Positions 1 to 64,000 of a DNA stretch of 64,000 nucleotides are shown piece by piece. The position numbers and the translations under genes were made by a program. Positions within the stretch are counted from its first letter, which is position 1, and the number at the start of each line of letters is the position of its first letter. The notes beneath the pieces are model-generated. The model did not search any database. It had not been told where the DNA came from and was given only the letters and a program-made list of their open reading frames with translations. The stretch lies in NCBI RefSeq assembly GCF_000025705.1, contig NC_013959.1:1107063-1171062 (forward strand), read 5' to 3'. Source of the stretch: Sideroxydans lithotrophicus ES-1 (GTDB taxonomy: Bacteria > Pseudomonadota > Gammaproteobacteria > Burkholderiales > Gallionellaceae).

Positions 1-117
1 GCCAACTATTTCATGGGTCTGCGCCGAACCCGCTGGCTCTGGCGCGGAATCGTATTGGGATGGCTGATATTGGTGACGGGGCTCATTACCATCGCTTACT
101 TATCTCCCGTCAAGTAA
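1..117 (+). CDS. C-terminal fragment of an unidentified membrane protein
   Basis: Frame 1 is open from the window edge and ends at a TAA at 115-117. The 38 visible residues are basic at first, then form one hydrophobic stretch of about 18-20 residues, then a short tail. This is the usual end of an integral membrane protein whose last helix is followed by a few residues. It lies 53 bases before the likely norQ start and on the same strand, so it may be an upstream cistron of the same operon. NorQ and NorD serve nitric oxide reductases, so a catalytic or accessory NOR subunit is possible. The fragment is too short to show it, and I recognise no family signature. Confidence 0.6.
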   Translation, partial: ANYFMGLRRTRWLWRGIVLGWLILVTGLITIAYLSPVK

Positions 118-170
118 AAAGCCGCGCGCTTGAACTAAACTGGATCAAATCCATAATCAAGGTTCCGAAC

Positions 171-953
171 ATGAATGACCTGCCTTTTTACAGACCGCAC
201 GGCAATGAGATCGAACTATTTGAACATGCCTACCGCAAACAGCTGCCATTGCTAATCAAAGGGCCGACCGGTTGCGGCAAGACGCGCTTCGTCTCGTATA
301 TGGCGGAAAAGATCGGCTTGCCGCTCTTCACCGTCGCCTGCCACGATGACCTTACGGCATCCGATCTGGTAGGTCGGCATCTCATTGGCGATGGCGTGAC
401 CTATTGGAACGACGGACCGCTTACCCGTGCCGTGCGTGAGGGCGGCATCTGCTATCTGGACGAAGTCGTTGAAGCGCGCAAGGACACCACCGTAGTATTG
501 CATCCCTTATCCGACGACCGCCGTATTCTGCCTATCGAACGCACGGGCGAGATTCTCAAGGCTCCGCCGGAATTCATGCTGATTGTGTCATATAACCCGG
601 GTTACCAGAACTTTCTCAAGGGCATGAAACCCAGCACGCGCCAGCGTTTTGTCAGTCTTCGTTTTGACTTTCCCAAGCCGGAACTGGAACAACAGATCGT
701 CATGGGCGAAACAGGTGCCGATGCAATGCTGTCGAAAAAACTGGTTAACCTGGGCAACAGTCTGCGTGCACTAAAAGAGCACGATCTGGAAGAATCAGCC
801 AGTACACGCCTGCTGGTCTATACCGCGACCCTGATTCAAAGCGGCTTTGACCCAGTGGATGCCTGCCGTGCTGCCCTGGTGGAGCCGCTCACGGACGATG
901 AGGAAACTGCCGAAGCGCTGATGGAGATTGTCTATGCCAGCTTTGGAAAATAA
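171..953 (+). CDS. norQ: NorQ/CbbQ-type MoxR AAA+ ATPase
   Basis: A 260-residue AAA+ protein of the MoxR class. Walker A (GPTGCGKT) is at residues 31-38 and Walker B (GGICYLDEV) at about 91-99. The following segment, with a VSYNPGYQ stretch and an arginine finger region, is typical of NorQ/CbbQ. Family members form hexamers that work with a VWA partner (NorD or CbbO) to mature or activate a metalloenzyme, here most likely a nitric oxide reductase, at the cytoplasmic face. The frame is open from 60, but the ATG at 171 starts the conserved sequence and matches family length; the preceding 37 codons look like read-through. The NorD partner lies two genes downstream. A Cbb (Rubisco) role is less likely because nirS and nnrS are near and no Rubisco gene is visible. 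Confidence 0.88.
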   Translation: MNDLPFYRPHGNEIELFEHAYRKQLPLLIKGPTGCGKTRFVSYMAEKIGLPLFTVACHDDLTASDLVGRHLIGDGVTYWNDGPLTRAVREGGICYLDEVVEARKDTTVVLHPLSDDRRILPIERTGEILKAPPEFMLIVSYNPGYQNFLKGMKPSTRQRFVSLRFDFPKPELEQQIVMGETGADAMLSKKLVNLGNSLRALKEHDLEESASTRLLVYTATLIQSGFDPVDACRAALVEPLTDDEETAEALMEIVYASFGK

Positions 954-974
954 TCCTCCTGTATCCCGGACCGG

Positions 975-1952
975 GTGAGAACTGTGAGGATTGACACCCA
1001 ACGCAAACGCCTGCTGTTTCAAGCCGGATTCTTCACGTTATTCCTGCTTGCTCCGGTGTTCGATCTGTTTCGCCTTGACCTCAATCTCAAGCATTTCTTT
1101 TTTCTCGGCATGCATTGGACATTGGGCCTGGACGATTTCGTGGCCGGTGAAATCGACTCCACCCAGGCAGCCATCAATATCGTATTTCGCGGTGTGGTGC
1201 CTATCCTTGGCACAATTGCACTCGGAGTATGGGTTTCCTGGAAATACGGAAGACTCTATTGCGGCTGGCTATGCCCGCATTTTTCAGTCGTGGAAACGAT
1301 CAACCAATTGATGCGCCGCACAATCGGACGGCAAAGCCTGTGGGATCGCCATGCGCTGCCAGAAGAGAATGCGGATGGCACTGTCACCAAGGCCAATCCG
1401 CTCAACTGGCTGCTGCTGTTACCGCTGGTGGTTGCCTTCGCATTCGTGTGGGCCATCGCGCTACTGACCTATCTGCTCCCCCCCGATGAAATTTACGGCA
1501 ACCTTTGGAACGGTACACTGACACGCAACCAGAGTGTTTTTCTCGGTGTCGGCACGCTCGCTTTCTTTGTCGAATTCATGTTTGCCCGTCACCTGTTCTG
1601 CCGCTACGCCTGTGCCGTCGGCTTGTTTCAGAGCATCGCCTGGATGGGCAACCGCAAAGCCATGGTGATCGGATTTAACCGGCGCCGTGTGGAGGAATGT
1701 GTCGATTGTAATGCCGCCTGCGACAACATCTGCCCGATGCGCATCAAACCGCGCCAGATTAAACGTCTCATGTTCACCTGCACCCAGTGCGGTCAATGTG
1801 CCGATGCCTGCACTCAAGTGCAGGCCAACAATCCAGAAGGCTCCTTGCTGAAATGGGTGGAGAACGAATGCGCCCTCGACAAATCGGCGCGAGAATTCGG
1901 ACACCATAACGATATTCCCATGCACTGCCATGAGCAGGGAAAGAAGAAATAG
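975..1952 (+). CDS. Membrane polyferredoxin, NapH/CcoG-like, in the nor operon
   Basis: A 325-residue membrane iron-sulfur protein. Hydrophobic segments lie near residues 17-35, 70-90, 145-170 and 188-205. Cysteine motifs include CGWLCP in a loop, CRYACAVG, and a C-terminal pair of ferredoxin-like clusters (CVDCNAACDNICP and CTQCGQCADACTQ). Proteins of this kind pass electrons from quinol to periplasmic or membrane partners, or help assemble heme-copper enzymes (CcoG/RdxA, NapH, NosR classes). Lying between norQ and norD suggests a role in electron supply to, or assembly of, a nitric oxide reductase; this is inference. The GTG at 975 gives the longest frame. A second GTG at 984, preceded by GGTGAG, is an equally good start. 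The stop codon abuts the norD ATG. Confidence 0.82.
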   Translation: MRTVRIDTQRKRLLFQAGFFTLFLLAPVFDLFRLDLNLKHFFFLGMHWTLGLDDFVAGEIDSTQAAINIVFRGVVPILGTIALGVWVSWKYGRLYCGWLCPHFSVVETINQLMRRTIGRQSLWDRHALPEENADGTVTKANPLNWLLLLPLVVAFAFVWAIALLTYLLPPDEIYGNLWNGTLTRNQSVFLGVGTLAFFVEFMFARHLFCRYACAVGLFQSIAWMGNRKAMVIGFNRRRVEECVDCNAACDNICPMRIKPRQIKRLMFTCTQCGQCADACTQVQANNPEGSLLKWVENECALDKSAREFGHHNDIPMHCHEQGKKK

Positions 1953-3779
1953 ATGGAAGAATATGTTGGGGCACTGTGGCATAGACTCATAACCGGGGTG
2001 GCCGACAAACGCTATCCGGCTGAGGCGGTCTCGCTGGAACAGATCAGCAAGACTGCCGGCATCCTTTTCCGCTCTTGGGGGGGAGACAGCGGGCTGGCCG
2101 TAAAATCGGCCACCGCAACCCAGCACGGAGCTAAGCGCACCCTGTTGCAGCGCATTGCCGGCAGCAATCTAAAGACCGAACTCACGTGGCTGGACGGAGA
2201 AACCCTGAACCTGCCCGCAACCATCGCTTTTTTCCCGGAAAGAGAACTGAACCGGGATTTGTATATTTGGCTGATCGCCATGGCAGCTGCCAGTACTGCA
2301 TCAACGCAACCGTGGATACAGCGTAACCAGCAAGCGACCCTTGAAGTGCTTGAGCGTTTTCCCGGACTGAAACGACGCTATCAGCGGCTAGCAGATGCAG
2401 CGCTGGCCATTCGCCCTGAACCAGCGTCCCTGCCGAATGACGAGCGTGCGCAGGAAGAGGCTATCCGTGCCGCTCTGAAAAGTCCCGGCAGCGTAAAACA
2501 CTTGCCTCCAGCCAGACGTGCGCCACAGCCGGTGTACCTGTGGTTGCATCCAGACCCGCCGGCCAGCAAAGCCACCGCCGCTTTAAGTAAGGAACCGCAG
2601 AACCACGAGGGCGGGAACAATATAAAGAATGGGAAGGACCGCCGACACCAGGCAGAGCGGGTCGACATGCCCGAAGACAAGAACAGCTTCATGATGTCGT
2701 TCCGTGCTGAAAGCATCTTCAGTTGGGCGGAATATATCAAAGTCAATCGCCCCACCGAAGAAGACGAACCTGCCGACGACCGTCCGGCGGAGGATCTGGA
2801 TCGGCTGAGCGTGGCACAAGACGGAAAGACCGCTGCCTCGCGTCTGAAGTTCGATCTTGATTTGCCCTCGGCGGCATCAGATGATCAGCCATTGGGCAAG
2901 GGAATCTTGTTGCCTGAATGGCATTACAAAAAGCAGCTGCTGCAACCGGCACACTGCTGCTTGCAACCCATGGTGGCCCTTAAAGCAGAAGCGCTACCCC
3001 TGCCCGCGCATTTGTCCGCAACAGCGCGCCGCCTGCGCAGCCAGTTCGCGGCACTGACACCAGCCAAGGTGTGGTTCAAGGGGCAATTTGACGGCAGCGA
3101 ACTCGACCTTGATGCCTGCGTGCAATTCAGTGCCGACCGCATCGGCGGTCTGCAGGCGCGCGAGCAGGGGCTGTACAAAGCACACCAATATCGCGATCGC
3201 GATCTGGCGTGCCTGCTGCTGGCAGACCTGTCACTATCCACTGACGCCTATGTCAACGATCAGGCGCGCGTAATCGATGTTATCCGGGACACGTTATTCC
3301 TGTTTTCCGAAGCACTTTCTGCCACCGGCGACCGCTTCGCGCTCTACGGTTTTTCCTCGCTCAAACGGGAGAACATCCGCTTCCACATCCTGAAGGAATT
3401 CGAGCGCAAGTACAACGACGAAGTACGCGGACGTATCGCAGCAATCAAACCCGGCTTTTACACCCGTATGGGAGCAGCAATACGCCATGCCAGTCAATTG
3501 CTCGCCAAACAGGCAACGACTCAAAGACTGCTGCTCATTCTTACAGATGGAAAACCCAATGACCTGGACCAGTACGAGGGGCGCTACGGAGTAGAGGACA
3601 CGCGCGTTGCCATCCACGAGGCGCGTCAAATGGGACTAAGGCCGTTCTGTGTCACCATCGACGAGAAGGGCAGCAGCTATTTGCCGCATCTGTTTGGCGT
3701 CAATGGCTACGTGGTGATACGCAACCCATCGGAACTGCCTCGCGAATTGCCGCTGTTGTATGCCCAATTGACGCGTTGA
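1953..3779 (+). CDS. norD: NorD-like VWA-domain activation protein
   Basis: A 608-residue protein with a C-terminal von Willebrand A domain from about residue 420. The MIDAS metal site shows as DLSLS followed by the later T and D of TDGKPND. The N-terminal two thirds are poorly conserved, with a charged low-complexity linker around residues 215-320. This matches NorD, the partner of the NorQ ATPase needed to make active nitric oxide reductase. The protein has no signal peptide and should be cytosolic or membrane-peripheral. Its ATG directly follows the TAG of the polyferredoxin gene, with an AGGGAAAG ribosome-binding site inside that gene, so translation is probably coupled. NorD is the best call over CbbO because of the flanking denitrification genes. 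Confidence 0.85.
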   Translation: MEEYVGALWHRLITGVADKRYPAEAVSLEQISKTAGILFRSWGGDSGLAVKSATATQHGAKRTLLQRIAGSNLKTELTWLDGETLNLPATIAFFPERELNRDLYIWLIAMAAASTASTQPWIQRNQQATLEVLERFPGLKRRYQRLADAALAIRPEPASLPNDERAQEEAIRAALKSPGSVKHLPPARRAPQPVYLWLHPDPPASKATAALSKEPQNHEGGNNIKNGKDRRHQAERVDMPEDKNSFMMSFRAESIFSWAEYIKVNRPTEEDEPADDRPAEDLDRLSVAQDGKTAASRLKFDLDLPSAASDDQPLGKGILLPEWHYKKQLLQPAHCCLQPMVALKAEALPLPAHLSATARRLRSQFAALTPAKVWFKGQFDGSELDLDACVQFSADRIGGLQAREQGLYKAHQYRDRDLACLLLADLSLSTDAYVNDQARVIDVIRDTLFLFSEALSATGDRFALYGFSSLKRENIRFHILKEFERKYNDEVRGRIAAIKPGFYTRMGAAIRHASQLLAKQATTQRLLLILTDGKPNDLDQYEGRYGVEDTRVAIHEARQMGLRPFCVTIDEKGSSYLPHLFGVNGYVVIRNPSELPRELPLLYAQLTR

Positions 3780-3804
3780 AAAATCGCAAGCCAATAAATC
3801 CGAT

Positions 3805-4116
3805 TTAGTTATACCAGGATTTAGGTTGCGCCTCTTCCCAGCCCTTTTTTGCCCGGGTGAACAGCCAGCCGGTATAGAAGAATATCTCGAACATCAGGAA
3901 AGAAAATCCCCAAAGAAGAGTGCTCGTCATCGAATAATCACCAATCCTTGTCGTGCTTCCCCACGCCAAGGGCGGGTTTATCCAGTTGGTCAACCAAGGT
4001 CCGATCAGTGGCCCCAACACGCAGGAAAACGCAAACATAATCGCAAAATGAATCATCACCTGACGGCTGGAAGGCAGATATTTTGCAAGCGCACTTTCCT
4101 TGTTTTGCTTGTCCAT
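3805..4116 (-). CDS. Small two-helix membrane protein of the nir/nor region
   Basis: A 103-residue protein with a charged N-terminus, two hydrophobic helices (about residues 22-44 and 66-87) and a basic, tryptophan-containing tail. I do not recognise the family. The gene is convergent with norD (25 bases apart) and divergent from nirS. A good AAGGTGATG ribosome-binding region precedes its ATG. About 50 bases upstream is an FNR-like half-degenerate site (4168-4181), which would suit oxygen-regulated expression with the denitrification genes. Its position suggests a small accessory subunit of a nitrogen-oxide respiratory enzyme, but nothing in the sequence proves it. Confidence 0.7.
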   Translation of the reverse strand: MDKQNKESALAKYLPSSRQVMIHFAIMFAFSCVLGPLIGPWLTNWINPPLAWGSTTRIGDYSMTSTLLWGFSFLMFEIFFYTGWLFTRAKKGWEEAQPKSWYN

Positions 4117-4167
4117 AACATCACCTTATCAATTGGTCCGCACCACAAGCCGGGATTATTGCAAAGA

Positions 4168-4181
4168 TTGATTAATCCCAA
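4168..4181 (-). promoter_or_regulatory. Degenerate FNR-like site upstream of the 103 aa gene
   Basis: On the minus strand the 14 bases read TTGGG-ATTA-ATCAA, matching 8 of 10 fixed positions of the FNR/ANR consensus TTGAT-N4-ATCAA. The centre is about 58 bases before the ATG of the small membrane protein. A class II arrangement (site centred at -41.5) would give a 5' leader of about 17 bases. One half-site is weak, so this is only a suggestion. Confidence 0.35.
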
Positions 4182-4290
4182 AAACAGAAGTCCGACCTAA
4201 ATCGAACAGAAGCCAGACAACTTTGGCACCGGCTGCGATCTTAGCTCAGCTGGATTTCGCTGCAACGAAAAATATCGCTCATTGATTCTC

Positions 4291-4304
4291 TTGATTGCAA
4301 TCAA
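4291..4304 (+). promoter_or_regulatory. Perfect FNR/ANR/DNR-type box upstream of nirS
   Basis: The bases TTGAT-TGCA-ATCAA match the FNR-family consensus exactly. The site lies in the 414-base gap between the divergent small membrane protein gene and nirS, about 230 bases before the nirS start. A class II promoter on this site would start near 4345 and leave a leader of roughly 190 bases. The box implies activation at low oxygen (FNR/ANR) or by NO (DNR/NNR), since these regulators share the motif. The rest of the gap shows no gene. Confidence 0.8.
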
Positions 4305-4455
4305 GGATAGTTGGACCGGGTTTGGACTACTGTGCATGTACCGTGATTGTTGGGCCCGATTGTTCGCTTCTTTCTCCGAATCAGAGAGAGTAAGCTACCC
4401 CGATGCTCCATGTTCGCCAGCGTACAGCCTGGCCACTTATTGAAGCATATATTGA

Positions 4456-6267
<1,812 letters not shown>

Positions 6268-6290
6268 AGCCAAAGCGATGCGGCAGATGA

Positions 6291-6316
6291 AAGGGCGGGG
6301 TGACCCGCCCTTTTTT
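6291..6316 (+). terminator. Rho-independent terminator after nirS
   Basis: A 9-bp stem (AAGGGCGGG pairing with CCCGCCCTT, with a GTGA loop) runs into a T-run. It lies 24 bases after the nirS stop and before the TonB receptor start, so nirS is probably monocistronic and the receptor has its own promoter or depends on read-through. Confidence 0.9.
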
Positions 6317-6338
6317 CCTAAAGTTGAAGGGTGACCCG

Positions 6339-8567
6339 ATGAATACCCGTTTGCATAAAGTCCAGATACTGTCTGCATTGGGCCTTGTTTGCGGCTTGTT
6401 CAATACAACGCATGCAGCCGCGGGTGAAGATCCGGCCGAGTTGGACGAAGTGGTGGTAACGGCGACCAGGACGACCGCAACACTCGCCGATGCGCCTGCC
6501 GCAGTAACGGTAGTCGGTGCCAAGAACATCGAAACAAAGAATGCCTCGCGCCTGGGCGATGCGCTCGACCGGGTGCCCGGGCTATATCTGCGCGACGGTG
6601 CGCTGGGTTCGTCGCAAGGCACTTCCGGCACCAGCGGCATGTCACTACGCGGCATAGACCAGAACAAGACGCTCATCCTGCTGGATGGACAGCCGCTGCA
6701 GGATGGCCGTTCGGGAAAAGTGAACTGGCGCATTCCTTTTGTCGAGGATATCGAACGCATCGAAGTCGTGCCTGGTGCGTTTTCTTCTCTGTACGGAAGC
6801 AATGCCATCGGCGGTGTCGTCAGCGTCATCACCAAACAGCCGGTCAAACACGAGCTCACAGCCAAAGTCAAAAAGGGCTGGAGTGACGCGAGCGGCGAAG
6901 ATGCCTCCGTCTATTGGCGGGAGAAGCTGAACAACGGGTTCGGTATCGTCGTCGGCTACGGCCAGCAACGGAGAGACAGCTATGTGAACGACTTCGTCGT
7001 CAGAACCCCGGTGGCCGGGGCTGCAGGCACAACCGTCACGGGAGCGCAGCCGATAACGACACGCGACGGCGCGCCTGCATATCTGGTGGGAGACAAGGGC
7101 ACAACGCCATGGGATTCGACCAATGCGACGACCAAGGTCTTTTATAACCTGAATGAGCGCGACAAGTTATACACCGGTATCACCTACCAGAGCATCGATG
7201 AAGGCTACACGCGTTTCAACACCTACCTCAGGGATGCCGCGGGTACGCCGGTATCCGGCGGCACGCTGGGGATCAACGGCCAGCGTGTCACGCTTGCCGA
7301 ATCCAACTTCGTCAACAATTCGCCGCTGCATGAGGCCGCCACCCGCTACTTTGTCGGCTATGACGGCACTGCCGGCGACAATCATCTGTTGAAGATCGAT
7401 CTCGCCAAGATCGATCGCGCATACAGTTTTACCCAGTCCGGCGCGGCATCCAGCTGGTCCGGCGGTACAGGGACGCTGACAGACACCCCGAACAGCGGCA
7501 TAGACGGAACAGTGCAATTGAGTTTCCCGCTGGGCACCCGTCAATTCTGGGTAACGGGTCTGGCACTGCACCGCGACTATGCCAACCAGAGATCGTATGT
7601 ACTGGGCGACTGGCGCGATCCAGGTACACGCACCTCGGTAAGCGGGGGCTACAACGGCTACTCGATGACGAGCGCCGTGTTTGCACAGGACGAGATCCGC
7701 ATTGCGGATGCGCTCAAATTCTTTCTGGGCGGCCGTGTGGACCGCTGGGAGACACGGGGCGACAATTTCAAAAACACCGCACCGGCCGGCACAACCGCAT
7801 TTCCCGCGCGCGGCACTTCCGCCTTCAGTCCAAAACTGTCTGCGGTATATCAGGCGACGCCTGCCGCAACCCTGCGCGCCTCCTTCGGTAAGTCTTTCCG
7901 CGCACCCACCAATGAGGACATGTACACCACCTCGACCATCAACGGCCTGACGACCCAGGGCGACCCCAACCTGCAGCCCGAACGCGGGACGACATGGGAG
8001 ATCGGCGGCGAGATGCACTTCACCGGAGAGACCAAGGCGACTGCCACCTATTTCGAGAACGAGTTGAGCAACCTGATCTACCTGAAGCAGGTCACCCCTC
8101 TGGTGCTATCGCAACGTATCAATGCGGGGAAGGCAAAAATCCGCGGGATCGAATTGGCAGCGACTGCCAGACCGACTGACTGGTTGATGCTTGATGCGAA
8201 CTATTCGTATATCGATTCCAAAATGCTGGAGAACAGCGCCGATCCATTGAGCGTAGGCAAGCGTCTGACCGATTCGCCGAAGAACCTTTGCGGAATCGGC
8301 ATGACAGCGCAACGCGGTGCGTGGTCTGGAGTACTCGGCGTCCGCTATATCAGCCATGTCTATGCCACCGCGCGGAATACCGATGTGGTCGAGGGCGTGC
8401 CCACCGGCTACGATTCCTACACGATGACGGACGCCAGAGTGGGTTATGCCTTTTCAGCGAACGTGAAGGGCAATCTCGCCATCAACAATCTGTTCGACAA
8501 AAAGGTGTACTCCTACTTTCTGATGCCGCGACGCAATCTGGTCGCCGAGCTTGTTTTTGATTTTTAG
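6339..8567 (+). CDS. TonB-dependent outer-membrane receptor
   Basis: A 742-residue receptor. A signal peptide (cleavage near THAAA) is followed by a TonB box region (DEVVVTATR). The plug domain spans about residues 40-150 (GVPxYLR and LLDGQPL elements, ending in YGSNAIGGVVSVITK). A 22-strand type barrel follows and ends in the terminal phenylalanine motif LVFDF. Such receptors import ferric chelates, heme, cobalamin or copper with TonB-ExbBD energy. The substrate cannot be read from sequence. The neighbours nirS, a DsrC-like gene and nnrS make iron, heme or copper supply for respiration plausible. The start is the ATG at 6339 with AAGGGTGA before it; an upstream GTG lies inside the nirS terminator and is unlikely. 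Confidence 0.9.
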   Translation: MNTRLHKVQILSALGLVCGLFNTTHAAAGEDPAELDEVVVTATRTTATLADAPAAVTVVGAKNIETKNASRLGDALDRVPGLYLRDGALGSSQGTSGTSGMSLRGIDQNKTLILLDGQPLQDGRSGKVNWRIPFVEDIERIEVVPGAFSSLYGSNAIGGVVSVITKQPVKHELTAKVKKGWSDASGEDASVYWREKLNNGFGIVVGYGQQRRDSYVNDFVVRTPVAGAAGTTVTGAQPITTRDGAPAYLVGDKGTTPWDSTNATTKVFYNLNERDKLYTGITYQSIDEGYTRFNTYLRDAAGTPVSGGTLGINGQRVTLAESNFVNNSPLHEAATRYFVGYDGTAGDNHLLKIDLAKIDRAYSFTQSGAASSWSGGTGTLTDTPNSGIDGTVQLSFPLGTRQFWVTGLALHRDYANQRSYVLGDWRDPGTRTSVSGGYNGYSMTSAVFAQDEIRIADALKFFLGGRVDRWETRGDNFKNTAPAGTTAFPARGTSAFSPKLSAVYQATPAATLRASFGKSFRAPTNEDMYTTSTINGLTTQGDPNLQPERGTTWEIGGEMHFTGETKATATYFENELSNLIYLKQVTPLVLSQRINAGKAKIRGIELAATARPTDWLMLDANYSYIDSKMLENSADPLSVGKRLTDSPKNLCGIGMTAQRGAWSGVLGVRYISHVYATARNTDVVEGVPTGYDSYTMTDARVGYAFSANVKGNLAINNLFDKKVYSYFLMPRRNLVAELVFDF

Positions 8568-8614
8568 GGAAAATGCCGGAGATATAAGCCGGCAAAATTG
8601 ATAAGGAGAGAATT

Positions 8615-8929
8615 ATGCAACTACCGGACACCGACGAAGAAGGTTACCTGATCGATCCGCTGACATGGAACGAAGCGATCGCCGGGCAAATTGCCGAGCA
8701 GGAGAACATCCAGATGGGCGAGGATCACTGGGATGCGATTCGCTTCATGCGCCAGTATTACGCCGAGCACCAAGTTGCGCCGGATGTCCGCCATGTAAGC
8801 AAGCATCTGGCCGAACGTCTTGGGCCCGCCTCGCGCAACGCGATCTTCGAACTGTTTCCCTACGGCTATGTGAAACAGGCTTGCAAGATCGCCGGCATGA
8901 AACGCCCTAGGGCATGGAGTACCGGCTAA
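8615..8929 (+). CDS. DsrC/TusE-family protein lacking the C-terminal cysteine
   Basis: A 104-residue protein of the DsrC/TusE/DsvC fold: the N-terminal LxWNEAIA region, the WDAIRFMRQYY helix and the LFPYGYVKQACKIAG C-terminal arm are all present. DsrC carries two cysteines in that arm, an internal one (in ACKIAG) and a penultimate one. TusE keeps the penultimate cysteine, which receives sulfur from TusBCD. Here the internal cysteine is kept, while the arm ends in RPRAWSTG with no terminal cysteine. Classical trisulfide or persulfide relay chemistry should therefore be altered. A strong AAGGAGAG site precedes the ATG. It lies between a TonB receptor and nnrS, away from any visible dsr or tus genes. 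A redox or regulatory role linked to nitrogen-oxide respiration is a guess. Confidence 0.85.
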   Translation: MQLPDTDEEGYLIDPLTWNEAIAGQIAEQENIQMGEDHWDAIRFMRQYYAEHQVAPDVRHVSKHLAERLGPASRNAIFELFPYGYVKQACKIAGMKRPRAWSTG

Positions 8930-8983
8930 TAATTATTGCGAACTTCGCCTGCAACTCCCTGCCACCAACTCCGATCTGCCGAT

Positions 8984-10210
8984 ATGCCCGCCAAACTCTG
9001 GAATAGTTTTACCGCCGCCCCCCACCGCGTCATGTTCTTCGGCGGCGCACTGCAAGCCGTTGCTGTCATGCTCTGGTGGTTCTATGAACTGGTCACGCGC
9101 TTTGGCATTGCCGGCCAACCCGCGACCTGGAGCATCGTGCCCAGCGCGGCACATGCCTATCTGATGATTTTCGGGCTGTTTCCGTTTTTCATGTTCGGCT
9201 TTCTGATGACCGTCTTCCCACGCTGGATGGGGGGCGGTGAGATTCCGCCACAGCGCTTTGTGCCGGCTTTTTCATTTCTCCTGCTGGGAGCCGCCGGCTT
9301 CTATGCGGGCTTGTTGATCAACACCACCGTTCTCGCTGTCGCGGTAACAAGCACACTGGCCGGGTGGGGAGCTGCGCTCTATACCTTGTTGCGGGTTTTG
9401 CTGGATACGGACAATCCCGACAAGCGCCACCCGACCAGCATCTTTATCGCAGTCAGCCTGGGATGGTGCAGCCTTGCTGCTTATCTGATATGGCTGTTAA
9501 GCGACAGCGTATTCATTCTGCGTTTGGCGATCCAGGGAGGGCTGTGGCTGTTTCTGCTCCCTGTCTTTGCGAGCGTCGCGCACCGCATGCTGCCATTTTT
9601 TACCAGTAGTGCGCTGCCCCAATATGCCGTGCGGCGACCAGAGTGGCCGTGGCGGACCATACTGGCGGGAAGCGCGATGCATGCCCTGCTGCAACTCTCC
9701 AACGCAAGCAACTGGCTGTGGTTGGGCGACTTGCCCATGGCTTTTGCGGCATTGTATTTGTCATATGCTTGGGGATTGCACCGCAGTTTGCGCATACCAC
9801 TGCTCGGCGTTTTGCACATCGGTTTTGCCTGGATGGGTTTGTCCATGCTGTTGTTCGGCATCCAAAGCCTCATATCCTTTACCAGCGGAAACGCTACCCA
9901 ATACTGGGGACTTGCGCCGCAGCACGCTCTCACCATTGGCTGCTTTGCCACTTTGCTGATCGGTTTGGGAACGCGCGTGACGCTCGGTCATTCCGGCCTC
10001 CCCATGCAGGTGGATAAACCGGTCATGCTCATGTTCCTGGGAATACAGCTGGTTGCCATTTTGCGTGTGCTGGCGGACATGCTACCCGGCCAGAACGGAT
10101 ACTGGCTGTATATCGCTGCGGCGGCACTCTGGTTGGTTTGTTTCTTTCCCTGGGTGCTGCGCTACTTGCCGGTATATGTGCGACCGCGGGTGGATGGACA
10201 GGCTGGATAG
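8984..10210 (+). CDS. nnrS: NnrS family heme-copper membrane protein
   Basis: A 408-residue integral membrane protein with about 12 hydrophobic segments. It shows the conserved NnrS patterns: HAYLMIFG near residue 57, FLMTVFPRWMG near 76, a HRMLPFFT motif around 205, and later histidines in the HALTIG region. NnrS proteins bind heme and copper and help cells withstand nitrosative stress, protecting iron-sulfur proteins from NO-derived species. That suits a position next to nirS, a producer of NO. The start chosen is the ATG at 8984, where conserved sequence begins; an in-frame TTG at 8936 would add 16 unlikely residues. It follows the DsrC-like gene by about 55 bases, probably in the same transcript. 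Confidence 0.9.
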   Translation: MPAKLWNSFTAAPHRVMFFGGALQAVAVMLWWFYELVTRFGIAGQPATWSIVPSAAHAYLMIFGLFPFFMFGFLMTVFPRWMGGGEIPPQRFVPAFSFLLLGAAGFYAGLLINTTVLAVAVTSTLAGWGAALYTLLRVLLDTDNPDKRHPTSIFIAVSLGWCSLAAYLIWLLSDSVFILRLAIQGGLWLFLLPVFASVAHRMLPFFTSSALPQYAVRRPEWPWRTILAGSAMHALLQLSNASNWLWLGDLPMAFAALYLSYAWGLHRSLRIPLLGVLHIGFAWMGLSMLLFGIQSLISFTSGNATQYWGLAPQHALTIGCFATLLIGLGTRVTLGHSGLPMQVDKPVMLMFLGIQLVAILRVLADMLPGQNGYWLYIAAAALWLVCFFPWVLRYLPVYVRPRVDGQAG

Positions 10211-10429
10211 CGAAAGCCGTTATAGCCCAAGTAATCCAGCAGTCGGATTCTGATGGCCAAATTTCCAATACTCGGCCAATCCGAATGTTGGTATTTACAC
10301 GCAAAGTCATTTCGCACCAGATATCAACCAATTGTATTAATTAAATAATATGGCATCACATAAAGATTGATTGTGATTAGTTACAAGACTGGTTAAGATA
10401 GTCATCAATTACTTACTTGGAGCGACATC
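10211..10429. other. Intergenic region before the efflux operon
   Basis: No gene is seen. A spaced inverted repeat (TCGGATT at 10243-10249 and AATCCGA at 10278-10284) follows nnrS without a T-run. TTGAT-TGTG-ATTAG at 10367-10380 matches 8 of 10 FNR-consensus positions and lies about 50 bases before the adaptor gene start. The operon promoter and the operator of its TetR regulator should be in this stretch, but I cannot assign them firmly. Confidence 0.5.
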
Positions 10430-11593
10430 ATGTCGAGAAAGAATATCGGGCTTCTGATGCTTTTGGCTGGCGTAGCCATGGTGTTCGCTTGGGTTGTCAT
10501 GACTCAGGGGCCCTTGGCACCAGTCAAAGTTACGGTGGATAAAGTTCAGACGGGCAATCTTGCCAACAGTGTATTTGGCATCGGAACCTTGAAGGCCAGG
10601 CACAGTTACAACCTTGCGCCGACCATGACAAGCCGGGTAAAAGCCGTGCTGGTCGATCAGGGAGATCACGTCGTTGCAGGTCAAGTTCTGGCGGAAATGG
10701 ACCCGGTCGATCTGAATGAGAAGTTAATTGGCAGCCAGCGCATGGTTGAGAAAACGGCCAATTCGATCCAGGCCGCGACAGCACAAGTCAGCGAAGCGCA
10801 AAGCAGACTCAAGATGGTTTCTGCCACCGTTAACCGTTATCTGGAATTGCGTGGCAAAGGTTTTGTCAGCCAGGACATGTTTGATGCCAAGCAACACGAG
10901 ATGAATGCGGCAACTTCAGCGTTGACGGTTGCAGAAGCCAATTTGGCCGCCGCCCGTGAAGAACATGCCCGGGCCCAGGCGGATATGCGGGGGATCGGTA
11001 AAGCGCGTGCGCAGACCCGCTTGATCAGCCCGGTTAACGGCGTAGTCATTGCCCGTTTGGTCGAGTCGGGCAGCACCGTGGCCGGGGGCCAGGTCGTGCT
11101 GCAGGTTATCGATCCGGACATCCTGTGGGTAGAGACACGTATCGCCCAACAACAGGCCGGGCAGATCCGCGTCGGACAAACGGCACAGGTCATTCTGCGC
11201 TCCCGGCCGCAGGCACCGGTCGCGGGCAAAGTCGCCCGACTGGATATGGTGAGCGATGCGGTGACAGAGGAGCGCATCGTCAATGTGCTGATCGACGTCG
11301 CCAATGCCAGCGTCGGGGAATATGCGGAAGTCACGATCAAATTGCCGGAAATGAACAACACCCGCAGCATCTCAAGCGCTGCGCTGAAGCGCATTGAAAA
11401 ACAGAATGGCGTATGGGTCTTGCTAGATGGTCGGGTGCAATTCAAACCGGTTAGGATCGGACTTGCGACCATCAACGGACAGACCCAGATACTGGAAGGC
11501 CTGAACGACGACGATACGGTCATCGTATATAGCCAGCAAGCGCTGCGCCCGGGGCTGAAGGTAAAAGTCGTGTCCGAACTCGTGCGGAGCTAA
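10430..11593 (+). CDS. HlyD/MacA-type periplasmic adaptor of an ABC exporter
   Basis: A 387-residue membrane-fusion protein. One N-terminal membrane anchor (residues 7-24) is followed by a biotinyl-lipoyl-like half (VDQGDHVVAGQVLAEMD), a coiled-coil hairpin of about 100 residues rich in A, E, Q and K, the second lipoyl half (LISPVNGVVIARLVESG), a beta-barrel domain and a membrane-proximal domain. It links an inner-membrane transporter to an outer-membrane channel or periplasmic outlet. The start has a TTGGAGCG site. It is first in a four-gene unit: adaptor, FtsX-like permease 3 bases later, ATPase 2 bases later, TetR regulator. The order resembles DevBCA/MacAB-like exporters. No outer-membrane TolC is encoded here. 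Confidence 0.88.
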   Translation: MSRKNIGLLMLLAGVAMVFAWVVMTQGPLAPVKVTVDKVQTGNLANSVFGIGTLKARHSYNLAPTMTSRVKAVLVDQGDHVVAGQVLAEMDPVDLNEKLIGSQRMVEKTANSIQAATAQVSEAQSRLKMVSATVNRYLELRGKGFVSQDMFDAKQHEMNAATSALTVAEANLAAAREEHARAQADMRGIGKARAQTRLISPVNGVVIARLVESGSTVAGGQVVLQVIDPDILWVETRIAQQQAGQIRVGQTAQVILRSRPQAPVAGKVARLDMVSDAVTEERIVNVLIDVANASVGEYAEVTIKLPEMNNTRSISSAALKRIEKQNGVWVLLDGRVQFKPVRIGLATINGQTQILEGLNDDDTVIVYSQQALRPGLKVKVVSELVRS

Positions 11594-11596
11594 CCC

Positions 11597-12787
11597 ATGA
11601 TCAATCTGGCAAGCCGCGACATACTGCATGGCTGGGGTAAATTCGTCTTTACCGGCATTGGCCTGGGTTTGCTGATCGGTGTGACCCTGACCATGGCGGG
11701 CGTCTACCGCGGCATGGTGGATGATGCACGTGCGCTGCTGGAAAATGCGGGAGCCGATCTGTGGGTGGTCCAGCAGGATACGCTGGGACCCTATGCCGAG
11801 CCGTCCAACGTGCATGATGACGTTTCAAAGGAATTGCTGGGCTTGCCCGACATACAGGAAGCTGGAAATGTGACCTATCTGACCATGCAGATTCGCCACG
11901 ACGGCAAAGACATTCGAGTGATGCTGGTGGGATATGAGGCGGGCAAACCGGGAGAACCTGGCTACCTTGTTGCGGGACGCCCGATATACCAGTCACACTA
12001 CGAGGCGCTTGCCGACATCAAGACGGGGCTTTCGCTGGGAGACAAGATCAGCGTTCGGCGCCATGAATACGCCATTGTAGGCTTGACGCGCCGTATGGTT
12101 TCTTCAAGTGGCGACCCGATGATTTTCATTCCACTCAAAGATGCACAGGAAGTGCAGTTCCTTAAAGACAATGATGCGCTCGTCAATGAAAGAGCGCGCA
12201 CTGCCGCGAATCCCGCCTTCAATCGTCCCGGTATCCCGGGGCTGCTGGAAGCGATACAGGCCAGTCAGACTTCAAGCCGGTTCGTGAATGCGATCCTGGT
12301 ACGTACTGCCCCGGGAACGGATGAGGCGGTAGCCGGACAAATCGCGCGCTGGAAACACTTGGAGGCGTACACCAAGCCCCAAATGGACGAGATATTGGTC
12401 GTTCGTCTGATTGCCACCTCGGCCAAACAGATATTCATGTTTCTGGTGATTCTTGCAATTGTTAGCGCGGCCATCGTCGCCTTCATCATTTACACCATGA
12501 CCATGAATAAGGTGCGCGAGATCGCGGTACTCAAGCTGATCGGTGCGATGAACAAGACCATCAGCGGAATGATCTTGCAGCAGGCATTGGGCTTGGGCCT
12601 GATCGGCTTCATGGTCGGGAAGTTTTCGGCAACCTTATGGGCTCCCCTTTTCCCGAAATACGTATTGCTGTTACCGGGCGATGCCGTATCGGGCTTCATT
12701 CTGGTCATGCTGATGTGCGCGGTTGCAAGCATCTTCGCAATCCGAGCGGCATTGAACATCGATCCAGCAACGGCAATTGGAGGTTGA
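11597..12787 (+). CDS. ABC transporter permease, FtsX/DevC-like
   Basis: A 396-residue permease. There is one helix near the N-terminus (about 18-40), a periplasmic domain of some 220 residues, then three helices near 275-300, 320-345 and 365-385. This 1+3 topology is the FtsX/MacB/LolC type. These mechanotransmitting ABC systems move substrates in the periplasm or extrude lipids, peptides or drugs, rather than channelling them through the membrane. The DevC subfamily, which works with a separate ATPase and a HlyD adaptor, fits best. The gene starts 3 bases after the adaptor stop and ends 2 bases before the ATPase ATG. Confidence 0.87.
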   Translation: MINLASRDILHGWGKFVFTGIGLGLLIGVTLTMAGVYRGMVDDARALLENAGADLWVVQQDTLGPYAEPSNVHDDVSKELLGLPDIQEAGNVTYLTMQIRHDGKDIRVMLVGYEAGKPGEPGYLVAGRPIYQSHYEALADIKTGLSLGDKISVRRHEYAIVGLTRRMVSSSGDPMIFIPLKDAQEVQFLKDNDALVNERARTAANPAFNRPGIPGLLEAIQASQTSSRFVNAILVRTAPGTDEAVAGQIARWKHLEAYTKPQMDEILVVRLIATSAKQIFMFLVILAIVSAAIVAFIIYTMTMNKVREIAVLKLIGAMNKTISGMILQQALGLGLIGFMVGKFSATLWAPLFPKYVLLLPGDAVSGFILVMLMCAVASIFAIRAALNIDPATAIGG

Positions 12788-12789
12788 AC

Positions 12790-13497
12790 ATGCGCGAACC
12801 GGCAATTCATATAGAGAATCTCAAGAAGCGCTATGGCGAAGGCGACACGGCTGTCGATGCACTCAAAGGTGTGGACATGACTGTATGGCCGGGCGAGGTG
12901 GTGGGTCTGGTAGGCCCAAGCGGCTCCGGCAAAAGCACCCTGTTAAAATGTCTGGGGGCAGTAATCGAGCCCACTGCAGGTCGCATGACGCTAGGCGGCC
13001 ACACTATCTTTGACGAAAAATGGATGATCAATGACTTGCGTACGCTCAGGCGGGATCGAATCGGGTTTGTGTTTCAGGCACCGTATCTGATCCCATTTCT
13101 GGACGTTACCGACAACGTTGCATTGCTGCCGATGTTGGCGGGTATTTCGAATGCGGAAGCACGCAAGCGCGCAAGGGAATTGCTGGGGGCACTCGATGTG
13201 GGACATCGTGCCATGGCCGCCGTTTCACAATTGTCGGGCGGCGAACAGCAACGCGTCTCCATCGCGCGGGCGTTGTCCAACCATCCTCCCGTTATTCTGG
13301 CCGATGAACCCACTGCGCCATTGGATAGCGAACGGGCATTAAGTGTGGTGCGCATACTCAACCAGATGGCGGAGCAATTTCAAACGGCAATCGTTGTCGT
13401 TACCCATGATGAAAAGATCATCCCCACTTTCAAGCGCATCTACCATATTCGTGACGGGCGGACCTACGAGGAAGCGGGCGAAGGCAGACATGTATAG
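12790..13497 (+). CDS. ABC transporter ATP-binding protein, DevA/LolD-like
   Basis: A 235-residue ATPase with all canonical motifs: Walker A (GPSGSGKST) near residue 38, Q-loop (VFQAPYLIP), signature LSGGEQQR, Walker B (VILADEPTAPLD) and the H-loop (VVTHDE). It belongs to the LolD/MacB/DevA class that powers FtsX-like permeases. The start is the ATG at 12790, preceded by GGAGG inside the end of the permease gene; upstream in-frame codons overlap the permease and are not real. The D-loop reads APLD where SALD is common, a mild variation. It drives the exporter formed with the two preceding genes. Confidence 0.92.
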   Translation: MREPAIHIENLKKRYGEGDTAVDALKGVDMTVWPGEVVGLVGPSGSGKSTLLKCLGAVIEPTAGRMTLGGHTIFDEKWMINDLRTLRRDRIGFVFQAPYLIPFLDVTDNVALLPMLAGISNAEARKRARELLGALDVGHRAMAAVSQLSGGEQQRVSIARALSNHPPVILADEPTAPLDSERALSVVRILNQMAEQFQTAIVVVTHDEKIIPTFKRIYHIRDGRTYEEAGEGRHV

Positions 13498-13521
13498 AGC
13501 AATAATTGAAGGAGATGCGTC

Positions 13522-14145
13522 ATGAGTGAAAAAGAACCAAAACGCCGCTTAAGCACAGAAGAAAGACAGAGCGAGATCATTCGCGTGGCGGTTGAATTGG
13601 CTGCGGAAAAGGGTGTGGACAGCGTCACCACACAGGATATGGCCAATGCGATGCAGCTCACCCAGGGGGCGATCTTCCGTCACTTTGCAACCAAGGACGA
13701 TATCTGGGTCGCAGTCATAGAATGGATACGCGAACGCCTGATGAAGGTATTGGACAAAGCCGCCACCGGCGCCACCGACCCATTGAATACGATCGAGCGC
13801 ATGTTCTTCGCCCACATTGGTTTTGTCAGCAAGCATCCGGCCATTCCGCGCCTGCTGTTCTCCGAGTTGCTGCACAAGAAGAACAGCAAGTTGCGTCAAC
13901 TTATCCAGGGAATAATTTCGGGCTATGAGGCCAGGATCGCCGGCTTATTGGAGGAGGCTAAATTGCATAAGCTGGTGCCGGGCGATCTCGACAGTCAAAG
14001 TGCAGCGGTACTCTACATCGGCATGATCCAAGGACTGGTCATGCAGTCGAACATCTTTGGCGGCAAGCTTTCTCTGCAACAGCAAGCAGAAAAAACCTTC
14101 CCGATATTCTTGCACGGAATCAAAACCCGCAGCAGCCCCATTTGA
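13522..14145 (+). CDS. TetR/AcrR family transcriptional regulator
   Basis: A 207-residue regulator with an N-terminal TetR helix-turn-helix (about residues 20-62; VTTQDMANAMQLTQGAIFRHFATKDDIW) and an all-helical ligand-binding domain. GAAGGAGATGCG precedes the ATG. It is the last gene of the exporter operon, 24 bases after the ATPase, so it most likely represses the operon from the region before 10430 and is released by a transported compound. Neither the ligand nor the operator can be named from sequence. Confidence 0.9.
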   Translation: MSEKEPKRRLSTEERQSEIIRVAVELAAEKGVDSVTTQDMANAMQLTQGAIFRHFATKDDIWVAVIEWIRERLMKVLDKAATGATDPLNTIERMFFAHIGFVSKHPAIPRLLFSELLHKKNSKLRQLIQGIISGYEARIAGLLEEAKLHKLVPGDLDSQSAAVLYIGMIQGLVMQSNIFGGKLSLQQQAEKTFPIFLHGIKTRSSPI

Positions 14146-14814
14146 TTCGACAATCAGGAAAGGTGTCTTACGACATGGTAGAAAATAGCGATAGCGCTGA
14201 ATGTCTGCGTCTGCATTGACGCCCAATCATTTTGCAGTACCATCAAGTGGCTAATGACCACGTTACTCCAGCTTTACGAAGTTCCTGCGGATGACGTTTT
14301 CGTTATAACAGCTAAAGCCAGTTGTCCCTATTATTTCTGGCAGCTTTTACGATGTCCCGCTTGAGCCGACGGTCATTTCAGCAAATCTCAACAGTCCTGA
14401 GGTTATAAGCGTGAAGTCGAAAAGTTATAAACCGGACACTCAAACATACTAAACCGTCAGTTATTTTGTGGAACCGTCAGAGTCCGCAATGGTGGGAGGA
14501 GGAGACGGTCGGGGGGCCTAGCCCGCGTTTCCTCTTTGGGTCGAAAGTGAAAGTTCGCCAGAGTCCGGTTTGCGGCAACAAATTCATTAAGAGCTATGAC
14601 CGGAGTGGCCGAATAACTGCCGCTGAATACCCTACCGATATTAGTCCCGACCGACTATATTCCCAGAGCATCTCAATATTTAGCAGCTTTAGCGCACTCC
14701 GACAGACTTTGCATCAGTCTTGCTAATTTTGGGGGTTGTTAGAAACAAGGAGTTAGCCACGCAACTCCGACAGACTTTATTACTTGGTATCAAATGGAAT
14801 GATGGAGATAGATA
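14146..14814. other. Gene-poor accessory stretch with short repeats
   Basis: About 670 bases with no convincing gene. A 36-codon frame at 14254-14364 has no ribosome-binding site and no family features. Short direct repeats are visible: CAGAGTCCG at 14478-14486 and 14559-14567, and a 15-base repeat described separately. The composition is patchier than in flanking genes, as expected for a decayed insertion or an integration site, but no transposase, integrase or clear attachment site can be seen. Confidence 0.5.
14696..14778 (+). repeat. Pair of 15-bp direct repeats
   Basis: ACTCCGACAGACTTT occurs at 14696-14710 and again at 14764-14778, 68 bases apart, just before the 32-codon peptide gene. 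The copies are identical. They may be regulatory binding sites or a small duplication; no transposon ends are seen around them. Confidence 0.6.
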
Positions 14815-14913
14815 ATGAGTAGCAATATCGTGTTGGTGTTGATATGGGTTTGGTTGATAGGATTTCTTGGCACGCTGATTTACTTGCACAAGAAAAAATA
14901 TTTCCCGAAATAG
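14815..14913 (+). CDS. 32-residue single-helix membrane peptide
   Basis: A short frame with a GATGGAGA ribosome-binding site, an ATG at 14815 and a TAG at 14911. The peptide is almost one transmembrane helix (VLVLIWVWLIGFLGTLIYL) followed by a basic, lysine-rich tail (HKKKYFPK). This is the layout of regulatory or stabilising small membrane proteins. A strong rho-independent terminator starts 15 bases after the stop, so the gene is a free-standing transcription unit. I do not know the family. The positive tail predicts a cytoplasmic C-terminus. Confidence 0.6.
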   Translation: MSSNIVLVLIWVWLIGFLGTLIYLHKKKYFPK

Positions 14914-14928
14914 TTCTGGAATAAGTCG

Positions 14929-14956
14929 AAACGCTCCCTTCATGGGAGCGTTTTTT
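14929..14956 (+). terminator. Rho-independent terminator after the 32-codon gene
   Basis: A stem of about 10 bp (AAACGCTCCC with GGGAGCGTTT, 5-base loop) is followed by a T-run. It sits 15 bases beyond the small peptide gene and supports that gene being transcribed on its own. Confidence 0.88.
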
Positions 14957-15172
14957 GCTTGGTGCGACTATCAGCTTTGCTTATATGTAGTAGTTCAGAC
15001 TGTCATCTGACAGACGTCGTCCGATGCTCGGCCGTACCTGCCGTCATAACTCGAACAGCGTTACGTCTGTTGAGATTCTCAAAGCGGACATATCCGAAGT
15101 TCATTTGTGTCCGCACTTGCCATTTACTATTATGCGGACGCGTGCGTCAGCATAATAACTGTTAGGTGCTCA
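14957..15172. other. Leader region of the DUF6414-like gene
   Basis: No gene is visible. A CTGTCATCTGACAG inverted repeat lies near 14999-15012. The sequence just before the ATG ends GTTAGGTGCTCA, reminiscent of an integron cassette boundary, but a matching partner core site could not be identified. Confidence 0.4.
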
Positions 15173-16243
15173 ATGCAACTCTATGACTTCATCTACGTAG
15201 ACCTCGAAAAGGTCATCTCGATTTACAGCCAAATGACCGGGGGAATCGTCGAAGCTCTTGAACGAAGCACTGAGAACTCGCGCTCTGCTGACAATAAGCG
15301 TAGCTATGACTTTAAGGTATTAAAGCATGACGCCGGAGGAACTACGAATGACAGAAGCGCAGTGAAGGAGGTCATCAAGCCACATCACGCACTTCTTGCG
15401 GAGACAGAAGAGGCGCTTGCTACCAATGGCTACCTCGTCGATTTAACTGATCCGATGGTCGCAAAATCCTTTCGCGATCCTGAGTTTCGCGCCCAATTGA
15501 AAGAAACATTCTGCATCAAGGTTCGTGGCCGCGCTGTATTTGAAGACTACGAGCGCATGAAGAAGATCGCAGCCGACTTTCCTGAGGTGGTCAAGTTGAT
15601 CAACAAGAGCAGCGAGTCTAGCCTGTTCTCATCACCCGAATATATTCAGATTAAGTCGAAATTGGATTCGGCTGAGAAAGCGCTCAAGTCAATCAAAGAT
15701 CGTAATGAACGTTCTCGCGAGGAGCAGCGGATCAGTGACGTGCGAAGAGAACTCGCTAAGCTAGTCGCCTCGGCTACCAAAGTCGGCATGGTAGATCAGT
15801 GGATTCTTGACGGAGTGAAGACATGGATTGATGCGTTCTTGCCAGGCATCGTGAACTTCCGCGTCTATCCAAACCCAGAGCTACCGGACGAGCACGTCTT
15901 TGGGCATCTAAAGAAGCGCTGCTTTGAGGATGCCGAGTTTGGAGCTCTCCACTTCACCTATGGATCGTTCCCTACCGAGAACTTAACAATGATTGGAGTC
16001 ATCACGTCTGTCCCTGCGGAAGGCGGCGAGACATTTAGCCCCCTAGCCGAGTTCGAGAAAAGTGATCTGGCCGACTACGAGACCGTCGAGAATGGATTCC
16101 GAGGTGTTTTCCGAGGCTTCGATGGGATGGAACGAATGGTTCGTACATCTCGCTTTCCTCGGATTCTTGTTCAGCCATTGACTGTTTATCGTGGTGTCAG
16201 ACCCAACCCTTCGTTCCGGCGGGCCGCCTCTGGCGGTCGATGA
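15173..16243 (+). CDS. DUF6414-like protein of unknown function
   Basis: A 356-residue soluble protein. Its start (LYDFIYVDLEKVISIYSQMTGG) resembles the DUF6414 family as I recall it; no function is established for it to my knowledge. A charged, probably coiled-coil stretch lies near residues 155-215 (rich in K, E and R). The C-terminal third is mixed alpha/beta. There is no signal peptide or transmembrane helix. The ATG at 15173 is chosen because family similarity begins there; upstream codons are not credible. It stands alone in the accessory patch, with a hairpin terminator after it. A role in genome defence or stress is possible for such an isolated accessory gene but is not shown. Confidence 0.65.
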   Translation: MQLYDFIYVDLEKVISIYSQMTGGIVEALERSTENSRSADNKRSYDFKVLKHDAGGTTNDRSAVKEVIKPHHALLAETEEALATNGYLVDLTDPMVAKSFRDPEFRAQLKETFCIKVRGRAVFEDYERMKKIAADFPEVVKLINKSSESSLFSSPEYIQIKSKLDSAEKALKSIKDRNERSREEQRISDVRRELAKLVASATKVGMVDQWILDGVKTWIDAFLPGIVNFRVYPNPELPDEHVFGHLKKRCFEDAEFGALHFTYGSFPTENLTMIGVITSVPAEGGETFSPLAEFEKSDLADYETVENGFRGVFRGFDGMERMVRTSRFPRILVQPLTVYRGVRPNPSFRRAASGGR

Positions 16244-16265
16244 ACTCAAACGTTGCTTGCATTTT

Positions 16266-16285
16266 AAAGGGGCCTGGCCCCTTTT
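16266..16285 (+). terminator. Likely terminator after the DUF6414-like gene
   Basis: A compact inverted repeat, AAAGGGGCC-T-GGCCCCTTTT, ends in T residues 22 bases after the stop codon. The innermost pairs must open to make a loop, leaving a stem of 7-8 bp. It separates this gene from the two-gene unit downstream. Confidence 0.75.
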
Positions 16286-16320
16286 ATTGGCGATTTCTCT
16301 TTATTGACTTGATAGTGCAG

Positions 16321-16355
16321 TTGTCAATTGACAACAACACTCAGCCTGTTATGAT
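16321..16355 (+). promoter_or_regulatory. Sigma-70 promoter with an overlapping 14-bp palindrome
   Basis: TTGACA (16328-16333), a 16-base spacer and TATGAT (16350-16355) form a near-consensus sigma-70 promoter 25 bases before the HicA-like gene. The perfect palindrome TTGTCAATTGACAA (16321-16334) covers the -35 box. That is where an autorepressor would bind, and it suits the DNA-binding protein encoded by the second gene of the unit. Confidence 0.72.
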
Positions 16356-16379
16356 GACCCAAAGATTCTGGGGTAATTA

Positions 16380-16634
16380 ATGTCTCATTCAAAGAAAGAA
16401 GTGAATGCCGCAATTGAATACGCCAAGAGCAAGGGCTGGCGAATTGTAGAAGGAGGCTCCCACGCATGGGGACAGATGTACTGCCCATACAATGACAGCG
16501 AATGCCGGTGCGGCGAGTTTTGCAGATCCAGTATATGGAGCACGCCGAAAAATCCAGGCAATCACGCAAAACAGATTCGCAGAATCGTAGACAATTGCAT
16601 CAGGCTTAAGGCCGATGAACAGGACAAGGAGTAA
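16380..16634 (+). CDS. HicA-like small protein, probable toxin-type component
   Basis: An 84-residue protein. The pattern KSKGWRIVEGGSHAWG (residues 16-31), followed by a cysteine-rich middle (C35, C42, C44, C48) and SIWSTPKNPGNHAKQIRRIV (51-70), recalls the HicA double-stranded-RNA-binding fold. There a glycine-serine-histidine motif supplies the catalytic histidine (here H28). The cysteines, absent from classical HicA, could bind zinc. The next gene starts 3 bases after this stop and encodes a putative DNA-binding partner, giving the toxin-antitoxin layout. The start follows a CTGGGGT site. Toxicity is inferred only from this layout and the weak fold resemblance. Confidence 0.62.
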   Translation: MSHSKKEVNAAIEYAKSKGWRIVEGGSHAWGQMYCPYNDSECRCGEFCRSSIWSTPKNPGNHAKQIRRIVDNCIRLKADEQDKE

Positions 16635-16637
16635 GCC

Positions 16638-17213
16638 ATGAAAGAATATGACTTCGAGCTCAAATTCTCTCTGCCAAGTCCGGACGCCGATCCGGAGCAG
16701 TTCGTGAATGCACTTTATGAAGCGGGCTGTGACGATGCTACAGTTGGCTTAGGTTTAAAAGGTAGAGTGGCATTAAGTTTTACAAGAGAGGCACCTTCAG
16801 CGCAGGATGCTGTTGCATCGGCAATTGCCGACGTAACGAAGGCCATCCCAGGTGCCAAGATGATTGAAGCCACCCCCGACTATGTTGGCGTTACCGACAT
16901 TGCGGGCTTCGTTGGCTGCAGCAGGCAAAACATTCGAAAAATTTTGATAGAAAACAGCTTAGCTCCGACACCGGTACATAGCGGCACGACGGTAATTTGG
17001 CATCTAGCTAACGTCCTTGATTGGCTGAAGCACAAAGGAAGCTTCAAGATCGAAGATCAATTGATCGAGATGTCATTCGTAACTATGAAGGTCAATGTTG
17101 AAAAAGAAGTGGCACATGTCGCGCGTATTGGTCGCAACCCTATTACTGGCGCCACTATCAAGATCAAGTCAACAAAGCGTCAGCAATCGCCTTCAAAGCA
17201 AGCGCAGGCATAA
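16638..17213 (+). CDS. HTH DNA-binding partner (antitoxin-like) with an HU-like tail motif
   Basis: A 191-residue protein. Residues 1-80 form an alpha/beta domain that may bind the HicA-like partner. Residues 85-102 (VTDIAGFVGCSRQNIRKI) read as a MerR/Xis-like helix-turn-helix, and a tryptophan-containing segment follows (TVIWHLANVLDWL). The C-terminus has RIGRNPITGATIKI (163-176), strikingly like the DNA-contacting arm signature of HU/IHF proteins, and then a lysine/glutamine-rich tail. AAGGAG precedes the ATG. As the second gene of a promoter-palindrome unit it is a good candidate for an autorepressing antitoxin. The combination of an HTH and an HU-type motif in one small protein is unusual. 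Confidence 0.68.
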   Translation: MKEYDFELKFSLPSPDADPEQFVNALYEAGCDDATVGLGLKGRVALSFTREAPSAQDAVASAIADVTKAIPGAKMIEATPDYVGVTDIAGFVGCSRQNIRKILIENSLAPTPVHSGTTVIWHLANVLDWLKHKGSFKIEDQLIEMSFVTMKVNVEKEVAHVARIGRNPITGATIKIKSTKRQQSPSKQAQA

Positions 17214-17397
17214 AACATTTAGTAATTCCGTACGAAGTTCGAACCAAAGCTGACATCCAAACTCTTCCCTGAAAACGTCAGCTATGGCCGAATCACAGTA
17301 CATTCGATCAAGTCGTCCGTTTCTTAAAGCGAATATTGGTGGATAATTTGCCTCAGGCCGGAGATCGTCCGGAAACCAATCCCCAGAGAAATTCGCA

Positions 17398-17637
17398 ATG
17401 GAATATGTAATCGTTGGTGTAGTCGTGTTCGTTCTGGTCGTCGTCATCCTGTCGGCGCGGGGCAAGGATAGTGCTGTCGATGCGCTGGTCAGCGAACACG
17501 GTCTGAGCCGCTCCATGCTCAGTCCCTTGAGCGGCATGGAGATTGCAAAGCTGAGGAAAGAGATCAAATCGCTGGAGAACGGCAACAACAGGGCGGCGCT
17601 GAAGAAGCTGCTCGCGCGATACAAACTGACTGAATAG
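17398..17637 (+). CDS. Small membrane-anchored protein, unknown
   Basis: A 79-residue protein. An N-terminal transmembrane helix (residues 3-20, very rich in valine) is followed by a soluble part with predicted helices ending in a basic AALKKLLARYKLTE segment. The C-terminal half, with short helices and leucine spacing, resembles SHOCT-like or other small oligomerisation modules, but the match is weak. AGAGAA precedes the ATG. It stands alone after a 180-base stretch without genes. A bitopic protein exposing its C-terminus to the cytoplasm is likely. Confidence 0.6.
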   Translation: MEYVIVGVVVFVLVVVILSARGKDSAVDALVSEHGLSRSMLSPLSGMEIAKLRKEIKSLENGNNRAALKKLLARYKLTE

Positions 17638-17683
17638 GCGCTGGACAATCGCAAGTCAGGGATAGAGCGGGCTTAACGATGGC

Positions 17684-17980
17684 TCATTTCCATGTCACAT
17701 AGCTTTTTTCTTTCACTGCGGCAGCAAGCAAGTTCAGCAAAGGCATTGCTCGATGGGCAATGCTTACTGCGGGCTCATCCTCGCTCCTGGCGGCAGGTAA
17801 GGGAGATGATCTTTCTGCATTGATGGCCGCTGTCAGCCGGTTCAGCGCTTCAGGAACATCCTCAGCCCGAATGGCGCCGGGCACGGTTGCGCTGTGTCCC
17901 ATCATTCTCAGCATGCTGAGTGCGACATCTCCGAACATGGTGATGTCGGCATAGGCGTCCGTTGTAAAAGTCACCAGCAT
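17684..17980 (-). CDS. DUF1840 family protein
   Basis: A 98-residue protein beginning MLVTFTTDAYADITMFGDVALSMLRMMGHS and containing VPGAIRAEDVPEALNRLTAAI, both characteristic of the DUF1840 family common in beta- and gammaproteobacteria. No function is established. It is soluble and has no catalytic motif. The start has GGAGAGCG upstream on its strand. It is convergent with the 79-residue membrane protein gene. Annotated by family only. Confidence 0.85.
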   Translation of the reverse strand: MLVTFTTDAYADITMFGDVALSMLRMMGHSATVPGAIRAEDVPEALNRLTAAINAERSSPLPAARSEDEPAVSIAHRAMPLLNLLAAAVKEKSYVTWK

Positions 17981-18114
17981 TTCGCTCTCCTTGAGGGTGT
18001 TACGTGCTGATTTTGGCCGTTCGATCCGGATTGCTTCAGCGTGCGGCCAATACCGGCTGGGAGCCGTCGAGATTCATCAGTCTGTTGTTGATAAAACAAA
18101 TTGAAATATTGACT

Positions 18115-18249
18115 CTAGCCGTCTTTCAACAGGACATATAAGGCAAAAAGAAACATGGTCACGATTGTCGTGATCACCATCTTCATGGTCTTCTCGGTCT
18201 TCTTTTTGTGAATCTCATACAGCTCTTCGGTGCTGAGTCTTTCGTTCAA
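18115..18249 (-). CDS. 44-residue single-helix membrane protein with a TTG start
   Basis: A small minus-strand frame beginning at a TTG at 18249, with GAGG six bases before it. The peptide has a charged N-terminal helix (LSTEELYEIHKKKTEKTMK) and one hydrophobic helix (MVITTIVTMFLFALYVLL), ending in KDG. The lysine cluster before the helix predicts a cytoplasmic N-terminus. An internal ATG would leave only the helix. It is a free-standing small gene between DUF1840 and tpm, with no recognised family. Confidence 0.5.
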   Translation of the reverse strand: MNERLSTEELYEIHKKKTEKTMKMVITTIVTMFLFALYVLLKDG

Positions 18250-18487
18250 AATAACCTCGCGATTTGAATGGTTCTGCCAGGATGGTGCATATTAGCAATA
18301 TGTCTGCTGTTTGACCGGCAACCGAATGTTGGTTCCCTGCGAGAATCGGTTAATATTTCAATGAAGATTTTGGCAACAACCAGTCCATGGATCTTGCAGT
18401 CTGTTATGGGTGCTGCTGTCAGAACTGGTGCGGTGCAGGCTCGATAGCCAGTGCGCCTTTTAAAATGACATTTGCAGGAGTGGATCG

Positions 18488-19144
18488 ATGAAAAAGGATT
18501 TTTGGCTGGAGCGTTGGGAGCGGGCTGAGACGGGTTTTCACCAGAACGAGATCAATCCCTATCTGCAACGGCACTGGCAGGAATTGCATCATGCCCAAGG
18601 CGGTGAGGTGTTCGTGCCGCTGTGCGGAAAGAGTCTCGATATGATCTGGCTCAGGGAGCAGGGATGTTCGCCACTGGGGGTGGAGATCAGTCCCATCGCT
18701 GTGCAATCCTTCTACAAAGAGAATGGATACAGTCCCGAACTTGTCGCCGGCAACAAGTTCGAGAGATACGAAGCTGGCGGCATCAAGATCCTGTGCGGTG
18801 ATTTTTTCGACTTGGGCAAAAAAGAGCTGGCGAATGTGCGGGCGGTTTACGACCGCGCATCGCTGGTGGCGCTGCCTCCCGAGATGCGCGAGCGCTATGC
18901 ACAACATCTGGCAAGCATCCTGTCGGCGGGGACGCAAATCCTGTTGATCACTTTCGATTATCCGCAGGCTGAGATGTCGGGGCCTCCATTTGCGGTATCC
19001 ATCGAGGAGGTGGAGTCGCTCTATAGGGATCGGGCCGAGATTCGCTTGTTGGCACACCATGACGTGCTGGCACAGACTCCGCGCTTCAAGGAGCGCGGGT
19101 TGAGCCGGTTGCACGAGAATATCTTCCTGCTCACGCTGAGATGA
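18488..19144 (+). CDS. tpm: Thiopurine S-methyltransferase-like enzyme
   Basis: A 218-residue SAM-dependent methyltransferase of the TPMT family, recognised by the start MKKDFWLERWERAETGFHQNEINPYL and by VFVPLCGKSLDMIWL, the SAM-binding segment near residue 40-55. Bacterial members methylate tellurite, selenite and thiopurines and confer tellurite or selenium-oxyanion tolerance. The natural substrate here is unknown. Length matches E. coli and Pseudomonas TPMT. GCAGGAG precedes the ATG. It is convergent with the sulfide:quinone oxidoreductase gene. Confidence 0.93.
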   Translation: MKKDFWLERWERAETGFHQNEINPYLQRHWQELHHAQGGEVFVPLCGKSLDMIWLREQGCSPLGVEISPIAVQSFYKENGYSPELVAGNKFERYEAGGIKILCGDFFDLGKKELANVRAVYDRASLVALPPEMRERYAQHLASILSAGTQILLITFDYPQAEMSGPPFAVSIEEVESLYRDRAEIRLLAHHDVLAQTPRFKERGLSRLHENIFLLTLR

Positions 19145-19192
19145 CCGCTCGGATCGCGCCCCGGATCGATCATTGGCTTTGTTGCAGGCCTG

Positions 19193-20464
19193 CTATTTGA
19201 TCCGGTAGATACCCAGTGCCTTGAGTACGTATTTTTCATAGACCGGCTCTGAGGTGCCGGTCTTCATCTTGCGCATGAAGTATTTCTCGAACGCGATCTT
19301 GGCCAGATGCACCCATTTGCCTTTCTTGGCCCAGGTGACATTGCGGGGCGGGATCTGCGGCAGCGCGACAAAAGCCACGCCGGTGTCTCCCATGTCGGCC
19401 AGGCATATGGTGTTCCATGTGCCGGTGGTCACGGCAGCGCGGCCATCGAGTTCATCCTGTATGTTGTGCACGATGGCGGAGACCATCGATTCGATCATGT
19501 AGCCTGTCTTCGGTGTTCCGACCGGCACCGGCGTCGGTTCCACCGGCGGTATCGCGATGCACACTCCTGCCGCGAAGATGTTGTGGTATTTCGGGCTGCG
19601 CTGATGCTGGTCCACGATCACCAAGCCGGCCGGGTTGCATAGACCGGCGACATTGGTGACCGCAGGCACGCCGCGAAATGGCGGCAGCATCATCGAATAG
19701 TTGAAATGCAGCACATGGTTGCGGACCTTCTCGCCGTAAAGGTCGTATTCCTCGACATGCATCTTGTCTGCTTCTACTTTGACGGTCTTGGCATTGGTGA
19801 TCCACTTGATGTGGCGATGGCGCAATTCCGATTCGAGCAGTCCCTTCGAATCGCCGACACCGCCCAGCCCGAGGTGGCCGATATAGGGTTCGGGGCTGAC
19901 GTAGGTGATCGGTACCTTGTGGCGCAGTTTGCGGCGGCGCAGGTCGGTATCCAGCGCCATTGCATACTCGTATGCAGGGCCGAAGCAGGATGCGCCCTGA
20001 AACGCGCCAACCACCACATGGCCCGGATCCTTGAGGAATTCTTCGTATGCGTCGTATGCCTCGCACGCGTGGTCGACGGTGCAGACGGACTGCGTGTACC
20101 CGCCATTCGGTCCGGAGCCATCGACCAGTTCAAAGGCCAGGCGCGGTCCGGTGGTGATCACCAGATAGTCGTAATCGAGGATTGTTCCATTGGCCAGATG
20201 GATGCGGCTGGTTTCGGCATCGATCTTTTCAGCGGATGATGCGATGAGGGCTATGCCTTTCTTTTCCAGGCACGGGCGCAGATTGAAGGTGGTGTCTTCG
20301 CGTTTGCGCCAGCCGAGCGCGACCCAGGGGTTGGAAGGAACGAACTGGAAGGTTTCGGATGCATTGATGACCGTGATCCGGTGCTGCCTGCCCAAAGCTT
20401 CGCGCAATTCATACGCTGCGGGTGTTCCGGCGGTACCGGCACCGAGGATGACAATGTGTGCCAT
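19193..20464 (-). CDS. sqr: Sulfide:quinone oxidoreductase
   Basis: A 423-residue FAD flavoprotein that oxidises sulfide and reduces membrane quinone. The N-terminal dinucleotide fold (HIVILGAGTAGTPAAYEL) and a second NAD(P)H-like fold are present. Cysteines at residues 128, 160 and 354 (in SVCTVD, GASCFG and ICLADMGDTG) match the three redox cysteines of characterised type I SQRs such as that of Acidithiobacillus. The C-terminus carries amphipathic helices for monotopic membrane binding. A TTGGAGGAAG site precedes the start. It is the last gene of the minus-strand array that begins with cydP, suggesting that electrons from sulfide go through quinol to cytochrome bd. It is convergent with tpm, with no obvious terminator between them. 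Confidence 0.9.
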   Translation of the reverse strand: MAHIVILGAGTAGTPAAYELREALGRQHRITVINASETFQFVPSNPWVALGWRKREDTTFNLRPCLEKKGIALIASSAEKIDAETSRIHLANGTILDYDYLVITTGPRLAFELVDGSGPNGGYTQSVCTVDHACEAYDAYEEFLKDPGHVVVGAFQGASCFGPAYEYAMALDTDLRRRKLRHKVPITYVSPEPYIGHLGLGGVGDSKGLLESELRHRHIKWITNAKTVKVEADKMHVEEYDLYGEKVRNHVLHFNYSMMLPPFRGVPAVTNVAGLCNPAGLVIVDQHQRSPKYHNIFAAGVCIAIPPVEPTPVPVGTPKTGYMIESMVSAIVHNIQDELDGRAAVTTGTWNTICLADMGDTGVAFVALPQIPPRNVTWAKKGKWVHLAKIAFEKYFMRKMKTGTSEPVYEKYVLKALGIYRIK

Positions 20465-20614
20465 GTTCTTCCTCCAAGGATTCAGGCGCAGGCTCTTCCT
20501 TTGCAGATCGCCAGAGCTGCCCGGGTGTTGCGGGATAGGCAGTAGGTATCAGCTGCCATAGTCGGATAGGTCTTTCTGCAACTGAAAGGTCTCCAACTAC
20601 GGCAGGGCCGGGAT

Positions 20615-20779
20615 TCAGTGATGCGATTTCGCCATCAACTTGAGTATCTTCAGATTGATGACGAGAAAGCGGACACCCTGCCATACGAGCGATGTGCGCA
20701 TGTAGCGGGTGAATCCGGTCGGGGCCGGAGGGTAGTAAGCCTGCTGGTAAGGCTCTCTGTTGGTGATCTTGTTTGCCAT
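20615..20779 (-). CDS. 54-residue membrane-associated protein between two SQR genes
   Basis: A small frame with AGGAGC seven bases before its ATG. The N-terminal half is polar with a PYQQAYYPPAPTG segment. The C-terminal half (WQGVRFLVINLKILKLMAKSHH) can form an amphipathic or membrane-lying helix. It starts 28 bases after the stop of the first SQR homologue and precedes the second by about 150 bases, so it is an operon member. I know of no named family. A membrane anchor, a quinone-site accessory or an assembly factor for the neighbouring monotopic flavoproteins are possibilities. Confidence 0.7.
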   Translation of the reverse strand: MANKITNREPYQQAYYPPAPTGFTRYMRTSLVWQGVRFLVINLKILKLMAKSHH

Positions 20780-20807
20780 GTCTTGCTCCTGAAATCGTTT
20801 TGAATAA

Positions 20808-22265
20808 TTAATCCGGGATGATCGACCAGCCCGGCTTCAGCTTTGCCTGGTAGATGAATGCGTGATGCAGCAGATATTTCATCCAGTGGCCGGCCAAGCC
20901 GATCTCGCCGAAGGTCAGGTCGATGTCGCGACCATAGTCCGGGTATTTCTCGAAGTCCGGCACGACCGGGAAGACCGTCATCGTGGCTGCGGTACCCTTG
21001 AAGAAGTCTGCTCCGGTAGAGGCGACGCACGCGGCGCCCATCTCCGCCATGGAAGCCGTGTGGGTGGGTTTTTCCGCACCGTTGAGCATGTCGCGGATGC
21101 TCATGGCGACTGCCTTGGCCATGGCCGCGGATGGCATCCCGGTTCTGGGGGCCGTCGGATTGATGGGGGTCCCGTTCGCGCTTTGCATCGGCTTGCTGAT
21201 CATGTGCGGTGGCGCGAAGGCGATGCCGACGGCGAAGATATTGCGGTAAGCCGGTGTCTGGTAGGTCTTGGGCCAGTCGCGGGCCGACCATTCCAGATAG
21301 GGGCGAGCAGTGTAATCCGCGTCCACCTTCATGAAACCATTGGGGGCAAACAGCTGCGCGGATATGTCTGCTCCAGCCTTGTCGTAAGCCTTCAGCCCGA
21401 CCCCGGCGAATGGCGGGATCAGCATGGAGAAATCGAACTCCAGTTCATGGTAGCTGCCATCCAGCGTCTCGTAATGGATCTTGCCGGCTTCGACCCTGGT
21501 CACGTGCGCACGGGTGATCCATTCGATGTTGCGCTCGACCATCAGCGATTCGGCGAAAGTCTTGCCGTTGGTGACGTAGCCGCCGCGCTTGATATGCACG
21601 CCGCCCATGCCGAAGTCGCCCAGCTCGTATTCGTTGCTGAGCCAGACGATGCGGGCCTTGTCGCGCACGCCGGCTTCGCGCAGCATATGGTCCACGTTGT
21701 AGATGTATTCGAATGCGGCGCCCTGGCAGGTGCACATCCCGTGCCCGGTGCCGATGACGATGGTGCGGCGCTCGCCTGCGCGCAGGGCGTCGATGACGTG
21801 CTGCAGTTTCTCATTGGCTTCCAGTGCGTGGCTGGAAGTACAAACGGATACCGTGTGGCCGTGCTCGGGGCCCAGTCCCGGAGTGGCGGCAAAATTCAGT
21901 TTCGGTCCTGTGGCATTCACCAGATAGTCGTAGGTGATGTTCTCCTGCACACCGGCCTTGGCGGGATGGGTGTACTCGACGGTCACGAACGGGGAAGGAT
22001 TTTCGGCATTGCCCTCAGGATGGATCGCGAGTGCCTTGGCCTGGCGGAAGTTCACCCGGGTCTTGCTGTACACCTCGGTCAGGTCGAAGGTGACTTGCTC
22101 TTCCTTCATCTGTCCGACACCCACCCAGATATTGGAGGGTATCCAGTTCCACTTTGCATTGGGCGAGACAACTACGACCTCGTGCTGTTTGCCTACCCAT
22201 TTGTTCAGATACCTGGCGACAGTGTGACCTGCAATGCCTGCGCCCAGAATTACGATACGTGCCAT
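20808..22265 (-). CDS. SQR-like FAD-dependent oxidoreductase (second paralogue)
   Basis: A 485-residue flavoprotein of the sulfide:quinone oxidoreductase superfamily, longer than and distinct from the downstream SQR. It has the FAD fold (RIVILGAGIAGHTVARYL), an ATG motif (YDYLVNATGPKL), and cysteines in the expected redox positions: C142 (SVCTSS), C178 and C180 (HGMCTCQG) and C413 (GAACVAST). The double cysteine at the second position, plus insertions near residues 85-105 and 320-370, set it apart and suggest another SQR subtype or a polysulfide- or persulfide-acting enzyme. GAGGAAAAAG precedes the start. It begins 54 bases after ybgE with no hairpin between, so cotranscription with the cyd genes is likely. 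Confidence 0.85.
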   Translation of the reverse strand: MARIVILGAGIAGHTVARYLNKWVGKQHEVVVVSPNAKWNWIPSNIWVGVGQMKEEQVTFDLTEVYSKTRVNFRQAKALAIHPEGNAENPSPFVTVEYTHPAKAGVQENITYDYLVNATGPKLNFAATPGLGPEHGHTVSVCTSSHALEANEKLQHVIDALRAGERRTIVIGTGHGMCTCQGAAFEYIYNVDHMLREAGVRDKARIVWLSNEYELGDFGMGGVHIKRGGYVTNGKTFAESLMVERNIEWITRAHVTRVEAGKIHYETLDGSYHELEFDFSMLIPPFAGVGLKAYDKAGADISAQLFAPNGFMKVDADYTARPYLEWSARDWPKTYQTPAYRNIFAVGIAFAPPHMISKPMQSANGTPINPTAPRTGMPSAAMAKAVAMSIRDMLNGAEKPTHTASMAEMGAACVASTGADFFKGTAATMTVFPVVPDFEKYPDYGRDIDLTFGEIGLAGHWMKYLLHHAFIYQAKLKPGWSIIPD

Positions 22266-22319
22266 TTCTTTTTCCTCAAATTATTGATTCAGTCTGATTC
22301 GATTTCGTGTGCCGCTTTG

Positions 22320-22613
22320 TCAGCTGTTAAGCAAGAGCCATAGCCCAAGACCCATCAGTGCCCATGCCACCCAGGGCCCGAACAGCAAACGCCACAGCCT
22401 GGTTTCAGGGATGAAACCCACGCCGTGAATGAACCCGGCACAGATGCCCAGCATCGTCAGCGACAGCATGCCGTGGCTGGTATGGCCGAGTGCCCTCGGA
22501 TAGGTGAGGATGATCCCGGTCAGGGCCAGCGCCAGCAGCAGCGACAGCATGCGCGGCAATGCTGCATAGATGCCGCCATGCGCGGCTGGTACTGTTTCCT
22601 GGCGCACGGTCAT
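22320..22613 (-). CDS. ybgE: YbgE-type cyd operon membrane protein
   Basis: A 97-residue protein with three hydrophobic helices and the YbgE-like central motif GICAGFIHGVGFIPETRLWRLLFGPWVAW. YbgE homologues follow cydABX in many proteobacteria, but their role in cytochrome bd function is still unclear. The ATG at 22613 overlaps the cydX stop as ATGA, indicating coupled translation. Codons upstream in this frame overlap cydX and are not part of the gene. Confidence 0.88.
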   Translation of the reverse strand: MTVRQETVPAAHGGIYAALPRMLSLLLALALTGIILTYPRALGHTSHGMLSLTMLGICAGFIHGVGFIPETRLWRLLFGPWVAWALMGLGLWLLLNS

Positions 22614-22729
22614 TCCTTGTCGCTTGATTCTTCCTTGGTGACGCAAGCTTGCGCGTCGCACATCATGGTGTTGACGATGGCCAGCAGAATGGCCATCGAG
22701 ACTCCCAGTATCCAGGCGAAATACCACAT
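22610..22729 (-). CDS. cydX: Cytochrome bd oxidase small subunit CydX
   Basis: A 39-residue single-helix protein beginning MWYFAWILGVSMAI, the hallmark of CydX, with a charged C-terminal tail (KEESSDKE). CydX sits beside CydA and stabilises the b595/d hemes of cytochrome bd. AAAGGAGATATG precedes its ATG, 15 bases after cydB, and its TGA overlaps the ybgE start. Two cysteines near residues 24 and 29 (MMCDAQAC) are uncommon for a CydX and could form a periplasmic disulfide. Confidence 0.92.
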   Translation of the reverse strand: MWYFAWILGVSMAILLAIVNTMMCDAQACVTKEESSDKE

Positions 22730-22744
22730 GTCATATCTCCTTTA

Positions 22745-23884
22745 TCAGTATGCTGACTTGTCGTTGGCGTTGATGAATTCGGCAGTGACCTTGCCCGACA
22801 TCTTCTTGTAGGCCCAGCTGGTGTAGACGACGATGAGCGGCAGGAAGATCACTGTCGCACCCAGCATCAGGGTCAGCGTCAGTTGCGAGGAGACGCTATC
22901 CCACACCGTCAGGCTGGAACGCGGGTCGGAACTGGACGGCATGATGAACGGGAACAGCGATACCCCGGCGGTGCCGATGATGCCCAGCATGCCCAACGAA
23001 GAGCTGACGAAGGCGGTCAGCGGTTTGTTGAACCAGGCAGCTGCGATGGCCAGCAACCCGCCGGCGAAGCCGATGGCGGGAACCAGCTTGGCAGCCGGAT
23101 ACAGGGTGTAGTTATGCAACCATGCACCGGCCTGGGTGACCACGGTCTTGTCCAGCGGGTTGGGCAAGGCATTGCCGTCGATCACGCTGGTGATCACATA
23201 ACCCTGGATGCTGTTCGCCAGCCAGATGCCGGCAAGTGCGAAGGTGACCAGTGTGAGTGCGCCGAACACCAGCGAGGCGGTGCGCACGCGGCGATACACA
23301 TCCCCTTCGGTGCGGATCATCAGGTAGTTCGCACCATGCGCGGTGATCATCGCCGTGCTGACGACACCGGTGAGCAGCGCGAACGGGTTGAGCAGGGCCC
23401 AGAAGGTGCCGGTGTAGAACGAACGCAGGTCATTGTCGAAGTGGAACGGCACGCCTTGCAGCAGGTTGCCGAACGCCACGCCGAAGATCAGCGGCGGGAC
23501 GAAGCCGCCCACGAACAAGCCCCAGTCCCAGGTCTTACGCCAGGTCGGGTTCTCGATCTTGCTGCGGTAATCGAAGCCTACCGGGCGGAAGAACAGCGCC
23601 CACAGCACGGCGAGCATGGCCCAGTAGAAGCCGGAGAAGGCAGTGGCGTAGACCAGCGGCCAGGCGGCGAAGATGGCACCGCCGGCGGTGATGAACCACA
23701 CCTGGTTGCCGTCCCAGTGCGGGCCGACGGTGTTGATCATGATGCGGCGTTCGGTGTCGTTCTTGCCGGCAAAGGGCAGCAGGGTGCCGACGCCCATGTC
23801 ATGTCCGTCCATGATGGCGAAGCCGAGCAGCAATGCACCGACCAGCAGCCACCAGATGATTTTTAACGTTTCATAATCGAGCAT
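22745..23884 (-). CDS. cydB: Cytochrome bd ubiquinol oxidase subunit II
   Basis: A 379-residue integral membrane protein with about nine helices. It begins with the typical YETLKIIWWLLVGALLLGFAIMDG region and conserves GPHWDGNQVWFITAGGAIFAAWP, as in E. coli CydB. It pairs with CydA to form the quinol-oxidising, oxygen-reducing complex in the cytoplasmic membrane. Its length matches the E. coli bd-I protein. It lies 14 bases after cydA, with a GGAGATAACC site. Confidence 0.96.
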   Translation of the reverse strand: MLDYETLKIIWWLLVGALLLGFAIMDGHDMGVGTLLPFAGKNDTERRIMINTVGPHWDGNQVWFITAGGAIFAAWPLVYATAFSGFYWAMLAVLWALFFRPVGFDYRSKIENPTWRKTWDWGLFVGGFVPPLIFGVAFGNLLQGVPFHFDNDLRSFYTGTFWALLNPFALLTGVVSTAMITAHGANYLMIRTEGDVYRRVRTASLVFGALTLVTFALAGIWLANSIQGYVITSVIDGNALPNPLDKTVVTQAGAWLHNYTLYPAAKLVPAIGFAGGLLAIAAAWFNKPLTAFVSSSLGMLGIIGTAGVSLFPFIMPSSSDPRSSLTVWDSVSSQLTLTLMLGATVIFLPLIVVYTSWAYKKMSGKVTAEFINANDKSAY

Positions 23885-23898
23885 GGTTATCTCCTAGT

Positions 23899-25464
23899 TC
23901 AGATAGTGGCGGTTGCGGTTTGTTCGGAGTGGTAGCGTCCGGTACCCAGGCTGCCCGGTCCCTTGCGCGCGAACTTCACCATCAGGTACATCTCGATGAC
24001 GAGCAGTCCGGTGTAGAACACGACGAAGCCGGTGAGCGATCCGTACAGGCTGCCTACCGACAGGCTGGAAGCCGACAGATGGGTAGGCAGCACGCCGTAG
24101 ATGGTCCACGGCTGGCGACCGTATTCAGCCACGAACCAGCCCAGTTCGGCGGCGATCCACGGCATCGGGATGAACAGCATCGCCCAGCGCAGCAGCCAGC
24201 GCTGCTTGAGGAAGGTGCCGCGCACCGTGTGGTACAGCGACAGGCCGAGCAGCAGGGCGAAGGCAAAGCCCAGCGCGACCATCACGCGGAAAGACCAGAA
24301 CAGCGGTGCGACGCGCGGCACCGTGCTGTCGACAGCCTGCTGGATCATTTCCGGTGTCGCCTTGGTGACGTCCTCGGTGTATTTCTTCAGCAGCAGGCCG
24401 AACCCCAGATCCTTCTTGTGGTCTTCGAACACCTGTTTCGCTGCGACATCGTTCTTGTTCTTGCGCAGTTCTTCCATCGCGTTCACTGCGAGCAGGCCGG
24501 ACTCGATGCGTTTGCGGTTCTTCTCCTTGATCTCGGCGATGCCCGGGATCTCCTTGCTGAAGCTGCGCGTGCCGATGATGCCCATCACATAGGGGATCTG
24601 TACTTCAAAGTCGTTGCGCTGTTCCTTCTCGTTGGGGATGGCGAACACGTTGAACGCGGCCGGTGCCGGTTCGGTATGCCACATCGCTTCCATGGCCGCC
24701 AGTTTTGTCTGTTGCGATTCGGAGATGGTGTAGCCGGATTCGTCGCCGAGCACGATCACCGACAGCGCGGAGGCGAAGCCGAAGGCGGCGGCGATGCGGA
24801 ACGAGCGGCGTGCGAATTCGATATCGCGTCCCTTGAGCAGGTACCAGGATGAGATGCCGAGCACGAACAGCGAAGCGGTGACATAGCCGGCGGAGACGGT
24901 ATGCACGAACTTGGCCTGTGCGGTGGGGTTGAAGATCACCTGCCAGAAGTCGGTGAGCTCCATGCGCATGGTGGTGTAGGAGAACTCGGCGCCCACCGGG
25001 TCCTGCATCCAGCCGTTGGCGATCAGGATCCACAGTGCCGACAGGTTGGAACCGATCGCGGTGAGTATGGTGACCATGAAATGCTGGCCCTTGGTCAGGC
25101 GGTCCCAGCCGAAGAAGAACAGGCCGATGAAGGTGGATTCGAGGAAGAACGCCATGAGCCCCTCGATCGCCAGCGGTGCTCCGAAGATGTCACCGACATA
25201 ATGCGAATAGTAGGCCCAGTTGGTGCCGAACTGGAACTCCATGGTCAACCCGGTGGTCACACCGAGCGCAAAGTTGATCCCGAACAGTTTGCCCCAGAAT
25301 CGGGTCATGTCTTTGTAGATCTGTTGTCCGGTCACCAGGTATGAGCCTTCCATGATGACCAGCAGGAAGGTCATACCCAGGGTGAGAGGAACGAACAGGA
25401 AGTGATACAGCGCGGTGACCGCAAATTGCAACCTCGAAAGGTCGACCAGTTCAGTGCTAATCAT
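23899..25464 (-). CDS. cydA: Cytochrome bd ubiquinol oxidase subunit I
   Basis: A 521-residue heme subunit. The heme b595/d ligand histidine is in ALYHFLFVPLTLG near residue 21, a heme b558 histidine is in FVHTVSAGYVT near 187, and the conserved methionine region follows. The quinol-binding Q-loop is of the long, E. coli-like form (insert rich in K, E and N at roughly residues 290-350). The enzyme oxidises quinol with high oxygen affinity without pumping protons, and it resists sulfide, cyanide and NO. That fits an operon that continues with two SQR-type genes and a genome making NO by NirS. GGAGGATG precedes the start, 9 bases after cydP. Confidence 0.97.
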   Translation of the reverse strand: MISTELVDLSRLQFAVTALYHFLFVPLTLGMTFLLVIMEGSYLVTGQQIYKDMTRFWGKLFGINFALGVTTGLTMEFQFGTNWAYYSHYVGDIFGAPLAIEGLMAFFLESTFIGLFFFGWDRLTKGQHFMVTILTAIGSNLSALWILIANGWMQDPVGAEFSYTTMRMELTDFWQVIFNPTAQAKFVHTVSAGYVTASLFVLGISSWYLLKGRDIEFARRSFRIAAAFGFASALSVIVLGDESGYTISESQQTKLAAMEAMWHTEPAPAAFNVFAIPNEKEQRNDFEVQIPYVMGIIGTRSFSKEIPGIAEIKEKNRKRIESGLLAVNAMEELRKNKNDVAAKQVFEDHKKDLGFGLLLKKYTEDVTKATPEMIQQAVDSTVPRVAPLFWSFRVMVALGFAFALLLGLSLYHTVRGTFLKQRWLLRWAMLFIPMPWIAAELGWFVAEYGRQPWTIYGVLPTHLSASSLSVGSLYGSLTGFVVFYTGLLVIEMYLMVKFARKGPGSLGTGRYHSEQTATATI

Positions 25465-25473
25465 GCATCCTCC

Positions 25474-25653
25474 TCATGGTGTCGTAGTGTTGTGAGTCTG
25501 GGTTCGCAGAACCGCGCTGCTGACCTGTTCCGGTGTCAGCGTGCTTTCGCCGCCGCTGAAGAAGATCCACCAGATGGCCAGCAATCCGGCGAGCTTGATT
25601 GCGGTCACGATGGCGATCTTTCTGGCAAGCGGTTGCTCGTGAAAAAGTTTCAT
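25474..25653 (-). CDS. cydP: CydP-like small cytochrome oxidase subunit
   Basis: A 59-residue protein: a basic N-terminus (KLFHEQPLARKIAIVTAIK), one helix (LAGLLAIWWIFF), then a periplasmic tail with the TPEQVSSAVL motif seen in the small CydP family found before cydAB. Its stop is 9 bases from the cydA ATG. It is the first gene of the array, about 25 bases downstream of the predicted start of the sigma-54 promoter. Its function in cytochrome bd assembly or stability is assumed from location. Confidence 0.82.
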   Translation of the reverse strand: MKLFHEQPLARKIAIVTAIKLAGLLAIWWIFFSGGESTLTPEQVSSAVLRTQTHNTTTP

Positions 25654-25688
25654 CTGCGCTCAAAGGTTAGTTTCCCCGCTGACCCTAA

Positions 25689-25704
25689 TGCAGTATCTGT
25701 GCCA
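25689..25704 (-). promoter_or_regulatory. Sigma-54 (RpoN) promoter of the cyd-sqr array
   Basis: On the minus strand the bases TGGCAC-AGATAC-TGCA match the -24/-12 consensus TGGCAC-N5-TTGCW, with the essential GG and GC doublets at the right spacing; one T of the -12 element is replaced by C. Transcription would start near 25678 and leave about 25 bases before the cydP ATG. The divergent neighbour encodes a sigma-54 activator, which makes the assignment much more likely. Confidence 0.78.
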
Positions 25705-25809
25705 TCGACCGGCACATGTTTTTAATGCCTTGTTAATGAATGGTTTTAATTCGTTTGAATATGGATTCTGGTGGGCAGCGATAATTGCGGGCATGTCAAA
25801 AATGGCAGC

Positions 25810-25826
25810 TCATTCTGCTAGAATGA
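25810..25826. promoter_or_regulatory. 17-bp inverted repeat, candidate activator site
   Basis: TCATTCT-GCT-AGAATGA has perfect 7-bp arms. It lies about 110-135 bases upstream of the predicted sigma-54 promoter for cydP, a normal distance for an enhancer-like activator site, and 35 bases before the activator gene's own ATG. Binding there could both activate the cyd-sqr array and restrain the activator gene. A wider ATGTCA/TGACAT pair (25793-25798 and 25836-25841) flanks it. Confidence 0.6.
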
Positions 25827-25861
25827 ATAAATAACTGACATATTTGTTAAGGTAATGATTC

Positions 25862-27172
25862 ATGAGCCATAGTTCTATTTCCGAGCTGATGTCCTATCTC
25901 GATACGCTGGCGGAACCACGCATCGTGCTCGATCGGAGCTACAACATCATAGGCGCCAATCGCGCCTATCTCAGTTATTACCATGTGGGCGATTTGCCCA
26001 TCGCCGGACGGCATTGCTATGAAGTGTCCCACCGCTATAAGCGTCCCTGCGACGAGGAGGGCGAGTCCTGTCCGCTCAAGTCCAGCCTGCAGAGCGGACA
26101 ACCGCATCGGGTGTTGCACATCCACCACACGGTGCGCGGGGACGAGCATGTGGACGTGGAGTTGACGCCGATACGCAACGCGGAAGGAGAGATCGAGTAT
26201 TTCGTCGAGATGATCCATACCGTGCGTGCCGGCAGCGCTTTGCCCGAAGGGGAGTTGGTAGGACGTTCCGCAGCGTTCAACCGGATGCTGGAACAGGTGA
26301 CGAGAGTGGCGCCGTCGCAAGCGGACGTGTTGCTGCTGGGCGAGTCCGGCACGGGCAAGGAGCTGGTGGCCCACGCGGTGCACGACGCCAGCAAGCGTGC
26401 GACGGGGCCATTCGTCGCGGTCGATTGTTCCAGCCTGCCCGAGAACCTGTTCGAGAGCGAACTGTTCGGCTATGAGAAGGGTGCATTCAGTGGCGCGAAC
26501 CAGCGCAAGCAGGGACTGGTCGAAGCCGCCAGTGGCGGTACGCTGTTCCTCGACGAGGTGGGCGATATCCCGCTGGGTTTGCAGGTGAAACTATTGCGGC
26601 TGCTGGAAACCGGCACCTATCGCCGGGTGGGGGGCGTCGAGCCTTTGCGCTCGGATTTTCGCCTGGTTGCGGCTACCCATCGCGACCTCAAGAAAATGAT
26701 CGCCGAGGGAAGTTTCCGCCGCGATCTGTATTACCGCATCAGCACTTTCCCGATCCTGCTGCCGTCCCTGAGCGAACGGATGGAGGACTTGCCGTTGCTG
26801 ATGGAGGCCTTGCTGAAGCGCATCAGTACCGATCATGCGATGTCTATCCATCCCGCCACGCTGCTGTGCCTGTCCAAATACGATTTTCCCGGGAACATCC
26901 GCGAATTGCGCAACCTGATCGAGCGTGCGACGCTGCTGGCAGACGGCGATGTCCTGCTGCCCGAACATTTTCCCGATCCTTGCGAAGAGAAGCAGGATTC
27001 ATTGCACTCTGGTCAGAGCTTCAGCCAGGTCATGACGCTGGAGGAGATGGAAAAGAGTTATCTGGAATGGCAGGTTCGGAATTCAGGGCTGGGCCGCAGG
27101 GAATTGGCAGAGCGGCTGGGGATAGGCGAACGGACCCTGTTCAGAAAATTGGGCAAGCTGACCAAGATATGA
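25862..27172 (+). CDS. Sigma-54-dependent activator with a cysteine-rich PAS sensor
   Basis: A 436-residue enhancer-binding protein. An N-terminal PAS-like domain (residues 1-120) contains [23 protein letters not shown], with cysteines at 52, 63 and 70, suited to binding a metal or heme or to redox or persulfide sensing. The AAA+ domain spans about 130-370 with Walker A (GESGTGKE) at 160-167 and Walker B (GGTLFLDE) at 225-232. The sigma-54 contact loop reads GAFSGA (207-212) instead of the usual GAFTGA. The C-terminal Fis-type helix-turn-helix ([20 protein letters not shown]) ends the protein. It is divergent from the cyd-sqr array and probably controls it. The signal may be sulfide, NO, oxygen or redox state; only the cysteines hint at it. 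Confidence 0.9.
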
Positions 27173-27179
27173 GTTATTT

Positions 27180-27920
27180 ATGGAATTTGAAAATATGCCT
27201 CTTGCAACTGCAATGAAGATATCCGAACCAGGCTATGACCGGGTTTGCGATGAACGGGATATTTACGAGCGTCTGCTGCCTCTCGAAGATGCGGACATCC
27301 TCGAGCTCGGCTGCGGCAAGGCCGAAAAGACCTTTGCCATCGCAGAACGCGGAAAGGCAAACAGGATCGTTGCGCTGGAAGTCGACGAGATCCAGCACGC
27401 AAAGAACCTGCAGCGCAAAACTCCTTCCAATGTGAGTTTTCAACTTGGCGGAGCGCAGGCGATCCCGGTCGGCGATCGCTCCTTCGATATCGTGTTGATG
27501 TTCAAGTCGCTGCATCATGTACCGCTGGCGCTGATGGATACGGCGATGGCCGAGATACATCGAGTGCTGAAACCGGGCGGGATGGCGTACATTTCCGAGC
27601 CGGTCTTTGCCGGGGAATTCAATGAGATCCTCAGACTCTTTCATGACGAGCAGGCCGTGCGGGCAGCCGCTTTCGCCGCTGTTGAGCGTGCAGTTGCTGC
27701 TGGCAGCTTCGAGCTGGCGAGTGAGACCTTCTTCGATACGCCTGTCCATTTTGAAAACTTTGAACAGTTCGAAGAGCAGATATTGAAGGTGACCCACACA
27801 CAGCACCGATTGGCACCGGAGCTCTACCAACAGGTAAGGCAGAAATTCATGCATCACATGAAAACTGATGGAGCGAGCTTCAGGACACCGATACGGGTAG
27901 ACTTGTTGCGCAAGGTCTGA
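27180..27920 (+). CDS. Class I SAM-dependent methyltransferase
   Basis: A 246-residue protein with the Rossmann-like methyltransferase motif I (ILELGCGKAEKTFAIA, residues 40-55), an acidic motif II (ALEVDE) and post-motifs (SFDIVLMFKSLHHVP and LKPGGMAYISEP). This is the UbiE/Methyltransf_11 type. The substrate is not evident. It starts 7 bases after the sigma-54 activator stop, probably in the same transcript, so a link to the sulfide or bd-oxidase response is possible. Thiol methylation would be one idea, but it is unsupported by any motif. Confidence 0.83.
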   Translation: MEFENMPLATAMKISEPGYDRVCDERDIYERLLPLEDADILELGCGKAEKTFAIAERGKANRIVALEVDEIQHAKNLQRKTPSNVSFQLGGAQAIPVGDRSFDIVLMFKSLHHVPLALMDTAMAEIHRVLKPGGMAYISEPVFAGEFNEILRLFHDEQAVRAAAFAAVERAVAAGSFELASETFFDTPVHFENFEQFEEQILKVTHTQHRLAPELYQQVRQKFMHHMKTDGASFRTPIRVDLLRKV

Positions 27921-27985
27921 AGCGCAAGAAGCAGGCAATCAGGTACATTCCGGCATATCGTATACGACTGCAACGAGGATCGGGC

Positions 27986-28363
27986 ATGCAAAATACCATT
28001 GAGATATCGGGCAAGAAAGTGCTGGTGGAATGGAGTGCGGCTGCGGATAAGCAGATGCGATCGCTTGCCGAACCGTTGTGTGTCGAGATGGAGCTTTACT
28101 TCAGTTGCCTGATCAGAAAAGCAGTTCGTTTCGGCGGAAACGCGCATTCGGGAAACTTTACTTTGGCAGCCCCGAAATTGTCAATCGGGTTTCGACCGGT
28201 GATGACAAAGATCTGCCGCGTCAGCGATGTCGAAGGAGCTCCGCCACTGGAAGATTTTCCTATCGTCAGGCCGGAGGCCTTCGTGCCGAAACGGCTCGCC
28301 ATCGACTACCGCAGCGGGAAATCGCTGGGCGAGTTCTTCCTGGACAAATCCACGGTGGCATGA
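27986..28363 (+). CDS. Conserved hypothetical protein
   Basis: A 125-residue soluble protein with a clear GAGGATC ribosome-binding site. It has a mixed alpha/beta profile, two cysteines (CVEMELYFSCLIRK), a basic middle and a C-terminus LAIDYRSGKSLGEFFLDKS. No signal peptide, helix or catalytic motif is recognised. It lies between the methyltransferase and the MtfA-like peptidase genes, with separations of 65 and about 115 bases. I do not recognise the family. Confidence 0.65.
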   Translation: MQNTIEISGKKVLVEWSAAADKQMRSLAEPLCVEMELYFSCLIRKAVRFGGNAHSGNFTLAAPKLSIGFRPVMTKICRVSDVEGAPPLEDFPIVRPEAFVPKRLAIDYRSGKSLGEFFLDKSTVA

Positions 28364-28478
28364 TGCATGGCCGGTCACCTGGCACGGAAGCGGACAAGAG
28401 CAAGTTGTTCATGAAATTCCAATAACTCCAGACATCTTCCAATTGAAATCATTAGGCAACACCTTGCGGCGCTGGAAC

Positions 28479-29216
28479 ATGCGTCGAATTCTGCGGCGGA
28501 ATCCGATCCCTCAGCATATCTGGCACAGTGTTACCCGCCATGCTGTAGTGTTGCACGAGCTGGATGCAGTGCAAATGGCACACCTGCGCGAACTGGCGAC
28601 ATGGTTCTTGCATAGCAAACAGATCAATGGGGTGCAAGGCCTGGATGTGACATTGCCCATGCGTGTAACTGTGGCTGCCCAGGCCTGCCTGCTGATCCTG
28701 AATCTGGATGTCGATCATTTCGACAATTGGGTTGAGGTCATTCTTTATCCCGGTGCGTTCCGGGTTCATCATGAACAGGTGGATGCCGTGGGCGTGGTGC
28801 ATAGCGAAGCAAGCGTGTTGTCCGGCGAATCATGGTTGCGCGGACCGGTGATCCTGTCCTGGGACGACGTGGAGCGGGATACCCATGATTGCCAGACGGG
28901 GCGGAATGTCGTGCTGCATGAGTTCGCGCATAAGCTGGATGGCCTCAATGGAGCTGTGAATGGCATGCCACCATTGCGTAGCGGCATGAGCAGGAAAAGA
29001 TGGGCCGAGGACCTGGGGGCAGCTTATGCAGTCCTTTGCCGGCAAGTGGCGGCAGGCGATCCTGCCTGCATCGACCCTTATGCTGCCACCAGCCCGGCTG
29101 AATTCTTTGCGGTTGTGAGCGAATATTTCTTTGCGGCACCGGCCATTCTGAAAAAATGCTATCCGGATGTCCACAGACAACTGGAGCTGCTTTATCATCA
29201 GCCGGTGTCGCGTTGA
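28479..29216 (+). CDS. mtfA: MtfA-like zinc metallopeptidase (M90 family)
   Basis: A 245-residue protein of the MtfA (Mlc titration factor A) family. It has the zinc motif HEFAHKLDG near residue 150 and a downstream EFFAVVSEYFF segment supplying the third ligand. The N-terminal HLRELATWFLHSKQINGVQGLDVT matches the family. In enterobacteria MtfA binds the glucose repressor Mlc and has aminopeptidase activity. Mlc is not expected in most betaproteobacteria, so another partner is likely here. The frame is open far upstream. The ATG at 28479 begins the conserved part, while a TTG at 28443 is an alternative; neither has a strong ribosome-binding site. Confidence 0.87.
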   Translation: MRRILRRNPIPQHIWHSVTRHAVVLHELDAVQMAHLRELATWFLHSKQINGVQGLDVTLPMRVTVAAQACLLILNLDVDHFDNWVEVILYPGAFRVHHEQVDAVGVVHSEASVLSGESWLRGPVILSWDDVERDTHDCQTGRNVVLHEFAHKLDGLNGAVNGMPPLRSGMSRKRWAEDLGAAYAVLCRQVAAGDPACIDPYAATSPAEFFAVVSEYFFAAPAILKKCYPDVHRQLELLYHQPVSR

Positions 29217-29308
29217 GCCATCGGCAGTTCAGCGGGAGAGCGATATGCACGAGCGCTATCCTGTTCGGATGCCTGATGCGGAATTGAACTACTGAAAGAG
29301 AGAGTCAC

Positions 29309-29728
29309 ATGAGATTTTTGCCCGGATCCCCAGCACAGATAGCCGGCTATCTGTCGCTGCTGAGCGCATCGCTGGTTGTTGCCATTTGGCTCATTCTTCT
29401 GTTTGCGGCCATACCGTCAAATCTGACTGTCGCAGAAGCAGTCATCGACCAGCTCCATTTTGTTTTCTCGGCAGAAAACCAGGCGCGGTTGAATTTCATC
29501 TGGCTTGCCATCCTGCCATTGTTATCTATCCTGATCGGCAGTGCATATTTGCTGAAACTGGCGCGTTCAAAGGCGATTGCAGTCTTCCTGTTTGCGGCGA
29601 CCTTGTCGATTGGATTGATTGTGCTCGCTTTCAATCCATTCAGTCTGGCGATCATTTTTCTGCTGCCGGCATTCTGGGGGTGGAAATGCATCGAAGCATT
29701 TCAGGACCAGCCACGGACAGGCAGCTGA
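29309..29728 (+). CDS. Four-helix integral membrane protein, unknown
   Basis: A 139-residue protein with four hydrophobic helices (about residues 12-35, 62-83, 88-108 and 110-127) and no conserved polar motif in them. GAAAGAGAGAG precedes the ATG. No family is recognised. It ends about 120 bases before the first cyclic-di-GMP riboswitch and is not under its control. Confidence 0.7.
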   Translation: MRFLPGSPAQIAGYLSLLSASLVVAIWLILLFAAIPSNLTVAEAVIDQLHFVFSAENQARLNFIWLAILPLLSILIGSAYLLKLARSKAIAVFLFAATLSIGLIVLAFNPFSLAIIFLLPAFWGWKCIEAFQDQPRTGS

Positions 29729-29845
29729 ATATGGCCTGAAAGCCACACTCGCAAGATATTGACATTATTGGCGGATCGAATGGCGGGTTTGACAGTTCCC
29801 GCCCGATAACCATAGAATCCAGGCGCAATCGTTGATTTACACATC

Positions 29846-29953
29846 AACGCCTGCAAGGGCAAACCCGTCGAAAGGCGGGGACGCAAAGTTTCCGGGCTAA
29901 AGGACATGTTCCTATTCGACATCAGGTCGAGTGCCAGCGGGGCTGCCAGGTAA
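29846..29953 (+). ncRNA. Cyclic-di-GMP-I (GEMM) riboswitch upstream of the ihfB-like gene
   Basis: The strand carries the GEMM-I landmarks in order: AGGGCAAACC, the P2 hairpin closed by a GAAA tetraloop, GGGACGCAAAG, CCGGGCTAA, a variable P3 hairpin, and CCAGCGGGGCTGCCAGG containing the tetraloop receptor and the AGCGGGG core. CCTG at 29850-29853 can pair with CAGG at 29947-29950 to close P1. The downstream 42-codon frame and ihfB-like gene are on the same strand about 90 and 210 bases away. There is no obvious intrinsic terminator after the aptamer, so control may act on translation or by another route. Confidence 0.93.
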
Positions 29954-30039
29954 TCTGATCCATTTCTCTTTATCGATCGGCATTCTGCTTGCGCGGATTC
30001 TTTGCGTATAACCTGAGGAGTTTTATTAACGAGGTTTAT

Positions 30040-30168
30040 ATGGCAGTGGATACCCGGAAATTTTCTTGCAGACAACAAGATTCGTCGATTGATTATCGCA
30101 GCTGTCGATCTGGAAAACTGCATCACAGTGGCATAGGGAATATATCGGTCGAGGCATTTCCATCATGA
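30040..30168 (+). CDS. 42-residue peptide between riboswitch and ihfB-like gene
   Basis: A short frame with GAGG six bases before its ATG at 30040. Its TGA overlaps the ATG of the IhfB-like gene as ATGA, which is the sign of coupled translation. The peptide is polar, with two cysteines (FSCRQQ and RSCRSG), and has no helix or signal. It could be a leader peptide whose translation sets ihfB expression under the cyclic-di-GMP riboswitch, or simply a chance frame. Evidence is limited to the site and the overlap. Confidence 0.45.
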   Translation: MAVDTRKFSCRQQDSSIDYRSCRSGKLHHSGIGNISVEAFPS

Positions 30169-30461
30169 CGCGATCAGAACTGATACAACAGCTTGCTTCC
30201 CGTCATCCCGAGCTCACCTCAAACGACATCGAGATGAGTGTCCGCCTCATCCTGGATAAGATATCCAGCGTTCTGGAAAACAAGGCAAGAGTCGAAATAC
30301 GCGGATTCGGAACCTTTGCGACCCTGCATCGTCCGCCGCGCAATGGACATAATCCCAAAACAGGCAAGGTGGTCAAGGTGCCTGCCAAATATGTGCCGCA
30401 TTTCAGGGCGGGCAAGGAATTGCGTGTACGAGTCAATCACGGTAACTCCAGCATCCGTTAG
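30165..30461 (+). CDS. ihfB: Integration host factor beta-type DNA-binding protein
   Basis: A 98-residue HU/IHF family protein. It begins TRSELIQQLA, as IhfB does, and has the IEIRGFGTF-type core (VEIRGFGTFATLHR), the DNA-intercalating arm RPPRNGHNPKTGKVVKVPAKYVPHFRAGKEL, and a short tail. IHF bends DNA sharply and shapes sigma-54 promoters, recombination and biofilm genes. Sequence favours IhfB over HU because of the YVPHFRAGKELR ending. It lies behind a GEMM-I riboswitch, so its level may follow cyclic-di-GMP. A housekeeping ihfB usually follows rpsA, so this may be an extra paralogue. Confidence 0.88.
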   Translation: MTRSELIQQLASRHPELTSNDIEMSVRLILDKISSVLENKARVEIRGFGTFATLHRPPRNGHNPKTGKVVKVPAKYVPHFRAGKELRVRVNHGNSSIR

Positions 30462-30566
30462 GTATCGCTTATGGGCATAACGGTAGCACCAATGAATTAC
30501 ACATCAGTGAAGTCAGGTCCGCCCGACATGCATCAGATGCTTTCGAGGCTGGCATAATTCATCATC

Positions 30567-30893
30567 ATGGGACGCCGCAATCACTACCACGTATATGTGA
30601 TCGAGCTGTCGAAGGACGTTCTTTACGAGGGCAAGTTCAAAAGATGCAATCCCGGTTACATCATGGGCAAGCCTTGTGTCTACGTCGGCATGACAGGACT
30701 GGACCCCGATGTGCGTTTCGACAAACATAAGGCAGGCATCCAAGCCAATCGCTATGCCAGGGAGTTCGGGCTGCGCCTGTTGCCAGACCTTTATGAAGCC
30801 TATAACCCGATGTCCTATGATGAAGCGTGCAACAAGGAGGTCGAACTGGGGATCGATTTGCGCTCCGCAGGTTTTGGAGTTTGGCAGGGATGA
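30567..30893 (+). CDS. GIY-YIG-like small protein
   Basis: A 108-residue protein. HYHVYVIELS (residues 6-15) and PCVYVGMTGLDPDVRFDKHKAG (36-57) resemble the two strands and following arginine helix of the GIY-YIG nuclease fold, with YVI and YVG in place of the classical GIY and YIG. The C-terminal glutamate expected in active nucleases may be in ACNKEVELG. Such single-domain proteins are widespread and uncharacterised. No DNA-binding domain is fused. The ribosome-binding site is weak. Confidence 0.65.
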   Translation: MGRRNHYHVYVIELSKDVLYEGKFKRCNPGYIMGKPCVYVGMTGLDPDVRFDKHKAGIQANRYAREFGLRLLPDLYEAYNPMSYDEACNKEVELGIDLRSAGFGVWQG

Positions 30894-30965
30894 ACCGCAG
30901 CCGCGGGACTTTCCACCCGATATTTCTGCTGTGCGGAAATTCCAGATGCGACTATAGGGCGGAAC

Positions 30966-33692
30966 TCAACTTGTGCGAGCCTCGATAGCCAGGTCTATGG
31001 AGGCAATCAGATTCCTGATCTGCTGGTTGGCCTGAGCCAGCAAAGATTCAATATCGCCGAGTGATCCATTCTTGATGTTGTTTTCCAATAGTTCAGCCTG
31101 CTGTTGCAGTGATTCTGCGCCAAGAGTGCCGGCTATTCCCTTGAGAGTGTGTGCCAGTCTTTCAGCAGTTTTAGCATCGCCAGCCGCCAGTGCTGCCCGG
31201 ATCTGGTCGGCAGTACTCAGTTGATTGACTCTGAACTTGTCGAGCAATGAATAATACAGGGCAACGTTTCCTCCTATGCGACGTACGCTAGTAGCCACTT
31301 TGACACCAGGCAAATCAGGTAAGGCTTCTGGCGCAGAAATTGCGGCTACGGGTGGAGGTTGGACAGTTTCAGCTTTCCGGGCAGGGCGCAGCCATTTGGC
31401 AAGCGTGGCCACCAGCCGGTCCGGATCGAGAGGCTTGCCGATATGGTCGTTCATTCCTGCTGCCAGAAAAGCATTTTGCTCGCTGACATATACGTTGGCG
31501 GTCAGGGCGATGATCGGCAGAGTGGCAAACTTCGGGTTCTTGCGGATTTCGCGGGTGGCGGATATCCCATCCATCACCGGCATCTGCATGTCCATCAACA
31601 CTCCGTCGAACTGTTCTTCGTTCAGGCGTGCAATCGCTTCCTCCCCATTCTCGGCAACCGCAACCTTGATTCCGAATCCCTCAAGCAATTCCTGCGCGAC
31701 TTGCTGGTTGATTTCGTTGTCCTCCACAAGCAGTAAATGTGCTCCGCGAACCTGGGAAACGAGTAGCGGATTGAATTGCGCGCCGGTAATCCTGAACTTT
31801 CCGGTCGCCGATTGATCCGGGCCGGAAATCCTGGAGATCGCATCGAACAATTTATTCTGATTGAATGGCTTTTCCAGCACGCCATCCACCACTTTGTTAT
31901 TCCTGAGCGCCGGGGTGCCATTCTGACCATAGCCGGCAATCAGCAATATTTTCGGCTTGTTCTCCGCTTCGGTCATCGCGTGCAATTCCCTGGCTAATTC
32001 CAGCCCGTCCATTTCCGGCATCTTCCAGTCGAGGATGGCCAGGCTGAATGGCTTGCCATCCTTATTCGCCTTGCGCACTGTGCTTAATGCACTCCGTCCA
32101 TTGCTGGCAACGCTGACATCGAATGAGAACGATTCGAGATAGTTTTTCAATATGCTCAGGCTGTTCTCGCTGTCATCAACCGCGAGAACACGCATGCCGT
32201 CAAACCCGGCGAACTCGGTTCGCGGAGCATTTTCACGACCTTTTGCCTTGAGGAAATTGGCGGTGAAGATGAATTTCGAGCCTGAACCTGGAGTGCTTTC
32301 AACCCAGATCTTTCCTCCCATCATTTCGATCAGGCGCTTGCTGATGGTCAGGCCCAGTCCGGTTCCGCCGAATTTGCGTGTGATGCTGGTATCGGCTTGT
32401 GTGAACGGGCGGAAAAGTTTGTCGATCTCGCTCTGCGACATTCCTATCCCCGTGTCTTTTACCGCAAATCGCAGAACGACCTGGTCACCTTCTTCCTTTT
32501 CAAGGTCGATACTGACTACAACCTCGCCCTTTGCGGTGAACTTCACCGCGTTTCCCGCCAGATTGATCAGTACTTGACCTAACCGGAGCGGATCGCCGAC
32601 CAGCACGGAAGGAACGTCCGGTGCGGTCTCCAGAAGGAGCTCGAGATTCTTTTCATGAGATTTGGCCCACAAGATAGTGGAAAGGTTGCCCAATACCTCA
32701 TCCAGCTCGAAGGCGATGCGATCCAGCTCCATCTTGCCAGCCTCGATCTTTGAAACATCCAGAATATCGTTCAGGATCCCCAGAAGAGATTTGGCCGAAC
32801 TATGGATCTTCTGCAGATAGTCTTGCTGCTTATCGGACAATTCGGTTTGCAAACAAAGATGGCTCAATCCTATGACCGCATTCATCGGTGTGCGCAGCTC
32901 ATGACTCATGTTGGCGAGAAATTCATCCTTGATATGGCTGGCTGCTTCGGCATGGCTTCTTGCCTCCTCGGCCGATTTCAGTTTTTGAATCTCCTGCTCG
33001 AGTTCGCTGTTGACCAATAACAGCATCTTGTTGCGGTTCTCCACTACCCTTTCCAGTACTACGATGCCGCGGTTGACCAGTAAAGTCAGTATCGCAATGA
33101 CGAAAAGCATGACAGAACCGATGATGGCGCCTGAACCCTGTGCCCTATCTGATCTTCGGATCGCCTTGTGTATGGTTTCCTGGAATTCTTTTTCCGCGGC
33201 ATCCCTGTAGGACACGGCGGATAACGAATAAGCATTGCGCAATTCGCGCAACTCGTTTATTTCCTGCTGACTGGGTGGGTTCTTTTTGGCCATCATTCTC
33301 TGGGCCACATTGAAAGCCAGGATATAGAAGGTATTGAAGTCCGATTTCAACTTTTCGATTTCGTTCGTATGGGTCGGATCCATCCGTTCCATCGAGTCAT
33401 ATCGGTTCAAAATTTCAGACGACTTGGCCTTGGCGCCCTCCAGATAATCCACTTCACCGGTTGCGGCTGCCGCATTTAGCGATTCCACCACGCCGTCGAA
33501 ACTTTTCAGGTTTTCCCCCGCGGCATAGAGCGTCGGGAACTGAGCGTCGCGTATCTCTTTGAGCAGCGCATTCCCACCAGACAGAACCAGCGAAGAGTAG
33601 ATCAGGTAGGCGACAAAACTGAATGTGGCAACCGCTGGCACCAGCAGCAATTTGAGTTTCAATGGATAGTTGCTGAATTTGCTCAATTTCAC
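30966..33692 (-). CDS. Hybrid sensor histidine kinase with two receivers and Hpt
   Basis: A 908-residue membrane kinase. Two helices (about 14-36 and 187-207) enclose a periplasmic sensory domain of about 150 residues. A coiled-coil follows, then HisKA with the phospho-acceptor H264 (MSHELRTPMN) and an HATPase domain with N, G1 and G2 boxes. Two receiver domains (acceptor aspartates in LDWKMP and MDMQMP) come next, and a C-terminal Hpt domain (HTLKGIAGTLG). The layout is a full phosphorelay of the BarA type. The GTG start, with AAGG before it, is 10 bases after the binding-protein gene, so the periplasmic protein may present its ligand to this sensor. Confidence 0.92.
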   Translation of the reverse strand: MKLSKFSNYPLKLKLLLVPAVATFSFVAYLIYSSLVLSGGNALLKEIRDAQFPTLYAAGENLKSFDGVVESLNAAAATGEVDYLEGAKAKSSEILNRYDSMERMDPTHTNEIEKLKSDFNTFYILAFNVAQRMMAKKNPPSQQEINELRELRNAYSLSAVSYRDAAEKEFQETIHKAIRRSDRAQGSGAIIGSVMLFVIAILTLLVNRGIVVLERVVENRNKMLLLVNSELEQEIQKLKSAEEARSHAEAASHIKDEFLANMSHELRTPMNAVIGLSHLCLQTELSDKQQDYLQKIHSSAKSLLGILNDILDVSKIEAGKMELDRIAFELDEVLGNLSTILWAKSHEKNLELLLETAPDVPSVLVGDPLRLGQVLINLAGNAVKFTAKGEVVVSIDLEKEEGDQVVLRFAVKDTGIGMSQSEIDKLFRPFTQADTSITRKFGGTGLGLTISKRLIEMMGGKIWVESTPGSGSKFIFTANFLKAKGRENAPRTEFAGFDGMRVLAVDDSENSLSILKNYLESFSFDVSVASNGRSALSTVRKANKDGKPFSLAILDWKMPEMDGLELARELHAMTEAENKPKILLIAGYGQNGTPALRNNKVVDGVLEKPFNQNKLFDAISRISGPDQSATGKFRITGAQFNPLLVSQVRGAHLLLVEDNEINQQVAQELLEGFGIKVAVAENGEEAIARLNEEQFDGVLMDMQMPVMDGISATREIRKNPKFATLPIIALTANVYVSEQNAFLAAGMNDHIGKPLDPDRLVATLAKWLRPARKAETVQPPPVAAISAPEALPDLPGVKVATSVRRIGGNVALYYSLLDKFRVNQLSTADQIRAALAAGDAKTAERLAHTLKGIAGTLGAESLQQQAELLENNIKNGSLGDIESLLAQANQQIRNLIASIDLAIEARTS

Positions 33693-33702
33693 GGTGGGCG
33701 CC

Positions 33703-34128
33703 TTAAGGTTTGAGAACGATCCTGACGCTGCGATTCACAGCGCTCCTGTCGATATAGCCGATGGCGTTGGGATTGCCTGCTATGGCTTTTCTGACGGTGG
33801 CATTGCCAGCCAATCGTTTGGGTGGGTGGCCATCGCCCGTGAAAATGATCTTTGCCCAGTAGGCTGTGAGTTGGGCCGGGCTCTTGTGGACGACCTTGGT
33901 GTAGAACTCATCCCGGATTGCGCTGCCTTCAGGCTGGTCGATGGGAATGGCAGTCTGGCCATTCGGAAAGGTGCCGATCTTGCCAAGGAAAATCTTGGTG
34001 GTCTGTTCGGCGGTCAGGTTCTTGATATGGCTTCTGGATGACACGATGACAACCACGTCGGCATATGCGCTCGCGGCAAATGTGGATATTGCAAGAAGCA
34101 GGGCAGACATCAAGCTGTTGCGGATCAT
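33703..34128 (-). CDS. Small PstS-like periplasmic substrate-binding protein
   Basis: A 141-residue protein with a signal peptide (cleavage after ASAYA) and a single PBP-like (phosphate-binding type) lobe: VVVIVSSRSHIKNLTAEQTTKIFLGK, FPNGQTAIPIDQ and AIGYIDRSAV. It is about half the length of PstS, so it is a one-lobe or minimal binding protein. Such proteins are common near porin and sensor genes. The start is the ATG at 34128; the longer frame has no signal peptide. It lies between a porin-like gene and the hybrid kinase, consistent with a periplasmic sensing role. Confidence 0.85.
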   Translation of the reverse strand: MIRNSLMSALLLAISTFAASAYADVVVIVSSRSHIKNLTAEQTTKIFLGKIGTFPNGQTAIPIDQPEGSAIRDEFYTKVVHKSPAQLTAYWAKIIFTGDGHPPKRLAGNATVRKAIAGNPNAIGYIDRSAVNRSVRIVLKP

Positions 34129-34156
34129 GATTGGTGATCTCACGTTCTTTTCGGCA

Positions 34157-35350
34157 CTAGAACACAAAGTCGACGACTGCAGAAATTACATGAAATGTCG
34201 TTCCGTAGAGGGTTATGTTTGCCGGCACGTTTATAAGGTAGCCGTTCGAGCTGTCGCTGAGCGTTATACGATCATACTGCACCTTGAGGTCGTAGTTTCT
34301 CATGAAATCCCAGCGTGTTCCCAGACTGTTCGTGCTCTGCGATCTATCTGACAATAACAACAATGTCGCGGTTGGCGGAGGGGATGACTGCAAAAAGGAG
34401 CCGCGGCTATTCTGGCTGTGTATCAAATACGGCGTGAATTTGTTGATGCGATAACCGGCGCTGACATACATTGCACCGACCTTGTATGTCGAGCGGCGCT
34501 GCATCCACTCCGACATGGCGAACCAGTTGCCCGGATCGTAACTTGCGCCAACCGATAAATCCTTGTTCTTGTTCCACACCCCGGGGAGGGCTGTTGCCGA
34601 CTGGGTGGATGACAGGCGCTCCTGATAGCCGAGATGAAACGTTGCCTCGTCATATTCAAGATTGTCGAATATGCCCCACATATCCTTCGAAGTGGTGATG
34701 CTGGTCGGTCTTTCTAACGTATTTCTCCCGAAGATTGCCTTGATGGAATTGCTCGCTTCCCCGATCTCAAAGCGGTACATGGCATCAATGCCATCGCTGC
34801 TCGGTATGGATTGCTGATGATAAAGATCAACTGGTGGATATACCCAGGTATAGCTGTAGCCCACGTCGCGATTTTCGGAATTCATGAAAGTCGGCAAGGC
34901 TATTCGTCCGGCGCGCACGTAGGTGTTCGGGTTGAAAGAGTATTTTACGTTCAGCCATTCCACTTCCGGCCGGTAAGTGCCATCGGCGTGATATTCCGAT
35001 ATGACCTGAAGAACAGCCGATACACTGGGCGTAAAGCTGGCATTCAGATGCGCAGCGATTTTGCTGTTATTGCTGGACGACCACTCGCTGCTGCGCCCCG
35101 TCCCTTTGGGCATGGTGCTATCCAGAATATAGTCTCCCAGGTTGAGGCTGGAATGAGAAAGGCCTAATGTCCCGAATCCGCCGAACTTGAACATCGGCTG
35201 GTCTGATAATGTATTAGTGGCAGGAGCGGAGGCCTGGTTTGTCCCGCCATTTTCAATCGCACTTGTCGGTTTATCTTTCGGGGCAGCTTCTGCAACGGAA
35301 GTTCCTGCAGCAATCATGAGAAGGATTGCGAGGCAATATTTTTTTGGCAT
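34157..35350 (-). CDS. Porin-like outer-membrane beta-barrel protein
   Basis: A 397-residue protein with a signal peptide (ILLMIAAGTSVAEAA), a low-complexity spacer, then alternating beta-strands from FKFGGFGTLGLSHSS to a terminal strand ending VVDFVF. This is the phenylalanine finish used for barrel assembly. It resembles the putative porins found upstream of phosphate-like binding proteins. The ATG at 35350 gives a proper signal peptide; 65 upstream codons are unlikely. The binding-protein gene follows after 28 bases, so outer-membrane entry, periplasmic binding and kinase sensing appear to be encoded as one unit. Confidence 0.82.
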   Translation of the reverse strand: MPKKYCLAILLMIAAGTSVAEAAPKDKPTSAIENGGTNQASAPATNTLSDQPMFKFGGFGTLGLSHSSLNLGDYILDSTMPKGTGRSSEWSSSNNSKIAAHLNASFTPSVSAVLQVISEYHADGTYRPEVEWLNVKYSFNPNTYVRAGRIALPTFMNSENRDVGYSYTWVYPPVDLYHQQSIPSSDGIDAMYRFEIGEASNSIKAIFGRNTLERPTSITTSKDMWGIFDNLEYDEATFHLGYQERLSSTQSATALPGVWNKNKDLSVGASYDPGNWFAMSEWMQRRSTYKVGAMYVSAGYRINKFTPYLIHSQNSRGSFLQSSPPPTATLLLLSDRSQSTNSLGTRWDFMRNYDLKVQYDRITLSDSSNGYLINVPANITLYGTTFHVISAVVDFVF

Positions 35351-35720
35351 AAGGGTCACCTTGATATCAAAAAACCGTGTTTGATTGCTCAAGTCAGTTT
35401 TAATAACCTCACATGCAGGGTTCGGCCAAGCCGGATCTTTGGATATATGAAACTTGTTCAATATGCTCAAATCATCGGAATATTCATTGCGGTTCGCAAT
35501 ATGTCCCCGGAGTTTGCGCGTGCCCGGCAAATTATGCATAGACAATATGTCGAAAGATCCGGCTTGCCTGTGTCGCGCGACGGTGGAAATGAAATGTCCG
35601 GATCAGACCTTTGCTACCTTATGAACCTCCAGTCGTCGACACTATCAGGCCAGTTGAGCTGTAAAGACACTTCATTATTCGGGATTGCAACTTCACTGGC
35701 CTGCTCCGCCTGACATCCTG
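35351..35720. other. Intergenic region upstream of the porin-like gene
   Basis: About 370 bases without a convincing gene. It should carry the promoter of the porin/binding-protein/kinase unit on the minus strand and the end of the receiver transcript. I see no clear terminator, riboswitch or consensus promoter. Confidence 0.5.
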
Positions 35721-36248
35721 TCAGAATTTAATGAACGGGCTGCCCCATAGCATCTTCATGATTTCAACCAGTTCGGAAGATGACTGTTTTGCGCTGCCTT
35801 GCAAGCGGGCATTTTCTTTCCTCAGGTAATCCATCACGAACTTGATTTTCAGATGCGTTTTAACGCGCGCAATCACTATCGGGGCGTTAATGGGTTTGTG
35901 AATGAAATCCGAGGCGCCGACCGAAAACCCCATCTCTTCATATTCGTCCTCATTCTTCGAGGTGATGAAAATAACAGGGACATCCGCAAGCTCCGGTTTC
36001 GCTTTGAGTCGGCGACATGCTTCGAACCCGTCAATATCGGGCATCATGACATCGAGCAAAACCAGGTCGGGAGGATTGGTATATGCGTAATCGAGAGCAT
36101 CTTTGGCCTGATTAAACATTTTCAGCGAATATTCCTTCGCCAAAATCGACTCCATGATCATCAGATTCTCGACTGCATCATCTACCACCAATATGGTGGG
36201 ACGTACTAGCACAGTAGGCTGTGCGCCAGACTCTTCTATATTGTCCAT
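35721..36248 (-). CDS. Stand-alone receiver-domain response regulator
   Basis: A 175-residue protein. A receiver domain spans about residues 17-135 with acidic residues in VVDDA, the phospho-acceptor aspartate in LLDVMMPD, a threonine in FITSKN and a lysine in FIHKPI. A C-terminal helical tail (KFVMDYLRKENARLQG) has no recognisable output domain. In this family such a tail often allows coiled-coil pairing with other signalling proteins. It is upstream of, and on the same strand as, the porin/binding-protein/hybrid-kinase unit, and could take phosphate from that kinase's Hpt domain. AAGGAGATC precedes the ATG. Confidence 0.87.
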   Translation of the reverse strand: MDNIEESGAQPTVLVRPTILVVDDAVENLMIMESILAKEYSLKMFNQAKDALDYAYTNPPDLVLLDVMMPDIDGFEACRRLKAKPELADVPVIFITSKNEDEYEEMGFSVGASDFIHKPINAPIVIARVKTHLKIKFVMDYLRKENARLQGSAKQSSSELVEIMKMLWGSPFIKF

Positions 36249-36512
36249 AATGATCTCCTTATTAAATTATGATCTCGATCAAAACCTCAGGCAGGCAATA
36301 TCGTTGGGCCAGGATTCAAGGACATTCTCGGCGTTAACGGGTAAAAATACAATGCCGTTAATGATGGCATCTCGAACAAGCCGGACCAACGGCAACGCAA
36401 AAAATGATGAACGGTAGAATTAATTCCGGAGTCTCCAGTCTGAGAGTCGTCCTGGTCTTTCAGGGCAATTCGTAGCGTCAAATTACTGACGAAGATATAA
36501 AGGAGATTCAAA

Positions 36513-36635
36513 ATGACCTATCAAGACAGCAACAATACCAAACGGGAAGATACAACGTTCAGGACGGTTTTGGGCTGGCTAGCAGCAGCGGCTACGGCTA
36601 TTGCCAGCATCGCCAGCGTGGTTAGTTTTTCCTGA
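36513..36635 (+). CDS. 40-residue membrane-inserting peptide
   Basis: A short frame with a strong AAGGAGAT site and an ATG at 36513. The N-terminal half is polar and charged (SNNTKREDTTFR). The C-terminal half (VLGWLAAAATAIASIASVVSFS) is an alanine-rich hydrophobic helix. A good terminator starts 29 bases after the stop, so it is an independent gene. The family is unknown to me. It resembles small peptides that insert in the membrane, including type I toxin-like ones, but there is no antisense RNA evidence. Confidence 0.6.
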   Translation: MTYQDSNNTKREDTTFRTVLGWLAAAATAIASIASVVSFS

Positions 36636-36664
36636 TATGTGAACTATGAAAACGGGGTTACATG

Positions 36665-36689
36665 GAGGCGGTGAGAGCCGCCTCTTTTT
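36665..36689 (+). terminator. Rho-independent terminator after the 40-codon gene
   Basis: GAGGCGG and CCGCCTC form a 7-bp stem with a 6-base loop, followed by five T residues. It isolates the small gene from the riboswitch transcript downstream. Confidence 0.9.
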
Positions 36690-36895
36690 ATTTGCGGAGC
36701 AAACTGTTTCGATCGCATGAATGAATTTCTGCATGAAGGGGTTCTCAAGTTTTCCTGGGCGGCTCTTCAGGCATGTTTTTTCCTGAATATAGTCCAACGT
36801 GCTGGAAAAACCGAGCCTGTACGAAGGGGCCTTCTTGCAATAACCGGGATTTTATGTAAATGTGGCCGCCCGATTTGCAATGCTTCTGGCATGTC

Positions 36896-36983
36896 GGTAT
36901 TGATAAAGGCAAACCTGTTGAAAAGCAGCGACGCAAAGTTTCCGGTCTAAGGCAAAAAACCTTTGATAGCGGGGCCGCCAAAT
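36896..36983 (+). ncRNA. Cyclic-di-GMP-I (GEMM) riboswitch upstream of the ankyrin membrane protein
   Basis: The GEMM-I elements are present in order: AAAGGCAAACC, a P2 hairpin with a GAAA loop, GCGACGCAAAG, CCGGTCTAA, a short P3 hairpin, and ATAGCGGGGCCGCC. P3 is shorter than in the first copy (29846-29953), so the two are not a recent duplication. The GTG start of the ankyrin gene is about 180 bases downstream. In between, GCTCCA and TGGAGC (near 36997 and 37015) can form a hairpin that may belong to the expression platform. Confidence 0.92.
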
Positions 36984-37160
36984 CCTTTCTGATTGCTCCA
37001 GCGATGTTGCTTCATGGAGCGTCAATATGATGGAACAGCAGGTTCCAGTGCGCCTCCCCAAGCCATCCCGGACGACCGAGCAGCCTCGCGGAATAGGCCA
37101 TTTCAACTGACTATAGTGCGGAATATGCAGGCAATTGATCATCGATAGAGGGAGGTCATT

Positions 37161-37859
37161 GTGAAAGTACAGTTCAAATCAAGTGAAGTGCTGATATTGC
37201 TGGCGGCTTCAGTAATGAGTTTCCTTGCCAACCTGCCGGATTCTTTGCTGGGGAATGTGGTTGACAGAAAAGCATTGCTGGCCGCACTGACTGCCCTGAT
37301 TGTCGTGGCTATGTTCCGATATCTGCAGATACTGCTGTTGTTGACGATCTCCATTCTGGCTATCGGCGCGAATCTTCCCGAAGGGCTGGCTGCAGCGTTG
37401 GGTATCAGCCAGACGGCGTTGCTGGTATCGCTAGGCATCCTGGTTGCGCTTACGCTGCTGAACCGCGTGGCCAAATTGTTGCCTACAGACCAGACGGCAC
37501 TTGCTTCAGAGATCGCCGATATGCGTCAAACCATGATGGCAGCGATCGCAAAAGGAGACCAGGCTACGCTTCAATGCCTGTTGGAAAAGGATGAAAGCGT
37601 CAACTTCACCCTGAATGGCACGACTCCTTTGCATCTGGCTGCCGAGAAGGGATACCCGAACATCGTGCGTTTACTGGTCGGACACGGCGCGGATTTCCGC
37701 ATGAAGGATGCAACAGGCAAGACCCCGTTGGAGGTGGCGCAGTCGAAGATGAAATTCATCCAGACCGAAGAGATTCTTTATAGTGCGAGCAGACCAGCAT
37801 TTGCGACTGGCGATGTTGAAAACAGGCGTACCGATGCCGAGATTTGGCGAGGGGCTTGA
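37161..37859 (+). CDS. Membrane protein with C-terminal ankyrin repeats
   Basis: A 232-residue protein. Four hydrophobic segments lie in residues 8-110. A linker with MRQTMMAAIAKGDQATLQCLLEKD starts two ankyrin repeats (GTTPLHLAAEKGYPNIVRLLVGHGADFRMKDATGKTPLEVAQS, residues 154-196). Ankyrin repeats usually bind proteins, so it may hold a partner at the membrane. The GTG start has an excellent GGGAGG site. It lies behind a GEMM-I riboswitch and so is probably made according to cyclic-di-GMP level. Link to motility or surface attachment is likely but unproven. Confidence 0.83.
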   Translation: MKVQFKSSEVLILLAASVMSFLANLPDSLLGNVVDRKALLAALTALIVVAMFRYLQILLLLTISILAIGANLPEGLAAALGISQTALLVSLGILVALTLLNRVAKLLPTDQTALASEIADMRQTMMAAIAKGDQATLQCLLEKDESVNFTLNGTTPLHLAAEKGYPNIVRLLVGHGADFRMKDATGKTPLEVAQSKMKFIQTEEILYSASRPAFATGDVENRRTDAEIWRGA

Positions 37860-37929
37860 CTGATCGAGGTCTGATGCAGGCCTTCATTGCCTGGCATTTT
37901 GTGCATTTTCTTGTTGGATCACGAACAGC

Positions 37930-38712
37930 TTATCTTGCCTGTTTGTCGATGTCGTCCGTTTCCTTCACCCATTCCTTGACTTGCTGAGCCACCCAGTAGC
38001 CGTCATCCAGCGGTATATCATGACCCGCTGTCGGGTGCAGTTTGACGGTGCAGTCCCATTGTTTCGCCAGAGTGAGCGAGCATTTCACATTGACCAACCG
38101 GTCTCGCTGCGCCGCAAGCAGCAACACAGGGGCGGCAGGAGCCGCCGGTGCGGCACGATATGAGGCGGCGGCCCGCAACTGGCGCAAGATGTTCGCACGC
38201 GTGACGGGACATTCCCGCGCATATCCTGTCCACTGTTCCAGCAATTCCGTGCGCTGTTGTGCGGAGCGATTCTGTGTGCTGGTCAGGCGCAGTATCAGTC
38301 GCTCTCGCCGAGCGGCAGAGCCAAGCATCAGATAACTCGACAAAGCCGGATAATTGGCCGGGCGCAGCCTGTGGTAGAAGGGGTTGTTCGGTGCCAGGCT
38401 GGTGTTGATCAATACCAGCCTTTCCAATTCATCCGGATAAAGCCTGCACCACTCCACTGCCACCATTGCGCCCAAGGAAAGGGCGAGCACGCGGTAAGGT
38501 GGCGCATACCCGAGTTGCTTGAGTTGCGCGCGGCAATGGTGCGCCATCTCTGCCACGCTGTTGAGGCTGGTGTGTGCATGCAGGCTGCCATTGCCGGGGA
38601 AATCCAGGGTGACGATGTTGCGTGCACCTACTGCATCCTGAAACAGCATGGGGAACTCGCCCCAGTGGCGCGTTTCGCGCATCAAGCCCCGCAAAAGAAC
38701 CCAGGTCGTCAT
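37930..38712 (-). CDS. Alpha/beta hydrolase
   Basis: A 260-residue alpha/beta hydrolase fold protein. It has a start strand WVLLRGLMRETRHW, a nucleophile elbow in LALSLGAMVA near residue 80 (the first glycine of GxSxG is alanine), an acidic residue in AAQRDRLVNV and the histidine in PTAGHDIPLDD. The substrate is unknown; esterase or thioesterase roles are possible. The ATG at 38712 overlaps the stop of the M14 peptidase gene as ATGA, so translation is coupled and the longer open frame is not used. Confidence 0.85.
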   Translation of the reverse strand: MTTWVLLRGLMRETRHWGEFPMLFQDAVGARNIVTLDFPGNGSLHAHTSLNSVAEMAHHCRAQLKQLGYAPPYRVLALSLGAMVAVEWCRLYPDELERLVLINTSLAPNNPFYHRLRPANYPALSSYLMLGSAARRERLILRLTSTQNRSAQQRTELLEQWTGYARECPVTRANILRQLRAAASYRAAPAAPAAPVLLLAAQRDRLVNVKCSLTLAKQWDCTVKLHPTAGHDIPLDDGYWVAQQVKEWVKETDDIDKQAR

Positions 38713-39719
38713 CGTCTGTACCAGCGCATCACTGCACGCTCCTGCATGCGAAGCCGGGTGGGGCCTTTGACCAGCCAATTGTCGTAGCCGCCGGCAGCGC
38801 GCATCAGAAAGTCCAGCCAGACGGCATGCCTGCGCAATACCCGGTGCAGCCGATGCTCCACGGATGGGTTGAATATGCCGTGACGAGAGAAGAGTTGGAG
38901 AGGGTTCTTCTTCACCCACAGCCAGGAACCCATTTCCAGCGTCAGCGGCAAAAAAGTCCTGTTTCTGTCGTTTTGCGACTGCAGGTAAAGATAGTCCCAT
39001 ATGTCACCGTGCGTGCGGTATTGCACGCTCTGCGGCTCGAACAGGTATCTGGTGTTGGGATGGGTCTGCTGAAACAGTTCCTCCAGCCTGAGGATGTCGG
39101 CCAGGTGATCGATAGGATGCACGCTATGCGCATGCGGAAACCAGATGCGATCGCGCGCCCCGAAGCCGGAGTGGCAGTCCACGGCGATGCTGAAAGGACG
39201 GGGCAGCAATTCCTCTTGCACGGTACGGCACAACGCCAGATTCTCGCTTTCCATCTCGGCACCTGCAGCACCGCGATACCAGGGCAGGTGCGGGCTGATG
39301 CGGTGACCGCCTAGCAGGAAGGGAACTCCGCCTGTTGCCTCCACCGGCGCATTGCGCATCAGATCCACCCCCCGGGGGGTGCTGCGTGTCGATTGCCACA
39401 TCCCGCCAGGGTTGATCAGGGGCATGAATACCAGGCGCACGTCCTGCAGCAGATGGTGCATGCTGCTGTCCCACTCCAGGCGAGTGAGCAAACTGCGCAG
39501 GAAGTACAACAACACCTGCGTGCCGATACGTTCCAGGCCATGGACGCCACCGAAGAATCCAATCGCAGGCAACTTTGGATCGGGGTTGCCCAAGGTCAGC
39601 CGGTAGACGGGGAAACATTTATTTCCGGCACTGACTTCGCATTCGATATGCGCTTCGAGACGATCTTTTCCAAGTTCCAGGATTCGTTCTAACTCTCTCA
39701 GTTCGGGCAAGGTGGACAT
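38709..39719 (-). CDS. M14-family zinc carboxypeptidase-like protein
   Basis: A 336-residue protein of the M14 (carboxypeptidase A/succinylglutamate desuccinylase-like) family. Zinc ligands are suggested by GGVHGLER (H and E near residues 60-63) and VDCHSGFG (near 190). The catalytic glutamate is probably in LTLEMGSW. A substrate-binding arginine appears in the NPGGM...RGVDLMRN segment. No signal peptide is present, so it acts in the cytosol, perhaps on peptidoglycan peptides or modified amino acids. It forms a coupled pair with the alpha/beta hydrolase gene. Confidence 0.84.
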   Translation of the reverse strand: MSTLPELRELERILELGKDRLEAHIECEVSAGNKCFPVYRLTLGNPDPKLPAIGFFGGVHGLERIGTQVLLYFLRSLLTRLEWDSSMHHLLQDVRLVFMPLINPGGMWQSTRSTPRGVDLMRNAPVEATGGVPFLLGGHRISPHLPWYRGAAGAEMESENLALCRTVQEELLPRPFSIAVDCHSGFGARDRIWFPHAHSVHPIDHLADILRLEELFQQTHPNTRYLFEPQSVQYRTHGDIWDYLYLQSQNDRNRTFLPLTLEMGSWLWVKKNPLQLFSRHGIFNPSVEHRLHRVLRRHAVWLDFLMRAAGGYDNWLVKGPTRLRMQERAVMRWYRR

Positions 39720-39886
39720 GGGAGTTCGGGTCTATGCCTGGTAATGTAAGTGCAATGGGTAATGGTCACGTTTCGGATAATACCGCCATTGTCGATCATG
39801 CATTCTGCATCTGTTCATTCTGCTTGCAATGGATGACTGCAGAGAAATCGAACTTTTTCCGAGATCGCCAGTCGATTCCGGCATAT

Positions 39887-40786
39887 TCAGCATGCTGCCG
39901 GATCGGCTGCCTGTTCAAACAGCCATGCCCTGAAAGCGGCCACCTTGTTCAACATGCTCTTGTTCCTGGGCATCACCAGTTGATAACTCAGGTCGCTGGC
40001 TATGTTGTGTCCCAATATTTGTACCAGCCTGCCCGAGCCAAGGTCGTTCTGCACCAGGCTATGCCATGCCAGGGTGACACCAAGGCCGTTGACTGCGGCC
40101 TGGATCGCCAGGTCGGCATCGCCAAAACGACGGACATTCAGCGGGGCGTCGACCACTCCCAGCCCGGCAAGCCACGTTTTCCATTCCGGAAACGTGCCGC
40201 GCATGATGTGCCAGTCGTCCTCGATCAGATCGGCATGCAGCAGGTCGGCGGGAGTCTTGATGGATGCTGCCAGCTCGGGCGTGGCCACGGCAACTATCCA
40301 TTCCGGCATCAAACGCTCGACGCTCAGTCCGGGATGGGGATCGCTGCTGAAGCGGATCGCCATATCCACTTCCTCCATCGAAAAATCGACGATGCGTCGT
40401 GTGGCCAGCAAATGGACCTCCACATCCGGATAGCGCAGGTAAAAATCATTCAAGCGCGGAATAAGCCAGCGTGCCGCGAATACGGGCGGGGTCGAGATGG
40501 TCAGCGGTCCGGCGATGCTGCCGGAGCGCACCCTCAGCATGGCCCGCTCGAGCTGATCGAAGGCGTCCGAGACCAGATGCAATGCATCATGGGCCGATTC
40601 GTTCAGGACCAGCGTCTTGCCGCGATTGAACAGGGCAACGCCAAGATGATCCTCCAGCAGCTTGATCTGCTGGCTGACTGCCGCCGGGGTGACATGCAAT
40701 TCCTCCGCAGCACGGATGAATGAACGATGGCGAGCAGCTGCTTCGAAGAATCGCAAGGCGTTGAGCGGTGGAAGATGGCGTGCCAT
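39887..40786 (-). CDS. LysR family regulator, GcvA-like
   Basis: A 299-residue regulator. The N-terminal winged HTH (PLNALRFFEAAARHRSFIRAAEELHVTPAAVSQQIKLLEDHLGVALFNR) and a periplasmic-binding-like effector domain (from about residue 90) mark the LysR family. The sequence resembles the GcvA subgroup. LysR genes commonly control a divergent neighbour, here the EamA exporter gene whose ATG is 98 bases away. The intergenic region would hold the T-N11-A type site, not identified with certainty. An exporter of an amino acid or small metabolite is a reasonable target. Confidence 0.9.
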   Translation of the reverse strand: MARHLPPLNALRFFEAAARHRSFIRAAEELHVTPAAVSQQIKLLEDHLGVALFNRGKTLVLNESAHDALHLVSDAFDQLERAMLRVRSGSIAGPLTISTPPVFAARWLIPRLNDFYLRYPDVEVHLLATRRIVDFSMEEVDMAIRFSSDPHPGLSVERLMPEWIVAVATPELAASIKTPADLLHADLIEDDWHIMRGTFPEWKTWLAGLGVVDAPLNVRRFGDADLAIQAAVNGLGVTLAWHSLVQNDLGSGRLVQILGHNIASDLSYQLVMPRNKSMLNKVAAFRAWLFEQAADPAAC

Positions 40787-40884
40787 TAGTTTTCCTTAAT
40801 GTGTCCTCAATAAAGTCTAGCTTGTGATCCAAGGCGCCGGCCATTAGAGTCGTGCCATCCGAATTAATCTTACTGGAACTGATC

Positions 40885-41775
40885 ATGGGAATCACTACCG
40901 TCTACCTGCTTGTTACCGCCTCTGCATTTTTCTGGGGAGCCAATTTCGTGCTGGCCGGGCCTATCCTGGCCGACTTGCCGCCATTGTGGGCAGCGGCTAT
41001 GCGCTTCGTGCTGGGGGCCGCCTTGATGTTCATCATCGCCGGCGTGCGCCGCGAACAACTGCTGGGTTTGCTGAAACGCAATGCCGGAGTTTACCTGTTG
41101 CTCGGAGCTGTCGGGATAACCGGATTCAACCTGTTCTTTTTTTATGCGCTGCGCTCCACCTCGGCTAACAGTGCCGCACTCATCATGGCGACCAATCCTT
41201 TGCTTACCGCGCTGCTGGCAGTTGCGTTCCTGGGCGAACGCCTTACCAGCCGGCATCTGGTTGCATTGCCGGTCGCATTGATCGGCGTGGCGGTGGTCAT
41301 CTCGCAAGGGAATATGAACAAGCTGGAGTCATTGAACTTTGCGCATGGCGACTTGCTGATGCTGGCCGCCAATCTGTGCTGGGCGGCGTACAACGTCCTT
41401 GTCCGCCGTTATATGCCGCAAGGTTCGCCCATCGCCAATACCAGTTGGGTCATGGCGGCAGGAGCGATCCTGCTGGCTTCGGTCGCCCTCGGCAGTGATG
41501 CCCACATGAGTGAGCTCGATGGCAAAGCCAGTCTGGCGATGGCAGTCATGGTTGTTGGCGGCACGGTGTTGGCGTACCTGTTCTGGGGCATTGGCATCGC
41601 CCGGCTCGGCGCGGCGCGTACGGCGATCTTCATCAATCTTGTCCCCGTCTTTGCCATGCTGGTCGGCGGAGTTCTCGGCACTCTGCCAACCACGGCACAG
41701 CTTGCCGGCGGGCTGCTGGTGCTCGGCGGTGTGAGCATATCCATGTTCCCGTCCCGTCGCACTGCGGCAGCGTAG
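40885..41775 (+). CDS. EamA-type DMT family exporter
   Basis: A 296-residue protein with ten hydrophobic helices in two five-helix EamA repeats. The typical pattern FFWGANFVLAGPIL...PPLWAAAMRFVLGAALM is in the first repeat and GDLLMLAANLCWAAYNVLVRR starts the second. Members export amino acids or other metabolites through the cytoplasmic membrane. The ATG at 40885 follows GGAACTG and is preferred over a frame start 33 bases upstream. It is divergent from the LysR regulator gene. Confidence 0.9.
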   Translation: MGITTVYLLVTASAFFWGANFVLAGPILADLPPLWAAAMRFVLGAALMFIIAGVRREQLLGLLKRNAGVYLLLGAVGITGFNLFFFYALRSTSANSAALIMATNPLLTALLAVAFLGERLTSRHLVALPVALIGVAVVISQGNMNKLESLNFAHGDLLMLAANLCWAAYNVLVRRYMPQGSPIANTSWVMAAGAILLASVALGSDAHMSELDGKASLAMAVMVVGGTVLAYLFWGIGIARLGAARTAIFINLVPVFAMLVGGVLGTLPTTAQLAGGLLVLGGVSISMFPSRRTAAA

Positions 41776-41856
41776 AGGCGGGATCGGGCGTACGTTCCTG
41801 TCCTGCAGGAGTTATTGAAGTAGAATCGGCCTCGACCGAACCCCGAACGCTTTCCC

Positions 41857-42597
41857 ATGCCCACCGCCAATCTCGCGCCCAGTTACATCGAACCTTCGCA
41901 TCTTGCCGACGCGTTACGGAGTCACGGTTTCGGCGTGCTGAGTCCAACCGGGCTGGCATCGTTTATTGGTTGTCCGCTGTCTGTGCTGGAATCTCTTAAA
42001 GCAGATTGGGATGATCTGCCGCCGGATACCTTTCTTAAGGACGGCGGACGTTACCGCCGCCGCAGGCATTCCTGCTTCATCGTGGACGGCCAGTCTGCGA
42101 CCCAGGTCGCGCATCGTCCGCATTACCAGCCGTTGCAATACAACGCACTGCACGGCGGGATGCTGCGCTTGTTCGAACCTCTTGCTGCGCACACCGTTGC
42201 GCAACCGGTCTGGTCGACATTGCTGCGCAACATCGCGCGCGTCTGCGCTGACGTCAAAGGCGAGCGTCCCTGGTACGTTGAAGCGCACCAGTTCCGCATC
42301 GACACCACTCACGGGATCGGCCGTCCGACACCGGAAGGCGCACATCGAGACGGCGTGGATTTCGTTGCCATCCTGCTGGTTGGGCGCGAGAACGTCAGCG
42401 GCGGCGAAAGTCGCATCTTCGATGCCAATGGGCCGCACGGACAGCGCTTCACCCTGAGCGAGCCATGGACATTGTTGTTGCTGGACGACCATCGAGTCAT
42501 CCACGAGTCCACCCCCATCCAGCCGACGGCCGACGGCGGCCATCGCGATACGTTGGTGCTGACTTTTCGTGCTGGCGGATTTCTGGAAATGCCTTAG
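41857..42597 (+). CDS. 2OG-Fe(II) dioxygenase family protein (BsmA/IDO-like)
   Basis: A 246-residue protein of the 2OG-Fe dioxygenase group that includes isoleucine dioxygenase and BsmA. The iron ligands are in GAHRDGVDF (H and D, near residues 163-165) and the distal histidine in HRVIHEST. A 2-oxoglutarate-binding arginine is probably in HRDTLVLTFRAGG. Members hydroxylate free amino acids or take part in biofilm and stress responses. It may be co-transcribed with the EamA exporter 80 bases upstream, so the exporter could export its product; this is inference. Confidence 0.83.
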   Translation: MPTANLAPSYIEPSHLADALRSHGFGVLSPTGLASFIGCPLSVLESLKADWDDLPPDTFLKDGGRYRRRRHSCFIVDGQSATQVAHRPHYQPLQYNALHGGMLRLFEPLAAHTVAQPVWSTLLRNIARVCADVKGERPWYVEAHQFRIDTTHGIGRPTPEGAHRDGVDFVAILLVGRENVSGGESRIFDANGPHGQRFTLSEPWTLLLLDDHRVIHESTPIQPTADGGHRDTLVLTFRAGGFLEMP

Positions 42598-42772
42598 CGG
42601 GATGGCATAGACTCTCTGGCAGCGACACTTTGGAACATATGGGCAATGCCCGCTAGTAGAAGAGTGGACTGCACCATCTAACGGCTATATATATACAACG
42701 ATAGACCATTTCATAAAACACCGGTGTTTGGTTAGACTCGCACCATCGTGAATCCAGTCGAAGGAAACAAGC

Positions 42773-43747
42773 ATGTCGAATCTGTATGCAGACAACGCGC
42801 AAAGCATCGGGCGGACGCCGCTCGTCAGATTGAATCGCGTGGGCGATGGTGCGAAGGCGACCATCCTGGCCAAGATCGAAGGGCGCAATCCGGCGTACTC
42901 GGTGAAGGACCGCATCGGTGCGGCCATGATCGACGATGCCGCAAAGCGCGGCCTGCTGGGGCCGGGCAAGGAGATTGTGGAGCCCACCAGCGGCAATACC
43001 GGCATTGCACTGGCTTTCGTGGCAGCGGCACGCGGCATCCCGCTTACGCTGACCATGCCCGAGACCATGAGTATCGAACGGCGCAAGCTGCTGGTCGCCT
43101 ACGGCGCGAAGCTGGTGTTGACCGAGGGCGCGAAAGGCATGAGCGGTGCGGTGGCCAAGGCCAGGGAGATCGCGGACTCCGATCCGAAATATGTGCTGCT
43201 GCAGCAGTTCGAGAATCCGGCCAACCCGGCCGCGCATGAAGCGACCACCGGGCCGGAGATATGGAACGACACCGACGGCAAGGTCGATATTCTCATTTCC
43301 GGCGTGGGTACGGGCGGCACCATCACCGGCGTATCGCGCTATTTCAAGAAGACGCGCGGCAAGGCGATCGTTTCGGTCGCAGTGGAGCCGTCCGCAAGCC
43401 CGGTGCTGACGCAGCAGCGGGCAGGGCAGGAGCTCAAGCCCATGCCGCACAAGATCCAGGGTATCGGCGCCGGCTTTGTGCCCGGTGCGCTGGACATGTC
43501 GCTGGTGGACGACATCGAACAAGTGAGCAACGAAGATGCGGTGCTGTATGCACTCAGGCTCGCGCGCGAGGAGGGCATCATCTCCGGCATTTCCAGCGGT
43601 GCCGCTGTCGCAGCCGCAGTGCGCCTGGCGCACAAGGCGGAGAATGCAGGCAAGACCATCGTCGTGATCCTGCCGGATTCGGGTGAGCGCTACCTGAGCT
43701 CCATTCTTTTCGACGGCATGTTCAACTCCTTTGGCATAGCCACCTGA
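42773..43747 (+). CDS. cysK: Cysteine synthase A (O-acetylserine sulfhydrylase)
   Basis: A 324-residue PLP enzyme making cysteine from O-acetylserine and sulfide. The PLP lysine is in SVKDRIG near residue 44, the substrate loop is [10 protein letters not shown], the phosphate cradle is [10 protein letters not shown], and the SGISSGAA segment near the C-terminus is intact. Length and motifs match CysK. GAAGGAAAC precedes the ATG. A terminator separates it from cysM. Having both cysK and cysM in tandem allows sulfide and thiosulfate to be used. Confidence 0.94.
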
Positions 43748-43769
43748 CAGAGATAGCAGTGCAAAAGCG

Positions 43770-43806
43770 AACGCCAGCATTTATCATGCTGGCGTTATTC
43801 TTATTT
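43770..43806 (+). terminator. Terminator between cysK and cysM
   Basis: An 11-bp perfect stem (AACGCCAGCAT with ATGCTGGCGTT) and a 5-base loop are followed by a T-rich stretch. It begins 22 bases after the cysK stop and ends just before the cysM ribosome-binding site, so cysM expression needs read-through or its own promoter. Confidence 0.82.
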
Positions 43807-43819
43807 TGCAGGGTTGAGT

Positions 43820-44707
<888 letters not shown>

Positions 44708-44712
44708 AACGC

Positions 44713-45738
44713 ATGGCGTTGCAAACCTCATGGACATGCAGGATTGCGGCGCGCATGGCATTGGCCGCTGTACTGCTGGTTCCATTGACCGCACTTGGCG
44801 AAGAGCTGGTCGGTCCGCCGCCACAGTTCGTCGGCCCCCCCGCACCCCCATCGGCCACCGAAAAAGTCATGAACATGATGGATGCGCCGCGCGATTACCT
44901 GTCCGGCAAACTGGTCGGTTTTGTAAGCAGCGTCGATCGCTTTTTCGGAGACGAGCGTCATTACCAGGAGACCAACGACAGCGTCTTTCAGTTGGACACC
45001 TCGCGGGTGATGGGCTATGGCGGCGAACACAGGTTCGCGGTGTCGGCCAGGGCCAATGTGCATTTGCCCATCGCAGAGAAGAAACTGCACTTGTTGATAG
45101 AAACGAATCCGGACAAGAACACGATCATCGACCCGAAGCAGACCCAGACCCAGGCACAGGCGGTCAATGAACCGGCTACCCCGCAAAGTATTGGCGCGGC
45201 ATTGCGATTCATCAAACAGGAAGCAGAGCGCTGGCACCTGAGCGCGGATGCCGGGATCAAATTCCAGGGACTGAGCACGACCCCTTTCGTGCGCTCACGG
45301 GCCAGCTTTGCAGTGTTGCTGGACCAATGGCGCATGAAGCCCTCCGAAACGGTATTCTGGTTCAATACCATCGGCGCAGGCGAAACCACCCAACTGGATT
45401 TCGAGCGCACCGTCAGCGAGGCAGTGCTGCTTCGTGCCACCAGCGTTGCTACCTGGCTCAACGACACGCAAAACTTCGACCTGCGGCAGGATTTCATCGT
45501 CTTCCACACCCTGGACGAACGCACTGCCTTGCTGTATCAGGCCAGTGTGGTCGGTGTGAGTCAACCGGTGTCGCACGTGACGGACTATGTACTGCTGATG
45601 CAATACCGTTATCGCCTGCACAAGAAATGGATGTATTTCGATGTCAGTCCGCAGCTGCACTTTCCGGTCGACCGGAGCTATCGCTTGAGCCCCCAGCTCA
45701 ATCTGCGGCTGGAGATGATGTTCGACGAGATAAAGTGA
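44713..45738 (+). CDS. Secreted conserved protein, probable outer-membrane barrel
   Basis: A 341-residue protein with a signal peptide (cleavage after TALG-E), a proline-rich spacer (VGPPPQFVGPPAPP), a helical segment and then strand-rich sequence ending SPQLNLRLEMMFDEI. Alternating hydrophobic strands suggest a periplasmic or outer-membrane beta protein. No catalytic motif is visible. It starts 5 bases after cysM, so it may be expressed with it, but no functional tie to cysteine synthesis is evident. The family is unknown to me. Confidence 0.72.
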   Translation: MALQTSWTCRIAARMALAAVLLVPLTALGEELVGPPPQFVGPPAPPSATEKVMNMMDAPRDYLSGKLVGFVSSVDRFFGDERHYQETNDSVFQLDTSRVMGYGGEHRFAVSARANVHLPIAEKKLHLLIETNPDKNTIIDPKQTQTQAQAVNEPATPQSIGAALRFIKQEAERWHLSADAGIKFQGLSTTPFVRSRASFAVLLDQWRMKPSETVFWFNTIGAGETTQLDFERTVSEAVLLRATSVATWLNDTQNFDLRQDFIVFHTLDERTALLYQASVVGVSQPVSHVTDYVLLMQYRYRLHKKWMYFDVSPQLHFPVDRSYRLSPQLNLRLEMMFDEIK

Positions 45739-45763
45739 GGCTAAGTGGATCGCCGGGCCGGGG

Positions 45764-46270
45764 TCAGGGAGTGAACAGTCCTGCTGCGGCCGGCTTCCGG
45801 GCAATGGCCTGTTCTACCTCGTTCTGGGTCAGTGGTCCGTAGTGGTGCCCAACCAGCTTGCCGGCGGGTGAATAGAGGAAACTGGTCGGCATCCCGGTCA
45901 TCTCGCCGAAATCGCTGGCGATGTCTTCGTTGCCCATGACAATGGGATAAGAGATGGAATGCTGCCGGATCACATCGGTCACCTCCTCGGTCTTGCCGTA
46001 CATCACCGCCACGCCGATCACCAGTAAATCCTTGCGCTGCTTCTGCAGTGCATCGAGCCCAGGCATCTCCGCGATACAAGGAGGGCACCAGGGCGCCCAG
46101 AAATTGACCAGCACCCACTTGCCTTTCTGTTCGGAGAGTTTGTATTGAGCTCCGTTTCTGTCTTTCAGGCTCCAGTCATCAGCCAGGGCCAAATGAGCCG
46201 AGCACAACGAAACGAGGAGTGCCAGCAGCACTCCTTTCCATAAGGCGGATATTTTGCGTTTCGTGTCCAC
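45764..46270 (-). CDS. TlpA/ResA-like thiol:disulfide protein
   Basis: A 168-residue thioredoxin-fold protein with a signal peptide (cleavage after AHLALA) and the active-site motif WCPPC in VNFWAPWCPPCIAEMP. The cis-proline is in GMPTSFLY. The protein is periplasmic and probably reduces disulfides, as in cytochrome c maturation or protection of secreted cysteine proteins. It follows by 24 bases the gene of an outer-membrane protein whose mature N-terminus is cysteine-rich, a likely client. It is convergent with the secreted protein gene. Confidence 0.9.
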   Translation of the reverse strand: MDTKRKISALWKGVLLALLVSLCSAHLALADDWSLKDRNGAQYKLSEQKGKWVLVNFWAPWCPPCIAEMPGLDALQKQRKDLLVIGVAVMYGKTEEVTDVIRQHSISYPIVMGNEDIASDFGEMTGMPTSFLYSPAGKLVGHHYGPLTQNEVEQAIARKPAAAGLFTP

Positions 46271-46294
46271 AGCTATTTGCCGACTTTCGTGACT

Positions 46295-47335
46295 TTAGAA
46301 AGATTGTCTCACACCCAATGACAAGGTATAGCGCGCGCTCAACTGCAGCGAGTTGACGTTCTGGTAGACGGGCAACTGGACGAATCCGTAAACGGAAGTT
46401 CCTCCGCCAACGCGGGCCATGATGCCAGGAGCCAGATAAGCCAGTGTGCCACCGGTTGCAGGACCGCTGGTCAAGGCATCGGGCGGGGTTGCCGCTGCCC
46501 CGGTATCCGGACGGCGGTGGATGATGTTCAGTTGCAGCATGGGTGAGAACTTCGAGCCGAATTTGGCATAGCGCATGCCGGTGTTCAGCGAGTAGGCATC
46601 ACCCGGGCGATAGTCTGCTCCAGCGATGCTCTTGGTCGCCACCGCATGTTGCACGGTTCCCTGCACGAACCAGCCGTAAGTATCGATGGCACCGGTGGTG
46701 TATCCGCCCAGGATGATGTCCGTTGAGCCGGTACCGATCTGCAGGCTGCGATCCAGCGCGGTGACGCCGTCGTTGAAAGTGGCATTGGTGTTCCCGGTAG
46801 GTAGCTTGATGCCGGCTATGAGTCCGGCAGTCTTGTCTGCAGAAAGGCCGGTATATCTGCCGATGAAACTGACATCGCCGATGCTGTTGTCAGATGAGGT
46901 GAGGTAACTGGTTGTGGCGGGATATGCGCCGGCGCCATAAGTGCCATGTGTGCGCTGAACGAAAGGAAGATTGGTGGTCAATCCCCAGGTATCGCCAGTG
47001 TATGAGAGCGCCGCCGTGGTGATCCGCGTGGTGGTGTAGTCTTCGATCTCCTGTCCTGCCGCAGCCAGGGCGTTGATCTGTGCTTGTGAAGCAGAGCTTG
47101 TGCCGATGCGCTGCTGGCTCTGGTTGATGTAGAAGTAGGACAGGTCGGCAGTAAAGCCGGGGGTCGTACTGATTCCCTGCGTTCCCCAATCTTTGGACAG
47201 CGTGCATCCACATGCCGCACAGGCCTGGGCATCCAGGCTGGGAAGAAGCGCAGAGAAACCAAGCACCACTGCAAGCGCGGCGCGTAATCCTTTGCGCGAT
47301 GGTTCAGTCGTTGTTTTTATAAGTGGTTGCAGCAT
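46295..47335 (-). CDS. Outer-membrane beta-barrel protein with cysteine-rich N-terminus
   Basis: A 346-residue protein with a signal peptide (ALAVVLGFSALLPSLDAQA) followed directly by CAACGCTLSKDWG, a CxxCxC cluster at the start of the mature chain. The remainder is an alternating beta pattern (GFTADLSYFYINQ ... YTLSLGVRQSF) ending in the phenylalanine used for outer-membrane insertion. It resembles the phenol-degradation MetA/transporter-type barrels. The cysteines may bind a metal or be redox-active. The TlpA-like gene next in the operon supports disulfide chemistry there. A ligand is not known. Confidence 0.8.
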   Translation of the reverse strand: MLQPLIKTTTEPSRKGLRAALAVVLGFSALLPSLDAQACAACGCTLSKDWGTQGISTTPGFTADLSYFYINQSQQRIGTSSASQAQINALAAAGQEIEDYTTTRITTAALSYTGDTWGLTTNLPFVQRTHGTYGAGAYPATTSYLTSSDNSIGDVSFIGRYTGLSADKTAGLIAGIKLPTGNTNATFNDGVTALDRSLQIGTGSTDIILGGYTTGAIDTYGWFVQGTVQHAVATKSIAGADYRPGDAYSLNTGMRYAKFGSKFSPMLQLNIIHRRPDTGAAATPPDALTSGPATGGTLAYLAPGIMARVGGGTSVYGFVQLPVYQNVNSLQLSARYTLSLGVRQSF

Positions 47336-47656
47336 GTCGAACTCCCTGTTTTGTATTTATCGGGCGAGTCTGTGCACTCGCGCTTTCGATTATAGGAGTT
47401 CGCTTTTTATCGGGGGTGCGGCATATTGTCGCAGGGGTGAGATCGCTAATGAAAGCCTCTGATCAGTGCGATGCGATCATCGCCAGCAAGCATTGATCTA
47501 CTTACCACACCACGGTAAGAAAAGAAAGGGATAAAAGTATATAGGCCGTCATGTTCCTTTCTCCCCATTGTTTTTCGCACTACTATCGCTGCGGCCTTTA
47601 ATGTCAAGAGAACATAAAGGAAGCGTAAGTTATGCGTAAAATTAAGGGGAAGGCAC
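47336..47656. other. Divergent intergenic region before the alpha-2-macroglobulin gene
   Basis: About 320 bases with no gene. An inverted repeat, CTTACC-N7-GGTAAG (47511-47529), lies about 130 bases before the alpha-2-macroglobulin start and could be an operator or a small hairpin. Promoters for the two divergent genes must be here but cannot be assigned. Confidence 0.5.
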
Positions 47657-50600
47657 ATGCGCTCTTGGTTGCATCGAATACTCAAAGGGATTCTTAAACT
47701 TCCAAAACTGGTCTTGTGGCCTTTCCGGCTGATTGGCATTTTATTCGGCGGCTTGTTCGGGCATGTGCAATGGCAAAGGCCAGTTTGGATGGCACTCTCC
47801 CGCCGAGGAGTTTCCCTCGCATTCAACTGGGGCAAATCCAATCCCCGTAAATTCGCCAAATACAGCGCCATCATGCTGGCGACGTTTGCCGCAGTTGGCG
47901 GCGTCTGGTACGCCTATAGTCTGATTCCGAAACCCGAACTGGTCACCTTCCAAGTATATGCGCCTCCACGCACCCAGGTAGAGACTGACAATGCCAAACC
48001 GAATCCGTTGATCGTCGTTTTTTCCCAGTCGGCGGCGCCGTTGGACAAAGTCGGCAAGGAAATCAGCGGGCTGCGCATCAGCCCCAATGTGGCCGGGCAC
48101 TGGAGTTGGCGCAACGATACGACGCTTGCGTTTGATCCAAGCGCGGATTGGCCGGTAGGGCAAGAGTTTGACGTCAGCTTTGACCGCGAATTGATAACGC
48201 AGTCGGTGCGTGTGGATAAATATTCCTTCAACTTTGAGACTGCTCCCTTCGAGATGAGCATCAACTCGTCGGAGTTCTATCAGGATCCAACGGATCCGAA
48301 TCTCAAAAAAGCTATCATAACGGTGGGTTTTTCGCATCCCGTTGCGACGGAAGAATTCGAGAAGCACGTCTCCTTGCGCCTGCAGGGACAACGTAGCGGG
48401 GTGCTTGGCATCGGCGGCGAGACCACGCCGTTCACCGTGACATACGACAAGAAAAAACTGACGGCCTTTATTCATTCAGCACCATTACCTATCCCGCCGA
48501 AAGATACCGAGCTCACCGTGAAAGTGGATTCCGGCGTGAATGCACAAAGCGGCGGGCACGGCTCGCGCGAAGCACTGGAACAGGAAGTAACCGTCCCCGG
48601 GCTATTCAGCCTCAGAGTCAATTCCGCCAACATATTGCTGGTGAACAACGAGCGCTATGAACCGGAGCAGGTCCTGATGCTGGAGACATCGGCCACGGTG
48701 CAAGAGAACGACATGAAAAACCGGGTCGAGGCCTGGGTGTTGCCGGTCTACAACCCGGAGACACCGCTTGATCAGCGCAAGAATCCCTATTACTGGGGCA
48801 ACGTGCAGCAAATCGGCGAGCAACTGTTAAAGCAATCCGAGACGCTCAAGCTCAATGCCATTCCTGCGGAACGCGAATACACTACCAGCCACAGTTTCAA
48901 GATCGAGGCGGACGTGGGGCGCTTCATTTATGTGCGCGTTACCAAGGGACTCAAGTCTTACGGCGGATATGCACTGGGCGAAACCTTTGATCGCATCATC
49001 CGTGTGCAGCCGTTTCCGAAAGAAGTTCGCATACTGCATTCGGGCTCGCTCCTGCCGCTTTCCGGCGAACGCAAAGTGCCGGTACTGGCGCGCGACGTGG
49101 ATGCGCTGCACTATGAAATAGGTCGCTTGTTGCCGGGGCAGATCCAGCATATGGTAAGCCAGTCGTATGGCGATTTTGGCAAACCCAATTTCAATAACTA
49201 CAACTTCAATTTCGACAATCTGACGGAACGCCTGACTGAAATCGTCGATCTACCCAAGTTGGCACCGGGCAAAGCGCAGTATGCAGCGCTTGATCTGGGC
49301 AAATACCTGAAGGAAGGCAGCGAGGGCAAGCGTGGACTGTTCATGGTCAAAGTGCAAGCCTACGACCGGGCGAACAAGCGTCCCGTGGGCAATCAGGATA
49401 CGCGTCTGATTGTGCTCACCGACCTTGGCTTGCTGGTCAAGCAGGCGGTGGACGGCAGTCAGGATGTGTTCGTCCAATCGATACACACGGGTGCACCGGT
49501 AGGTGGTGCAGGCGTGCAGGTGATTGGCAAGAATGGACTGCCGGTGCTGTCGCAGGAAACCGATGCCGAAGGGCATGTGCGATTTCCTGCGCTCAAGGAT
49601 TTCACGCGCGAGCAAACTCCGGCGCTGTACTTGGTCAAGAAAGGCGGCGATATCTCTTTCCTGCCGTATGAGCGCAGCGATCGCGTGCTCGACATGTCGC
49701 GTTTCGACATTGGCGGCGTGTCCAATAGCGTGCAGTCGGACAAACTGCAGGCCTATCTGTTTTCTGACCGGGGGATCTACCAGCCGGGAGAGGAATTCAA
49801 AATCGGCATGATCGTTCGCGCGACGGACTGGTCCACGCAGCTTGCGGGCATTCCTCTGGAGATGGTGATCACCGATGCGCGCGGCCTCACGGTGAAACGC
49901 GAGCGCATCAAGCTGCCGGAATCGGGTTTTGTGGAGACTTCCTATGCCACCGAGGATACGTCGCCCACTGGCACCTGGAACACCAGCCTGTATATCGTCA
50001 AGGACAACCATGCCGCCGGATTGATCGGTTCGGTTGCGGTCAAAGTGCAAGAGTTCCAGCCTGACCGGATGAAAATGAGCGCACGCTTTTCTGACGAAGC
50101 GGTGGAAGGTTGGGTCTCTCCTGATAACCTCAAGGCGCGCATCAACCTGCAGAATCTGTTTGGTACTCCTGCAAGCAAACGCAAAGTTCGCGCATCCATT
50201 ACGCTGTATCCGTCCTTCCCTTCTTTCCCGTCATACAAGGATTACAGCTTCTATGATCCGCAGCGTGCGCGGGAGGGATTCGAGGATCGGCTCGCAGAAG
50301 GTGTCACGGATGACAAAGGGGAAGCCGAATTCGATTTGAACTTGCAACGATTTGCGCGCGCAACCTATCGCGTACTGTTCGTTGCGCAGGGATTTGAGGC
50401 AGAGGGCGGGCGCAGTGTTGCCGCAGAGCGCGCCATGCTGGTCTCCAGCATGCCTTATCTGGTCGGCTTCAAACCCGATGGCGACTTGCGTTACGTAAAC
50501 AAGGGCGCGCAGCGTTCGGTGCAACTGATTGCGATCGATCCCAAAGCGAAGAAGACCAGGGTGCCCGGCCTGAAGCTGGTCCGCATCGAGCGCAAGTATG

Positions 50601-53566
50601 TGTCAGTGCTGACCAAGCAGGATTCCGGCGTCTACAAATACGAATCCAAGAGCAAGGAAGTCGTGCTTGCCGAAAAGCCGTTCGCCATCGGTGCCGAAGG
50701 AACAAAGCTGGACTTGCCGACTGACGAGCCGGGAGATTTCGTCATGGTGGTGCGCGATGCACAGGGTCTGGAACTGAACCGGGTCGACTATTCGGTGGCT
50801 GGCCACGCCAACCTGACGCGTTCGCTGGAAAAGAATGCCGAGCTGCAGATCAAGCTCGCCAAGACCGATGTGGTACCGGGGCAGGATATCGAGCTGGAGA
50901 TACGTGCACCCTATACCGGCAACGGCCTCATCACTATCGAACGCGACAAGGTCTATGCCTGGCACTGGTTTAAAGCTTCTGCCACCAATACCGTGCAAAA
51001 GATCAGGGTGCCTGCTTCGATGGAGGGGAACGGTTACGTGTCGGTCACTTACGTGCGCGACTTCAATTCGCCGGAAATCTTCATGAGCCCGCTTTCCCAT
51101 GGCGTGGTGCCATTTTCGATCAGCCTGGAGCGGCGCAAGAATGCCATCAGTGTGACTGCGCACGACCTGGTTAAACCCGGTGAGCCCTTACGCATGAAGG
51201 TCAGTACCGAGAAACCTGCACGTCTGGTGCTGTTCGCCGTGGATGAAGGAATCCTGCAAGTGGCGGGTTACAAGACGCCGGATCCACTAGGCCATTTTTT
51301 CCAGAAGCGTGCACTGGAAACCAGGACGTCGCAGATCCTCGATCTGATCCTGCCCGAATTCAGGAGATTGATGGAGTCAGCCTCAACGGGGGGCGACGCT
51401 GAGGGGGCATTGGGCAAACATCTCAATCCGTTCAAACGTAAGCGCGACAAACCGGTGGCTTTCTGGTCGGGCATCATTGATGCCGGGCCCAAGGAAAAGG
51501 AATTGACTTACAACGTTCCAGACCATTTCAATGGTACCTTGCGCATCATGGCAGTGGCTGTCTCGGCGGATTCCATCGGCGTTATCGAGAAGAAGGTAAC
51601 CGTACGCGGCGATTTCGTGCTCTCGCCCAATGTTCCCACCCAAGTGGCACCGGGGGACGAGTTCGACGTCAGTCTGGGGGTGGCCAACAACATTCCCGCT
51701 TCCGGCAAGGATGCTGCAGTGCATATCGAGCTCAAGACTTCTCCACACCTTGCAATAGTGGGTGACGCTGCTAAAGAATTGAAGATCGATGCCCTGCGCG
51801 AAGGCGTGGCGACTTTCCGCCTGCGTGCCACGGACAAGCTGGGTTCCGGCAATTTGCAATTTATTGCCACCCATGACGGCCATAGCGCCAAGTACAGCGT
51901 CGACACCAGTGTGAGGCCGCCCGTGCCTTATCAGGTGAATCTGACTTTTGGCAGCTTCAAGAAAGGGACGCAGGAGCAGCCGGTGACGCGCAAGATGTAC
52001 GACGAGTACAGCACCCGCAGTGCCGGCATTTCGTATTTGCCGCTGATCATGGGACAGGGGTTGATCGCTTATTTGGACAAAAATCCCTATGGCTGTACCG
52101 AACAGCTGGTGAGTCAGGCATTGCCTGCCATGATCATGCAGGCACGGCCCGAGTTCGGCGTGACGCGCAATGTTTCCGAGGAAAGTCTCGGGCGCATCAT
52201 CGGCATGCTGCGCAGTCGGCAGAACCAGGAAGGCGGTTTTGGTCTGTGGGCGGCCAACCATCATGTCGCGCCATGGGCTTCCGCTTATGCGGTGCACTTC
52301 CTGCTGGAGGCGAGGGATCGTGGCTATACCGTACCGGCGGACATGCTGAATTCTGCCAATAACTGGTTGCAGCAATTGGCTGCAGGCGAGAGCGACTCGC
52401 TGGCAGATGACCGGGTGCGCGCCTATGCGATCTACTTGCTGGCGCGACAAGGTACGGTGGTCGGCCAATATGCAGCCACCCTGCAACGACGTCTGGAAGA
52501 GAAACATGCCAAGGAATGGCAGCAGGATATTGCGGCAGGCTATCTGGCGGCAGCCTATCAGCTCATGCGCCAGGAGAACTTGGCCAGCGCGTTGATCGGC
52601 AAACTCAAGCTGGTCCAGGATGCAGGGAAATGGGCGGATTACTATGACGGTCTCAGCCGCAATTCGCAGCTTATCTATTTGCTGGCGCGGCATTTCCCGG
52701 ATGAACTGAAGCGGCTGGATGCGGATGCACTGGAGTCTATTGCCAAACCGATACGCGAGAATCGTTATAACACGCTGTCATCCGCTTATACACTGCTGGC
52801 ACTTGACGCGTATGCCACGGCGATCGGCAATGAAACGGCCGGTCAATTCAGTACCGCCGAGGTATTGGCAGACGGCAGCAAAAGAGCGCTGGTATTGCCG
52901 TCGGGCATGATGCCCAGGAGTAATTTCTCGTCCGCCGCGGCTAAACTGCAGTTCGGCTCTGGCAGCGACTATGTTGCTTATACGGTGCTCAACCAGTCCG
53001 GTTTCGACCGCGGATTGCCGGATAAGGAGGTCAAACAGGAGATAGAGGTGTTCCGCGAATATCAGGATTCCAGCGGCAAGCCGGTCAGCAGCATCAAACT
53101 TGGCGACGAAGTGGAAGTTCACCTGAGCATCCGCGCCATCGGCAGAGATGCTGTACACGATGTCGCGATTGTCGACCTGTTGCCCGGTGGTTTCGAGATC
53201 GTTCCGGAGTCGCGTAGCGAACAGAAAGCCGCATCCAATCAGGCAAGCGCTGAACCGCAAAGCGAAGGCGACGACGGGGAAGGTGAGGACGGTGACAGTG
53301 GAAGCGCTTCCGACACCCAGAGCGAACAGTGGGCCGCACCGGTCGGCAGTGCCAAGTCCAGCTGGAAACCGGATTACGCCGATGTGCGCGAGGACAGGGT
53401 GGTGTTGTACGGCACAGTTGAGAATACCGCACATCTGTTCGTATACAAGATCAAGGCGACCAATGCGGGCAGTTATGCGGTTCCGCCAACGTTTGCAGAG
53501 GGAATGTATGACCGTGGCGTGCAAGCTCGCGCACTGGGCGGAAAAATAACGGTAGGGGCAAAATAG
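47657..53566 (+). CDS. Bacterial alpha-2-macroglobulin (YfaS-like)
   Basis: A 1969-residue envelope protein that traps proteases by a conformational and thioester mechanism. N-terminal hydrophobic stretches (about 16-34 and 68-90) suggest a membrane anchor in place of the lipobox cysteine used by E. coli YfaS. Repeated macroglobulin beta-domains follow. The thioester motif CTEQ (NPYGCTEQLVSQALP) is near residue 1480, with the alpha-alpha toroid after it. An acidic serine-rich insertion lies near residues 1855-1890. The gene is convergent with pbpC, its usual genomic partner, with only 3 bases between stops. In E. coli these partners are on one strand, so the arrangement here is different. Confidence 0.9.
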   Translation: MRSWLHRILKGILKLPKLVLWPFRLIGILFGGLFGHVQWQRPVWMALSRRGVSLAFNWGKSNPRKFAKYSAIMLATFAAVGGVWYAYSLIPKPELVTFQVYAPPRTQVETDNAKPNPLIVVFSQSAAPLDKVGKEISGLRISPNVAGHWSWRNDTTLAFDPSADWPVGQEFDVSFDRELITQSVRVDKYSFNFETAPFEMSINSSEFYQDPTDPNLKKAIITVGFSHPVATEEFEKHVSLRLQGQRSGVLGIGGETTPFTVTYDKKKLTAFIHSAPLPIPPKDTELTVKVDSGVNAQSGGHGSREALEQEVTVPGLFSLRVNSANILLVNNERYEPEQVLMLETSATVQENDMKNRVEAWVLPVYNPETPLDQRKNPYYWGNVQQIGEQLLKQSETLKLNAIPAEREYTTSHSFKIEADVGRFIYVRVTKGLKSYGGYALGETFDRIIRVQPFPKEVRILHSGSLLPLSGERKVPVLARDVDALHYEIGRLLPGQIQHMVSQSYGDFGKPNFNNYNFNFDNLTERLTEIVDLPKLAPGKAQYAALDLGKYLKEGSEGKRGLFMVKVQAYDRANKRPVGNQDTRLIVLTDLGLLVKQAVDGSQDVFVQSIHTGAPVGGAGVQVIGKNGLPVLSQETDAEGHVRFPALKDFTREQTPALYLVKKGGDISFLPYERSDRVLDMSRFDIGGVSNSVQSDKLQAYLFSDRGIYQPGEEFKIGMIVRATDWSTQLAGIPLEMVITDARGLTVKRERIKLPESGFVETSYATEDTSPTGTWNTSLYIVKDNHAAGLIGSVAVKVQEFQPDRMKMSARFSDEAVEGWVSPDNLKARINLQNLFGTPASKRKVRASITLYPSFPSFPSYKDYSFYDPQRAREGFEDRLAEGVTDDKGEAEFDLNLQRFARATYRVLFVAQGFEAEGGRSVAAERAMLVSSMPYLVGFKPDGDLRYVNKGAQRSVQLIAIDPKAKKTRVPGLKLVRIERKYVSVLTKQDSGVYKYESKSKEVVLAEKPFAIGAEGTKLDLPTDEPGDFVMVVRDAQGLELNRVDYSVAGHANLTRSLEKNAELQIKLAKTDVVPGQDIELEIRAPYTGNGLITIERDKVYAWHWFKASATNTVQKIRVPASMEGNGYVSVTYVRDFNSPEIFMSPLSHGVVPFSISLERRKNAISVTAHDLVKPGEPLRMKVSTEKPARLVLFAVDEGILQVAGYKTPDPLGHFFQKRALETRTSQILDLILPEFRRLMESASTGGDAEGALGKHLNPFKRKRDKPVAFWSGIIDAGPKEKELTYNVPDHFNGTLRIMAVAVSADSIGVIEKKVTVRGDFVLSPNVPTQVAPGDEFDVSLGVANNIPASGKDAAVHIELKTSPHLAIVGDAAKELKIDALREGVATFRLRATDKLGSGNLQFIATHDGHSAKYSVDTSVRPPVPYQVNLTFGSFKKGTQEQPVTRKMYDEYSTRSAGISYLPLIMGQGLIAYLDKNPYGCTEQLVSQALPAMIMQARPEFGVTRNVSEESLGRIIGMLRSRQNQEGGFGLWAANHHVAPWASAYAVHFLLEARDRGYTVPADMLNSANNWLQQLAAGESDSLADDRVRAYAIYLLARQGTVVGQYAATLQRRLEEKHAKEWQQDIAAGYLAAAYQLMRQENLASALIGKLKLVQDAGKWADYYDGLSRNSQLIYLLARHFPDELKRLDADALESIAKPIRENRYNTLSSAYTLLALDAYATAIGNETAGQFSTAEVLADGSKRALVLPSGMMPRSNFSSAAAKLQFGSGSDYVAYTVLNQSGFDRGLPDKEVKQEIEVFREYQDSSGKPVSSIKLGDEVEVHLSIRAIGRDAVHDVAIVDLLPGGFEIVPESRSEQKAASNQASAEPQSEGDDGEGEDGDSGSASDTQSEQWAAPVGSAKSSWKPDYADVREDRVVLYGTVENTAHLFVYKIKATNAGSYAVPPTFAEGMYDRGVQARALGGKITVGAK

Positions 53567-53569
53567 ATT

Positions 53570-55915
53570 CTACTGCGCGATGCTGATGGTTGTTTCTCTC
53601 GAGTCCGAGCGCCCGGTGTCGTCTACTGCACGCAACACATAGTGACCGGGTCCTGACGGAGACCACGTCAGGGTTTTGCCGCGCGGTGTCTTGCCAAGAT
53701 ACTGTTCCCCGGCAAACCAGTAAACCTCGCTGGCGCCCGCATCCACCGTTGCCTGCAACGAGATGCTCTGTTCTTCCACCCTGGACAGACGCAGGGTATA
53801 GGTCACACCGCGCAACGGCGAGGTGATCTGCGGTGCAATGCCGCCATCATCTGTAGCGCTGGCACAGCGCGGCATATGAGCTGGCGGCACTCGGCGCGGC
53901 AATCCGGCCTGGCGGAAAATATCCAGCATGTCTGAAGTCCAGAACTCGAACACCTCGGTGCGGGTATGCCCCGGCAGGTATGGCGGACACGCGATCAGGC
54001 CCGTGGCTTTATCGATGACCAGTTTGCGGTGCAGGGTGCTGACGCGTATCGGTGACTTGCCGGGAATGAACCAGGTCTGTGCAAGTTGCGGGCAGTCCGC
54101 ATTGGGCAAGTCGCCAGATGCCGCGCAAACATCGACCCGCATGAGATTGGACGGTGTTTGTAACAGCATCGAATGCAGATTGGGCTGTGCGGAATTGATC
54201 GAATTCACCAGTTCGAAGAATAACGGTGCGGCCATCTGTATGCCGACCAGCGCCGGATTGGGAGTGTTGTCAAAATTTCCCGCCCATACGGCAAGGACGT
54301 AAGGTCCAAAGACCCCGACGGTCCACGCATCGCGGAATCCGTTTGAAGTTCCGGTCTTCCAGTGCACCGGCAGGTTGGTCAAAGCCCCGCTGGCGATGGC
54401 CATGTCAGGCCGCTGATTTTGACGCAGCATATCGAGCACCATGAACGCGGCTTCATCGGACAGCAGTCGGGTTCCCGCGTCGGGTTTTTCCTGTTCCAGT
54501 GTGCGCAGCTGGCGCAGGTTGCCGTGGTTGGCGAGCATGGCATACAACTGCACCAGTTCTTCCATGCTGACCTCGCCACCACCGAGTACCAGCGCCAGCC
54601 CGTAGTGATTTTCGGGTGCCATATGGCTGACGCCCGCAGCTTGCAGGAAGTCGTACAGGTTGGGTTTGTCGAGTCTGGACGCCAGCGCAATGGCCGGCAG
54701 GTTGCGGCTGCGGTTGAGCGCTTCCGTTGCCGTGAGGGGGCCGATAAAACGACCGTCAAAATTTTCCGGTGTGTAGCTGCCGAAGGATTGTGAGCTATCC
54801 TTAAGCACGGTCATCGGATGGATCAACCCCTGGTCTATGGCCAGAGCGTAGATGAACGGTTTGAGAGTGGAACCCGGCGAGCGCTTGGCTGTTAATGCGC
54901 TGACCTGCCCGCTGATGGCAGCATCAAAGAAATCAGCAGAACCGACGGCGGCCTTTATTCCCATGTCGCGCGTATCTATCAGCAGGGCAGCCGCATTACT
55001 GACCCCGATGCGCTTCTGCCGTTCGATATAGGAATGCAGGTGGCGCTCCATCAGGCGCTGCAGCCGGAGATCAAGGGTACTGACCAGCTCGTGTTGCGCG
55101 GGATGTGCCACCAGCAATTCCCCGACAAAATGGGGCGCCAGGAATGGGAGGTTTTTGGTGCTGCGTACCTGAACCGGGAGATGGAGCAAATCAGCTTCTC
55201 TTGTTGCTTCCGGGTGGATCTGACACCACTGTGAAAAAAGCCGGTCGCGGGCACCGGTCAGTTCCGGTTGGGAGGGCGCGCGATGTAAAGGATTTTGCGG
55301 GATTACGGCCAAGGTCAATGCTTCTTCCAAAGACAGTTTTTCAGCACGCTTGCCGAAGTAGATGAGACTGGCTGCTGCGACACCTTCCACATTGCCGCCA
55401 TAGGGAGCCAGGTTTATGTATGCCTCAAGGATTTCGTCCTTGGTATAAAACAGTTCCAGCTGGACGGCACGTATGATCTGTTGCATTTTGCCCGGGATGG
55501 TTCGCGTGTCCAGATGATAGAGATGGCGTGCAAGTTGCATGGTTATCGTGGAGCCACCCATGCGACGCTGGCCAGTGGCAGTGGAAAATCCGGCGCGCAA
55601 TAAAGACCACGGATTGAATCCAGGATGCCAGCGGAACCAGCGATCTTCATAAAGCGAGATTGCTTCCGGCAACGCCGGATTCACACCCGATAATGGCAAC
55701 AGCAGCCGATATTGTTCGTCACCGGAAAGAGTCAGTCGCAGGAGATGTTGTCGAGCATCGTAGACGGCAATGGACGACGGTGTATGCGCTAATAGAGGAG
55801 GTTTTGGAAATATTCTGGGCAGTACTATCAGGGCAGCTGCAAACAATGTAAGCCCAAGCATGAGGCGGGTAAACCGGCGGAGGGAAAAACGTTTTATCAG
55901 CGATGGTGTTTTCAA
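53570..55915 (-). CDS. pbpC: Penicillin-binding protein 1C
   Basis: A 781-residue bifunctional peptidoglycan synthase. One N-terminal helix (about 17-33) is followed by a glycosyltransferase GT51 domain with the catalytic glutamate in LYEDRWFRWHPG (residue 90) and GGSTITMQLAR. The transpeptidase domain follows with S349-x-x-K352 (SPGSTLKPF) and KTGTS. A C-terminal BiPBP_C-type domain (about residues 690-780) is typical of PbpC. It acts in the periplasm anchored to the inner membrane. The association with alpha-2-macroglobulin is known: the pair is thought to repair and protect the wall after damage. Confidence 0.95.
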   Translation of the reverse strand: MKTPSLIKRFSLRRFTRLMLGLTLFAAALIVLPRIFPKPPLLAHTPSSIAVYDARQHLLRLTLSGDEQYRLLLPLSGVNPALPEAISLYEDRWFRWHPGFNPWSLLRAGFSTATGQRRMGGSTITMQLARHLYHLDTRTIPGKMQQIIRAVQLELFYTKDEILEAYINLAPYGGNVEGVAAASLIYFGKRAEKLSLEEALTLAVIPQNPLHRAPSQPELTGARDRLFSQWCQIHPEATREADLLHLPVQVRSTKNLPFLAPHFVGELLVAHPAQHELVSTLDLRLQRLMERHLHSYIERQKRIGVSNAAALLIDTRDMGIKAAVGSADFFDAAISGQVSALTAKRSPGSTLKPFIYALAIDQGLIHPMTVLKDSSQSFGSYTPENFDGRFIGPLTATEALNRSRNLPAIALASRLDKPNLYDFLQAAGVSHMAPENHYGLALVLGGGEVSMEELVQLYAMLANHGNLRQLRTLEQEKPDAGTRLLSDEAAFMVLDMLRQNQRPDMAIASGALTNLPVHWKTGTSNGFRDAWTVGVFGPYVLAVWAGNFDNTPNPALVGIQMAAPLFFELVNSINSAQPNLHSMLLQTPSNLMRVDVCAASGDLPNADCPQLAQTWFIPGKSPIRVSTLHRKLVIDKATGLIACPPYLPGHTRTEVFEFWTSDMLDIFRQAGLPRRVPPAHMPRCASATDDGGIAPQITSPLRGVTYTLRLSRVEEQSISLQATVDAGASEVYWFAGEQYLGKTPRGKTLTWSPSGPGHYVLRAVDDTGRSDSRETTISIAQ

Positions 55916-56034
55916 ACCGGAATTCCCTGATGAAAATGAAATCTCTTGTGGATGCTGGTTGAGTGATCAGTTGCTTGGCGGAATTACTGATCACGCATTG
56001 ACATGGATGCTTGTTCCGTATCCCGCTCTGTACC

Positions 56035-57330
56035 TCAGTCGCTCTGCGCCATCCTGGGCTTTGACAGCGCCGGATTCAGGGCGAAGTAGTGCTTGAGCCC
56101 ACCCAGGATGGCCTGTGCAATCTTCTCCTGATATCCCTCGTCTTTCAGCTTGAGTTCTTCTTTCGGATTGCTGATGAAGGCAGTCTCCACCAGTATTGAA
56201 GGGGTGTCGGGCGATTTCAGCACGGCAAAGCCGGCCTGCTCGACGTGGCCGCGATGCAAGGAGTTGACGCCGCCGAGTTCCCGCAGCACCTGCCTGGCGA
56301 GCTTCAGGCTGTCGGTGATGGTGGCGGTCTGCGACAGGTCGAGCAGGGTGCGTGCCAGGTAGGGATCCTTGACCGCAAGATTCACGCCGCCGATGAGGTC
56401 GGCCTCGTTTTCCTTTTTCGCCAGCCAGCGCGCACTGGCGCTGGTCGCGCCGTGTTCGGACAGTGCGAACACCGAAGAGCCGTGAGCGCTGGACCTGACG
56501 AAAGCGTCGGCATGGATGGAGACGAACAGGTCGGCATGTGCCTTGCGTGCTTTTTCCACGCGCATGCCCAACGGGATGAAGTAATCGCCGTCGCGGATGA
56601 GGATGGCGCGCATGCCCGGCGTATCGTCGATCTGCGCCTTCAGCTTGCGGGCGATGGCGAGGGTCACGTCCTTTTCGTGCGTGCCGCGCCGTCCGCGCGC
56701 GCCCGGGTCTTCACCGCCGTGGCCGGCATCCACGGCGATGAGCAGCACGCGGTTGCTGAATTCGGTGCGCGCCGGCGGCATGGGCTTGGCAACAGGTTCG
56801 GAGGGCATCGCCAGAGACGGATTGGCCGGTACTGCGTCGACGCTGCTGGTTGCCGCGGCGGGTTCGCTGGCGGCGAGTTTGGTTTCGCCTTGCTGGGCAA
56901 GCTGCATCAACGGGTCTACTGCAACCAAGGGGTAGACATCCAGCACCAGGCGATAGCCGTAGTCGCCGACCGGCTGCAGACTGAACAGCTGCGGTTTGAC
57001 CTGTGCCTTGAGGTCGAGTACCAGCCGTACCACGCCGGCCTTGAAGCGGCCGACGCGCACACTTTTGATGTAGGGGTCGTCCTTGCCGATCTTGCCGGAA
57101 AGCTCGTTCAGCGCGGGGGTGATGTCTATGTCTTCAAGATCGATGACCAGCCGCTCGGGATTCGAAAGGGTGAACAGGTTGTAGAGGATGGGTTGTTTCG
57201 ATTCCAGCGTGAGGCGGGTGTAGTCCTGCGCCGGCCAGATGCGTGCCGCGCTGACGGCGATCCCGGCAAAGGCAGTATGTATCCACAGCAGGCACAGCAG
57301 GGCAGTGAGTCTTAAAGCGCGCTCAAGCAT
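56035..57330 (-). CDS. amiC: N-acetylmuramoyl-L-alanine amidase (AmiC-type)
   Basis: A 431-residue periplasmic amidase that splits septal peptidoglycan. It has a signal peptide (LCLLWIHTAFA-G), an AMIN domain (about 25-130) for septal targeting, a proline-rich linker, and an Amidase_3 catalytic domain with zinc ligands in DAGHGGEDPGARG, a glutamate in LTLEI-like positions and a histidine in SIHADAF. A regulatory helix region and the final catalytic glutamate (ILVETAFISNP) are present. The ATG at 57330 lies within the end of tsaE, overlapping by 19 bases, so the two are translated from one mRNA. Confidence 0.94.
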   Translation of the reverse strand: MLERALRLTALLCLLWIHTAFAGIAVSAARIWPAQDYTRLTLESKQPILYNLFTLSNPERLVIDLEDIDITPALNELSGKIGKDDPYIKSVRVGRFKAGVVRLVLDLKAQVKPQLFSLQPVGDYGYRLVLDVYPLVAVDPLMQLAQQGETKLAASEPAAATSSVDAVPANPSLAMPSEPVAKPMPPARTEFSNRVLLIAVDAGHGGEDPGARGRRGTHEKDVTLAIARKLKAQIDDTPGMRAILIRDGDYFIPLGMRVEKARKAHADLFVSIHADAFVRSSAHGSSVFALSEHGATSASARWLAKKENEADLIGGVNLAVKDPYLARTLLDLSQTATITDSLKLARQVLRELGGVNSLHRGHVEQAGFAVLKSPDTPSILVETAFISNPKEELKLKDEGYQEKIAQAILGGLKHYFALNPALSKPRMAQSD

Positions 57331-57818
57331 CTCTGTCCTGCATCGGTGTAGGCATGGAGCAGGAGTTCGCGTCCATCCTGAAGTATCTCGAAGGTGAGGC
57401 TGATATCTGCGGGGGGCAAGAGTCCTGTGGCCTGCTCCGGCCACTCCACCAGACAAATATTGCGACCGTCGAACTCATCACGAAACCCGGAATCCTCCCA
57501 TTCTTCGGCATCGCGAAAGCGATACAGATCGAAGTGGCGCAAGTGTAACCCAGCTACATCGTAGCGTTCAATCAAGGTGTAGGTCGGGCTTTTCACGAGT
57601 CCTGCATATCCCAGGCCCTGCAGCAATGCACGCACCAGAGTCGTCTTGCCCGCTCCAAGATTTCCGCGCAGATAGATCACCAGGCCGGGTTGCAAGGCAC
57701 GCGCGAGCCGGGCTGCAAAGGCCGTCGTGGCGGCCTCGTCGGGCAGGTTTATTGCGAGTTCCCGCCTGGCGGCAGAATGCTTGCTTACACCACTTCGGCT
57801 ATGATTCGGTTCATGCAA
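57312..57818 (-). CDS. tsaE: tRNA threonylcarbamoyladenosine biosynthesis ATPase TsaE
   Basis: A 168-residue P-loop protein required with TsaB and TsaD for t6A37 formation on tRNAs reading ANN codons. Walker A (GNLGAGKTTLVRALL) is near residue 50. The motifs SPTYTLIERY and LYRF are conserved, and the C-terminal VEWPE motif is typical. The only sensible start in frame is a TTG at 57818 with GAGG about 9 bases before it; the open frame upstream belongs to the opposite-strand queG. Overlaps amiC. The gene is divergent from queG, with start codons only a few bases apart. Confidence 0.9.
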   Translation of the reverse strand: MHEPNHSRSGVSKHSAARRELAINLPDEAATTAFAARLARALQPGLVIYLRGNLGAGKTTLVRALLQGLGYAGLVKSPTYTLIERYDVAGLHLRHFDLYRFRDAEEWEDSGFRDEFDGRNICLVEWPEQATGLLPPADISLTFEILQDGRELLLHAYTDAGQRCLSAL

Positions 57819-58880
57819 AACGGGACACCTCAAACGGATTACGACGCGCTTGCCGCGCGCATCAAAGCGTGGGGCAATGCGCTCGGATTTCAGGCGGTGG
57901 GCATCAGCGACACACACCTCGATGTTGCAGAAGCGCATCTGCTGCAATGGCTCGCAGACGGTCATCACGGCGCGATGGATTATATGGCAAAACATGGCAC
58001 CAGACGCGCGCGCCCGGCGGAACTTGTGCCGGGCACCTTGCGCGTCATCTCCGTGCGCATGAACTACTATCCGGAAAACGCCAAAGACACGCACGAAGTG
58101 CTGGCCGATGGGGGCAGCGCGTTCGTCTCGCGCTATGCCCTGGGGCGCGACTATCACAAGGTATTGCGCAACCGCCTGGAGAAACTGGCGCAACAGCTGC
58201 GCGACGAGACCGGTTGCCAATGCCGCGTGTTCACCGACAGCGCACCGGTGCTCGAAGTGGAACTGGCGCAAAAAGCGCGTCTGGGCTGGCGCGGCAAGCA
58301 CACGCTGCTGCTGTCGCGCGAGCAGGGCTCATGGTTCTTTCTCGGCGAGATATTCGTCGACCTGCCCCTGCCGGTGGAAGCTGAGCAGGAAAACCATTGC
58401 GGCACCTGCAGCGCCTGCCTGGACATATGCCCGACGCAGGCCATCACTGCGCCTTATCGGCTCGATGCCCGACGCTGCATCTCCTACCTCACGATCGAAC
58501 TCAAGGGCAGTATCCCGACCGAACTGCGCCCGCTCATCGGCAACCGCATCTACGGCTGCGACGACTGCCAACTGGTCTGCCCCTGGAACCGTTTCGCGCA
58601 GAAGACCATGGAACCGGATTTCGCAGTGCGCAACGGACTCGACAACGCCACCCTCGCCGAGCTCTTCGCCTGGGATGAACCGACCTTCCACGCCAGACTG
58701 GCCGGCAGCGCCATCCATCGGATCGGTTACGAACAATGGCTGCGCAACATCGCCGTGGCGCTGGGCAATGCCTACGCTACGCCGGAAGTGATGGCTGCTT
58801 TGCAGACACGCTCGCAACACCCGTCCAGCCTGGTGCGCGAGCATGTCGAATGGGCGTTGCAACGCCATTCAAAGGGGTGA
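57813..58880 (+). CDS. queG: Epoxyqueuosine reductase
   Basis: A 355-residue cobalamin- and iron-sulfur-dependent enzyme that makes queuosine in tRNA from epoxyqueuosine. The N-terminal cobalamin-binding half begins LAARIKAWGNALGFQAVGISDTHL. The two 4Fe-4S motifs, CGTCSACLDICPTQAI and GCDDCQLVCPWN, lie near residues 195-260. A HEAT-like repeat segment at the end is short. The ATG at 57813 is chosen; an ATG 12 bases earlier is possible. Both overlap the 5' end of the divergent tsaE gene, so the two genes must use very short or shared leader sequences. Confidence 0.94.
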   Translation: MQNGTPQTDYDALAARIKAWGNALGFQAVGISDTHLDVAEAHLLQWLADGHHGAMDYMAKHGTRRARPAELVPGTLRVISVRMNYYPENAKDTHEVLADGGSAFVSRYALGRDYHKVLRNRLEKLAQQLRDETGCQCRVFTDSAPVLEVELAQKARLGWRGKHTLLLSREQGSWFFLGEIFVDLPLPVEAEQENHCGTCSACLDICPTQAITAPYRLDARRCISYLTIELKGSIPTELRPLIGNRIYGCDDCQLVCPWNRFAQKTMEPDFAVRNGLDNATLAELFAWDEPTFHARLAGSAIHRIGYEQWLRNIAVALGNAYATPEVMAALQTRSQHPSSLVREHVEWALQRHSKG

Positions 58881-58938
58881 GGGCGGGCACATTAGCCTTG
58901 ACAATTCCGGCTGCTCGCATAAAATGCGCGCCTCTTCC

Positions 58939-59014
58939 GGGTCGTTAGCTCAGCTGGTAGAGCAGCGGACTCTTAATCCGTTTGTCGCAGGTTCGATCCC
59001 CGCACGACCCACCA
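58939..59014 (+). tRNA. tRNA-Lys (CUU)
   Basis: A 76-base cloverleaf. Acceptor stem GGGTCGT pairs with ACGACCC and the gene encodes the terminal CCA. The D arm is AGCTCAGCTGGTAGAGC. The anticodon loop CTCTTAA gives anticodon CTT, so it reads AAG (lysine). The T arm is the standard GGTTCGATCCC. It is followed at once by a terminator and lies after queG. Confidence 0.95.
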
Positions 59015-59017
59015 ACA

Positions 59018-59047
59018 AAAAGGCCTCGCGTTTTCGCGGGGCCTTTT
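59018..59047 (+). terminator. Rho-independent terminator after tRNA-Lys
   Basis: A stem of about 13 bp (AAAAGGCCTCGCG with CGCGGGGCCTTTT, one mismatch) and a TTTT loop, ending in T residues, begins 4 bases after the tRNA CCA. Confidence 0.93.
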
Positions 59048-59068
59048 GCATTGCGGGAAAGAGGTCGC

Positions 59069-61588
59069 TTATGCAAGTGTCTGAGTTTGCCCCAGTAGTG
59101 CCTCGAACTCGTCGATCGGCATCGGTTTTCCGAACAGGAAACCCTGGTATGCCATGCAGCCGTTCTGCTTGAGGAAGTTGAGCTGATCCTCTGTCTCGAC
59201 ACCTTCCGCGATCACATTCATGCGGAAGTTGTGGGCCAGGTTGATGATGGTCTGCACCATCACCGCATCGCTGGGGTCGGTCGTGACATCGCTGACAAAA
59301 CTGCGGTCGATCTTGATCTGATCCAGCGGCAGTTGTTTCAGGTAGGACAGCGATGAATAGCCGGTGCCGAAATCATCCAGTGCCAGCTTGACGCCCAATG
59401 CCTTCAACGCATGCATCTTGCTTACCACGTCGGCCACATCGCTCAGCACCACGCTTTCTGTCAGTTCGAGTTTCAGGCGATTGGGGTTGAGCTGGTGGAG
59501 ATGCAGCAGCGTCGAAACGGTGTCCACGAAGTCATGCTTGTTGAATTGCTGGGCACTTACATTGATCGCCAATATCAGATTGCGTGTTCGTTCATGTTTG
59601 CTCCAGAGCACCAGTTGCTTGCAGGCGGTTTCGAGCACCCAATGGCCGATCTCCAGGATCAGGGAGCTTTCCTCTGCGATGGGGATGAATTGGGCCGGGG
59701 AAACCAGACCGCGCACTGGATGCATCCAGCGGATCAAAGCTTCTGCACCCAACGGACGGTGATCGCTTGTCAGCTGGATCTGGTAATACAACCGCAGTTG
59801 TTTGCCGGTAACTGCGTGGCGCATGTCGGCCTCGAGCGCGGCGCGGGTCTCTACTGCGAGTTGCATGGCGGGATCGAAGAAGCGCACACCGTTGCGTCCC
59901 GATTCCTTGGCCTGGTACATGGCCAGGTCTGCGTGTCTGAGCAGGGTATCCACCGATTCCTCGTTACCGAGATACAGGCACACGCCTATGCTCGGCGAGC
60001 TGTGGTGCTCTTTATCCTTGAGCAGATATGGCTCAGTCAGTGCCGCGCGGATCTTTTCGGCGATCAACGCGACCTTGGTGGACACTTCCTCGTTGTCGGT
60101 GCCGATCTCTTCGATCAGCACCACGAATTCATCGCCGCCGATGCGCGCCACAGTGTCCATGTCGCGCACGCAGTTGCGCATGCGTCTTGATACCTCGACC
60201 AGGAACAGGTCACCGTAATCATGGCCCAGTGTATCGTTAAGGATCTTGAAACGGTCCATGTCGAGGAAGAGCAATGCGCCGTAATGATTGCTGCGCGCCG
60301 ATATCGATCGTGCCTGATTGATGCGGTCCAGCAGGTGGCGTCGATTGGGCAGTTTGGTCAGGGAGTCGTAGAAGGCGAGCGTGTAGATCTCTTCTTCTGC
60401 GTGTTTGCGCAGGGTGATGTCGCTGAAGATGGCGACGTATTCGGTGGTCACACCTTCATTATCCTTGACGGCGGTGATGGTCAGCCATTTCGGATAGACT
60501 TCGCCGTTCTTGCGCTTGTCCCATATCTCGCCCGTCCAGGAACCCGAGCCCAGCAATCGCTTCCACATCGCGGCATAGAACTCGCTGCCCTGGCGGCCGG
60601 AACTCAGCACGCGCGGGTTTTTTCCGATCACATCTTCCGGACTGTAGCCGGTGATATTCTGGAATGCCTGGTTGACGCGAATGATGTTGGCATGGGCATC
60701 GGTGATCATGATGGCCTCATGGGTCTCGAATGCGGTAGCAGCGATGCGCAACTGGTTCTCTGCCTGCTTGCGATCTTCGATCTGCTGCTTCAGCAGCCGA
60801 TTGCTCAGCAGCGTCTTTCCTTCGATGGTTTTTGCAGTTTTAACGACCAGCCATAACGTCAATGTGTAACCCGCCAGGCGTTGCATATGCCATCCCCACC
60901 AGGGCATATCCCAAATGCTGGACTGCATGAACGTGATGGCAGCAGAGGCAAGGATCAGGCACTGGAAGAAGAACAGCAGGTCTTCGGATTTTGCCGAATG
61001 GCGATAGGTGAGAAATAGCTTTACCGCAGCCAACAGCAGGAACAAGCCGCCGCCGATGTTCATTATCACGGCCGCTTGCGTGAACTGTCCCGACGCAAGC
61101 ATCTGCGGTATCTGGCCGGGCTGGAGGATGGAGTAAATCCCCATGGCAGCTGCCATCAAAAAGGCATTCAAGGGCCAGTGCCTCATGACCGGCTTGAACC
61201 AGTGCCCCGGCAGCCAGATCATCGCGAACAACAGGCCGCCAAAGGCAGTTGCCAGGCTATGCAGCCAGACGAATGACTCGCCGTCGGGCATCATGGCGTG
61301 CAAGCCATCCAGGCCGCTCATGGCCAGCAGGGCAGCAGCGATCTGGTGGTTGAAACTGCTTCCCTCGCCAATCGCATGCAGGCGCAGCAGCAGATAGGCA
61401 ACCATCGCGGCGATGACGGATCCGGCCATTTCGATCGCACCATGTACTGGCAGGCTGCGCAGGAATACATGCTTATCAAGATCCCCCGCCAGCAGGCTCA
61501 GCGCTTGAATCGCCAGGCCCAGTCCGAAGACTGTGACCATCACGATGCGCAAGCGCAGTGTTTCAGGAGCTGAGGGAGGCATGATCAA
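59069..61588 (-). CDS. Membrane GGDEF-EAL protein with PAS domain
   Basis: An 839-residue cyclic-di-GMP enzyme. A seven-helix-type N-terminal membrane sensor (about residues 15-255) is followed by a PAS domain (about 285-400) with a PAC-like segment. The GGDEF domain (about 410-580) keeps the active motif GGDEF. The EAL domain (about 590-830) keeps EALIRW and the downstream DDFGTGYSSLSYLKQLPLDQIKID. Both catalytic motifs look intact, so it can in principle both make and degrade the messenger; net activity cannot be told. It lies on the minus strand beyond the tRNA-Lys terminator. Confidence 0.93.
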   Translation of the reverse strand: MIMPPSAPETLRLRIVMVTVFGLGLAIQALSLLAGDLDKHVFLRSLPVHGAIEMAGSVIAAMVAYLLLRLHAIGEGSSFNHQIAAALLAMSGLDGLHAMMPDGESFVWLHSLATAFGGLLFAMIWLPGHWFKPVMRHWPLNAFLMAAAMGIYSILQPGQIPQMLASGQFTQAAVIMNIGGGLFLLLAAVKLFLTYRHSAKSEDLLFFFQCLILASAAITFMQSSIWDMPWWGWHMQRLAGYTLTLWLVVKTAKTIEGKTLLSNRLLKQQIEDRKQAENQLRIAATAFETHEAIMITDAHANIIRVNQAFQNITGYSPEDVIGKNPRVLSSGRQGSEFYAAMWKRLLGSGSWTGEIWDKRKNGEVYPKWLTITAVKDNEGVTTEYVAIFSDITLRKHAEEEIYTLAFYDSLTKLPNRRHLLDRINQARSISARSNHYGALLFLDMDRFKILNDTLGHDYGDLFLVEVSRRMRNCVRDMDTVARIGGDEFVVLIEEIGTDNEEVSTKVALIAEKIRAALTEPYLLKDKEHHSSPSIGVCLYLGNEESVDTLLRHADLAMYQAKESGRNGVRFFDPAMQLAVETRAALEADMRHAVTGKQLRLYYQIQLTSDHRPLGAEALIRWMHPVRGLVSPAQFIPIAEESSLILEIGHWVLETACKQLVLWSKHERTRNLILAINVSAQQFNKHDFVDTVSTLLHLHQLNPNRLKLELTESVVLSDVADVVSKMHALKALGVKLALDDFGTGYSSLSYLKQLPLDQIKIDRSFVSDVTTDPSDAVMVQTIINLAHNFRMNVIAEGVETEDQLNFLKQNGCMAYQGFLFGKPMPIDEFEALLGQTQTLA

Positions 61589-61741
61589 AATAGTATTGTT
61601 TCAGCAGGTAATCGTTCTGCTAGCTATGGCCCATGTTAATACACCTGCAGGGCCTTCATGCCAACATTTTTCGATCGTCAATGTAACAGACCCATCCATC
61701 CGTATTCCAATGCACTATAGATGAGATGTTGCGTAGTCGGT

Positions 61742-64000
61742 CTATTCGGAACGATACAAACTGGCATTCCACACCAGACCTTCAAAATCCTCTGTGGATA
61801 GCGGTCTGGAGAACAGATAGCCCTGCCCGTAGTCGCATCCTGCCGTTCTCAACAGGTCGCGTTGTTCGCTGGTTTCCACGCCCTCGGCAATCACCTTGAT
61901 GCCAAGCTTGTGGGCCATCATGATCATGGCCTCACAAAGCGCAAGGTCGCTGGAATCGGGGGCGAGATTGCGCACGAAGGACTGGTCGATCTTGATGTAA
62001 TCGATATCGAATTTCTTCAGATACGAGAGCGAGGAATATCCTGTTCCGAAATCATCGAGTGCGACCTGCATGCCGATATTCCCGAAAGCCATGAGCTTGC
62101 TCACGATGGTGTCGCTGGCATCCATCAGCAGGCTTTCAGTGATTTCAATTGCGAAGCAGCCTCCGGACAAGTCAAGTTCTTTCAGATGTTCAAACCATGC
62201 CAGATGGGTATTTGAATCGCTTTTGAATTGAACCGGTGACTTGTTTATGCTGATCTGGATATCCTTCCCATAAGCGCCACGCCAGTGTTTCACCTGATTC
62301 GCGGCCTGGCGGAATACCCAGTCACCGATCTGAATGATCAGTCCGCTTTGTTCTGCGATAGGAATGAAGTCGGCAGGACTGACCAGACCTCGGTTTGGGT
62401 GTTGCCAGCGTATCAGGGCTTCGGCTTTGTGTATCGAGCCGGTCTCAAGTTCTACTATGGGCTGGTATACCAGCCTGAACTGGTCTTGGGCCAGGGCCTT
62501 GTGTAGATCATTGGACAAACTCATGCGGTTCTGCGCGACCGACTGCATGGCTTGGGTGTAGTAGCAGGAGCGGTTGCGACCGGAATTTTTTGCCGCATAC
62601 ATCGCCTGGTCGGCATTCCTGAGCAGGGCTTCGATCTCCGTTGCATCGGATGGGTAAATCGTGACACCAATACTGACCGATATATAGGCCAGCTCGTTGC
62701 CCAGCTGGAATGGTGCCGAGAATTTATTCAGTATGCATTCGTTGACCCGCTCGATGCTGTCCTGGTCGCTCAGTTCGCCCAGGAGAAGTGCAAACTCGTC
62801 TCCCCCAAGCCGCGCGACCGTGTCGGATTCGCGAACACAACTCGACAGGCGCAGTGCAGCTTCTTTCAGCAGCAAATCGCCTGTGGCATGGCCCATGGTG
62901 TCATTCACCTCCTTGAAGTGGTCAAGATCGAGGAATACGACTGCCAGCGGCAACTCGACCCGGCGGGATTTCTTGATCTCCTGTTCCAGGCGGTCATGAA
63001 ACATCCTCCAGTTGGGCAGGCCGGTCAGGTGATCGAAGTTGGCTTGTCGCCAGATCAATTCTTCCGATTCCTTTTTCTGGGAGATATCCGTGAACAGTGC
63101 GATCCGATGATGCACCTTGCCGTCATCGTTGAAGACGGTATTGATGGTCAACCATTTGGGGTAGACCTCGCCGCTCTTGCGGCGATCCCATATCTCTCCT
63201 ATCCACTTGCCGGTGCCTAAGATCTCGTTCCACATGGCCTGATAGAAGTCCATGTCGTGGCGGCCCGATTTCAGGATGCCGGGATTCTTCCCGATCACGT
63301 CCTCCATGGCATAGCCGGTGATCCTGGTGAATGCGGGATTGATGGCCATGATCAGGTTGTCGGCGTCGGTGATCATCATGCCTTCACTGCTGTTTTCGTA
63401 GATCGAGGCCGCCAGTTGCAGGGATTGTTCCGCTGCTTTTCGTTGTACTTCCCGATCGAAGTTATCCAGTGAGAAGGATATATCCCGCGACATTTCATCC
63501 AGCAGCGCAATCGATTCGCCGTCGAATGCGTCGATGTGTTGATGGTAAACCGACAAGACGGCAAAGGGTCTTCCGCCTCTCGGGATCGGGAATGCCGCAA
63601 TCGAATGCCAGCCTTGTTCTGATGCGCGGTTCTGCCAGGGGGCGAAATCAGGATCATTGGAGGAGTCGTTGATGATGACGGGGTGGTTCTCGCGAAAAGC
63701 CACCCCGACCGGGCCGCGGCCTTCGGGCACATCTGCAAGGGGCGAGATGACGATCCCGTCCAGGTAGTCCTGCCCGGCTCCGTAACTTGCAGCCGGGAGC
63801 AGCAGCTTGCTTTCCTTGTCGACCTGCGCGACCCAGGCCATGTTCATCCCGCCGAATTTGACAGCGCAACGGCATACCAGGGGGAAGAGCTGTTCTTCCT
63901 GCTCCATGCGCACGATAGCCTGATTGATCTCGCTCAACGCACTGTACAGCCTGGTTATGCGCCTGGCCCTGGAAGACTCCTTTTTGCTTTGCAAGGCGAA
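61742..64000 (-). CDS. GGDEF-EAL protein with GAF-like and PAS domains (5' end outside window)
   Basis: The gene is open to the window edge, with no ATG at the start of the visible frame (an in-frame TTG is at 63994), so the N-terminus may lie outside. About 750 residues are visible. A GAF-like domain lies at about 20-190 of the visible part, then a PAS domain (about 195-320). The GGDEF domain keeps GGDEFALL and the EAL domain keeps EALIRWQHPNRG, with the DDFGTGYSSLSYLKKFDIDYIKIDQSF segment. It is adjacent to and on the same strand as a second GGDEF-EAL gene, 153 bases apart. No transmembrane helix is seen in the visible part, so this portion is probably cytosolic. Confidence 0.92.
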   Translation of the reverse strand, partial: FALQSKKESSRARRITRLYSALSEINQAIVRMEQEEQLFPLVCRCAVKFGGMNMAWVAQVDKESKLLLPAASYGAGQDYLDGIVISPLADVPEGRGPVGVAFRENHPVIINDSSNDPDFAPWQNRASEQGWHSIAAFPIPRGGRPFAVLSVYHQHIDAFDGESIALLDEMSRDISFSLDNFDREVQRKAAEQSLQLAASIYENSSEGMMITDADNLIMAINPAFTRITGYAMEDVIGKNPGILKSGRHDMDFYQAMWNEILGTGKWIGEIWDRRKSGEVYPKWLTINTVFNDDGKVHHRIALFTDISQKKESEELIWRQANFDHLTGLPNWRMFHDRLEQEIKKSRRVELPLAVVFLDLDHFKEVNDTMGHATGDLLLKEAALRLSSCVRESDTVARLGGDEFALLLGELSDQDSIERVNECILNKFSAPFQLGNELAYISVSIGVTIYPSDATEIEALLRNADQAMYAAKNSGRNRSCYYTQAMQSVAQNRMSLSNDLHKALAQDQFRLVYQPIVELETGSIHKAEALIRWQHPNRGLVSPADFIPIAEQSGLIIQIGDWVFRQAANQVKHWRGAYGKDIQISINKSPVQFKSDSNTHLAWFEHLKELDLSGGCFAIEITESLLMDASDTIVSKLMAFGNIGMQVALDDFGTGYSSLSYLKKFDIDYIKIDQSFVRNLAPDSSDLALCEAMIMMAHKLGIKVIAEGVETSEQRDLLRTAGCDYGQGYLFSRPLSTEDFEGLVWNASLYRSE

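Follow-up and report, generated by a model that had tools for sequence, protein, structure and literature searches.

We find that the cytochrome bd genes of Sideroxydans lithotrophicus ES-1 stand in one array with genes for sulfide:quinone oxidoreductases (SQRs), divergent from a gene for a FisR-family sigma-54 activator (REG). The array is probably a respiratory operon under this activator, with sulfane sulfur as the signal. The individual parts are known; the variant lies in placing cytochrome bd under FisR-type control and in the same array as an SQR unit. The link between the regulator and cyd is a stronger and wider finding than the exact array, which is real but uncommon.

Gene content, layout and conservation of the array

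Gene calls and HMM searches in the window (the whole 64-kb stretch of DNA that was analysed, at 1107063-1171062 of a single 3,003,656-base contig) reproduced the order, strand and coordinates of the first-pass annotation, which had read a one-strand series of cydP, cydA, cydB, cydX, ybgE, an SQR gene, a 54-codon gene and a further SQR gene (Table 1). CydA, CydB and CydX were all matched by Pfam and NCBIfam models and thus identify a cytochrome bd oxidase (Pfam E-values of 2.5e-176, 2.5e-105 and 1.3e-14, with 3.6e-23 for YbgE). CydP and CydX passed their NCBIfam cut-offs (40.1 bits against 29.6 and 39.2 against 31.6), YbgE stayed below its own (42.6 against 89.55), and both SQRs fell below the nearest curated NCBIfam SQR model (99.1 and 52.8 against 525). 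The genes are tightly packed, with 9 bp between cydP and cydA, 14 bp between cydA and cydB, 15 bp between cydB and cydX and an overlap of cydX and ybgE. The SQR gene said to follow ybgE within 54 bases does so at exactly 54 bp (SQR2), followed by 28 bp to the 54-aa gene and 150 bp to SQR1. The genome returned one cydA match and one rpoN match. Directly behind REG, on the same strand, is a SAM-methyltransferase-like gene (window 27180-27920).

Table 1. Features of the array and its regulator, in window coordinates.
Feature	Position	Strand	Basis or remark
REG, FisR-family sigma-54 activator	25862..27172	+	PAS_4, AAA+, Fis-type HTH; Cys52, Cys63, Cys70
Imperfect palindrome, TGACATATTTGTTA on +	25836..25849	.	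candidate second activator site, by eye; one half-site departs from TGNCA
Palindrome TGNCA-N4-TGNCA, TGTCAAAAATGGCA on +	25794..25807	.	candidate activator site
-24/-12 sigma-54 promoter of cydP, TGGCACAGATACTGCA	25689..25704	-	recurs in homologous gaps
cydP	25474..25653	-	NCBIfam NF045611
cydA	23899..25464	-	Pfam and NCBIfam
cydB	22745..23884	-	Pfam and NCBIfam
cydX	22610..22729	-	Pfam and NCBIfam
ybgE	22320..22613	-	Pfam match; start overlaps cydX stop; start picked by reading
SQR2, divergent sulfide:quinone oxidoreductase, 485 aa	20808..22265	-	alignment; C142, C180, C413
54-aa protein gene, 3' of SQR2	20615..20779	-	no Pfam or NCBIfam match; predicted helix 31-53
Stem-loop in the gap between the 54-aa gene and SQR1	20550..20610	-	no U-run; one genome copy found
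SQR1, close to A. ferrooxidans SQR, 423 aa	19193..20464	-	C128, C160, C354

According to passages of an earlier description, ES-1 has sox and dsr clusters, grows on thiosulfate and possesses both cbb3 and bd oxidases (PMC3770913). A search of the ES-1 genome for persulfide dioxygenase (PDO) found none, which is weak evidence of absence since the query was an 81-aa fragment.

Sequence scans of the operon strand from ybgE to SQR1 found neither a sigma-70-like nor a terminator-like site, in keeping with the earlier remark that no terminator is visible between ybgE and the SQR genes, though a hairpin lacking a U-run precedes SQR1 (-46 kcal/mol, z -2.15). Within cydP and cydB there are terminator-like matches; the whole window has 8, against 4.8 in shuffles. 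A genome search found no second copy of the hairpin, and its interpretation as a genome repeat was dropped. The gap that holds it is about 100 bp shorter in the relative G416 (about 54 bp, against 150 bp in the window). Because this strong hairpin precedes SQR1, its membership in one transcript with cyd is less sure than that of SQR2.

At E 1e-60 or better, SQR2 homologues occur in 45 of the 158 genomes sampled from the family, in 3 of 300 from the order and in 7 of 369 from the class, ES-1 itself being counted each time. In eight of the 45 Gallionellaceae cydA and cydB precede SQR2 on one contig (many contigs being short), and in five of those eight the regulator is divergent (ES-1, G416, G408, G386 and G311). 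The combination of regulator, cyd and SQR2 on one contig thus occurs in 5 of the 45, in keeping with the view of the combination as uncommon. Further genomes contain pieces of it: in G190, G343, G344 and G345 the contig with SQR2 breaks off within the cyd region, the regulator standing with cydP or cydA on another contig, G384 has only a CydX-like match, and G348 has a cydA-like gene after the small gene. In an uncultured betaproteobacterium (L074) the regulator and cyd adjoin SQR2 and its small gene, but the order differs. The expected conservation in relatives was only partly borne out: the array with its regulator occurs in 5 of 45, and SQR1 lies inside it only in ES-1 and G416 (2 of 5).

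The regulator and its link to cyd

REG had been proposed as a divergent sigma-54 activator with a cysteine-rich PAS domain, and the gene is indeed of the PAS-AAA+ type and carries the three N-terminal cysteines. Its AAA+ domain matches Sigma54_activat above the cut-off (PF00158, E 1.8e-68), which makes it a sigma-54 activator, the N-terminal domain matches PAS in Pfam, and the HTH_8 match is weak (17.4 bits against a cut-off of 22). We looked for full-length homologues in 158 genomes of the family, 399 of the order and 369 of the class (cut-offs of 1e-110, 1e-110 and 1e-95) and obtained matches in 29, 53 and 64 genomes, respectively; places listed without a locus were included. After addition of three plasmid records and removal of duplicates sharing their first 240 bases, 169 distinct places were obtained; the samples overlap and lean towards near relatives, so counts over these places are not counts of independent events. 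Cys52, Cys63 and Cys70 are kept in all 169 homologues, down to 39% identity. Cys189 of the AAA+ domain is kept in 167, Cys336 in 28 and Cys374 in 17.

A Cupriavidus metallidurans homologue, 52.5% identical to REG, lies divergent from PDO-like and SQR-like genes, a layout also reported for FisR of A. baumannii. In this C. metallidurans protein, which is presumably FisR itself, the cysteines are at 53, 64 and 71 when the nearest Met is taken as the start. Accordingly, the REG cysteines at 52, 63 and 70 correspond to FisR 53 and 64, the third FisR cysteine presumably being position 71, and REG carries the FisR cysteines. In C. pinatubonensis FisR, a Cys53-Cys64 tetrasulfide is described in passages of PMC9495516, and those of PMC9774590 speak of three conserved cysteines. 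The FisR of Acinetobacter baumannii, unlike REG, is without these cysteines and yet controls pdo-sqr in response to sulfide, to go by portions of PMC7315123; the cysteines therefore do not settle the signal. Sulfide or persulfide, named among the possible signals in the first-pass annotation, is nonetheless the best candidate, because REG has the FisR cysteines and its homologues adjoin sqr and pdo.

What lies beside the homologues was labelled from genes within about 3 kb (flanks are sometimes shorter), the names PDO, CcoG, NifX, TehA, molybdopterin oxidoreductase and metallo-beta-lactamase being given by reading the proteins and not by HMMs. In 41 of the 169 places cydA/B is divergent from the regulator (CydA/B identity 61-100%), and cyd is nearby in another arrangement in eight more. 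An SQR of at least 40% identity lies within 3 kb in 31 places, divergently in 18; the label sqr was given to 41 places (five with pdo), ten of which rest on 23-29% matches that may be other flavoenzymes. pdo is near the regulator in seven places and stands alone in two. Ferredoxin- or CcoG-like genes occur in 23, NifX-like and molybdopterin-oxidoreductase-like genes in four each, TehA-like genes in three and a metallo-beta-lactamase-like gene alone in two, and 41 places carry none of the markers, some of them on short flanks. The signal of REG may be a broader redox one, since 41 of 169 places are without markers and 23 lie by ferredoxin- or CcoG-like genes. In the regulator tree, cyd- and sqr-linked members fall in several clades, some weakly supported. 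As distant a homologue as that of Pseudoalteromonas xiamenensis (43% identical) is divergent to annotated CydP, cydB, cydX and YbgE family genes. ES-1 itself has a REG paralogue outside the window (genome positions 791034-792314, listed as L144 and L319; 54% identical), accompanied by two palindromes and a -24/-12 site; the genes divergent from it are ferredoxin-like and NifX-like.

The -24/-12 elements reported before cydP are present at 25704-25689. Taken alone, such an element is at chance level (2 matches in 64 kb, 1.25 expected), and TGNCA-N4-TGNCA has 6 matches in the window with 1.97 expected. A chance -24/-12 match was nevertheless rejected because homologous gaps repeat the element. 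We scored the gaps beside the homologues, leaving out one of the 169 places for its length or for N. Among the 41 gaps between regulator and cyd, the palindrome is found in 28 (0.8 in shuffles, none in coding stretches of the same loci), a -24/-12 score of at least 9 of 11 in 29 (shuffles 1.67, coding 0) and both together in 25, counts that are partly description because some of these gaps are where the motif first came to notice. Of the 41, 16 are without the palindrome, without a good promoter or without either, and 15 of these 16 come from homologues below 59% identity. The sqr- or pdo-labelled gaps, which played no part in motif discovery, contain the palindrome in 19 of 43 (shuffles 0.27, coding 0), and the remaining groups do so in 23 of 43 (coding 4) and 17 of 41 (coding 0). 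Coding controls of the groups linked to other genes gave 4 palindromes in 43 and 1 promoter match in 41.

Within the Gallionellaceae, every gap in which cydP or cydA is divergent from the regulator has both elements (10/10). Three cydP-first operons of cyd and SQR2 that have no adjacent regulator (G435, G417 and G415) have neither element within 450 bp (3/3), and a genome search returned no regulator match in any of them, G435 being only 69% complete. At the cydA start of L062 neither palindrome nor promoter was found. L074 combines regulator and cyd and contains the palindrome, but no stretch there reaches the promoter cut-off; L066, in which cydA comes behind the small gene and so offers no separate gap to score, was left out of this negative control. 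The proposal made at the outset, that the divergent gene puts cyd under sigma-54 control, is thus supported by a shared promoter and palindrome that are missing in the three operons without the regulator. How far would this control extend in ES-1? Among 72 of its 73 TGGCAC-N6-TGC sites examined, a palindrome some 100 bp upstream is confined to the cyd operon and the paralogous regulator (one further site has it at 27 bp), which suggests a regulon of one operon, although the strict pattern could miss weaker sites.

Two SQRs and a small conserved gene

The two SQRs of the array differ in their affinities. SQR1 matches the SQR of A. ferrooxidans at E 3.1e-174 and has C128, C160 and C354, where the cysteines of the reference, according to PDB titles, are 128, 160 and 356; it thus belongs to type I, the type that we take A. 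ferrooxidans SQR to represent. The match of SQR2 to A. aeolicus SQR has an E-value of 7.4e-39, and C142, C180 and C413 of SQR2 align to the three A. ferrooxidans cysteines. The model of one SQR2 relative (L093), partly of low confidence, also has A. ferrooxidans SQR as its best fold match. Of the six SQR types, SQR2 may belong to type IV (SqrD), that of C. tepidum CT0117, which its occurrence in Chromatiaceae would fit.

Downstream of SQR2, the 54-aa gene has no Pfam or NCBIfam match and is nonetheless found 3' of SQR2 in 79 of 80 named loci, at an estimated 4-278 bp (median 32); in the exception, L051, the sequence ends 168 bases after SQR2. Gallionellaceae, Zetaproteobacteria and Chromatiaceae are all represented among the named loci; since these are the best 80 of 584 SQR2 relatives, distant ones are under-sampled. 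Four SQR2-like genes of 45-47% identity extend the picture: three have a short matching ORF directly 3' (E 4e-5 to 2e-4), and in the fourth the match is not significant (E 0.03). The 54-aa protein is therefore probably an unnamed, conserved partner of SQR2 across several bacterial groups. Folded alone it is predicted to form a helix at 31-53, and because this is a lone helix of modest hydrophobic moment (0.27-0.39), a membrane role is a guess. When the L093 SQR2 was folded as a read-through into its small gene, confidence was low past residue 410 (blocks of 26-62), and the model says nothing on docking.

Proposed working and relation to known systems

Sulfane sulfur formed from sulfide would, as we picture it, modify the three N-terminal cysteines of REG. 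From the TGNCA-N4-TGNCA palindrome, which lies some 100 bp ahead of the -24 element, REG would activate sigma-54 RNA polymerase at the cydP promoter. Given the gene order, a single transcript could yield cytochrome bd together with SQR2 and its small partner; for SQR1 this is less sure. Judging by the enzyme families, the SQRs would pass electrons from sulfide to quinone, and the bd oxidase, being sulfide-tolerant, would reoxidise the quinol with O2 when other oxidases would be inhibited.

Other explanations have to be weighed against this one. REG might sense low oxygen or the general redox state and not sulfane sulfur, with cyd as a microaerobic target and the SQR genes riding along. Such a role would suit the homologues, the ES-1 paralogue included, that lie by ferredoxin-, CcoG- or NifX-like genes and in many cases share the palindrome, and the three cysteines could bind a redox cofactor; we nevertheless hold it to be unlikely, given the 31 of 169 places near an SQR of at least 40% identity, the 7 near pdo and the match of the REG cysteines to FisR positions. 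Sigma-54 sensors of nitric oxide do exist, NorR being one. Cytochrome bd is reported to confer NO resistance in E. coli, and it could be made here for NO tolerance; the N-terminal domain of REG matches PAS, however, and NO as its signal seems very improbable.

As for the SQR genes, they might be transcribed separately, their place behind ybgE being incidental. In the greater part of the 45 Gallionellaceae, SQR2 and the small gene were found with no cyd beside them (flanks are often cut by contig ends), and 54 bp precede SQR2 and 150 bp, with the hairpin, precede SQR1. Against this, neither gap holds a promoter- or terminator-like site on the operon strand, and cyd and SQR2 adjoin in more than one arrangement, L074 and L062 included, which leaves separate transcription doubtful in our view.

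Beyond the preferred reading of a sulfane-sulfur-responsive operon, we tentatively put forward a broader proposal, to which we give somewhat less than an even chance: in Beta- and Gammaproteobacteria, FisR-family regulators would be a widespread, unrecognised class of switches by which reactive sulfur controls cytochrome bd, with cyd, sqr and pdo swapped repeatedly as targets, and the ES-1 operon would join both halves, SQR2 having a new small, perhaps membrane-associated, subunit. The analysis offers a concrete and widely distributed candidate regulator and DNA site for sulfide-raised bd oxidase, and a conserved small protein as the probable partner of an SQR family.

In the passages covered of the literature on FisR, bd and sulfide, on cydAB and RpoN, and on sqr and cydAB (PMC7315123, PMC8148161, PMC9774590, PMC4109375), FisR control of cyd was not found, which is no proof of its being unpublished; those on cydAB with RpoN or an enhancer binding protein refer to an Fnr-like regulator. 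A search joining SQR, cytochrome bd, operon and PAS domain found none.

The closest known system is FisR-pdo-sqr of Cupriavidus and Acinetobacter, likewise a divergent sigma-54 activator of sulfide oxidation with SQR. The Cupriavidus homologue has the same three-cysteine N-terminus as REG; REG itself is divergent to cydP, and the SQRs come further along the cydP strand. In contrast, the ES-1 promoter stands before cytochrome bd first and then the SQRs, in an array without PDO. Sulfide-raised bd oxidase is reported, in parts of PMC7315123, for A. baumannii (where FisR controls pdo-sqr and sulfide raises cydAB transcripts), E. coli and M. tuberculosis, and there too bd is expected to share the quinone pool with SQR; those parts state neither FisR control of cydAB nor an operon shared with sqr. 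Finally, SQR types I and IV (SqrD), which form one clade according to portions of PMC4584964, keep the SQR cysteines as do the SQRs of the array, whereas SQR2 differs from them in having 3' of it a 54-aa protein that matches no Pfam or NCBIfam model.
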